From the IMG/VR virus record IMGVR_UViG_3300032050_000440, positions 1 to 34,611 of that record: DNA of 34,611 bases. One strand, 5' to 3'. Below are positions 1 to 34,611 of this stretch, piece after piece. The position numbers and the translations under genes were made by a program. The notes below the pieces were generated by a model. The model was not told the DNA's origin. It searched no databases and saw nothing but the letters and a program-made list of their open reading frames with translations. Numbering within the stretch: position 1 is the stretch's first letter; each line of letters begins with the position of its first letter. The DNA is from a virus.

Positions 1-2
1 AT

Positions 3-2840
3 TTATGGTATTTCAACACCACAGAACGTCAGGCATTTATTGGTTTTGACAATTCAACAGGCAACTTGTTTGCGGCTGTGGATGTTACAATTGCCAACGA
101 TATTGTCACAATTGGATCATACGGTACATTCCAAGTTGGTGGTCTAGATGCCGCAGACATTGACGTGTCTGCCACAATTAATGCTGTGGGCAACATCACT
201 GGTGGCAACTTGTTCACAGGTGGTTATGTTCAAGCAACTGGTAATGTCACATCGTCTGCTAACATATCAGGTGGTAACATACTTGGCACCACAGGTATAT
301 TCTCTGGCAATGTCAGTGTAGCCAACATCAATGCTGGATCTACTGTGTCGTCAACAGGTGTTGTGATTGCCACAGGCAACGTAACAGGTGGCAACTTGAC
401 CACAGGTGGCACAGTGAGTGCAACTGGTAATATCAATGGTGGCAACGTTAACACAGCAATTGTCAGCACAACAGGTAATGTTGTGGCCACAGGCAATGTC
501 AGCAGTGGTAATATTATCACAAGTGGATTAATCACTGCCACAGGCAACATCAACGCTACTGCCAACGTCAATGGTGGCAACCTAAATGCCGCAGGTTTGA
601 GCCTAAGTGGCAACGTCTTAAGTGCCCTAAACGTAACAGGAACAGTCACAGCAGGCACGGTTAACTCAGCTGGTGCTGCCAGCGCAGTTGGCAACGTAAC
701 TGGCGGTAACATCAACACCAACGGATTGGTAAGTGCTCAAGGCAATGTAGTTTCTGCAGGCAATGTCACAGGTGGTAATATTACTACTCAGGGATTGATC
801 AGTGCATTTGGCAACATCACCGGCGGCAACTTGGAAGGTGTCAGCATTGCTGGTACATTGATCACAGCAAGTCAGACCAATATCACAGCAGTTGGTACAC
901 TGGGAAGTCTAGCAGTTACTGGTAATATTACTGGTGGAAATGTTAACTCAGGTATTGTCAGCGCAACTGGTAACGTCATTGGTGGCAATGTCAATGCAGG
1001 TATTGTCAGCGCAACTGGCAACGTCATTGGTGGCAATGTCAATGCTGCTGGATTGAGCTTGACTGGTAATGTTCTAAGTGCGTTAGTTTCAGCAGCCAAC
1101 ATCACAACCACAGCCAACGTTGCAGGCGGATTCTTCTTAGGCAACGGATCGCAACTAACAGGAGTAATAGCCACAGGTGTTGGTACTCTAGCAAGTCTCA
1201 CTGTAACTGGCAACGTTGACAGTGGTAACACCAACTCAGTGATTGTTAGTGCAACCGGCAACATTGTATCCAGTGCTAATGTCACTGGTGCCAATATTAC
1301 CACAGGAGGCATTGTTACAGCTACAGGCAACATAACATCAACTGCCAATGTTGCTGGTGGCAATATTACCACAGGCGGATTAATAACTGCTACAGGCAAC
1401 ATAACATCAACTGCTAATGTTGCTGGTGGTAACTTGGTTACAGGTGGTATTGTTACAGCCGCAGGCAACATTGTATCTAGTGCTAATGTTTCAGCTGGTA
1501 ATGTTAACGCTGTAAACTTCAGTGCTAGTGGCAACATTGTTGCAGCCGGAACATTGGATGTTACTGGTAACACTGTGGTCAGCGCAGACCTTACTGGTGC
1601 CAACTTGATCACGGGTGGACGAGTAGATGCTACAGGCAATATATCAGGTGCTAATTTTGCAACTGCTGGATTTGTGCTGGCATCAGGCAATATCACAACA
1701 TCAGCCAATGTGGTTGGAGGCAACTTAACCACCAGTGGATTAATTGTAGCAACTGGTAATGTAACAGGCGGCAATGTCAATGCTTTGGGCAGTGTTAGTG
1801 CAGTTGGTAACGTATATGCCAACAACGTGATTGGTAACTTGGTACTGTCTACTTCTAACACACAGGTTGTTTTTAACGATTCTGGTGCCACAGCAGGATC
1901 CGCAGGCCTAGTATTCAACAAAGTTGGAAATGCGTTCACAGTTGGCGGCCCAATCAGCACAGCCAACGGTGGAAACATTACAGCAACTGGTTCAATGAGT
2001 GCAACAGGTAACATTACAAGTGCAGCCAATATTGCTGGTGGTAACATCAGTTCTACAGGAGCATTGTCAACCACAGGAGATATTACAAGTGCAGCCAATA
2101 TCAATGGCGGCAACATTAACTCATCAGGTGCAATCAGTGCCACAGGTGATGTTAGCTCAGTTAATGTAAACGCTTCGGGATATATTGATGCTACTGGAAA
2201 TATTTCTGGTCTTAATATTGCAACTGGTGGATTTATATTGTCTGCAGGTAATGTAACTGGTTCCAACATAAACACAGCAGGACTAGTCAGTGCCGCAGGC
2301 AATGTCACAGGCGGTAACTTAAATGCTGCTGGTCTGAGCCTGAGTGGCAATGTGCTAAGTGCATTGAATGTAACTGGTAATATTACAGCCGCAATAGTTA
2401 ACACTACAGGCAATGTGGTAGCAACAGGCAATGTCAACGGTGCAAACTTGAACATTACCAACACAGGTAACATCAACGCACTGGTAGTACCAACCACAGT
2501 GGTTGCTACAGGCAACATCACAGGTGGTAATGTTATTACAAGCGGTGTAGTTACTGCGACTGGCAACATTAACTCAACTGCCAACGTTTCAGGTGGTAAC
2601 TTGACCACAGGCGGTCTTGCTGTGGTCACTGGTAATATCACAGCCGGGAATGTTAACACTGCAGGATTGGCCAGCGTAACTGGCAATGTGCAAGCAGGCA
2701 ATTTACTCACAACAGGTTTGGTCAGCGCAACAGGCAATGTCACAGCAGGAAATGTGTCAGTATCTGGGGTCATAAATATCAACGGTGCCCTGGCAGCGAC
2801 GATTAACGATGCAATAGCATTATCGATAGCATTAGGATAA
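3..2840 (+). CDS. Repeat-rich tail fibre protein, 5'-truncated
   Basis: The reading frame is already open at the window edge, so the gene starts upstream; the first TTG or ATG in the window is not the real start. The visible 945 residues end with TAA. Nearly all of the protein is a degenerate repeat of about 11-23 residues built around ATGNITGGN or TANVAGGN, rich in Gly, Asn, Thr, Ala and Val with almost no charge. Such repeats are typical of beta-helical or beta-prism trimeric fibre shafts. A longer super-module (NAAGLSLSGNVLSALNVTG) occurs three times, and a GNGSQLTG motif common in phage fibres occurs once, near nt 1140. It lies upstream of a small beta protein and a second fibre with the same repeats, so it is probably a distal or side tail fibre. 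Receptor specificity cannot be read. Fibre class is sure; exact role is inferred. Confidence 0.8.
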   Translation, partial: LWYFNTTERQAFIGFDNSTGNLFAAVDVTIANDIVTIGSYGTFQVGGLDAADIDVSATINAVGNITGGNLFTGGYVQATGNVTSSANISGGNILGTTGIFSGNVSVANINAGSTVSSTGVVIATGNVTGGNLTTGGTVSATGNINGGNVNTAIVSTTGNVVATGNVSSGNIITSGLITATGNINATANVNGGNLNAAGLSLSGNVLSALNVTGTVTAGTVNSAGAASAVGNVTGGNINTNGLVSAQGNVVSAGNVTGGNITTQGLISAFGNITGGNLEGVSIAGTLITASQTNITAVGTLGSLAVTGNITGGNVNSGIVSATGNVIGGNVNAGIVSATGNVIGGNVNAAGLSLTGNVLSALVSAANITTTANVAGGFFLGNGSQLTGVIATGVGTLASLTVTGNVDSGNTNSVIVSATGNIVSSANVTGANITTGGIVTATGNITSTANVAGGNITTGGLITATGNITSTANVAGGNLVTGGIVTAAGNIVSSANVSAGNVNAVNFSASGNIVAAGTLDVTGNTVVSADLTGANLITGGRVDATGNISGANFATAGFVLASGNITTSANVVGGNLTTSGLIVATGNVTGGNVNALGSVSAVGNVYANNVIGNLVLSTSNTQVVFNDSGATAGSAGLVFNKVGNAFTVGGPISTANGGNITATGSMSATGNITSAANIAGGNISSTGALSTTGDITSAANINGGNINSSGAISATGDVSSVNVNASGYIDATGNISGLNIATGGFILSAGNVTGSNINTAGLVSAAGNVTGGNLNAAGLSLSGNVLSALNVTGNITAAIVNTTGNVVATGNVNGANLNITNTGNINALVVPTTVVATGNITGGNVITSGVVTATGNINSTANVSGGNLTTGGLAVVTGNITAGNVNTAGLASVTGNVQAGNLLTTGLVSATGNVTAGNVSVSGVININGALAATINDAIALSIALG
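951..1046 (+). repeat. 48-bp tandem duplication in fibre gene
   Basis: Two adjacent 48-bp units (951-998 and 999-1046) differ at only two positions. Each encodes a 16-residue shaft repeat (GIVSATGNVIGGNVNA). The near-identity contrasts with the diverged codons of most neighbouring repeats and points to a recent in-frame duplication. Confidence 0.9.
1321..1414 (+). repeat. 69-bp-period direct repeat in fibre gene
   Basis: A 25-nt identical stretch begins at 1321 and again at 1390, an offset of 69 nt (23 codons), and similarity continues beyond it (TANVAGGN motif). This is another recent in-frame repeat copy in the fibre shaft. Confidence 0.8.
2771..2778 (+). promoter_or_regulatory. Possible internal late promoter (CATAAATA)
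   Basis: CATAAATA matches the T4-type late octamer at 7 of 8 positions. It lies inside the end of the fibre gene, about 70 nt before the next start codon, and could give extra late transcription of the downstream genes. It is inside coding sequence and may be chance. Confidence 0.3.
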
Positions 2841-2847
2841 AAACGAA

Positions 2848-3180
2848 ATGGCAAATACTTTTACAAGAAAATTGAGTCAAAATGTGGGAACAACGGCAAC
2901 TGCCATCAATTCCTATACTGTGGCTGCAAATACTACCGTGGTAGTTGTGGGACTTACTGTTACCAACAAAACAGGCAGTTCTATCACAGCCAACGTGTTC
3001 ATCAATGATGGAGCGGCAAACACTTTCATCTCATCTAATGCACCAATATCATCAGGCTCTAGCCTGGTAGCAGTTGGTGGAGATCAGAAATTGGTCTTGA
3101 TCACAGGCGACAAAGTGTATGTGCAAAGCAGTGCAGCCAGCTCAATTGATGCTGTGTTAAGTATTTTGGAAATAACATAA
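2848..3180 (+). CDS. Small beta-rich virion protein
   Basis: A 110-residue protein with no charge clusters, rich in Val, Thr, Ser and Ala in alternating patterns that suggest a beta sandwich (hydrophobic strands around TTVVVVGLTVTNKTG, VFINDG, KLVLITGDKVYVQ). It has no signal peptide or membrane segment. The gene begins 7 nt after the stop of the repeat fibre and is followed two bases later by the next fibre gene, so the three are one transcription unit. I know similar small proteins beside fibre genes in aquatic T4-like phages, but none with a proven role. An accessory tail or head decoration protein, or a fibre connector, is the likeliest job. Confidence 0.7.
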   Translation: MANTFTRKLSQNVGTTATAINSYTVAANTTVVVVGLTVTNKTGSSITANVFINDGAANTFISSNAPISSGSSLVAVGGDQKLVLITGDKVYVQSSAASSIDAVLSILEIT

Positions 3181-3181
3181 T

Positions 3182-6100
3182 ATGAGTTATATTGGTCTTA
3201 ATCCTAATGTACCACTGCTGAACACCAGCACGGAAACATTCAGCGGCAATGGCGTAAATCAACAATTTGCCCTGGGTCGAAATGTTGCCAGTGCTAGTGA
3301 TTTGGACGTGATGATCGGCAATACACTTCAGCGTCCTAACACAGATTACGAAGCCGAAGGCAATGTACTGTTGTTTACAGCGGCTCCAGGGGTAGGAACC
3401 AACAACATCACAGTAACATATCGTGCAGGCGCACTGAACACTTTAAATCTACAAGCCACAGCTTTCCCAGCAGGTACTGAAGGTGCTCCGGGTGTTTACA
3501 GTTTATCTGCCAACAACACAGGTATCTACTGGGGCAATGCCACCTCAATGACTGTGACTGTGGCAGGTGTCAACACTGCTCAATTTAATGCCACTGAAAA
3601 TTCTACCACTACAACATCAGGGGCAGTTACAATAGCTGGTGGTCTTGGACTAACTGGTAACATATACACTGGTGGTAAGGTACGAGTATTAGATTCCACA
3701 CAAAGTGGCAACGTATCAACAGGTGCAGTAACTATTGCTGGTGGACTTGGTGTTGCTGCCAATCTAAACATCGGTGGTAACATTGTTTGCGTGGGCGACT
3801 TTACTGTTAACGGAACATTTACCACAACAGGTACAGACAGCCTGGACGTGACAGATCCGTTCATCTTTTTGGCCAACAACAATGCTGGTGACACATTTGA
3901 CTCAGGCGTGGTTACTCAATATTATGACGGTGCTAACACACGCTACAGCGGTTACTTCCGTGATGTAAGTGACAGCGGTCAGTACAAATTCTTTGGAAAC
4001 TTGCTCACAGCACCAACAACCACAGTAGACACCAGCGACCCAAGTTTTAGCTACGCCAATGTTATCATGGCCAATGTCAGTGCCACTGGTAATGTAGTAG
4101 CTTCGTACTTTGTTGGTGACGGTAGCGCACTAACAGGTATTTCTACAGATACCACACAAATTTTCAATGCCAACTCCAAAGTTATCATTGCCAGTCCTAA
4201 CGGCAGTATTGTACAAAACGTAAACGGCACTACCATTGCCACAGTAAGTTCAACTGGTGTAGCAGTTACAGGCATAGTAACAGCTACAGCCAATATCAGT
4301 GCCGCAGGTAATGTGATTTCAGCTAATGTACAAACAGGTGGATTGATCACTGCAACTGGTAACATCACAAGTGCAGCCAACATTTCAGGCGGCAATATTG
4401 CATCCAGTGGAGCAATCAGCGCAGTTGGTGCTATTACAGGTGCCGCAATTGCAGGCACAACCATCAGCGGCTCGGGCAACGTCACAGGATCCAATGTCAA
4501 CACAGGCGGGCTAGTAACTGCTACTGGTAACATCACGGGTGGTAACATTAACACTGGTGGATTGATTTCAGCTACTGGTAACATCACGGGTGGCAACATC
4601 CTGGGTGGAGCCAACGTTAATGCCACAACCCACACAGGTACAACAGTTTCAGTAACTGCTAACGTAACTGGCGGCAACTTAACCAGTGCAGGCAACATCA
4701 GTGCTGCTGGCAACATCACAGGCAACTACATTTTTGGTAATGGTAGTTTGCTAACTGGCTTGAGCACCAGCAGTATCAGCAACGGCACATCAAATGTGCG
4801 TGTTATTGCCAACGGTGACATTACTGTACAAAGTGCAGGCACAGCCAACGTATTAGTAGTATCTACTACAGGACTAGCTGTAACTGGCGTAGTAACTGCA
4901 AGCGGTAACATCACAGGTGGTAACTTGGTTACCAGTGGATCAGGTGGTAACATCACTGGCGCTAACGTTATTACTGCTACTACCCTTAGCTCAACTGGTG
5001 CAACTGTGGCTACAGGCAATGTCACTGGTGGAAACATCAACACTGGTGGATTGGTAACAGCAACAGGTAATGTTACAGGTGGTAACATCAACACTGGTGG
5101 ATTGATTTCAGCCACAGGTAATATCACAAGCGGCAATATTGCTGCCACAACTCATACAGGTACTACAGTTTCAGTTACAGGTAATGTAACAGGTGGCAAC
5201 TTAATTACTAGCGGTGCAATCAGCGCAGTTGGTGCAATCAGTGCCACAGCCAACGTAACTGGTGGCAACATCAACACAGGTGGATTGGTAACTGCTACAG
5301 GCAACGTCACATCAGCAGGTAACGTAGCTGGTGGCAACATCATTGCTACTGCCGCATTACTAGGTGCAAGTGTCAGCGTATCAGGCAACGTAACTGCTAA
5401 CAATGCGGCATTTACAAACATTGTGACAGCTGCCAATGCAGCCGCAGACACAAACACCACACAAGTTGCTACCACAGCTTACGTGATTGGACAAGCAAGT
5501 TCAACAACACCAACAGCAATTGGCACAGGTGCAACTGGTACAAGCACTCGTTGGGCAAGAGCAGATCACACTCACACTGGTGTAGGCACACTGGCAGTAT
5601 CAGGAACTGGACTCAGTATCAATGCCAGCACAGGTGCATTGACTATTACATCAAATGCTACCAATGCAAACACAGCCAGTGCAATTGTTGCTCGTGATGC
5701 GTCAGGTAACTTTGCCGCAGGTACTATTACAGCTACGTTGAGCGGTGCAGCCACAACAGCAGGCACAGTAACCACAGCCGCACAAGGTAATATTACCAGC
5801 GTTGGTACATTGACTAGCTTGGCTGTGACAGGAAATATTACTTCAGGTAACTTGCAAGGCACAAGCATTGTTGGTACACTGACCACAGCCGCACAAACTA
5901 ACATTACATCAGTTGGTACGTTAAGTGCATTAGCAGTATCTGGAAATGCAAGCTCTGGCACAGCAGCCGCAGATACAAATACTACACAATTGGCTACCAC
6001 AGCTTTTGTAATTGGTCAAGCAAGTGCAGCCACTCCAACTAGTATTGGAACTAATACAGTTGGTACAAGTTTGCGTTATGCTCGAGCAGATCACACTCAC

Positions 6101-6787
6101 ACTGGTGTTGGCAGTCTTGTTGCAGGCACTAACATTGCAGTTAGCGCCGCTACTGGTGCAGTCACAGTCAGCGTTACTGGCACGGTTCCTACAGCTACAT
6201 CGGCAACCACAGCTGGCACAGTTACCACTGCGGCACAAGGTAACATCACATCAGTTGGCACATTGACAGCACTCACAGTAAGTGGCGCAATCACAGTTAA
6301 CTCAGGTGCAGCCGCTACTGCTATTGTAAACGGTGCATCAACTGGCGTTGGCAATATTGGTAGCACAACTACCACATTCAACACTGTGTTTGCCAAAGCA
6401 ACCACAGCACAATACGCTGACTTGGCAGAGAACTACTCAGCAGATGCTCATTACGAGCCAGGTACGGTATTGGAGTTCGGTGGCAATCACGAAGTTACCG
6501 TCAGCAACACAGCAGGCAGTGCTACTGTGGCAGGTGTTGTGACAACAAATCCTGCTTACTTGATGAACAGTCACTTGCAAGCAGAACACGTGGCTGGCAT
6601 TGCTTTGATGGGACGAGTTCCTGTCAAGGTCATTGGCACAGTGCGCAAAGGACAAATGATGGTGTCAGCAGGCAACGGTCATGCCATGGCCTGCACAACA
6701 CCCACACTGGGCAGTGTAATTGGAAAAGCGTTGGAAGATTTCAACGGAGAGTCAGGCACAATTGAAGTTGTGGTTGGCAGACTATAA
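3182..6787 (+). CDS. Large tail fibre, repeat shaft and C-terminal tip
   Basis: A 1201-residue fibre. Residues 1-85 form an N-terminal beta domain (MSYIGLNPNVPLL, then TDYEAEGNVLLFTAAPG) resembling that of the short protein encoded just downstream, and likely to dock the fibre to the tail. The middle is ATGNITGGN-type shaft repeats, with VGDGSALTG and GNGSLLTG elements. Two copies of a tail-fibre module follow (DTNTTQVATTAYVIGQ and DTNTTQLATTAFVIGQ, each followed by ARADHTHTG). The DHTHTG histidines recall metal-binding HxH motifs in T4-type fibres. From about residue 1077 (YADLAENYSAD, EPGTVLEFGG) the protein ends in a compact beta domain common at the C-termini of aquatic phage fibres and some bacterial surface proteins. 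No S74-type chaperone catalytic region was recognised. Fibre call firm; receptor unknown. Confidence 0.85.
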   Translation: MSYIGLNPNVPLLNTSTETFSGNGVNQQFALGRNVASASDLDVMIGNTLQRPNTDYEAEGNVLLFTAAPGVGTNNITVTYRAGALNTLNLQATAFPAGTEGAPGVYSLSANNTGIYWGNATSMTVTVAGVNTAQFNATENSTTTTSGAVTIAGGLGLTGNIYTGGKVRVLDSTQSGNVSTGAVTIAGGLGVAANLNIGGNIVCVGDFTVNGTFTTTGTDSLDVTDPFIFLANNNAGDTFDSGVVTQYYDGANTRYSGYFRDVSDSGQYKFFGNLLTAPTTTVDTSDPSFSYANVIMANVSATGNVVASYFVGDGSALTGISTDTTQIFNANSKVIIASPNGSIVQNVNGTTIATVSSTGVAVTGIVTATANISAAGNVISANVQTGGLITATGNITSAANISGGNIASSGAISAVGAITGAAIAGTTISGSGNVTGSNVNTGGLVTATGNITGGNINTGGLISATGNITGGNILGGANVNATTHTGTTVSVTANVTGGNLTSAGNISAAGNITGNYIFGNGSLLTGLSTSSISNGTSNVRVIANGDITVQSAGTANVLVVSTTGLAVTGVVTASGNITGGNLVTSGSGGNITGANVITATTLSSTGATVATGNVTGGNINTGGLVTATGNVTGGNINTGGLISATGNITSGNIAATTHTGTTVSVTGNVTGGNLITSGAISAVGAISATANVTGGNINTGGLVTATGNVTSAGNVAGGNIIATAALLGASVSVSGNVTANNAAFTNIVTAANAAADTNTTQVATTAYVIGQASSTTPTAIGTGATGTSTRWARADHTHTGVGTLAVSGTGLSINASTGALTITSNATNANTASAIVARDASGNFAAGTITATLSGAATTAGTVTTAAQGNITSVGTLTSLAVTGNITSGNLQGTSIVGTLTTAAQTNITSVGTLSALAVSGNASSGTAAADTNTTQLATTAFVIGQASAATPTSIGTNTVGTSLRYARADHTHTGVGSLVAGTNIAVSAATGAVTVSVTGTVPTATSATTAGTVTTAAQGNITSVGTLTALTVSGAITVNSGAAATAIVNGASTGVGNIGSTTTTFNTVFAKATTAQYADLAENYSADAHYEPGTVLEFGGNHEVTVSNTAGSATVAGVVTTNPAYLMNSHLQAEHVAGIALMGRVPVKVIGTVRKGQMMVSAGNGHAMACTTPTLGSVIGKALEDFNGESGTIEVVVGRL
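5437..6113 (+). repeat. Duplicated DTNTTQ/DHTHTG fibre module
   Basis: Two related segments (about 5437-5590 and 5961-6113) encode the same order: DTNTTQ, ATTA(Y/F)VIGQAS, then ARADHTHTGVG. Between and after them, TTAAQGNITSVGTLT elements recur. This is an internal domain duplication near the fibre tip. Confidence 0.8.
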
Positions 6788-6796
6788 GGAAAACAA

Positions 6797-7189
6797 ATGG
6801 CTTATTTGGGTAATACACCGCAGATTGGACAATATAGATACATGGACACGCCAGCGTTTGACGGCAGCCAAACTACATTTCCTATCACTGTGGCAGGCGT
6901 GGGGTTTGCTCCACCTACTGTTTATACAATGATGGTGAGCTTGAACAACGTGGTCAAGAATCCTGGAGTGGATTACAGTATTTCTGGATCCAATATAAGT
7001 TTTGTGACAGCACCGGCTGCACTGACCCCGTTCTTTGGCATCCTCATGGGCGACACACTATATACTGGCACACCCAGCGATAACACCGTATCCGACAGCA
7101 AGATTGTGAATGGCACAATCAGTTACAACAAGTTTTCAACGAACACACGAGCAACGTTGACAGCAAATCAAATCATATTTGGAGTTTAA
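6797..7189 (+). CDS. Short fibre-N-terminal-domain protein
   Basis: A 130-residue protein (MAYLGNTPQIGQYRYMD at the N-terminus) with the same layout as the first 85-100 residues of the preceding large fibre: a short MxYxG-type leader, then a beta domain with MVSLNNVVKNPGVDYSISG and NISFVTAPA, equivalent to MIGNTLQRPNTDYEAEG and VLLFTAAP there. It ends with DSKIVNGTISYNKFSTN and has no shaft repeats. AAGGA 8 nt before the ATG is a good ribosome site. It probably attaches to the same tail site, as a short fibre, an adaptor or a plug. Family placement rests on motif resemblance only. Confidence 0.7.
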   Translation: MAYLGNTPQIGQYRYMDTPAFDGSQTTFPITVAGVGFAPPTVYTMMVSLNNVVKNPGVDYSISGSNISFVTAPAALTPFFGILMGDTLYTGTPSDNTVSDSKIVNGTISYNKFSTNTRATLTANQIIFGV

Positions 7190-7192
7190 GAA

Positions 7193-10100
7193 ATGGCAAG
7201 ACAAAGATTAAATAATTATGTGTTTACACCGGGAGTTAGCGGTGCTGGCACAATCAAAGTTCCTGGACGTTACAACCTAGAGGACTTTTTGGCCATCTAC
7301 AACACCACAGATCAGATATCAATCTACAACTTTGGCGACACAGCACAAGGTGGAACAGTGGCATTCACTGCTACACCCACTGTAGATTTCCCCACAGCCT
7401 ATGCAGGTGTGACCACACTGAGTCTAGACTGGGACACCAGTTTGATGAATGCCAACGACTTGTTGGCCATCTATGTTGAATACACCAGTTTAGAAACAAT
7501 ACCTTGGGCATTTGGTACAGACGCTATTGGTCGTGCTCGAGTATCAAATCCACAGTCACTAATTGACGCTGACTTTGAGTATGGTTTGCAAAACACCAAG
7601 TGGCAGAACGTGAGTACTATTCAAAATATTCCTGCGTTTTATGAGGATATTGGTGCAGACATCACAATCAATACCAATGGTTATGTTAGTTTGATTGCAG
7701 GTGATGATCCAATTACCAGCAATTCAGATACATCGGTTAGATTACAAAATCCAAGCACGCCTCAATGGGTGGCCAATGACTTTGCTTTGCTTGTTAGTCA
7801 GACACAGGGTAACACAACACCTTTTTACAGCAACTATCTAACAGCAAACATCAACAGTTCTGCAGAACGTACATTTACTGTGGCAAGCACCACAAACTTC
7901 AGTGCTGGCGACAATATTATTATTATTGGTAATCCAGGTACAGGAGGTACAACACTTGCAGTGGCCAACATTACCAGTACAGGCACAACCACAGTTAACT
8001 GTGCCAACGTAGCTGCCGCTGGTATTAGTGATGGTAGTTACATTATTGTGCAAACTAACACAGCTAACGTGTATGAGGTTATGGCAGTTACCAACGTTTC
8101 AACAAATGCGTTGACAGTTGTTCGTCAAGTTAATAACACAAATGCCAGCAGCGCCAACATCACAATTGGCAATCAAATTTATGCAGTAAGCAGTCTTGAA
8201 GTTGCACAAATTTATGAAGTTACCGACGGATCTACGTTGCAATTAACACGTGGATGGTACAATACTACTCCTGCTAATGCATTTGTAGCAGGGTCAGTAT
8301 TCCAGAAACTCAGTGGCAACGTTGAATTGGTCAACATGAGTTCAGTCAACACTGCAGTCAATGGCACACAAACCATTGCTCGAGGACAATTTAATACTAC
8401 CGCACTCACAGCAGCCGGTGCTGGATCACTAATGGTACGTATGACTGGTATTTTTAATGCCACAGGCAATGCTGAGATTCCACAAATTGCAGTTAATGCT
8501 GACGATCATGGCTTGGTTGCTACAGATTATGTGAGCAATCAAAATCAAGCCAACAGCAATGCTGAAGGTGTGAGTTATGTGTACTACGCCAACGACAACA
8601 ACTTTGCCTACTACCCACCAAGAACTACTGGCACAGCAGTGGGATACCCACTTAATCAAATTGACTCAATTGTACGTCAAGCATTTCCATACACAGGTGC
8701 TGACCTTGATGTGTTAAGCATCACCAGCGATGGCGGCAATCCAAGCACTATCACAGTGACCACACGCTATGCCCATGGTCTTGTACCAGGCACTCCAGTA
8801 ATTATAGCATTGACCGCAGGAACAAATGCGTCATATGCCACAGGCAGTTTCTTTGCCACAGCCGTGCCCAGCACAACTACATTTACATATCTGGCCAAAA
8901 CAGGTGCGGCTGTGAGTGGTAGCATTCTTGGCACAGTAAACGTTCGTAGTAATGCTGTGTTCTTGCCCCGACCGTTTGACGGCGGTGTTATTCTTGGCCC
9001 AGGAACACCCACACGTGGTGCTAGTGCTGTGCGTCAAACTAAGAAATACTTCCGTTATCAATCTGGTAAAGGTATCTTGTTCACATCAGGTACAATGTTG
9101 CAACCGACATTTGACATTGTTGCCCTGGTAGCTTCTGGCACAGCAGCTGGTAGCAATATTACAGTGACCACAGACATTGAGCATGGACTTAACCCAGGCG
9201 CAGTGATTCAAATCAGCGGTGTAACCACTTCAGGATACAACGACACCGACTACACTGTGACCAGTATTGGCAGTGATGTGGCGTTTGTGGTTGAAGCACA
9301 AAACACTTTGGGTTCAGTAGCACCAGAACTGGGACAACAACCACGTATCAACGTAACATCATGGCACGGTGCTAGTATTCGTGCTGGTATCTTTGACGAT
9401 CAAAACGGATTGTTCTGGGAAGACAGCGGCCAAAGTTTGAATGTTGTACAACGTTCAAGCACACAGCAACTGGCTGGATTTGTGTCCGTTGGAACAGGAT
9501 CAAATTTGGTAACAGGTGACGGAACTTGCCGATTCCAGGATCAAATCAACAACGGCGACACAGTGGTTATTCAAGGTATGACACACACAGTGACATCAGT
9601 GCTGGACAACAACCGCATGACAGTGGTACCTACATATCGCGGTGTTGAAAACTTGACTCGTGTTAGAATGGCCTTGCGCAACGAAATTCGTGTGACACAG
9701 CCCAACTTCAACATTGACCCACTGGACGGAACAGGCGTGTCTGGTTACACTATTGATGCAACAAAGATGCAGATGTTGGGAGTTGAATATTCATGGTACG
9801 GTGCTGGTTATGTACAGTGGATGGTTCGTGGACAAGATGGTGCGTTTATCATGGCACATCGCAGACCAAACAACAACTTGAACAACGAAGCTTACATGCG
9901 TTCGGGTAACTTGCCAGGCCGCTACGAAGCCATCAACGAAACCCCTGTATCGAGTTTAGATGGTGCTATTACTGATATTCAAACAACCATCCCGTTGCGT
10001 GACGCTACATTCTATCCAAACGCAAGTGTAACATATCCTGTATTCTGTATGATTGATTCAGAAATGATCAAGTATTCAGGCAAAGCAGGCAACACACTGA

Positions 10101-11158
10101 CAGGCGTTACTCGTGCTGCCACATTCACACAGTGGACTGATGGTGCCAGTCGTAGCTTTACGTCCAGTGCGGCTACAGCACACTCAGACAACACTGGTGT
10201 TATTCTAGTGTCAAACACATGTACTCCACTGGTCAACCACTGGGGTTCAGCAGTAATCATGGACGGACAGTTTGACGCTGACGAAGGTTACCAGTTTACA
10301 TTCAACCGTACCAACTATGGTTTACCAGGTGTGATTGGACAAAAGCAAACGGTATTCGTTATGCGACTGAGTCCTAGTGTAAGTAACGGTATTATTGGTA
10401 ATCTAGGCGAGCGTGAACTGATCAATCGTGCGCAGTTGACTCTGGCCAACATGACTGTTCAGGTAAGCGCCGGACGCTATTTGGTTGAAGGTATTTTGAA
10501 TCCCTCCAACATTGATGCTACCAATACAACCTTCTCAGGACTCAACAACATTGGTGGTGGATTCCAACCTAGCTTCTCGCAGTTCTCAACTTCTCCACGT
10601 TACAACGGTGAAACCACAGGTGGTGTGACATCATCACTGTTTGGATCCACAGGTGGCTTCAGCAAGTCGGGAACCAAAGCCACATTCTCTGGTACTGCTA
10701 TTAGAACTTTTGCTGGCTTGAGCCTGACCAACGTGTCGAGTTCAGGATCTTCAGCCAACGTTACTGTGCAGTTGACACCAACAGGTACAACATACACCAA
10801 CTCAACCACACAGATCACAATTCAGAACGCAGGTACAGGATACGCTGTGGGTGATACTGTGAAGATTCTAGGTAATACTGTAGGCGGGTCAACACCACTA
10901 AACGACTTGAACCTAACTATTGCAGCTATTACAACTGAGATTGTGGGCGGAGAACGCTTGTTTGCTATTCCAATCTCCACAACCAATGCTGGTGTGTTGG
11001 ACTTGAGTTCAGTCAAACAGATTGGTACCAGTGCTGTGCCAGGAACTGGCGTGTATCCAGATGGTCCAGAGTTGCTGGCTATTCAGGTCACTGCGCTAAC
11101 AACACAATCAAGCCCAGTGGGTGAAGTGCAGTTGCAGTTCCAGGAATCACAGGCTTAA
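7193..11158 (+). CDS. Large tail or baseplate structural protein
   Basis: A 1321-residue protein of beta-rich, Thr/Asn/Gly-rich sequence, preceded by a GGAG ribosome site and only 3 nt after the previous stop. The N-terminal 95 residues look like a beta sandwich. Residues about 116-140 contain RVSNPQSLIDADFEYGLQN, a motif I recall in very large virion proteins of aquatic T4-like phages. Several Ig-like or mucin-like Thr-rich segments follow, including two related IEHGLNPGAVIQIS / YAHGLVPGTPVIIA units. The C-terminal third holds aromatic-rich stretches (VEYSWYGAGYVQWMVRG). It ends the plus-strand fibre cluster and converges on the Nudix gene. A baseplate or fibre-attachment role is inferred from position and composition; I cannot match it to a specific T4 gene. 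Confidence 0.75.
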   Translation: MARQRLNNYVFTPGVSGAGTIKVPGRYNLEDFLAIYNTTDQISIYNFGDTAQGGTVAFTATPTVDFPTAYAGVTTLSLDWDTSLMNANDLLAIYVEYTSLETIPWAFGTDAIGRARVSNPQSLIDADFEYGLQNTKWQNVSTIQNIPAFYEDIGADITINTNGYVSLIAGDDPITSNSDTSVRLQNPSTPQWVANDFALLVSQTQGNTTPFYSNYLTANINSSAERTFTVASTTNFSAGDNIIIIGNPGTGGTTLAVANITSTGTTTVNCANVAAAGISDGSYIIVQTNTANVYEVMAVTNVSTNALTVVRQVNNTNASSANITIGNQIYAVSSLEVAQIYEVTDGSTLQLTRGWYNTTPANAFVAGSVFQKLSGNVELVNMSSVNTAVNGTQTIARGQFNTTALTAAGAGSLMVRMTGIFNATGNAEIPQIAVNADDHGLVATDYVSNQNQANSNAEGVSYVYYANDNNFAYYPPRTTGTAVGYPLNQIDSIVRQAFPYTGADLDVLSITSDGGNPSTITVTTRYAHGLVPGTPVIIALTAGTNASYATGSFFATAVPSTTTFTYLAKTGAAVSGSILGTVNVRSNAVFLPRPFDGGVILGPGTPTRGASAVRQTKKYFRYQSGKGILFTSGTMLQPTFDIVALVASGTAAGSNITVTTDIEHGLNPGAVIQISGVTTSGYNDTDYTVTSIGSDVAFVVEAQNTLGSVAPELGQQPRINVTSWHGASIRAGIFDDQNGLFWEDSGQSLNVVQRSSTQQLAGFVSVGTGSNLVTGDGTCRFQDQINNGDTVVIQGMTHTVTSVLDNNRMTVVPTYRGVENLTRVRMALRNEIRVTQPNFNIDPLDGTGVSGYTIDATKMQMLGVEYSWYGAGYVQWMVRGQDGAFIMAHRRPNNNLNNEAYMRSGNLPGRYEAINETPVSSLDGAITDIQTTIPLRDATFYPNASVTYPVFCMIDSEMIKYSGKAGNTLTGVTRAATFTQWTDGASRSFTSSAATAHSDNTGVILVSNTCTPLVNHWGSAVIMDGQFDADEGYQFTFNRTNYGLPGVIGQKQTVFVMRLSPSVSNGIIGNLGERELINRAQLTLANMTVQVSAGRYLVEGILNPSNIDATNTTFSGLNNIGGGFQPSFSQFSTSPRYNGETTGGVTSSLFGSTGGFSKSGTKATFSGTAIRTFAGLSLTNVSSSGSSANVTVQLTPTGTTYTNSTTQITIQNAGTGYAVGDTVKILGNTVGGSTPLNDLNLTIAAITTEIVGGERLFAIPISTTNAGVLDLSSVKQIGTSAVPGTGVYPDGPELLAIQVTALTTQSSPVGEVQLQFQESQA

Positions 11159-11160
11159 CA

Positions 11161-11634
11161 TCAACGAGCAAGGTCCTGCTCCACACGCAGGATCTTGTCT
11201 TGTACAGCTTCCATATTCACAGTTGACCACAAGCCAGGGTGCATGGGTCTTGGCCATGTGCCTGAGTCTATCCAGGCATAGCCCAGGTGTTCATCATTGA
11301 GCACAGGCACAAACTCTGCATCTACCACACAAACAAATGTGTGATACACAAAGTCTCCATCTGCTGATGTGAATTTTTCTATGGGAATTAGTTTTTGGTA
11401 GACAGGAAAGCTGCCAAGTTCTTCAATACACTCACGCTCCATGCCACCTAGTAGTGTTTCGCCTGCCTCTACTTTACCACCTGGCAATCCCCATGCGCCA
11501 GGGTGTTTGACATCGTTTCTCAACAGATACAAATATCTAGCCGTTTGATTGCTACGGAACCAAACGCCAACAGCGTTTACAGGACCAGACTCCAGTCCCC
11601 TCCGGGATACACTCCTTGATAGCTTTTTATCCAT
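11161..11634 (-). CDS. Nudix hydrolase
   Basis: A 157-residue Nudix-fold hydrolase. The full Nudix box is present: G53, E59, R67, E68, E71, E72 and G74 in the pattern GX5EX7REX2EEXG, preceded by AWGLPGG. The family cleaves nucleoside diphosphates linked to another group, such as oxidised dNTPs, ADP-ribose or NADH; the substrate cannot be read here. It could clean the nucleotide pool or act on NAD or RNA caps during infection. It is the last gene of the minus-strand gp14-gp15 unit and its start overlaps the gp15 end by 58 nt. The start at 11634 was chosen because AGG lies 6 nt upstream; an in-frame ATG at 11649 adds five residues but has no ribosome site. Class call is firm. Confidence 0.88.
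   Translation of the reverse strand: MDKKLSRSVSRRGLESGPVNAVGVWFRSNQTARYLYLLRNDVKHPGAWGLPGGKVEAGETLLGGMERECIEELGSFPVYQKLIPIEKFTSADGDFVYHTFVCVVDAEFVPVLNDEHLGYAWIDSGTWPRPMHPGLWSTVNMEAVQDKILRVEQDLAR
11169..11197. terminator. Hairpin between convergent genes
   Basis: An 11-bp stem (11169-11179 with 11187-11197, one G:T wobble) with a 7-nt loop sits within the last codons of the Nudix gene, just after the stop of the convergent fibre-cluster gene. There is no clear T tract on either side, so bidirectional termination is plausible but weak. Confidence 0.4.
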
Positions 11635-12974
11635 TCTGCGCCTGTCCATTTGTATTGTATTGAAGTTGTTAAATTTGTAACAAACTGTATTTCAGTCTGT
11701 GTGTCTGCAATGAATTTCACATCCCATCTTGCCCCGTCGTACTCAATGATGTCATTGGCACTGGCCACCAGCGGACGACCGTTTGCTCCTGTCCATGCTG
11801 TGGCAGGACTAGTATTGTCACCAGATCCAGTGGCTTCGGTCAACAGGTATCGTTGTCCTGTGGCCGCTGCCGGTAATCCTTGACCAGGACCACTTGCTAA
11901 TGGATTTATCACTGCGTTGATGGCTGGCAAACTATTCTGAGGTGCAGTGTCTGCATCAATGTTGAATATTAAAAATCTTTCATCATTTGGGTTTACTGCA
12001 ATGGTACCAATAACTTGACTTCCGTCATCTTGATCCAATCTAATTTGACTGATGCCCGGACGCAGTACACCATACATGCCAATCACAGCTGGCCACAACA
12101 GCGTACTGTCGCTCACAATAGTGGTGGCAGCCAGCTCATCGTTTGTGGGCTCTTGTACTATTAGTTGTTGTTGCAAGCATTGTATTTGATTGCCAATCAC
12201 AACCACAGCATAGTTGTAAGGTGTGATTTTTTGTCTTGTGCCCAGCAACAGGTCGTTGTTGATGATGGCATCCACAAAGTCTCCTTGTGCGTCATACATG
12301 CTGGCAATCACACGTTCAATAATACCCAGCTTCTTGACCTTGGCAGGTGAACTGATCCAAATGGGCAAGTTGAATCGCAGGGTACAAATGTCAATGGGAT
12401 TTTCTGTACCAATAGGTATAGTACGACTGGTCCATTGTGTTGATTCAAGCTCGACTACACTGAGTGATGTCCAGTCCAAGAAGTTATCTGTGCTTTGCAC
12501 TTCCAGCGCAGGATTAAACAAGGTGAGAATCTGTTCCAAGATTTGAAACTTTTGATTGGTGTTAGAAGTCCAAATGTCCAGAGTAATGGTTAACTTGTAA
12601 GGTACAGGCATCAAGCGTTCAACAGTGAATGCATTGCCCTGTGTGGTTTCATAAGTTTCTGTGTCCGGATCGTATGTGCGTTGACGAATAGTGCGTTTGC
12701 TCACATGGTATGGCTCTTGCATTCTGGGACGATCGTAATCCAGTCCTGAAATGTAAAACGTCATCATGGGCGTTGCAGGCAAGAAGTTTGCGGAGTTTTC
12801 TTGTATGATTGTTTGTGCATTACGACTTGCATCACCATATCGCACAGGAACTCTTAGCAATGCAGCCGCATCAGAGTTTTCTTGGCGCCCGTATTCAACT
12901 TGGAAGCCAGAAAAGATTCTGGTAAACTGTAATAGAAAGCGACGTATTTGTTCGTCGTAAAAGAATTGTTGCAT
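11577..12974 (-). CDS. gp15: Tail sheath stabiliser and completion protein gp15
   Basis: A 465-residue protein whose N-terminal half follows T4 gp15: FFYDEQIRRFLLQFTRIFSG (T4: FYNSSFRRYATLMGDLFSN), LLRVPVRYGDASR (T4: FIRVPITYAS) and KFQILEQILTLFNPAL (T4: MFQIVEQILPYFQPHF). In T4, gp15 caps the finished tail and provides the surface that joins the head. Here it is about 190 residues longer. The extra C-terminal part (from about residue 370: GQRYLLTEATG, ANDIIEYDGARWDVKF, IQYKWTGAEW) looks like a separate beta domain with aromatic GxxW-type motifs also seen in this phage's gp14 and gp18. It starts 3 nt after the gp14 stop, so the two are co-transcribed. Identification rests on sequence memory of T4 gp15 and on the gp14 context. 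Confidence 0.82.
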   Translation of the reverse strand: MQQFFYDEQIRRFLLQFTRIFSGFQVEYGRQENSDAAALLRVPVRYGDASRNAQTIIQENSANFLPATPMMTFYISGLDYDRPRMQEPYHVSKRTIRQRTYDPDTETYETTQGNAFTVERLMPVPYKLTITLDIWTSNTNQKFQILEQILTLFNPALEVQSTDNFLDWTSLSVVELESTQWTSRTIPIGTENPIDICTLRFNLPIWISSPAKVKKLGIIERVIASMYDAQGDFVDAIINNDLLLGTRQKITPYNYAVVVIGNQIQCLQQQLIVQEPTNDELAATTIVSDSTLLWPAVIGMYGVLRPGISQIRLDQDDGSQVIGTIAVNPNDERFLIFNIDADTAPQNSLPAINAVINPLASGPGQGLPAAATGQRYLLTEATGSGDNTSPATAWTGANGRPLVASANDIIEYDGARWDVKFIADTQTEIQFVTNLTTSIQYKWTGAEWIKSYQGVYPGGDWSLVL

Positions 12975-12977
12975 TGT

Positions 12978-14351
12978 TTAACTCGATCTTTGTCCAGGTC
13001 TTGTGTCTGGGTAAGGATTAGGAGGCTTGTTGCCGTTGTCATCACCATTGTCTGCTCTGGGCTTGAGAATTTCACTCAAGCTCTGACGACTTGGAATATT
13101 ACCCATGTCTGTTGTTTTCACTGTGTATGTATTGTTCACGAAGCTCGAGCGTAAAGTATTGTTGTTGCTGCCATTGTTGAGATCAGTACGAACATTGTCT
13201 TCAATGCGGGTCCAACGTGTGCCGGAATAACGGAACAAACGATTAGGGAAGTAATCCAACCGCAATGCATAGTCGCCTACTGAAGGATTGTCTGGGAATG
13301 ACACACCAGCACTAGTTGGGAATCCATTAGGTGGAATACCATCTCCGGTCAAGTAGCCAGCAGTGTATCCGTCTGTGTCAGGAGTTAAATTCATACCACC
13401 CTCAGTGCCGTCTACAGTTGTGGCACCGTCTGTGGTCAGCCCCACAGGATTAGCAGGCTGCCCATCTAGTGTTGTTGGTACCACGTACATCTTGGTAGCA
13501 TCGTAACCAGACTTGGGAACTTCAACATCGGCTTGCGTAAGAATAGCATCGTTGATCTGTTGATCTTTGGTGCGAGTACTCATCAACTCGCTCTCAGTAC
13601 CTGGTGTATATTCACGCCAATAAGTAGTGTTGGTTATGTCTGTGCCTGCAGGAACATTTACTCTAGCCTGGTAGTACACGTTGCCTTGGTTCACAATATC
13701 GCCAGCAGGATAGAAGTTGTCATTGTCCCAGATAGTAGATTTGACCATGGGCTTTTTAAGAACATCTTTGTATTCTTGAGCATTGGTCAACGGAGTAGCT
13801 TTTACTCGCCACAAGTGCGGCAACCAAGTTTGACTAAAACCTTCAGACGCAAATGCCGCATCCTGAATCACATAGTATTTGGGCAGTGCCTCAGGAATGT
13901 TTGAGTTCAACGGATAATAATCTTTTAAGTTGGGCAGTTCCAACACATCGCCCACCATGAGTTTGCGTTGAAACACGTCAATCATGTTGTTGTAGTGGAA
14001 GGTAATAAACAAGGTATCGTTGTTTAGGAATAGGCCAAACTGGCTCAAGTCAAAGTCCACGTCTTGAGCATTGTAAACACCACGCATGACATAGATGTCT
14101 TGATCGTAAATTCTATCACGGTTCTCCAGCAACAGCAAGTCTTGAATGTTTAATGGACTTAGCTCATCATATACAGGTTGAGTAGCGTCTGCGTTGCCAG
14201 AAAATGCTGAATCCTCTCCGCCAGTTTCTGGACCCATGTATTTGTGAACATAGATATCTACCCCTCCAACAGTGTACATTTCTCGGATGGTACGATCCAA
14301 AAATTGGTAGTCGCGGGTTCGATTGGGGCGGTATAGGCTTAGGCGTGGCAT
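12978..14351 (-). CDS. gp14: Neck protein gp14
   Basis: A 457-residue neck protein. The first 190 residues resemble T4 gp14: FLDRTIREMYTVGGVDIYVH (T4: [20 protein letters not shown]), GLFLNNDTLFITFHYNNM, then LMVGDVLELPNLKDYYPLN (T4: EPKEGDLIYFPMDNSLFEI). gp13 and gp14 form the T4 neck collar through which DNA passes. The C-terminal region is extra: a CBM5/12-like stretch (YYQARVNVPAGTDI and TTYWREYT, about residues 224-247), a GDYALRLDYFPNRLFRYSG module (about 355-377) and a low-complexity, Pro/Asn-rich tail. The start at 14351 directly follows a late promoter octamer by 5 nt; longer in-frame extensions would begin upstream of that promoter. Followed by gp15. Confidence 0.8.
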   Translation of the reverse strand: MPRLSLYRPNRTRDYQFLDRTIREMYTVGGVDIYVHKYMGPETGGEDSAFSGNADATQPVYDELSPLNIQDLLLLENRDRIYDQDIYVMRGVYNAQDVDFDLSQFGLFLNNDTLFITFHYNNMIDVFQRKLMVGDVLELPNLKDYYPLNSNIPEALPKYYVIQDAAFASEGFSQTWLPHLWRVKATPLTNAQEYKDVLKKPMVKSTIWDNDNFYPAGDIVNQGNVYYQARVNVPAGTDITNTTYWREYTPGTESELMSTRTKDQQINDAILTQADVEVPKSGYDATKMYVVPTTLDGQPANPVGLTTDGATTVDGTEGGMNLTPDTDGYTAGYLTGDGIPPNGFPTSAGVSFPDNPSVGDYALRLDYFPNRLFRYSGTRWTRIEDNVRTDLNNGSNNNTLRSSFVNNTYTVKTTDMGNIPSRQSLSEILKPRADNGDDNGNKPPNPYPDTRPGQRSS

Positions 14352-14356
14352 AGTGT

Positions 14357-14364
14357 TATTTATA
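14357..14364 (-). promoter_or_regulatory. T4-type late promoter for gp14
   Basis: Perfect TATAAATA on the minus strand, five bases (acact) before the gp14 ATG. With the usual T4 late spacing, transcription would start at the A of the ATG, giving a leaderless gp14-gp15-Nudix mRNA. No Shine-Dalgarno is present. Confidence 0.75.
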
Positions 14365-14373
14365 GCATTCTGG

Positions 14374-14402
14374 TTGACCATTAATTCCCGTTTTGCTATA
14401 AT
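14374..14402 (+). promoter_or_regulatory. Consensus sigma70 (early-type) promoter
   Basis: TTGACC (14374-14379), a 17-bp spacer and TATAAT (14397-14402), with a TG at extended -10 spacing (TGCTATAAT). It reads rightward into the gene at 14431, back to back with the leftward late promoter of gp14. The arrangement suggests host-polymerase early expression of the small genes and late expression of the neck genes. Confidence 0.85.
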
Positions 14403-14430
14403 TAGGGCTTGACAACACAAAGGAGCCACC

Positions 14431-14688
14431 ATGCTTACAGATGCACAAAGCGCACAAATTAATAATACTGAAGTATACACTTTAGATTATGAGGCAGAAG
14501 CCATGCAAAGCTACAGGGACACAGGCGAGGACCTAATGGACGAGCTTGAGGTACGTGCTACTAATGTTATTTTGGAACAAACCGCCTGGGACGCTCGCGA
14601 GGATTTGGGCGGCATTACAGTTTACTTCCGAGATAGTACTTTAGTAGCATTCTACGACTACGAGCAGTTTCGAGGTACTGTGTTCTAA
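14431..14688 (+). CDS. Small acidic protein, unknown function
   Basis: An 85-residue acidic protein (many Asp and Glu), apparently soluble, with no signal peptide or membrane segment. I do not recognise it. It begins MLTDAQSAQINNTEVYTLD and ends with a likely beta hairpin (GGITVYFRDSTLVAFYDYEQF). A strong AAGGAG ribosome site lies 7 nt before the ATG, and a consensus sigma70 promoter is just upstream, unlike the late structural genes on both sides. This suggests early expression and perhaps a host-takeover role. It is followed by a 15-bp inverted repeat carrying the next promoter. Confidence 0.7.
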   Translation: MLTDAQSAQINNTEVYTLDYEAEAMQSYRDTGEDLMDELEVRATNVILEQTAWDAREDLGGITVYFRDSTLVAFYDYEQFRGTVF

Positions 14689-14698
14689 AAACAACACA

Positions 14699-14736
14699 TA
14701 TAGCAGAGATTGACACCTAAATCAATCTCTGCTATA
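14699..14736. repeat. 15-bp perfect inverted repeat over a promoter
   Basis: Arms 14699-14713 and 14722-14736 are exact reverse complements with an 8-nt spacer. The repeat covers the -35 and most of the -10 of the promoter for the gene at 14767. It could be an operator, a transcript hairpin ending the 14431 gene, or both; no T tract follows. Confidence 0.9.
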
Positions 14737-14738
14737 AT
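14710..14738 (+). promoter_or_regulatory. Consensus sigma70 promoter inside inverted repeat
   Basis: TTGACA (14710-14715), a 17-bp spacer and TATAAT (14733-14738), with TG at extended -10 spacing: a full consensus. Because of the surrounding inverted repeat, the minus strand also carries a weaker mirror promoter (TTGATT, 17 bp, TATATG). It drives the 95-residue gene and probably the 378-residue gene after it. Confidence 0.87.
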
Positions 14739-14766
14739 ACATACTTAACCACTCTAGGAGTATGTT

Positions 14767-15054
14767 ATGAAAGCCGTTAACTTTTTAACAAAGTACACAG
14801 GTCCAAAGGGTAAGGGGTTTATACAACCCTACGACAAAGTAAAAGCTACAGAAAAGTGGGTGGAGTATGCTCTTGACATTGTGGACATGAGCCGTATAAT
14901 AATGACAGTGGACTTCGACACAAAATGGAAACTAGCAGAGGCACTGGAAGTGGCAGAACGCAAAAAAGCCTGGATGTACAAGCACAAGAATTTTGACGTT
15001 AAACGTGCCGCCAAACTATTTGACGCTGTTAAACACCTGCCCAAAACTAAGTAA
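14767..15054 (+). CDS. Small basic protein, unknown function
   Basis: A 95-residue Lys-rich protein (MKAVNFLTKYTGPKGKGFIQ) with a likely alpha-helical second half (KWKLAEALEVAERKKAWMYK, KRAAKLFDAVKHL). No known family was recognised. AGGAG lies 6 nt before the ATG and a perfect sigma70 promoter ends 28 nt upstream, so it is probably strongly expressed early. It is followed 8 nt later by the 378-residue gene. Its small size, basic charge and early promoter would suit a nucleic-acid-binding or host-directed protein, but nothing in the sequence proves this. Confidence 0.7.
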   Translation: MKAVNFLTKYTGPKGKGFIQPYDKVKATEKWVEYALDIVDMSRIIMTVDFDTKWKLAEALEVAERKKAWMYKHKNFDVKRAAKLFDAVKHLPKTK

Positions 15055-15062
15055 GGAACAAT

Positions 15063-16199
15063 ATGATCGCAACAAAACCCGTCAAACCCCTAAATCCACG
15101 TAGTGCGGATACCAATGCCATGGGCATGGAGCCTACATGGCGAGTGCAACCTACAGAAGGCCGTGTCAGTGCCTTTAGTCATGCGTTCTCGTGGTACAAC
15201 TACTTTTATGGTAAAAAAGATGCCCGTGAGATGATTGTAAATTATCTGGAAACACATGGTCGTAAGGACGACGTTCGCACGCTCAAACGCATTCCAGACA
15301 GCTCAATCCGACTCACCACAGGTTGGCTGTGCCGTATGAGCATGGTGGGACTAGAACTTACTGAGCACGAGCAGATCAAATTGGATAACTTGCTAAAAGA
15401 GATACTAGAATCCAAACAAGATGAAGAGGTAGCAGAAGTACCTGTTGATGATTCAGTGCCAAAAATCACCATCCAGGATCGCCTGCGTGAGAAGGTGTCA
15501 GAATGTGCAGGCGAGTTAGACGGCTTGTTTGACGACTTCATTGCGTCAGGAGCCAAACTCAACGCAGACTACAAACCCGTGGTGCTCATGCGTAGCCTAA
15601 ACATTGCCCCACAAATGGTAAACGACATCAAGCAAATCTGGACCCGTAAACTCACAGAGTTTGATGAGGCAGTAGCAGGCAAAGATGCGGACTTGACACA
15701 GGGCTACAACTATCTAACCAAAATACAGTTAAAGAATTGCGTAAAGTTCTGTGAGCTTGTGATTTCGGACTGTGGCGCCTATGTGCAGATTAAAAAGGTC
15801 GAGCGCAAGCCTCGTGCAGTCAAGGCAGTGAGCCCAGAAAAACGTGCCGCAAAGTTCAAGTGTATTACGGAATTTGCAGAGCTCAAGCTCAAAGGCTTGC
15901 CAGCCGCAAGTTTAGTGGACAAGGCAGAAGCCTGGTTGTATGACACCAAAAAACGCAAGCTAATCCATATTGTTGCTGACAGTCATGCACAGGCATTTAC
16001 TGTAAAAAGCAACGCTATCATTGGATTTAGTACAGTTGAGAGTCAGCAAAAAACTGTGCGCAAGCCAGCAGAAATTCTTAAAGCAATGGGTGCCGCAGGC
16101 AAGCCGGCCGCAAGGAAGATCTACAAGGACTTGACCACTACAGAAACCCCGTTTAACGGACGTGGTACAGAGAACTTGATCATCCTTAAAAGTTGGTAA
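15063..16199 (+). CDS. Conserved T4-like phage protein, unknown function
   Basis: A 378-residue soluble protein rich in Lys and Glu. It has a helical first half (LKRIPDSSIRLTTGWLCRM, KLDNLLKEILESKQDEEVAE), a middle region around MVNDIKQIWTRKLTEFDEAV and GYNYLTKIQLKNCVKFCELV, and a basic linker (KKVERKPRAVKAVSPEKRA). A probable beta domain ends it (AWLYDTKKRKLIHIVAD, KTVRKPAEILKAMGAAGKPA, FNGRGTENLIILKSW). I recall proteins of this layout as conserved but unassigned in aquatic T4-like phages. It follows the 95-residue gene by 8 nt and precedes gp13, so it may be expressed both early and late. The start follows AAGGAA (AAGGAACAAT then ATG). Confidence 0.7.
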   Translation: MIATKPVKPLNPRSADTNAMGMEPTWRVQPTEGRVSAFSHAFSWYNYFYGKKDAREMIVNYLETHGRKDDVRTLKRIPDSSIRLTTGWLCRMSMVGLELTEHEQIKLDNLLKEILESKQDEEVAEVPVDDSVPKITIQDRLREKVSECAGELDGLFDDFIASGAKLNADYKPVVLMRSLNIAPQMVNDIKQIWTRKLTEFDEAVAGKDADLTQGYNYLTKIQLKNCVKFCELVISDCGAYVQIKKVERKPRAVKAVSPEKRAAKFKCITEFAELKLKGLPAASLVDKAEAWLYDTKKRKLIHIVADSHAQAFTVKSNAIIGFSTVESQQKTVRKPAEILKAMGAAGKPAARKIYKDLTTTETPFNGRGTENLIILKSW

Positions 16200-16202
16200 A
16201 TA
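16195..16202 (+). promoter_or_regulatory. Late-type promoter variant for gp13
   Basis: GGTAAATA keeps the TAAATA core of the late octamer and overlaps the stop codon of the preceding gene. It lies 19 nt before the gp13 ATG. The same variant precedes gp19, which supports its use. Confidence 0.45.
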
Positions 16203-16204
16203 AA

Positions 16205-16219
16205 GGGGACGGAGTCCCC
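16205..16219 (+). promoter_or_regulatory. Ribosome site in a hairpin loop before gp13
   Basis: GGGGAC (16205-16210) pairs with GTCCCC (16214-16219) around a GGA loop. The only Shine-Dalgarno-like bases (GGAG, 16211-16214) are in the loop and its closing base, 7 nt before the ATG. The stem may present or block the ribosome site. Confidence 0.6.
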
Positions 16220-16221
16220 CA

Positions 16222-16992
16222 ATGGCAGAACAGCAACAGAACTCGCTTGAGACACTCAAGCAAAACTTAGTAGAATACGTAAAACTCCAACTTGGTGATC
16301 AGATTGTTGACATCGAGTTGGATCCTGCTCACTACGAAGCCGCCTATCAAAAAACCATAGGCACTTACCGCCAACGGGCCAGCAATGCCTATGAGGAAAG
16401 CTACAACTTTATGGAACTGGTCAAAGATGTCAACATCTACCAGTTGCCACAAGAGGTAGTAAGTGTACGACAGGTATTCCGTAGAACGTTTGGTGATGCT
16501 ACAGGTCCGTTTGCATCAAACTTTGATCCGTTTGCACAGGCCAGTTTGAATGTGTACCTAATGAACTTCAACGTAGCAGGCGGCCTTGCCACATACGACT
16601 TTTATTCACAGTATGTAGAACTAGCCGCACGTATGTTTGGCGGGTACATGAACTACACCTATAACCAGGTCACAAAGAAAATTCAATTGATTCGTGACCC
16701 AAAAGGCACTGGAGAAAATGTGCTACTTTGGACATACAATCTCAAACCAGAAATCAACTTGCTACAGGACTTCCAAATCAGCCAATGGATCAAGGACTAC
16801 ATGGTGGCCAACTCTAAAATGATTATTGGTGAAGCACGTGAGAAGTTTGGCTCAATTGCAGGACCACAAGGCGGCGGTACCCTAAACGGTGCCGCAATGA
16901 AAGCAGAAGCCAAAGAAGCTATCATTGCATTAGAAGACCAGCTCAAGAACTATGTGGATGCAAGCCAACCACTTACCTGGGTAATCGGTTAA
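16222..16992 (+). CDS. gp13: Neck protein gp13
   Basis: A 256-residue protein matching the layout of T4 gp13. An N-terminal helix LKQNLVEYVKLQLGDQIVDI plus ELDPAHYEAAYQKTIGTY corresponds to T4 [20 protein letters not shown] and DQIYDCIQRALELY. A central region has VNIYQLPQEVVSVRQVFRRT, and QLIRDPKGTGENVLLWTYN leads to a catalytic-free helical C-terminus (WIKDYMVANSKMIIGEAREK). It ends LTWVIG where T4 ends FGILVG. In T4, gp13 joins gp14 at the head-tail junction. Here gp13 is on the opposite strand from gp14 and about 1.9 kb away, separated by the early-type gene block. The start follows a hairpin-borne ribosome site. Confidence 0.82.
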   Translation: MAEQQQNSLETLKQNLVEYVKLQLGDQIVDIELDPAHYEAAYQKTIGTYRQRASNAYEESYNFMELVKDVNIYQLPQEVVSVRQVFRRTFGDATGPFASNFDPFAQASLNVYLMNFNVAGGLATYDFYSQYVELAARMFGGYMNYTYNQVTKKIQLIRDPKGTGENVLLWTYNLKPEINLLQDFQISQWIKDYMVANSKMIIGEAREKFGSIAGPQGGGTLNGAAMKAEAKEAIIALEDQLKNYVDASQPLTWVIG

Positions 16993-16999
16993 ACGTCTA

Positions 17000-17028
17000 T
17001 TGATCAACATCTAGACTTGTGTTACAAT
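17000..17028 (+). promoter_or_regulatory. Sigma70-like promoter, leaderless arrangement
   Basis: TTGATC (17000-17005), a 17-bp spacer and TACAAT (17023-17028). The exonuclease ATG begins five bases later, so the expected transcription start falls on or beside the start codon. No ribosome site lies upstream. Confidence 0.65.
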
Positions 17029-17033
17029 AACAC

Positions 17034-17555
17034 ATGGACTTGATGATCGACTTAGAAGGGCTTGCTACAGGCCCGGATACTACAATACTAACTATTGCGG
17101 CCCAGAGCTTTGACCCGTTTGGACAAGGACATTCTGGCCAGAGTTACTATGCTAGAGTCACATTAGAAAGCCAAGAAGACCGTGCTATTGATCAAGGCAC
17201 AATTGAATGGTGGGCCACACAACCTGCTGTGGTTCGAGACGAAGCGTTCAACGAACAAGGCCGTATTCCTCTAGATCAAGCATTAGATGGGCTAGGCCGG
17301 CTGATTTGGCACTCCAACAGAATCTGGGCACAAGGTCCCACTTACGACATGAACATTCTTGAGCATGCTTACAAGAGCTATCACAAGCCATTGCCTTGGA
17401 AGTACTACATGGTGCGTGATAGCCGTACTGTATTCTCGTTATGGCCTGATCAGCCTATCCCGCCTACTAGTCATCATGCGCTAGAAGATTGCCGCAGACA
17501 AATTGGCATGCTACAGCGCACACTAGATCATCTCAACGTAACCTCCTTAAAATGA
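17034..17555 (+). CDS. DEDDh 3'-5' exonuclease (RNase T/DnaQ-like)
   Basis: A 173-residue exonuclease of the DEDD superfamily, compact type. Motif I is MIDLEGL (D6, E8) followed by PDTTILTIAAQSFDP; motif II is the Asp in GPTYDMNIL (D105); motif III is HHALEDC (H147 or H148, D152). These residues bind two metal ions to remove 3' nucleotides. The WW and short length are like the group often annotated as Rv2179c-type 3'-5' exoribonucleases. It may recycle host RNA or DNA to nucleotides, which fits the dNMP kinase encoded next (ATGA overlap). A TACAAT -10 lies 5 nt before the ATG and no Shine-Dalgarno is seen. RNA versus DNA preference cannot be told. Confidence 0.85.
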   Translation: MDLMIDLEGLATGPDTTILTIAAQSFDPFGQGHSGQSYYARVTLESQEDRAIDQGTIEWWATQPAVVRDEAFNEQGRIPLDQALDGLGRLIWHSNRIWAQGPTYDMNILEHAYKSYHKPLPWKYYMVRDSRTVFSLWPDQPIPPTSHHALEDCRRQIGMLQRTLDHLNVTSLK

Positions 17556-18079
17556 CACTTCCAAAACTGCTGATTATTGGCAATGCTCGACACGGCAAAG
17601 ATACTGTGTGTGATATTCTGCGTGAAGAATTTGGTTATAGTTTTCGCTCTAGTTCAGACTTTTGTGCTGAAAAGTTTATCTATGCAGAGTTGAAATCCAA
17701 GTATGCATACACCAGCTACGAACAGTGTTTTGAGGATCGGCACAATCATCGATCAGAATGGTACGATATGATTCATGCTTACTGTAAAGACGATTATGCT
17801 AGACTAGGTAGAGAAATTTTTGCTGAAAATTCAATCTACTGCGGACTGCGCAACAAGAGTGAGTTCCATGCCATGCGGAATACTCAAGTATTTGATTTTG
17901 CTGTTTGGGTAGATCGTAGTGATCACTTGCCTGCAGAAGATCGTTCTAGTATGAGCCTGGAAATTTGGATGGCAGACTATGTGATCGATAACAACGGAAC
18001 ACTTGAAGATCTCAAACGCAACACCCGTGAATTGATGTCTACACTGTTATATAAATATTCCTTTAAGGAATCCTCTTGA
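17552..18079 (+). CDS. gp1: Deoxynucleoside monophosphate kinase (T4 gp1-like)
   Basis: A 175-residue P-loop kinase. The Walker A motif GNARHGKDT (about residues 10-18) has the GKDT ending of T4 gp1 (GVKRSGKDT) rather than the GKST or GKTT of most P-loop proteins. The remainder (SSSDFCAEKFIYAELKSKY, LGREIFAENSIYCGLRNKSE, DFAVWVDRSDHLP) fits a nucleotide kinase with an acidic, basic and aromatic substrate region. The family phosphorylates dNMPs to dNDPs for phage DNA synthesis. The ATG overlaps the stop of the exonuclease gene (ATGA), giving an exonuclease-kinase salvage pair; a longer in-frame start at 17489 was rejected. It ends in an internal late promoter for the next gene. Confidence 0.75.
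   Translation: MTLPKLLIIGNARHGKDTVCDILREEFGYSFRSSSDFCAEKFIYAELKSKYAYTSYEQCFEDRHNHRSEWYDMIHAYCKDDYARLGREIFAENSIYCGLRNKSEFHAMRNTQVFDFAVWVDRSDHLPAEDRSSMSLEIWMADYVIDNNGTLEDLKRNTRELMSTLLYKYSFKESS
18050..18057 (+). promoter_or_regulatory. T4-type late promoter for radical SAM gene
   Basis: Perfect TATAAATA inside the end of the kinase gene, 18 nt before the TTG start of the radical SAM gene, with AAGGAA (18065-18070) as ribosome site. Confidence 0.75.
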
Positions 18080-19530
18080 TAGTATTGTTTAACGACAGCC
18101 CAGACCCTCCAATTAGATCCCTCGGAGTTTATAGGATAGCCACAGAATTAAGAAGACATGGCGTAGAAGTAGAAGTTATTGATTTTTTGTCACACTGGGA
18201 TCAGTCTGTACTAATGAGATACTTAGACACTATTACAGACATTGACTGGTGGGGATTTAGTACCAAGTTTTTTCCGCCCACATACAACTCTGAAAACTTT
18301 GCTGGCCAGGCTACTTTTCGCAACAATGAATGGACGTTTGACAATCACAATGCTGGTTTTATGACTGAACTGTCAAACAAAGATGAAGCATTGTTAATTA
18401 ACTACATAAAAAAACGTCAAGGTACAATTGTAGTTGGCGGCCCCAATGCTGAGATAATTCAACACATGCCAGTGAACATTGACATCATATGTGCTGGGTA
18501 TTCAGATCTAGCAGTAATGGCTGTACACAATCATATTGTGCAAGACAGCAATTTAATTTATACAGAATTCAATGACAAAAAATATGTAGATGCTGACAAA
18601 CACTATGCGGTTCAATTGTTAAACAATCTAACAACAGAATATGCTGAATCAGATTTTGTAACTGACGACTGGGTGTTGCCGGTTGAAATAGGCAGGGGTT
18701 GCATTTTTCAGTGTGCGTTTTGCGAATTTGATCACCTGGGCAAAAAGCCTGGCACCTACATTCGTCCCAAGGAAGAAATCAAGCAAGATATACTGTACAG
18801 GTACAATACATTTGGCGTAAAAAAGTTCATGTTTGTTGATGATACATTCAATGACAGTTTGGAAAAAATGTATTTGATTAGAGATATTCGACAAGAAACT
18901 GGCATAGATTTTGAATTTTGGAGTTATTGTCGAGTTGATCTTTTGGCAGCAAATCCTGAGCAGGTGGATCTTATTCCAGAGATTGGATGGAAATCATTTA
19001 CCATTGGTATTGAAACATTCAATCGTGCCAGCGGAAAAGCTGTGGGCAAAGGAGCAGATCCTGAAAAACTCAAACACTTTTTGATTGCACTTAAACAACG
19101 ATTTCCTGAACTCAGACTACAAGTCAATATCATTGTGGGATTACCACACGACACTGAAGACACCATTAGAGAAACTGCAGAGTGGTTTTTGGCCAATCCA
19201 GATATTGCTGAGTACGCTAAATTTGCCACATTGAGAATTAAAAACCCACAAGGTCTTACCAAGAACATTAGTAAAATAAGCAAAGATCCTGAAAAGTACG
19301 GGTACAAAATATTAGATGGAAAACAGTTTGATGTGTTTAGATGGACAACTCCTTACTTGAACACCAACTCTGCTCAACAACTAGTAGAAAAATACAATCC
19401 AATGTTGGGTGCAGTACGGCCCAGATACGATCATGTCACTGCACTTAGCAATCAATCTTATTTTATCAAAGACAAGTTGTATATAATTCAGGATTATATT
19501 TCAAAAAAATTACACTATCGAAACGTTTAA
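18076..19530 (+). CDS. B12-binding-type radical SAM enzyme
   Basis: A 484-residue radical SAM protein. Residues 1-170 resemble a cobalamin-binding Rossmann domain (SLGVYRIATELRRHGVEVEV, then TIVVGGPNAEIIQHMPVNID and ICAGYSD). No DxHxxG cobalamin motif is seen, as in many class-B-like members. The radical SAM core follows, with the cluster motif C209-x3-C213-x2-C216 (GRGCIFQCAFCEF) and SFTIGIETFNRASGKAVGKG. The family does methyl transfer, ring formation or sulfur insertion on varied substrates; none can be named. It starts with TTG, which overlaps the kinase stop (TTGA), after AAGGAA. Its arginine codons lean to AGA/AGG and its sequence is visibly A/T-richer than the tail genes, suggesting transfer. 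It converges on the HNH gene with a 4-nt overlap. Confidence 0.85.
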   Translation: MIVLFNDSPDPPIRSLGVYRIATELRRHGVEVEVIDFLSHWDQSVLMRYLDTITDIDWWGFSTKFFPPTYNSENFAGQATFRNNEWTFDNHNAGFMTELSNKDEALLINYIKKRQGTIVVGGPNAEIIQHMPVNIDIICAGYSDLAVMAVHNHIVQDSNLIYTEFNDKKYVDADKHYAVQLLNNLTTEYAESDFVTDDWVLPVEIGRGCIFQCAFCEFDHLGKKPGTYIRPKEEIKQDILYRYNTFGVKKFMFVDDTFNDSLEKMYLIRDIRQETGIDFEFWSYCRVDLLAANPEQVDLIPEIGWKSFTIGIETFNRASGKAVGKGADPEKLKHFLIALKQRFPELRLQVNIIVGLPHDTEDTIRETAEWFLANPDIAEYAKFATLRIKNPQGLTKNISKISKDPEKYGYKILDGKQFDVFRWTTPYLNTNSAQQLVEKYNPMLGAVRPRYDHVTALSNQSYFIKDKLYIIQDYISKKLHYRNV

Positions 19531-19871
19531 CAATCAGGATTAAGATCTCCGGGCTTCCATGGTAAATCGCTCTTGGCCACAGCTTCAACACAGTTGCGGC
19601 AAATACACTTTAGATTTTTAACTCCTACATTGTTTAGGTTGCCATCTACGTGATACACTAGAATCTGGCTGGAGTATCGTGCAATAAACCCGCAACGATC
19701 ACAGGTCATTTTTTTCTTGAATCCCGTAGATTCCCAGCGGGGTTTTCTTGTTTTTATACTGCGATTTTTTCTTGTGCAACTATCACACCGACCACGATAG
19801 TGTGTAACACCATTGCGTGTGTAGTTCACAGCACAAGGACGTTGATTACAAGCAGGGCAAATGGGTCTCAT
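19527..19871 (-). CDS. HNH/zinc-finger endonuclease-like protein
   Basis: A 114-residue basic protein. It has CPACNQRPC near the N-terminus, then CDSCTRK, CDRCGF and CICRNC pairs, which likely bind two zinc ions, and a C-terminal VYHVDGNLNNVG followed by NLKCICRNC. The H-DGN-N-NL-C-NC pattern is that of HNH nucleases. Such genes are common free-standing homing or packaging-related endonucleases in T4-like phages. It is on the minus strand, 4 nt overlapping the radical SAM stop and divergent from gp18. The start at 19871 was chosen because the Cys-rich domain begins there and a late-like octamer (GCTAAATA) ends 4 nt upstream; a longer in-frame version to 19982 would run through the gp18 promoter and start codon. 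Confidence 0.7.
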   Translation of the reverse strand: MRPICPACNQRPCAVNYTRNGVTHYRGRCDSCTRKNRSIKTRKPRWESTGFKKKMTCDRCGFIARYSSQILVYHVDGNLNNVGVKNLKCICRNCVEAVAKSDLPWKPGDLNPDC

Positions 19872-19875
19872 ACGG

Positions 19876-19883
19876 TATTTAGC
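19876..19883 (-). promoter_or_regulatory. Late-type promoter variant for HNH gene
   Basis: GCTAAATA on the minus strand, 4 nt before the HNH ATG. It keeps the TAAATA core only; its main support is that the same close spacing is seen at other genes here. Confidence 0.4.
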
Positions 19884-19934
19884 GACAGGACCTTTGCCAA
19901 AGGGCACCGTAACACCGCCTTTTTTGAATATACC

Positions 19935-19942
19935 TATAAATA
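19935..19942 (+). promoter_or_regulatory. T4-type late promoter for gp18
   Basis: Perfect TATAAATA, 24 nt before the gp18 ATG, with AAGGAA at 19954-19959 as ribosome site. Confidence 0.87.
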
Positions 19943-19966
19943 TTGTATCTTGAAAAGGAATTGACC

Positions 19967-22900
19967 ATGGCTCTAGTATCACCAGGCGTAGAAGTAACAG
20001 TAATTGACGAGAGTCAATATATCCCTTCCGCTGTTAACACAGTACCGTATTTTTTAATCGCTACTGCACAGAACAAAGTAAGTTCAGACGGCGTGACAGT
20101 TGCCGCTGGAACATTGGCAGCTAATGCTAATAAGACGTATCTAATCACAAGTCAGCGAGACTTGGCCGCCACATTTGGCGTGCCATTCTTCTATCAGACC
20201 ACAACAGGTACACCAATCAACGGCTACGAACTCAACGAGTACGGCTTGTTGGCAGCGTACAGTTCATTGGGTATTACAAATCGTTGTTATGTACAACGTG
20301 CCAATATTGACTTGTCAGAATTAACTGCCAGCTTGGTTCGTCCAACAGGCAACCCCAATGACGGTGATTACTGGTTAGACACATCCACAAGTGTTTGGGG
20401 CATCCAGGAGTGGAATCAAACAACCAACACATTCACAGTAAAAACTCCCATTGTTATCACAGACACTGCAGATGTTGTTAACTTTAGCGCCGGCAATTAC
20501 ACACCAAATGCTGACATAGGCAGCATTGGCGATTACGCAATCTCTGCAGTAGCTACGTCAAACCCTGGCTACTACAAAAATGCATCAAATGCCTGGGTAT
20601 TAGTTGGTGGAGATGCGTGGAAAGCGTCTTGGCCTACAATTACTGGAACAGGAACTCCTACTAGCCTTACTGCTGGTAACATTATTGTGATCAATGGCAC
20701 TACTGTTACTGTTTCTGCTACCAACACATTGGCTCAGCTGTCTACCGATATCAATGCCGCTGCAATTCCAGGAGTTACTTCGTCAGTTGTATCAAGCAAA
20801 TTACAACTAACTGCAAACAGCCTCACAACCCCTGACATTAGTAGCTTGGTTGGCGGTGCAATTGATATTGATATTACTAGTACATCTGCATTGTTACTAG
20901 CTCTTGGCATCCCTGCCGGCGTGTACTACGCACCAACATACTTGCCTTCATACAGTTATCAAGCACCTCGCTGGGCAGTGGGACAACCGGTTACTGCAAC
21001 TAACTGGCCATCTCCTACAGGCTCTGTATGGAACAACATGAGTCCTGCCAACAGCGGTGTATCTCTTAAAGTTAAGAAATATAGTTCAGCATTGGGCACG
21101 TTTGTCAGTCAAACAACAGGCACTTACAGCAACCCCACAGCGGCAATTTATGCACTAGATCCCACAGGCGGCGGAAAAAATATTCCAGTTGGTACTACGG
21201 TTGCAATCTGGGACGCTATATCTTATGGTGGCGCAGATCCATACATGGCCTTGGAAATTATTGAGCGTAGCTCACTTGGACCTACTGTAATCACTGGATC
21301 TACAAATACACCTGGACCGTTTGTAAATGGCACCACTTTCCGCATCACAGGAAGTCAGACAGATGGTACTAGCCAAGGGGCCAACGTAACTATAAACGGT
21401 ACAAATACTGCTGCTTTTATTACAGCGGTAAGCTCGGCCAACATCACCAACGTCAGCGCCAGTGTAAACTCATCTGGAGCAATTGTGATGACTCACTCCA
21501 CTGGTGGTAACATGAGTCTGCAAAACCTTACTGGAACTCCTGTAACTTTAGCTGGATTCACAGTTGACACCCCTGGATGCAGACCAGCATTTAGAACAGC
21601 AAACGCTATTGCGTTGACAAATTGGCAGTCAACCCCAGAGTTTACCTACACTGCTAGTACCACAGCACCTGATCAAGACCCAGCAGATGGTCGATTGTGG
21701 TATTACAGCACAGTAAGTGATGCAGATATCTTGATTCAAAACGATGGTGAATGGGTTGGATATAGAACTGTTAACCCAGATGTACGTGGGTTTGATTTAA
21801 CTGAAACAGACCCTGCAGGACCACTGATTGCTGCCACTGCTCCTATTGAACAAAGTGATGGCACTGCATTAGTATATGGCGACTTGTGGATTGACACCAG
21901 CGACCTAGAAAATTATCCTAAACTATATCGTTGGGAATTAGTAACTGGTGTTGCACAGTGGGTGGAAGTTGACACTACTGATCAAGTCACACAAAACGGT
22001 ATCTTGTTTGCAGATGCACGTTGGGCCGGCAATGGCACAACTGACCCTGTGATGGATCCTTTCCCAACCATTGAAAGTTTGTTGACTAGCAGTTACCTGG
22101 ACCTAGATGCTCCTAACCCAGATCTATATCCTGAAGGCATGTTGTTGTTTAACACACGTCGGTCAGGATACAATGTCAAGAGCTTCCAAAGTGATTACTT
22201 CAATGCCGAATCATATCCTGATGACACATTGCCAACAGTCAAGAGCACTTGGCTCACAGCTAGTGGTAACCGCGATGATGGTGCCATGTGGTCTGGTCGC
22301 CAAGCCCAACGTCAGTTGATTGTGCAAGCCATGAAAGCAGGTATTGACACCAGCGAAGCAGCACGTGAAGAACAAAATCAGTTCAGCTTGATCGCTGCCA
22401 CAGCTTATCCAGAGTTGATTCCTAACATGGTTGCACTCAGCAATGAGCGCAACAACACATTGTTTGTAGTGGGCGACACGCCAATGCGCTTGCCTGCAAC
22501 AGGTACAGATCTTGCCGCCTGGGCCACAAACAACGGTGGGCTAGGTTTCCGAACAGAAGACGGCTTAGTAACCGCTAGCCAGTACTTGGGTACATTCTAC
22601 CCCAGCTGCCAGACTACAGACTTGTCAGGCAACACAGTGGTAACAGCACCAAGTCACATGATGATGCGTACTATTATCCGCAGTGATGCAGTGAGCTATC
22701 CATGGCTAGCACCTGCTGGTACACGTCGTGGTGTTGTTGACAATGCTATTGCTATTGGTTATATTGATGCAGCCACTGGTGAATTCCAGCAGTTGAACAT
22801 GGGACAAGGTCTACGTGATGTGTTGTATGAAAACGACATCAACCCAATTACCTTCATCCCAGGTGTGGGTATTGTTAACTTTGGTAACAAGACCACAACA

Positions 22901-23242
22901 AGTATTACCAGCGCACTGGATCGTATCAACGTTAGCCGACTGGTTGCGTTCTTGCGTGGTAGACTTGAAGAGATTGGCAAACTGTATTTGTTTGAACCCA
23001 ATGACGATATTACTCGTGCTGAAATCACCAACACAGTCAACAGCTTGATGATTGACTTGGTGGCCAAGCGTGGTATCTATGACTACTTGGTGGTTTGTGA
23101 CTTGAGTAACAATACTCCAGCACGTATTGACCGCAACGAGTTGTGGCTGGATATTGCTATTGAACCAGTGAAAGCAGTGGAGTTTATCTACATTCCATTG
23201 CGTATCAAGAACACTGGCGAAATCTCAGGACAAGCATCCTAA
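19967..23242 (+). CDS. gp18: Contractile tail sheath protein gp18
   Basis: A 1091-residue tail sheath. The N-terminus (MALVSPGVEVTVIDESQYIP) and the last 250 residues (SDAVSYPWLAPAGTRRGVVD, PITFIPGVGIVNFGNKTT, SRLVAFLRGRLEEIGKLYLF, IDLAIEP-type strand near the end) are typical of contractile sheaths; those parts form the polymer interface that contracts to push the tube into the host. T4 gp18 has 659 residues, so this protein carries over 400 extra, apparently as surface insertions between about residues 125 and 670. These hold GDYWLD (133-138), GRLWYY (about 575) and GDLWID (about 638), each followed by an aromatic strand. The start at 19967 follows AAGGAA and a perfect late promoter; a TTG at 19943 was rejected. 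A hairpin follows the stop. Confidence 0.92.
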   Translation: MALVSPGVEVTVIDESQYIPSAVNTVPYFLIATAQNKVSSDGVTVAAGTLAANANKTYLITSQRDLAATFGVPFFYQTTTGTPINGYELNEYGLLAAYSSLGITNRCYVQRANIDLSELTASLVRPTGNPNDGDYWLDTSTSVWGIQEWNQTTNTFTVKTPIVITDTADVVNFSAGNYTPNADIGSIGDYAISAVATSNPGYYKNASNAWVLVGGDAWKASWPTITGTGTPTSLTAGNIIVINGTTVTVSATNTLAQLSTDINAAAIPGVTSSVVSSKLQLTANSLTTPDISSLVGGAIDIDITSTSALLLALGIPAGVYYAPTYLPSYSYQAPRWAVGQPVTATNWPSPTGSVWNNMSPANSGVSLKVKKYSSALGTFVSQTTGTYSNPTAAIYALDPTGGGKNIPVGTTVAIWDAISYGGADPYMALEIIERSSLGPTVITGSTNTPGPFVNGTTFRITGSQTDGTSQGANVTINGTNTAAFITAVSSANITNVSASVNSSGAIVMTHSTGGNMSLQNLTGTPVTLAGFTVDTPGCRPAFRTANAIALTNWQSTPEFTYTASTTAPDQDPADGRLWYYSTVSDADILIQNDGEWVGYRTVNPDVRGFDLTETDPAGPLIAATAPIEQSDGTALVYGDLWIDTSDLENYPKLYRWELVTGVAQWVEVDTTDQVTQNGILFADARWAGNGTTDPVMDPFPTIESLLTSSYLDLDAPNPDLYPEGMLLFNTRRSGYNVKSFQSDYFNAESYPDDTLPTVKSTWLTASGNRDDGAMWSGRQAQRQLIVQAMKAGIDTSEAAREEQNQFSLIAATAYPELIPNMVALSNERNNTLFVVGDTPMRLPATGTDLAAWATNNGGLGFRTEDGLVTASQYLGTFYPSCQTTDLSGNTVVTAPSHMMMRTIIRSDAVSYPWLAPAGTRRGVVDNAIAIGYIDAATGEFQQLNMGQGLRDVLYENDINPITFIPGVGIVNFGNKTTTSITSALDRINVSRLVAFLRGRLEEIGKLYLFEPNDDITRAEITNTVNSLMIDLVAKRGIYDYLVVCDLSNNTPARIDRNELWLDIAIEPVKAVEFIYIPLRIKNTGEISGQAS

Positions 23243-23249
23243 TGAAAAC

Positions 23250-23271
23250 GGTGGGTGATTTTTCACCCACC
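23250..23271 (+). terminator. Terminator-like hairpin after gp18
   Basis: GGTGGGTGA (23250-23258) pairs perfectly with TCACCCACC (23263-23271) around a TTTT loop, followed by ATTTC, a short T run only. It separates gp18 from gp19 and may adjust the ratio of their transcripts. Confidence 0.6.
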
Positions 23272-23277
23272 ATTTCA

Positions 23278-23285
23278 GGTAAATA
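23278..23285 (+). promoter_or_regulatory. Late-type promoter variant for gp19
   Basis: GGTAAATA just after the gp18 hairpin and 24 nt before the gp19 ATG, with CAGGAG at 23293-23298 as ribosome site. Same variant as before gp13. Confidence 0.5.
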
Positions 23286-23309
23286 AAAGTAACAGGAGAT
23301 ACCAACAAA

Positions 23310-23945
23310 ATGGCAAGTTCATCACTATCAAGAATGTCAGTTCCACTGGGTGGCCAGGCTGATCAGGGCTTGTTGATGCCCAAACTCAAATATCGCTTCC
23401 GTGTGTTTTTTGAGAACTTTGGCGCCAGCGCAAGCCCTACTACTGAATTAACAAAACAGGTAATGACTTTCAACAGACCTAACCTGAGCTTTGAAGACAT
23501 TACTATACCAATCTACAACTCAACATTGAAGTTGGCTGGTAAACCTACATGGGCCGACGTTGCTTGCGAAATTCGTGACGACGCATCTGGCTCAGTGAGC
23601 AAATTGGTTGGATCTCAACTGCAGAAGCAAATGGACTTCCTGGAAATGGCTTCAGCTAGTGCCGGTATTGACTACAAATTCTTAACACGTTTGGAAATTC
23701 TAGACGGGGGCAATGGCTCTGCTGAACCTACAGTTCTTGAAACTTGGGAATTGTATGGTTGCTACTTGAAGTCAGCAGACTACGGACAATTGAGTTACGC
23801 TGACAGTCAAGTTGTTTCAATCACCCTGTCTATTGCTTACGATAATGCCAACCAAATCCCATCTGGATCTAACGGTGCTGGTGTTGGTGGTGCTATTGGT
23901 CGAACACTAGGTGACGTTGTGACAGGTGCTGGTGCAGCCAGCTAA
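23310..23945 (+). CDS. gp19: Tail tube protein gp19
   Basis: A 211-residue tube protein directly after the sheath gene, as in T4. Core features of the tube fold are visible: KLKYRFRVFFENFG near residue 25, TKQVMTFNRPNLSFEDITIP, then STLKLAGKPTWADVACEIRD, a helix (LQKQMDFLEMASASA), LTRLEILDGGNG, ETWELYGCYLKSADYGQLSY, and a final strand SQVVSITLSIAYDNA. gp19 hexamers stack to form the inner tube inside the sheath. The length is slightly above T4 gp19 (163 residues) because of a Gly/Ala-rich C-terminal tail. Good ribosome site (CAGGAG). Confidence 0.9.
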   Translation: MASSSLSRMSVPLGGQADQGLLMPKLKYRFRVFFENFGASASPTTELTKQVMTFNRPNLSFEDITIPIYNSTLKLAGKPTWADVACEIRDDASGSVSKLVGSQLQKQMDFLEMASASAGIDYKFLTRLEILDGGNGSAEPTVLETWELYGCYLKSADYGQLSYADSQVVSITLSIAYDNANQIPSGSNGAGVGGAIGRTLGDVVTGAGAAS

Positions 23946-23963
23946 TAAACTGGCTAATAACTA

Positions 23964-25148
23964 ATGTCATCGTCATTAGCATCATTTGGTCAGCAAATCT
24001 TCAAAGGATTTAGCGCAGTAGATGGTTTGCGTGGTTACGATCACGCAAATCGCGTTTTTACTCCCAACGGTTACGAACTCAAACCACGATTTAAGTTTTT
24101 ATTTCATGTGGCATTCACAATCAACTCAGCAGTAATTCCTAAAATACGTGGTGCAGTTGGCCTCCAAGATATTGCCAATCTCAGCTTGGTGGTCAAAACA
24201 GTTGACTTGCCCAAGTATACTATTGCCACAGAAACACTCAATCAGTACAATCGTAAACGTGTGATTCAAACCAAGATCAATTATGATCCTGTAAACATTA
24301 CATTCCACGATGACGGATCGGATCTAGTGCGTAACATGTGGTACAACTACTACAGCTATTACTACAAAGATGCCAGCCAAGCCTATGGCTCTACCAACAA
24401 CAACAATGGCAGCATGGGCGCAGAAGGCAACGGTACCAAAGGGTTTGGCTATAACGGCCGAGACATTTACAATCAAGACCGCATGGGCGGAGTTAACGAC
24501 TGGGGCTATATTGGCGAGGCAATTGACGACGGCACAGTGAGCTCATCAGGCAAGCCTCCGTTCTTCTCAGACATTAGAATTTTTGGATTTGATTATCAGC
24601 ACAAGTTTGCTGAGTATATCTTGATCAACCCGTTGATTTCAAACTGGGCACATGACACCTATGACTACAGTCAAGGCAACGGACTCATGCAACACTCCAT
24701 GACCATTGCTTACGAAACAGTAAAATACAAGCAAGGTGCACCCAACAAGTCTGCTCCGGGCTTTGCTAATCCAGCACACTATGACACTACGCCAAGTCCA
24801 TTGGCTCGCCCTGGTACCACAGCTACTATTTTAGGCCAAGGCGGCATATTAGATGTTGCTGGAGGTATTTCTAGCGACCTGCAGTCAGGTTCTGTACTGG
24901 GCTTGATTGGCGCGGCACAAAAAGCCAGCACAGCTTACAATACATTCAAAGGCAAAAATCTCAAGAGTATTGTCAAATCAGAAGCCACTGCAATTGGTAC
25001 ACAAGTGATTGTGGGCGCATTACCCGGCGCCATTCGCAGTGTGGCCAACAAAGCTGATGGCGTGTTCTTCCCAACAGCGACCGCGGCTCGTAATCAAGCC
25101 ACAGTGAATCAAATCAACCAAGGACAAATTGCAGGCGGTGGTGTATGA
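23964..25148 (+). CDS. Tube-like tail protein (gp19/gp54 type)
   Basis: A 394-residue protein with the same tube-fold signs as gp19 in its first 150 residues: ELKPRFKFLFHVAFTINSAV, NLSLVVKTVDLPKYTIATET, LNQYNRKRVIQTKINYDPVN, ITFHDDGSDLVRNMWYNYYS. After an Asn/Gly-rich loop, FFSDIRIFGFDYQHKFAEYI and LINPLISNWAHDTYDYSQG complete the fold, with MQHSMTIAYETVKY as last strand. The C-terminal 140 residues are Ala/Gly-rich. In T4, gp54 and gp48 are tube-like proteins that start the tube on the baseplate, and gp3 ends it. This may be the gp54 equivalent or a second tube protein. It follows gp19 by 18 nt with no clear ribosome site and overlaps the next gene (ATGA). Confidence 0.7.
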   Translation: MSSSLASFGQQIFKGFSAVDGLRGYDHANRVFTPNGYELKPRFKFLFHVAFTINSAVIPKIRGAVGLQDIANLSLVVKTVDLPKYTIATETLNQYNRKRVIQTKINYDPVNITFHDDGSDLVRNMWYNYYSYYYKDASQAYGSTNNNNGSMGAEGNGTKGFGYNGRDIYNQDRMGGVNDWGYIGEAIDDGTVSSSGKPPFFSDIRIFGFDYQHKFAEYILINPLISNWAHDTYDYSQGNGLMQHSMTIAYETVKYKQGAPNKSAPGFANPAHYDTTPSPLARPGTTATILGQGGILDVAGGISSDLQSGSVLGLIGAAQKASTAYNTFKGKNLKSIVKSEATAIGTQVIVGALPGAIRSVANKADGVFFPTATAARNQATVNQINQGQIAGGGV

Positions 25149-25504
25149 GCACAGTAAATTATACCAACTATAACAAAGACCTAACTGTTAGAGTTTTTGA
25201 CAGTTTTTACAACTACGATGTTAACGTTCCTGCTGATGAGTACGACATTGTGTATTCGTATTTTCGCAGTGTAATGGCCACAGCCCGTATTGCCGGCAAC
25301 TTCACAGTGAGTTTGTTTAGAGTAGCAGAAGAAACTCGTGTTCCGGCACTGACGTTGTTAGACGCAATGAAAGGCCAAACAGGATTGAATCTCACAGCAA
25401 GCCTGGCCTACTATCTTAATTCAATCCGTAGCCGCGCTACCTTGCTGGGTATCAACGCCAGCACAGTTCCCAATCAATACGCAGCCAGACTAGTACTACA
25501 ATGA
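25145..25504 (+). CDS. Small conserved tail-cluster protein
   Basis: A 119-residue soluble protein (MSTVNYTNYNKDLTVRVFDS). The first half is beta with aromatic residues; the second half is helical (AEETRVPALTLLDAMKGQ, NLTASLAYYLNSIRSRATLL). No family was recognised. It is translationally coupled at both ends: its ATG overlaps the stop of the tube-like gene and its TGA overlaps the gp4 ATG (ATGA each). Position between tube and head-completion genes suggests a virion or assembly factor. Confidence 0.65.
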   Translation: MSTVNYTNYNKDLTVRVFDSFYNYDVNVPADEYDIVYSYFRSVMATARIAGNFTVSLFRVAEETRVPALTLLDAMKGQTGLNLTASLAYYLNSIRSRATLLGINASTVPNQYAARLVLQ

Positions 25505-25932
25505 GTCGTTGGGCACAAGGTCAATACGTTGTTCTAAATCCAGAAAAGTATGTGGGCAAAGGCACACCCAGATATCGATCAGGGTGGGAACACAGTTTTA
25601 TGCGTTTTTGTGACACCAATGACAATGTACTCCAGTGGGCCAGCGAAAGTATTGCTATTCCCTATATGAATCCTGTGACAGGCAAGAAAAGCAATTACGT
25701 GCCTGACTTCCTGATCACATACCGCCAAAAAAACAACACAGTTCGAGCAGAATTGATTGAGATCAAACCCAAAAAACAAAGTGTGATTGAAAGCAAAATG
25801 AGCAGCCGCGACCGTGCTGTAGTGGCTGTTAACTATGCCAAATGGGCAGCCGCTCAGAAGTGGTGTGCCCGCCAGGGGCTAGCGTTTAGAGTAATCACCG
25901 AAAACGATATGTTTGCCAATGGTCGTAACTGA
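25501..25932 (+). CDS. gp4: Head completion protein gp4
   Basis: A 143-residue protein that follows T4 gp4 closely: NPEKYVGKGTPRYRSGWEHS (T4: HPEKYVGDVNNIVYRSSWEL), QWASESIAIPYMNPVTGKK (T4: RWQSEEIVIPYISPVDGRR), ELIEIKPKKQSV (T4: FMIEVKPKRQTV), NYAKWAAAQKWCARQGLAF (T4: NQAKWAAAREFAKQNDMEF), then ITENDMF. The VPDF Asp and the Glu/Lys of EIKPK form a PD-(D/E)XK-like nuclease core, as in the Tn7 TnsA-type fold. In T4, gp4 acts after packaging to make heads competent for tail joining. It is followed by the GIY-YIG gene. Confidence 0.9.
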   Translation: MSRWAQGQYVVLNPEKYVGKGTPRYRSGWEHSFMRFCDTNDNVLQWASESIAIPYMNPVTGKKSNYVPDFLITYRQKNNTVRAELIEIKPKKQSVIESKMSSRDRAVVAVNYAKWAAAQKWCARQGLAFRVITENDMFANGRN

Positions 25933-25934
25933 CC

Positions 25935-25942
25935 CATAAATA
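25935..25942 (+). promoter_or_regulatory. Late-type promoter for GIY-YIG gene
   Basis: CATAAATA (7 of 8 to TATAAATA), five bases before the ATG at 25948 and with no ribosome site, so a leaderless mRNA is expected. It also serves gp16 downstream. Confidence 0.65.
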
Positions 25943-25947
25943 TCCGC

Positions 25948-26544
25948 ATGACGCGGAAAATATATCTTTATAAAAAGACTCACAATGTAACAGGATTGCA
26001 ATACCTTGGCAAGACTGTTTCTATTGATCCTTACACATACCCAGGCTCGGGCATATACTGGTCTAGACATTTAGAAGTACATGGAAACAATGTTGCTACA
26101 GAAATACTTCGCGAATGCCAATCAGAAGATGAACTTAAAGAGTGGGGATTGTATTACAGCAAACTCTGGAATGTAGCAGAAAGCGATCAGTGGGCAAATT
26201 TAATAGAAGAAGCAGGCCCCGGGGGAGCATGGTCGGTTGAGTCAAAACAAAAATTAAGCAACACTAAAAAGCAAGAGCTAGCAAAATTAACTCCCGAAGA
26301 AAAAACAGCAAGAATGAAAAATTCTTGCTGTGCCCCAGACAGTTATACCCCTGAACGAATCGCTAATATGAAAAAGGGCATGACTGGTAAAAAGAAAACT
26401 AAAACACCTAAGCTGTTGGCTGCAATCGAAGCAAGAAAAGAACGAAGCATACAAACTATGCTCAAAGCCGCAGACAACCACCGTGGAAAAACCTGGAAAC
26501 TTATTGATGGCAAACGAGTGTGGCTAACAAAGGAGATGTTATGA
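25948..26544 (+). CDS. GIY-YIG homing endonuclease-like protein
   Basis: A 198-residue basic protein. The N-terminus IYLYKKTHNVTGLQYLGKT is a GIY-YIG core (IYLYK for GIY, YLGKT for YIG). It continues with YPGSGIYWSRHLEVHG and TEILRECQSEDELKEWGLYY, the Arg and Glu region of the fold. SVESKQKLSNTKKQ is a NUMOD3-like DNA-binding element, and the C-terminus GKTWKLIDGKRVWLTKEM resembles the tail of T4-type homing enzymes. These cut related phages lacking the gene and spread it by repair. Its ATG is 15 nt after the gp4 stop and its stop overlaps the gp16 ATG (ATGA). Lys-rich, with AAA, AGA and GCA codons more frequent than in the virion genes, it fits a mobile insertion. Nuclease activity is inferred. 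Confidence 0.82.
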   Translation: MTRKIYLYKKTHNVTGLQYLGKTVSIDPYTYPGSGIYWSRHLEVHGNNVATEILRECQSEDELKEWGLYYSKLWNVAESDQWANLIEEAGPGGAWSVESKQKLSNTKKQELAKLTPEEKTARMKNSCCAPDSYTPERIANMKKGMTGKKKTKTPKLLAAIEARKERSIQTMLKAADNHRGKTWKLIDGKRVWLTKEML

Positions 26545-27029
26545 CCAGAAAGTTAGAGGAGTTGTTTGACCTACCATCTTCTGTTGAAATTGAAACAGAA
26601 AATGAAATCCCTACCATTGCAGAAACACGGGCGCAACTGGCTGTGATAGATGATGCCATTGACAAGATTGATTCAGCATTGCCGGCAGTGCGAGATCTTG
26701 ACGCCAGTGATGGCGAGATGGATGAACTTGCAGACTTGGCCAAGGACAGCTACAAAGATCTCATGGATCTTGGCATGCAGGTAGACTCACGCTTTGCCAG
26801 TGAGATATTCAATGTAGCAGGCACCATGCTAGGCCATGCCATTACAGCTAAAACAGCCAAAATGAACAAGAAACTCAAGGTTATTGATCTACAGTTGAAG
26901 AAAATGCGACTGGATCAACAGACACCCGAGGAACAACAACTAGCCACAGCACAAGGACAAGTGTTGAATCGCAACGATTTATTGGAACGTTTGCTCAAGG
27001 GTAAAGACCAAAATAACGGAAAAGTATAA
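26541..27029 (+). CDS. gp16: Terminase small subunit gp16
   Basis: A 162-residue, mainly helical acidic protein resembling T4 gp16 in layout: an acidic N-terminus (LEELFDLPSSVEIETENEIP), a long central coiled coil (LAVIDDAIDKIDSALPAVRD to MQVDSRFASEIFNVAGTM), and LGHAITAKTAKMNKKLKVID, equivalent to the T4 [20 protein letters not shown] region. gp16 rings recognise DNA ends and regulate the gp17 motor during packaging. The ATG at 26541 overlaps the stop of the GIY-YIG gene and has GGAG 5-8 nt upstream; a longer frame to 26520 has no ribosome site. Unlike T4, gp17 is not next but about 7.1 kb downstream. Identification rests on size, helices and position. Confidence 0.72.
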   Translation: MTRKLEELFDLPSSVEIETENEIPTIAETRAQLAVIDDAIDKIDSALPAVRDLDASDGEMDELADLAKDSYKDLMDLGMQVDSRFASEIFNVAGTMLGHAITAKTAKMNKKLKVIDLQLKKMRLDQQTPEEQQLATAQGQVLNRNDLLERLLKGKDQNNGKV

Positions 27030-27032
27030 ATA
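27025..27032 (+). promoter_or_regulatory. T4-type late promoter
   Basis: Perfect TATAAATA, overlapping the gp16 stop codon and 17 nt before the next ATG, with AGGAT as ribosome site. It probably serves the long internal-protein gene block that follows. Confidence 0.87.
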
Positions 27033-27049
27033 TACAATAGGATACTGAC

Positions 27050-27658
27050 ATGAAACCATTTGCAAAATATCTCGCAGAAAGTGAACGTACATATCAATAC
27101 CGCATCAAAGTGGTAGGTGATATTCCCCCAGGCTTCTTCAAATCATTTGAAGAAAAAATGGATCAATTTGACGTTGTCAAAATGTCAACTCCCAAGAGTA
27201 CACCTGTACGTGCTGTGATTCCTGACTTTCCTGCTTTCCCCAATCAATCTGTCACAAGAGTTGATGTAGAGTTCAAGTACCCTGCTATTGAACCACAGAT
27301 TAAACAAATTGCTAGATTATTGGGACTAGACGAAAATCGTATTGTGATGATGACCACACCATACGAAGAAAGTCTTGATGTAGAGTCAGCAAAGATTACA
27401 GATCAAAACAAAGATCTATTAGACGATCCTGACTATCCAGCAGATGACAAAATGCAAAAGGATCTCAAGAAAGATTATTCTGCAGACCCATACAACCATG
27501 TGGTGTTGAAGAATGCCTATCGTTCAAATTTCACAGTAGCCGGCGGCAAAACTCCTCCTGCTAAAACTTCTAATGATTTGCCAATGGGCACAACCAGCCC
27601 AATGACCAATATCAAGAGACAACCCAAGCCTGCAACTGGCGCCAAACCAAGAGGATAA
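27050..27658 (+). CDS. Candidate capsid-internal protein with targeting peptide
   Basis: A 202-residue protein. Its first ten residues, MKPFAKYLAE, match the capsid-targeting peptide of T4 internal protein III (MKTYQEFIAE) at M, K, aromatic, aromatic, aliphatic, A and E. In T4 the prohead protease gp21 cuts after that Glu. The body starts with a ferredoxin-like beta region (TYQYRIKVVGDIPPGFFKSF, VTRVDVEFKYPAIEPQIKQI) and ends in a disordered, Pro/Lys-rich tail (NIKRQPKPATGAKPRG). Family members occur in aquatic T4-like phages without known function, as far as I recall. The gene has its own perfect late promoter and leads the block that includes the 680-residue charged protein. Packaging in the head is inferred from the peptide. 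Confidence 0.72.
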   Translation: MKPFAKYLAESERTYQYRIKVVGDIPPGFFKSFEEKMDQFDVVKMSTPKSTPVRAVIPDFPAFPNQSVTRVDVEFKYPAIEPQIKQIARLLGLDENRIVMMTTPYEESLDVESAKITDQNKDLLDDPDYPADDKMQKDLKKDYSADPYNHVVLKNAYRSNFTVAGGKTPPAKTSNDLPMGTTSPMTNIKRQPKPATGAKPRG

Positions 27659-27662
27659 CCCA

Positions 27663-29705
27663 ATGACATTTTTCTATGACTTAAACAAACGCCTGGCTGC
27701 TGTCAACGACGCACCAGAATCCAAACAACTCAACGAGCGTGACATGAGTCGTGCTGCCAAAGGCTACGAAAAGTACGGTAAACAAGGCATGGAAGCCTTG
27801 GCCAAGGCTGGTCGTGAAGGCAAGGCGTTGGACCCTATTCGTAAAAAGTATGACAAGTATGACAATGAAGTAGACGAAGGTGCTTATCAAGGCGGTCCAG
27901 ACAAGAGTCAGATCCCTGCTGTGAATCGTCCTGGCAACAGAATGACCTTGCAAGACCTAGACAAAGAGCGCACACAGAGCCCTACTAGTCCTGAAGGATT
28001 AAAACGTGCTCAACAACGCTTGGGTCAACAAAGTCCTATCAAAGAAAAAATGAATCCTGCCAAGGCCAAGAGTTTTGCTGCCTTAGCACCGCCAAAAGAC
28101 AAGATTACTTTTGCCGACAAGATTGCTGGTGCCAAAAAAGAAGTTGACGAAATGCTAGGCGACGTTGCTGCCGAAGCCATGAAGTCAGCACTTAGTGGCA
28201 AGCAAAAAACACTGGATAAAAACGACAACGGTCGACTAGATGCCAATGACTTTGCTATGTTACGCAAAGGTGGCAAACAAAAAACTGCCGAAGAAGATGA
28301 TAACAACCCGTTCACAAACTACAAGAAGCCACGTGCTGACAAACCACGTGTGGGAGATGTAGAACACGGCTCCAAGCACGATATCAAGCACACTGCAACT
28401 GGTCGCAAAGTAACACGCCGTACAGATGACCAAGGCAACTCAGTTGGATCAGACACTGATGACGAAGGTAACGCACAAGAAAAACGCAGTCGCGGTCGTC
28501 CAAAAGGAGCCGCCAAAGGTACCGAACGTGTGACAGCTAAAGCAATCAAGCACAAAGGTGAACGAGAGAAAAAAGGATCCGCTGGATCAGTATCCGACTC
28601 AGGCAAAGCACTACAAGGATTCATGATTGGTAACAAGCCAAAAAGTGAACCAGGCAAAGTAAGTGTCAGAAACAAAATGAAAGAAGGCGATGCTGATCCA
28701 ACAGACAATGATTCAGGCGATTTAAAAGCAGCCATGGCATTGTTGAAGAAAGCTGGCTACAAAGTTTCTAAGTCTGCAGAAAAAGAAAGCACAGTTGATC
28801 GTGACGACCATGCTGAAAAAGCTGGTAAAAAAGTAGCAAAAGACATCGAGTACGATGAAAAGAAAAAAGATGGCATACATGGCAGCAAGCGTGGTGCTGA
28901 AGATGACAAAGCAGAAAAAGCCGGCAAGAAAGTAGCCAAGGACATTGAGTACGACGAGAAAAAGTCCAAGAAGAAAGAAAAAACCGAAGAAGCAGGCGGC
29001 TCTGGCACACCCACAGCGTCAAGTGGTTTCAGTTACGGCCAAGGCATTTATGATTCATTGAATCGCGATCTTGAAAACGCTATCACAGAATCAATGAGCC
29101 AACTTGATGAGTCAATGAGCATCAACATGAGCGACAGTACAGAAGGCGGCAAGAGCCTAACTATCACTGCCAGTGACGAAGATGCATTGAAGTTGGCAAC
29201 ATTGTTGAAGTCAGCAGGCCTAGGTGGCGGCGATAGCGAAGGGTATGGCGGGTCAGGTTACAAGTCAGCATGCGGTTGCGGTACTCCTGATTGCTCATGT
29301 GGCGAAGAAGAAATTGACGAAGTGTCAATGAACGAGCCAGACTACCCTACCAACACAGAAACAGGTAGCTCAATGCAGTACAGTGGCGGATTAGATGGTC
29401 CTAAGTCAACAGGACAATCAACGTTGACAGGTGGCGGCATACCAAATCTGGATGCAGATCGTCAACACAGCTATGCCGAAGCAGAAGAAGATGCCTTACA
29501 CCGCATGATGGAAATGGCCGGTGTTAAGAAAAAAGAAGTTGATGAAGAAAAAACCGCCGAAGGTAACTTGTTTACCAAAGGCCTAGAAGACGACAATGTC
29601 AAAGTTGGTGACAAAATTCCTGGAACCAATGCTATCAAGAAAAAAGACATCGACGAAGGCATCTTGGCCAGTACTCGTGCTTTATGGAAAAAATACCAGG
29701 ACTAA
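27663..29705 (+). CDS. Charged structural protein with EF-hand and AT-hook
   Basis: A 680-residue, highly charged and mostly disordered protein. Residues 185-196 (DKNDNGRLDAND) are a canonical EF-hand loop with Asp/Asn at positions 1, 3, 5, 9 and 12 and Gly at 6. Residues 275-283 (RSRGRPKGA) are an AT-hook that binds the minor groove of A/T-rich DNA. An 18-residue Lys/Glu segment occurs twice (384-401, 417-434), and a CGCGTPDCSCGEEE stretch near residue 537 could bind metal. LNER at residues 23-26 fits a prohead-protease cut site (LxE). It ends DEGILASTRALWKKYQD. Lying among candidate internal proteins after gp16, it may be a scaffold-like or DNA-condensing head protein; this is inference. 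AACCCA before the ATG is a poor ribosome site. Confidence 0.75.
   Translation: MTFFYDLNKRLAAVNDAPESKQLNERDMSRAAKGYEKYGKQGMEALAKAGREGKALDPIRKKYDKYDNEVDEGAYQGGPDKSQIPAVNRPGNRMTLQDLDKERTQSPTSPEGLKRAQQRLGQQSPIKEKMNPAKAKSFAALAPPKDKITFADKIAGAKKEVDEMLGDVAAEAMKSALSGKQKTLDKNDNGRLDANDFAMLRKGGKQKTAEEDDNNPFTNYKKPRADKPRVGDVEHGSKHDIKHTATGRKVTRRTDDQGNSVGSDTDDEGNAQEKRSRGRPKGAAKGTERVTAKAIKHKGEREKKGSAGSVSDSGKALQGFMIGNKPKSEPGKVSVRNKMKEGDADPTDNDSGDLKAAMALLKKAGYKVSKSAEKESTVDRDDHAEKAGKKVAKDIEYDEKKKDGIHGSKRGAEDDKAEKAGKKVAKDIEYDEKKSKKKEKTEEAGGSGTPTASSGFSYGQGIYDSLNRDLENAITESMSQLDESMSINMSDSTEGGKSLTITASDEDALKLATLLKSAGLGGGDSEGYGGSGYKSACGCGTPDCSCGEEEIDEVSMNEPDYPTNTETGSSMQYSGGLDGPKSTGQSTLTGGGIPNLDADRQHSYAEAEEDALHRMMEMAGVKKKEVDEEKTAEGNLFTKGLEDDNVKVGDKIPGTNAIKKKDIDEGILASTRALWKKYQD
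28812..28964 (+). repeat. Twice-repeated 18-residue segment, synonymously diverged
   Basis: Two 54-nt segments (28812-28865, 28911-28964) encode the identical peptide AEKAGKKVAKDIEYDEKK, yet 11 of 18 codons differ, all synonymously. The protein repeat is therefore old and kept by selection. Confidence 0.9.
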
Positions 29706-29709
29706 TATT

Positions 29710-29880
29710 ATGACCAAAAATCTAAACGAATCTGTATTGACCACTGTGCCAGTCATGAACCCGCATGCTCCAGCACCGCAAACAGGACGTCAAACACCTG
29801 TGGAAATCCCTGGAGTGATGTATCAAACTCGTGAATTGTTTCAGCCTGTGGTTGCAATTCCGCCACAGGATAAAAAGTAA
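29710..29880 (+). CDS. Small proline-rich protein
   Basis: A 56-residue protein, MTKNLNESVLTTVPVMNPH at its start, then Pro-rich (APAPQTGRQTPVEIPG). It is not recognised. It begins 4 nt after the stop of the charged protein and its TAA overlaps the next ATG (TAATG), which supports translation as part of the operon. Its LNE at residues 5-7 would be a possible prohead-protease site, so it could also be a head peptide. It is easily missed because of its length. Confidence 0.6.
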   Translation: MTKNLNESVLTTVPVMNPHAPAPQTGRQTPVEIPGVMYQTRELFQPVVAIPPQDKK

Positions 29881-30167
29881 TGGCCAACGTTTATACAACA
29901 CTTTCAAACGCAACAGTTTACACAGACAAGTTGCAGATCTCCACAGGAAACACAGCAGTCACATGTCAAGTGTATGCTGTGGCCCTGGGCACAGCCAACG
30001 CTGTTGGCAACTTGTATTCTGTGGCTATTAACATTCCTGCCAACACAGTTTATGAAACATATTCTGGCGCTGGTAACAAAGTTACTATCACAGGTTCAAA
30101 CTGGACAGCACTAGAACTAGGCACAGCAAGTTCTGCTACTGCAGGTGTGATTGGCGCAGGTAGCTAA
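29880..30167 (+). CDS. Small beta-rich protein
   Basis: A 95-residue Thr/Ala/Val-rich protein (MANVYTTLSNATVYTDKLQI) with alternating strands typical of a small virion beta sandwich (YSVAINIPANTVYETYSGAG, KVTITGSNWTALEL) and one possible Cys. No charged clusters, signal peptide or known motif. Its ATG and its stop overlap the neighbouring genes (TAATG at both ends), so it is translated with the two MRAxEFITE proteins that follow. Composition resembles the small beta protein at 2848, though without clear homology. Likely a head or tail decoration protein. Confidence 0.6.
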   Translation: MANVYTTLSNATVYTDKLQISTGNTAVTCQVYAVALGTANAVGNLYSVAINIPANTVYETYSGAGNKVTITGSNWTALELGTASSATAGVIGAGS

Positions 30168-30532
30168 TGAGAGCACAAGAGTTTATCACTGAACAAGATG
30201 GCAAAATAGGCAAACGTAGACAAGTTGCTACTGTGGGCCTTAATCTGTTTAGTGATGCAGAACGTACCAGCAGTGATTATACTCTTAATCGTGTGATGAT
30301 GGCTGTGGCCATGGCCGACGGAAGCAATGCACCTATCAAAATGGACAGCAAAAGTTGGGTAGGCAAAAAACGTGCGGCATTTCCTTATACTGAAATTGAA
30401 CAACAAATGCTCAAGCAGGCTTTCAAGGCTGCAGGCGCAAGTCATATAGATTTAAATCACGGTGACTTGGACTCGGAAGAACACCCAGCAGTGAACACCA
30501 CCAGTCCCATGCAAGGGTTCAAAGGCTACTGA
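30167..30532 (+). CDS. Candidate internal protein, MRAxEFITE family, copy 1
   Basis: A 121-residue protein starting MRAQEFITEQ, which resembles T4 capsid-targeting peptides (EFI-x-E, then a predicted cut after E9). The mature part has YTLNRVMMAVAMADGS, then KMDSKSWVGKKRAAFPYTEI and EQQMLKQAFKAAGA, and ends TTSPMQGFKGY. I recall relatives in many aquatic T4-like phages (LNR-MMA-AMADG and SP-KGFKGY signatures), all unassigned. The next gene encodes a shorter-core paralogue. TAATG overlap with the preceding gene and TGATG with the next show tight coupling. Head localisation is inferred from the N-terminus only. Confidence 0.7.
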   Translation: MRAQEFITEQDGKIGKRRQVATVGLNLFSDAERTSSDYTLNRVMMAVAMADGSNAPIKMDSKSWVGKKRAAFPYTEIEQQMLKQAFKAAGASHIDLNHGDLDSEEHPAVNTTSPMQGFKGY

Positions 30533-30915
30533 TGCGAGCACGTGAGTTTATCACTGAGCAGGCTGACTTGCCCGAAGAAACCAAAGAACCCATGAAGAAT
30601 ACATTTGTTCTTCCAGGGCTGAGTGCATCGGATCCTTATAAAAACTATCGCTTTGGTGTGGCTATGGCTCGTGCCAGAAGCGACCAAGCAACAGACGCAG
30701 TGAACGATTTTCGACCCAACTGGTCTGCAGAAACTGCATTTGGTGAACATGCTGTGATTGTAGGATTCAGCAATAACGTTGACCCTGTAATTGATGCCGC
30801 ATTAAAAATGACTAAGACACCTGGCGGCAAAAAGCCAGTGAGTACAGCAGCCAGTGAAGAGCCTAAATTTGTAGGCACACAAAGCCCAGTTAAAGGGTTT
30901 GAAGGATACAAATAA
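30532..30915 (+). CDS. Candidate internal protein, MRAxEFITE family, copy 2
   Basis: A 127-residue paralogue of the preceding protein: the same N-terminal peptide with one change (MRAREFITEQ), a NYRFGVAMARARSDQ segment matching NRVMMAVAMADGS, and the same ending (TQSPVKGFEGYK). The middle differs (DFRPNWSAETAFGEHAVIVG, DPVIDAALKMTKTPGGKKPV). The ATG overlaps the stop of copy 1 (TGATG) and the stop overlaps the following fibre ATG (TAATG). Conservation at both ends with a diverged centre suggests that the targeting peptide and C-terminal tag are needed for a shared process, such as packaging, while the payload differs. Confidence 0.7.
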   Translation: MRAREFITEQADLPEETKEPMKNTFVLPGLSASDPYKNYRFGVAMARARSDQATDAVNDFRPNWSAETAFGEHAVIVGFSNNVDPVIDAALKMTKTPGGKKPVSTAASEEPKFVGTQSPVKGFEGYK

Positions 30916-31802
30916 TGGCCAATCCACCACCACCATACGACAACATCACAGGCATTTCACGTGCCGCAATGAAGGACAATGCTCAAGAGACATTGGCAAA
31001 CTACAACGGCAATGCTAGACCAGGTGAACTGGTAGTAGATCAAACCACAACTATCTTGTACATAGGCAATGCACTAGGCGAACTCACAGCAGTGGCCACA
31101 CCAGGCGGAGCAACTACCTGGGCACTGTTAGGCAATAAAGATGGCGCCGCAGGACCTACTGCAATAGCACTGGGTCAAAATGCTGGACTTGACGGTCAGG
31201 CTAATGCAGCTATAGCCCTAGGTCAATATGCCGGTCAAGGCGGTCAAGGCGGTGCAGCCATTTCGATAGGTCTGAATACTGGTGGCAACACATTTCAAGG
31301 CTCGGGTGCTATAGCCATTGGTTCATCGGCTGGGTATGATGCACAGGGTGTCAACGCAGTGGCCATTGGATTAAGTGCCGGGCTGAGCTTTCAGGGCGAA
31401 GTTGCAGTTGCCATTGGGGACTCAGCTGGAGAAAATAATCAAGGCAATGCCGCAGTGGCTGTTGGTGCTGGTGCCGGTACCAACACACAAGGTATCCAGG
31501 CCGTAGCCATTGGTACAGATGCCGGTGCTACCTCGCAAGCAAATCGTGCTGTGGCAATTGGTTACTTGGCTGGCAGTACCGCACAAGGCAATTCAGCAGT
31601 GGCCATTGGTTACTATGCTGGTGAACTGAATCAGGGCAACAATTCAATCATCATCAATGCTACAGGTACAGACCTACAACAAACCACTGCTAACACATTC
31701 ACAGTGAAACCTGTGCGCAACGGTGGTTCCAGTGGACTGCCTGCGGGCTTTTATCAAATGGCATACAACCCAACCACAGGTGAAATTGTTTACTACACTT
31801 AA
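30915..31802 (+). CDS. YadA-head-like repeat fibre protein
   Basis: A 295-residue protein. After an N-terminal domain (residues 1-80: ARPGELVVDQTTTILYIGNA) come eleven AVAIG-type repeats of 16 residues, as in the left-handed beta-roll heads of trimeric adhesins such as YadA. The C-terminus (TFTVKPVRNG, then GFYQMAYNPTTGEIVYYT) is a cap I recall from other phage and viral fibres. It likely forms a trimeric head or tail adhesin. The ATG overlaps the preceding stop (TAATG). It is separated from the main fibre cluster by 24 kb and lies next to candidate internal proteins, so a capsid fibre is possible. Confidence 0.8.
   Translation: MANPPPPYDNITGISRAAMKDNAQETLANYNGNARPGELVVDQTTTILYIGNALGELTAVATPGGATTWALLGNKDGAAGPTAIALGQNAGLDGQANAAIALGQYAGQGGQGGAAISIGLNTGGNTFQGSGAIAIGSSAGYDAQGVNAVAIGLSAGLSFQGEVAVAIGDSAGENNQGNAAVAVGAGAGTNTQGIQAVAIGTDAGATSQANRAVAIGYLAGSTAQGNSAVAIGYYAGELNQGNNSIIINATGTDLQQTTANTFTVKPVRNGGSSGLPAGFYQMAYNPTTGEIVYYT
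31161..31656 (+). repeat. Eleven 48-bp-period repeats (AVAIG motif)
   Basis: Repeats start near residues 83, 99, 115, 132, 148, 164, 180, 196, 212, 228 and 244 of the protein: a strict 16-residue (48-nt) period with one 17-residue unit. DNA copies are diverged. Confidence 0.85.
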
Positions 31803-31811
31803 CATTTTAAT

Positions 31812-32249
31812 ATGAAAAAACTTTTAACACTTTTACTCATTGTGCCGTGTCTAGTACTAGCACAACCCAAACAAAAACCCGGCGTTACCTATGACGCTGT
31901 TATTACTCGTGTGATTGACGGAGACACAGTGGGTATTCAAGCCACTTGGCTGCCAGCACCGCTTAAACCGGAACTCAGCATTCGTGTGTTTGGTGTGGAT
32001 ACTCCCGAAAAAGGACACCGAGCACAGTGCCCAAGTGAAGCGCAACGTGGCGAAGCAGCCACAGCATTTACAAAACAAGCAATTGCCAACTCACAAAAGC
32101 GTCAAATTGTACTCATGGACTGGGACAAGTATGGCGGCCGTGTGCTAGGCGATGTACTACTAAATGGACAAAGCCTGCGTGGTATGTTGATTGCCAACGG
32201 ATTTGCTCGTGAGTACTACGGCGAGGCCAAAACTTCCTGGTGCCAGTGA
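31812..32249 (+). CDS. Secreted SNase-like (thermonuclease-type) nuclease
   Basis: A 145-residue protein with a signal peptide (MKKLLTLLLIVPCLVLA, cut likely before Q18) and a staphylococcal-nuclease fold. Catalytic and calcium residues are in place: VIDGDT (D36), RVFGVDTPE (R58, D63, T64, E66), RGEA (E81) and GGRVLGD (R110), equivalent to D21, R35, D40, T41, E43 and R87 of the Staphylococcus enzyme. The enzyme cleaves DNA and RNA outside the cytoplasm. It could degrade DNA in the periplasm, such as rival phage DNA, or released host DNA. VPC is not a proper lipobox, so secretion rather than lipidation is expected. It begins 9 nt after the fibre stop; no strong ribosome site. Confidence 0.87.
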   Translation: MKKLLTLLLIVPCLVLAQPKQKPGVTYDAVITRVIDGDTVGIQATWLPAPLKPELSIRVFGVDTPEKGHRAQCPSEAQRGEAATAFTKQAIANSQKRQIVLMDWDKYGGRVLGDVLLNGQSLRGMLIANGFAREYYGEAKTSWCQ

Positions 32250-32255
32250 TCCGCC

Positions 32256-32263
32256 TTTAAATA
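32256..32263 (+). promoter_or_regulatory. Late-type promoter in a palindrome
   Basis: TTTAAATA (7 of 8 to the late octamer), five bases before the ATG at 32269. It is the centre of an imperfect palindrome (GCCTTTA, AA, TAAAGGC). A leaderless mRNA is expected. Confidence 0.5.
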
Positions 32264-32268
32264 AAGGC

Positions 32269-33411
32269 ATGTCAGACTCTTTCTATTGTGCCGCACCTTG
32301 GCGTGGCCTGCATATCAATCCCCGTGGTGATGTCAAAACCTGCTGTGCAGGTGATCCCAACATGCTGGGCAACTTGAACACCAACAACATCATTGAGATT
32401 CTCAACAGTGATCTCATGGCAGACATAAGAAATGATCTGTCACAAGGTCGAGCACATAAGTATTGTAGCAATTGTGTACAAGCTGAACGCTTTGGAGCAG
32501 ACTCAGAGCGCAAGTGGCACAATGATCTCAACCAAGATATCAATTACGCGACTGCCGGAGACAAATACCATTACCCTGTAATTGTAGATGTGCGATGGAA
32601 TACCACCTGTAACCTTTCATGTAACTACTGTAGTGAATGGGCCAGTTCAAAATGGTCCGCACTCAAAGGTATTCCATTCAAGTCTGGCAGTCGCCCCTAT
32701 TATGAAGATGTGTGTGACTTTATTGCGGCACATCACGAACATATTAAAGACGTTGCCCTAGTAGGCGGAGAGCCCTTACTGCTTCCTGAGAACGAACGTC
32801 TACTAGATGTTATCCCAGAAGATTGCACAGTTACACTAATCACCAACATGAATGTGGATCTTGACCGGAACAAGATCTTCAAGAAACTGGCACAACGTAA
32901 GAAAGTTGGCTGGAGCATGAGCTTTGACAACATAGACAGTCGCTTTGAATATGTGCGTTATGGCGGCGAATGGGCACAAGTCAAACACAACCTTAACAAG
33001 GTCAAAGACCTGTTCAAGCAAGGACACTGGGGCGGCATTCATGCTGTGTACAACATCTACAATGCCACACGCATCACAGAATTCCGTGAATGGGCCTCTG
33101 AACAAGGTGTAACTGTATTGTGGCAAAACTTGTTCCAACCCGACTACTTGGACCCATTCCTACACGGCCCTGAAGTTGCGGCATTAGCAGCCGCAGAGAT
33201 TGAACGTTTCTATGCCACAGGACTTGCTACACCTGCTGAGCGACAATTCTTTGACAATGCCTTGAACATGTATCGTGCTGTGACTCAAGAACGTGCAGGC
33301 ATCACTCGCAAGTTCAAGCAACACATTGTTGAGATTGAAACTCAGTACCACAAAGATCAAGCTGGAAAATTTGTGCAGTTGTGGCCAGAGCTGGCACATT
33401 TGATCAAATGA
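32269..33411 (+). CDS. Radical SAM protein with N-terminal SPASM/twitch-like domain
   Basis: A 380-residue radical SAM enzyme. The core has C114-x3-C118-x2-C121 (TTCNLSCNYCSEW), then VALVGGEPLLLPENERLLDV and TLITNMNVDLDR. Before it, residues 5-70 read FYCAAPWRGLHINPRGDVKT, CC, LGNLNTNNIIEILNS and KYCSNC, the signature of SPASM/twitch auxiliary iron-sulfur domains (C7, C25, C26, C66, C69), which normally follow the core. Aquatic T4-like phages carry related twitch-type proteins of unknown substrate, as far as I know. The start at 32269 was chosen because the Cys-rich domain begins there and a late-type octamer is 5 nt upstream; the open frame to 32191 overlaps the nuclease. Its TGA overlaps the SGNH start (ATGA), suggesting a paired function. 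Confidence 0.85.
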   Translation: MSDSFYCAAPWRGLHINPRGDVKTCCAGDPNMLGNLNTNNIIEILNSDLMADIRNDLSQGRAHKYCSNCVQAERFGADSERKWHNDLNQDINYATAGDKYHYPVIVDVRWNTTCNLSCNYCSEWASSKWSALKGIPFKSGSRPYYEDVCDFIAAHHEHIKDVALVGGEPLLLPENERLLDVIPEDCTVTLITNMNVDLDRNKIFKKLAQRKKVGWSMSFDNIDSRFEYVRYGGEWAQVKHNLNKVKDLFKQGHWGGIHAVYNIYNATRITEFREWASEQGVTVLWQNLFQPDYLDPFLHGPEVAALAAAEIERFYATGLATPAERQFFDNALNMYRAVTQERAGITRKFKQHIVEIETQYHKDQAGKFVQLWPELAHLIK

Positions 33412-34160
33412 AACCCCTACATCGATCAACAATCTATGCAGGGCAACAACTAGAATGGTTTGATCCTGACTCGCGAGAAAACTATCTTGCACACCTTAAA
33501 CGCCCTGAAAAGCGCAAACTACTAGAGCAGTTTGGATGGGCAAATTTATCTACTGAAGATCCCGTTACATATTGTTTCAACAGTGAAGGGTTTAGAACTG
33601 CAGAATTTGATCAGCGTGAAAACTTCGTTGCCATTGGTTGCAGTTTTACTGCTGGAATAGGTATTCAAGAACATCTTCGGTGGACAGACCTAGTTAGTAA
33701 TCAACTCAATTTGCATTGCTGGAATCTTGGGGTAGCAGGCTCGGGCAGTGATACCTGTTATAGAATACTTAAACATTGGCTGCCCGTACTGAAACCAAAG
33801 TTTGTGGTGTTCTTAGAACCAAGGCCCAACAGGATTGAATTACATCAAGAAGTCAACGAGCCACCGCACCTAATCAATTGGACCTATAACGTAAAGCCTT
33901 GGACTGATGGAATTTATGTTAAAATGTGGCTGGAAAATGATGAAAACATGCGATTACATGCTGAAAAAAATCGTGCGGCCATACAGTGGTACTGTCATGA
34001 AAATGCCACACCTGTGATCATGTTCAACCCTACCGACTATCTTGATCTTGTGGAAGACAAACGAGAACTAGATCTTGGTCGAGACTTGCTACATTTAGGA
34101 AAGAAAAACAATCAAGCCTTTGCTGATGTTGTGTACAAACGTATAATTAATACATTATGA
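33408..34160 (+). CDS. SGNH/GDSL hydrolase-like protein
   Basis: A 250-residue protein with SGNH-hydrolase blocks: AIGCSFTAG (nucleophile S79), WNLGVAGSGSD (Gly block II), FVVFLEPRPNR in place of block III (GxND) and DLLHLGKKNN (block V, DxxH). The family hydrolyses or transfers acyl esters on sugars, lipids or peptides. The block III Asn is not evident at the usual spot, though N141 may substitute, so activity is uncertain. It is translationally coupled to the radical SAM gene (ATGA) and to gp17 (ATGA). A role in modifying host surface sugars or a small product of the radical SAM enzyme is guesswork. Confidence 0.72.
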   Translation: MKPLHRSTIYAGQQLEWFDPDSRENYLAHLKRPEKRKLLEQFGWANLSTEDPVTYCFNSEGFRTAEFDQRENFVAIGCSFTAGIGIQEHLRWTDLVSNQLNLHCWNLGVAGSGSDTCYRILKHWLPVLKPKFVVFLEPRPNRIELHQEVNEPPHLINWTYNVKPWTDGIYVKMWLENDENMRLHAEKNRAAIQWYCHENATPVIMFNPTDYLDLVEDKRELDLGRDLLHLGKKNNQAFADVVYKRIINTL

Positions 34161-34611
34161 GTATAAGTCCAGAAACAGTCCTTGTCAAAGCCCCGCACCG
34201 TAGGGAAACATTTACAGAAGAACAACTAACAGACTTCATGCTGTGTGCTGATCAAGACTCGGGTCCGCTGTATTTCATGGACAACTTTTTCTATATCCAG
34301 CACCCCACACGCGGCAAGATGTTGTATCATCCGTTTGACTATCAAAAGCAACTGATATACACTTATCATAACTATCGTTATTCAATCAGCTTGATGCCTC
34401 GACAAACAGGCAAGTCTACTTCGGCTGCCGGTTACTTGCTGTGGTATGCAATGTTTGTGCCAGACTCAACTATTCTAATTGCCGCGCACAAGTACACAGG
34501 TGCGCAGGAGATCATGCAACGTATTCGTTATGCATATGAACTGTGCCCCAATCATATTCGAGCAGGTGTAACCAGTTACAACAAAGGCTCAATTGACTTT
34601 GACAACGGATC
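34157..34611 (+). CDS. gp17: Terminase large subunit gp17, 3'-truncated
   Basis: The first 151 codons of the packaging motor, running off the window. It begins MSISPETVLVKAPHRRETF at an ATGA overlap with the SGNH gene. The ATPase core is clear: YHPFDYQKQLIYTYHNYRYS, then the Walker A region SLMPRQTGKSTSAAGYLLWY (T4: NLSRQLGKTTVVAIFLAHF), ILIAAHKYTGAQEIMQRIRY (T4: GILAHKGSMSAEVLDRTKQA) and SYNKGSIDFDNGS (T4: EWNKGSIELDNGS). gp17 pumps DNA into the prohead and cuts the concatemer. The Walker B and nuclease parts lie beyond the window. Confidence 0.93.
   Translation, partial: MSISPETVLVKAPHRRETFTEEQLTDFMLCADQDSGPLYFMDNFFYIQHPTRGKMLYHPFDYQKQLIYTYHNYRYSISLMPRQTGKSTSAAGYLLWYAMFVPDSTILIAAHKYTGAQEIMQRIRYAYELCPNHIRAGVTSYNKGSIDFDNG

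Follow-up and report, generated by a model that had tools for sequence, protein, structure and literature searches.

The open reading frame at positions 27,663–29,705 of the window, the 34,611-nucleotide stretch of viral DNA analysed here (IMG/VR record IMGVR_UViG_3300032050_000440), encodes a 680-residue protein of 73 kDa that is best read as a member of an unnamed family of phage head-internal or structural proteins carrying an unusual DNA-binding element, an AT-hook. We give about an even chance to the reading that this protein docks in the prohead and grips the packaged DNA with its single hook. The basis of the reading is motif conservation, predicted disorder, gene order and the LAG peptide, which is common to this protein and the gp22-type scaffolding protein of jumbo phages. 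The protein is a mosaic with a net charge of −2, and an AlphaFold model computed with 40 sequences is largely disordered (mean pLDDT 48), in agreement with the first-pass annotation, which had described a disordered, charged protein combining an EF-hand loop, an AT-hook and a cysteine-rich segment. All three motifs are located in this frame, at residues 185–196, 275–283 (RSRGRPKGA) and 537–547 (CGCGTPDCSCG), respectively. The segments of this protein, and the genes at 26,541–27,029, 27,050–27,658, 30,167–30,532, 30,532–30,915 and 34,157–34,611, lie on the plus strand.

The genome is that of a giant freshwater phage, a 300–350 kb relative of PA5oct (Arenbergviridae). The protein family is widespread and had not been named, being absent from Pfam, PHROGs and the cultured-phage entries searched. 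No Pfam family exceeded its cut-off for the 680-residue protein and no PHROG matched it at all. Searches by tblastn with the whole protein or its modules recovered no relative among the INPHARED cultured phages, one of them giving chance matches only. Hundreds of relatives occur in IMG/VR, where 212 stretches were confirmed via P0001-derived peptides and 395 via the conserved block; they belong to uncultured viruses whose contigs extend to 300–350 kb. None of the 84,980 bacterial and archaeal genomes scanned yielded a relative with the peptide patterns used, and by these patterns the family appears not to be bacterial. Family members range from 415 to 982 residues. Conservation was counted over the 69 full-length members left once near-duplicates were removed, and residues and codons were analysed in a 40-row alignment of members whose identity to the window protein is 49–93%. 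Neither RGRP nor the EF loop was part of the search peptides.

The AT-hook, KRSRGRPKGA, occupies residues 274–283 (28,482–28,511), within which RSRGRPKGA is encoded by nucleotides 28,485–28,511. RGRP is retained in 67/69 relatives and GRP in all 69, including the remaining two, and each protein carries exactly one hook. Residues R275, R277, G278, R279 and P280 are invariant in the 40 alignment rows, while the codons beneath them vary silently: R279 is encoded by CGT, CGA, AGA or CGC, and P280 by all four proline codons. Selection therefore acts on the protein. The RGRP core to which the first-pass annotation drew attention is thus under strong purifying selection, and no close homologue in the alignment has lost it. 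RGRP arises in 0.5% and [KR]xRGRP[KR] in 0.02% of 20,000 composition-preserving shuffles. RGRP was rejected as a rare signature in itself; each of three 330–350 kb genomes encodes three to four proteins with RGRP, and for this reason the case for an AT-hook rests on conservation.

HMGA-type hooks bind the minor groove of A/T DNA, and the sequence conforms to the HMGA-type pattern, a GRP core with RGRP flanked by basic residues (KRSRGRPK). As in HMGA-type proteins, the hook is canonical (KRGRGRPKG in most members) and is set within a disordered, charged chain, with pLDDT below 50 around residues 265–279 and 285–352. Unlike those proteins, this one is viral, has one hook rather than three and a charge near zero, is a mosaic of phage modules and falls below the Pfam cut-off; AT_hook had no match in the window and reached 12.8 bits in one relative (cut-off 17.4). 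The near-neutral charge and the single hook favour tethering of DNA over its condensation, and make doubtful the condensing activity that had been proposed at first.

The AlphaFold model comprises a helical N-terminal module, a beta module and a module with a helix and a beta-beta-alpha unit. The alignment delimits an N-terminal segment, MTFFYDLNKRL...QLNE (27,663–27,737), in which M1, F3, F4, L7, N8, L11, L23 and E25 are invariant. Its LNE resembles a T4-type prohead-protease site and may be a cleavage site of that kind. The most conserved block of the protein, KSFAALAPPKDKITFADKIAGAKKEVDEMLGDVAAEAMK (28,068–28,184), is helical and corresponds to the helix ahead of the EF loop. A small beta-strand module (residues 231–262; 28,353–28,448; pLDDT ~80) lies directly N-terminal to the AT-hook, and a helix plus beta-beta-alpha mini-module at residues 462–517 (29,046–29,213) is defined by both the alignment and the model. 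Between the hook and this mini-module are two copies of an internal repeat, (H)AEKAGKKVAKDIEYDEKK (28,812–28,968), which many relatives exchange for a DUF3008 module. Modules swapped at the same spot among members include KDIEYDEKK repeats, DUF3008 and other charged inserts, and the family looks built of interchangeable short modules. A fold search with the 161-residue model of residues 132–292 gave a best match with E 0.59. LxE sites are enriched 1.45-fold in the family and LxE[AGS] sites 1.9-fold; because a tail-tube protein is enriched likewise, the enrichment is unspecific and was dropped as evidence of prohead-protease processing.

The AT-hook gene is preceded by genes for the tail sheath, two tail tubes, a 119-residue protein, a gp4 head-closure homologue, a small-terminase-like protein (26,541–27,029) and a 202-residue protein (27,050–27,658). 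It is followed by small genes and then by the large terminase (TerL), of which homology reveals the start at 34,157–34,611, cut by the window end. The proximity to packaging genes that had been pointed out at the outset is thereby borne out. The same order, from the sheath to TerL, is found in PA5oct, and the TerL of relatives is 51–55% identical to that of PA5oct. The small-terminase-like gene is a putative assignment based on position and sequence pattern, its PHROG having no named function. The 202-residue neighbour is a homologue of PA5oct EST35_0202 (29.5% identity over half its length, E 3e-4), which is annotated as structural by ESI-MS/MS.

Several other genes of this region were noted. 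A 198-residue frame that starts with MTRKIYLYKKTHNVTGLQYLGKT and is homing-endonuclease-like by eye (25,948–26,544) lies between the gp4 and small-terminase-like genes; in four relatives (L111, L112, L114 and L115) only ~15 bases occupy its position. The tail sheath (19,967–23,242) has ~1,090 residues, a large part of which lies outside the general sheath PHROG. Downstream are a glycine/alanine repeat protein with weak similarity to the YadA head (30,915–31,802), whose repeats are expanded or cut in relatives, and a small nuclease-like protein between the head genes and the terminase (31,812–32,249; signal peptide, SNase-like by eye), which looks secreted and is 70–94% conserved in relatives. 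A radical-SAM/SPASM protein (32,263–33,411) is found beside TerL, an unusual location, in several relatives, at times with a second copy.

EST35_0203, which takes the corresponding slot in PA5oct, is likewise annotated as structural by ESI-MS/MS, within a mass-spectrometry set that is broad and includes metabolic enzymes. EST35_0203 resembles the AT-hook protein in lying between the 0202 homologue and TerL, in its acidic, low-complexity sequence, and in having a CxxC-type cysteine motif and two LAG peptides. The two proteins differ in that no sequence similarity is detectable between them by tblastn or hhalign, and no PA5oct protein has an RGRP or PS00018 match. No relatives of EST35_0203 were found in viral contigs. 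Homology to EST35_0203 or to gp410 of Sinorhizobium phage Phosso was rejected, given that hhalign offered no support and the likeness to Phosso was confined to a 15-residue stretch.

In the relatives, the capsid gene lies ~27–55 kb from the AT-hook gene within linear contigs, in a T4-like cluster of portal, gp67-like protein, 276-residue protein, protease, gp22 scaffold and capsid. The AT-hook protein has no homology to gp22 and is encoded outside the portal–protease–capsid cluster. Because a gp22-type scaffold is encoded separately in the relatives, the AT-hook protein is not the main scaffold, contrary to a role suggested for it in the first-pass annotation; the two share the LAG peptide and no overall similarity. 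Several database records mislabel gp22-type scaffold genes of jumbo phages (L117, L116 and L195–L199) as 'Rad50 ATPase' or hypothetical, as in Phosso, Atu_ph07 and PAC2.

Three neighbours of the AT-hook gene have conserved N-termini, MKPFAKYLAE (the 202-residue protein at 27,050), MRAQEFITE (30,167–30,532) and MRAREFITE (30,532–30,915), with variants such as MRAQEFIAE. These leaders resemble MKTYQEFIAE, the N-terminus of T4 IPII and IPIII. In T4 a leader of this kind is a capsid-targeting sequence, by which internal proteins reach the core (PMC9958956, PMC7697877). The AT-hook protein, which begins MTFFYDLNK...QLNE, has no such leader. It resembles T4 IPI–III and the prohead core as probable core cargo with leader-bearing neighbours, and differs from IPI–III in lacking the leader, in being far larger and in having an AT-hook.

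The LAG peptide of the window protein, LHRMMEMAGV, comprises residues 612–621 (29,496–29,525), 60–70 residues before the C-terminus, and matches the C-terminus of gp22. The analysis of this peptide was exploratory. The pattern, [LIVM]xx[LIMV]xx[LIM][AS]G[VIL], was derived from a weak 15-residue similarity to Phosso gp410, the protein that precedes TerL in that phage, and gp22 tails took no part in defining it. Its single occurrence among the window's open reading frames is in the AT-hook protein. In all seven jumbo phages first checked (PA5oct, Phosso, Vibrio phage 2.275.O, RaK2, Atu_ph07 and two window relatives), the gp22-type scaffold has this pattern at its very C-terminus, and the same holds for 53/53 additional gp22 contigs, most of them close relatives. 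GAP32 has the variant AKLSGM, and T4 gp22 has no LAG peptide. Within the AT-hook family, 61/69 members have LAG among their last 180 residues, a count somewhat biased by one search peptide (MMEMAGVK) that covers the site; the eight members that lack it keep the hook.

In the relative G002 (391 open reading frames), the four LAG proteins are the AT-hook protein, gp22 and two adjacent MKI-tagged proteins, and the last three carry the peptide within their final 24 residues against 0.13 expected. The MKI-tagged pair (G002 158,973–161,465; L213 13,974–16,467) starts with MKI-D-V, ends in LAG and lies beside two more MKI-tagged proteins; it possibly represents further head-internal proteins. The LAG carriers of PA5oct are gp22, EST35_0203 (twice), EST35_0235 and three less convincing proteins. 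Four of the six are labelled by ESI-MS/MS (Fisher p 0.02), an association that is no more than suggestive, since the motif was post hoc and three of the carriers look unrelated. EST35_0235 (L204 8,221–8,847), annotated by ESI-MS/MS, combines LAG with a basic C-terminal tail, KRRHKKPKKPGPKPKK, and may be functionally equivalent to the AT-hook protein. Tentatively, and with less confidence than we attach to the head-internal role itself, LAG might be a prohead address in jumbo T4-like phages, by which the scaffold tail and several client proteins would dock at one capsid, portal or scaffold site without a T4-type leader, and which this family would use to place its AT-hook inside the head, where it would organise the packaged genome.

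For the AT-hook protein we infer a location in the virion and the following course of events. The protein would enter the prohead core at assembly through its amphipathic LAG peptide, in the manner of the gp22 C-terminus, with a putative N-terminal LNE cleavage site perhaps also used, and would be kept inside the head while the scaffold goes. The single HMGA-type hook, on a flexible lysine-rich arm, would grip the minor groove of A/T-rich incoming DNA, and many one-hook copies would tether or arrange the DNA with no wrapping. In favour of a head-internal role are the conserved hook, the PA5oct-like gene order with EST35_0202 and EST35_0203 annotated as structural, the leaders of the three neighbours, the LAG peptide and the failure of the patterns used to find bacterial relatives. 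Counted against it are the match to EST35_0203 by position only, the breadth of the PA5oct mass-spectrometry set, the missing capsid-targeting leader, the unspecific LxE enrichment, the single hook and near-zero charge, the sub-threshold Pfam AT_hook score, and a LAG peptide that was noticed afterwards, lies 60–70 residues from the end and is missing from 8/69 members.

The leaders of the neighbours also accommodate an ejected internal protein, packed in the head and delivered with the DNA like the T4 internal proteins and Alt, whose hook would bind phage or host DNA for protection or early regulation. T4 IPI shields DNA after its injection, internal proteins show great diversity (PMC3012670), and a mosaic, quickly changing architecture suits a delivered effector. 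We nevertheless consider this unlikely; the T4 proteins are small and compact, the AT-hook family is mostly disordered at 415–982 residues, and an invariant, generic DNA-binding peptide suits a structural role at least equally well. Somewhat less probable still is a packaging accessory that would act with the terminase at the portal, its hook tethering concatemer DNA to the motor. The gene does sit between the small-terminase-like gene and TerL in the window and its relatives, but this position is weak evidence because the cluster also contains sheath, tube and neck genes. Moreover, GAP32 and XaC1 have no such protein directly before TerL, and both the leaders of the neighbours and the resemblance of the LAG peptide to gp22 speak for the core rather than the motor.

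The EF-hand or dockerin-type loop, DKNDNGRLDAND, spans residues 185–196 (28,215–28,250). Together with the next residue, F, it is a complete match to PROSITE PS00018, the 12-residue loop having the residues of the pattern (DKNDNGRLDANDF); of 20,000 composition-preserving shuffles, 0.6% produce such a match by chance. Searched as a profile, residues 132–292 retrieved 11 chains among PDB sequences (E 0.49–6.3), each insignificant alone and all aligned at EF-hand or dockerin-type calcium loops, and jointly these weak matches agree with that loop type. AlphaFold predicts for the same residues, at low confidence, a helix-loop-helix in which helices 150–176 and 194–202 flank the loop (pLDDT ~60–70 at best). 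The loop resembles single EF-hand or dockerin loops in its match to PS00018 and, weakly, to EF-hand and dockerin profiles, and differs in being unpaired, optional and below Pfam cut-offs (EF-hand_7, 14.0 bits against 30). It is present in 32/69 relatives and absent from 37/69; L011 and L018 (88% and 73% identity at the aligned positions, respectively) have it cleanly excised and keep the hook. Near the C-terminus of 37/69 members is another acidic loop, DxDxDG; 54/69 have one loop type or the other and 15/69 have neither.

These counts bear on the calcium-switched, DNA-condensing scaffold envisaged in the first-pass annotation, in which calcium at the EF loop would alter DNA binding by the hook. 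The PS00018 match, the PDB chains, the predicted helix-loop-helix and the 54 members with some loop are in its favour. The loss of the loop from close relatives that keep the hook, the kind of finding named there as telling against it, means that by this criterion calcium is not the core function, and gp22 already exists as a separate scaffold; we regard this reading as very improbable. A metal loop may still be useful, although its position and presence drift across the family. The four-cysteine cluster CGCGTPDCSCG (29,271–29,303) was also singled out initially. A CxxC or CxC followed by CxC is conserved in 62/69 relatives, a count slightly biased by one search peptide (CGEEEIDE) that touches the region, and CxC...CxC never occurs in 20,000 composition-preserving shuffles. 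The acidic loops and the cysteine cluster are candidate metal-dependent extras that would vary between phages.

The least probable reading is that of a late-made host-takeover or assembly factor that is not in particles, for which a neighbourhood with many auxiliary genes (nuclease, radical-SAM) can be cited, but the location among head and tail genes is constant in all relatives checked and EST35_0203, the positional counterpart in PA5oct, is annotated as a protein seen by mass spectrometry.

In the open-access literature we found no AT-hook in a phage head protein and no EF-hand in virions, and the structure of the T4 core is unresolved (PMC9958956). Little is known of how very large phage genomes are arranged within the capsid, or of what selects non-scaffold proteins for encapsidation. 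The single AT-hook conserved in this abundant jumbo-phage family is a candidate for a capsid tether that prefers particular DNA sequences, and the LAG peptide is a candidate for a short docking signal that would link the scaffold with its clients.
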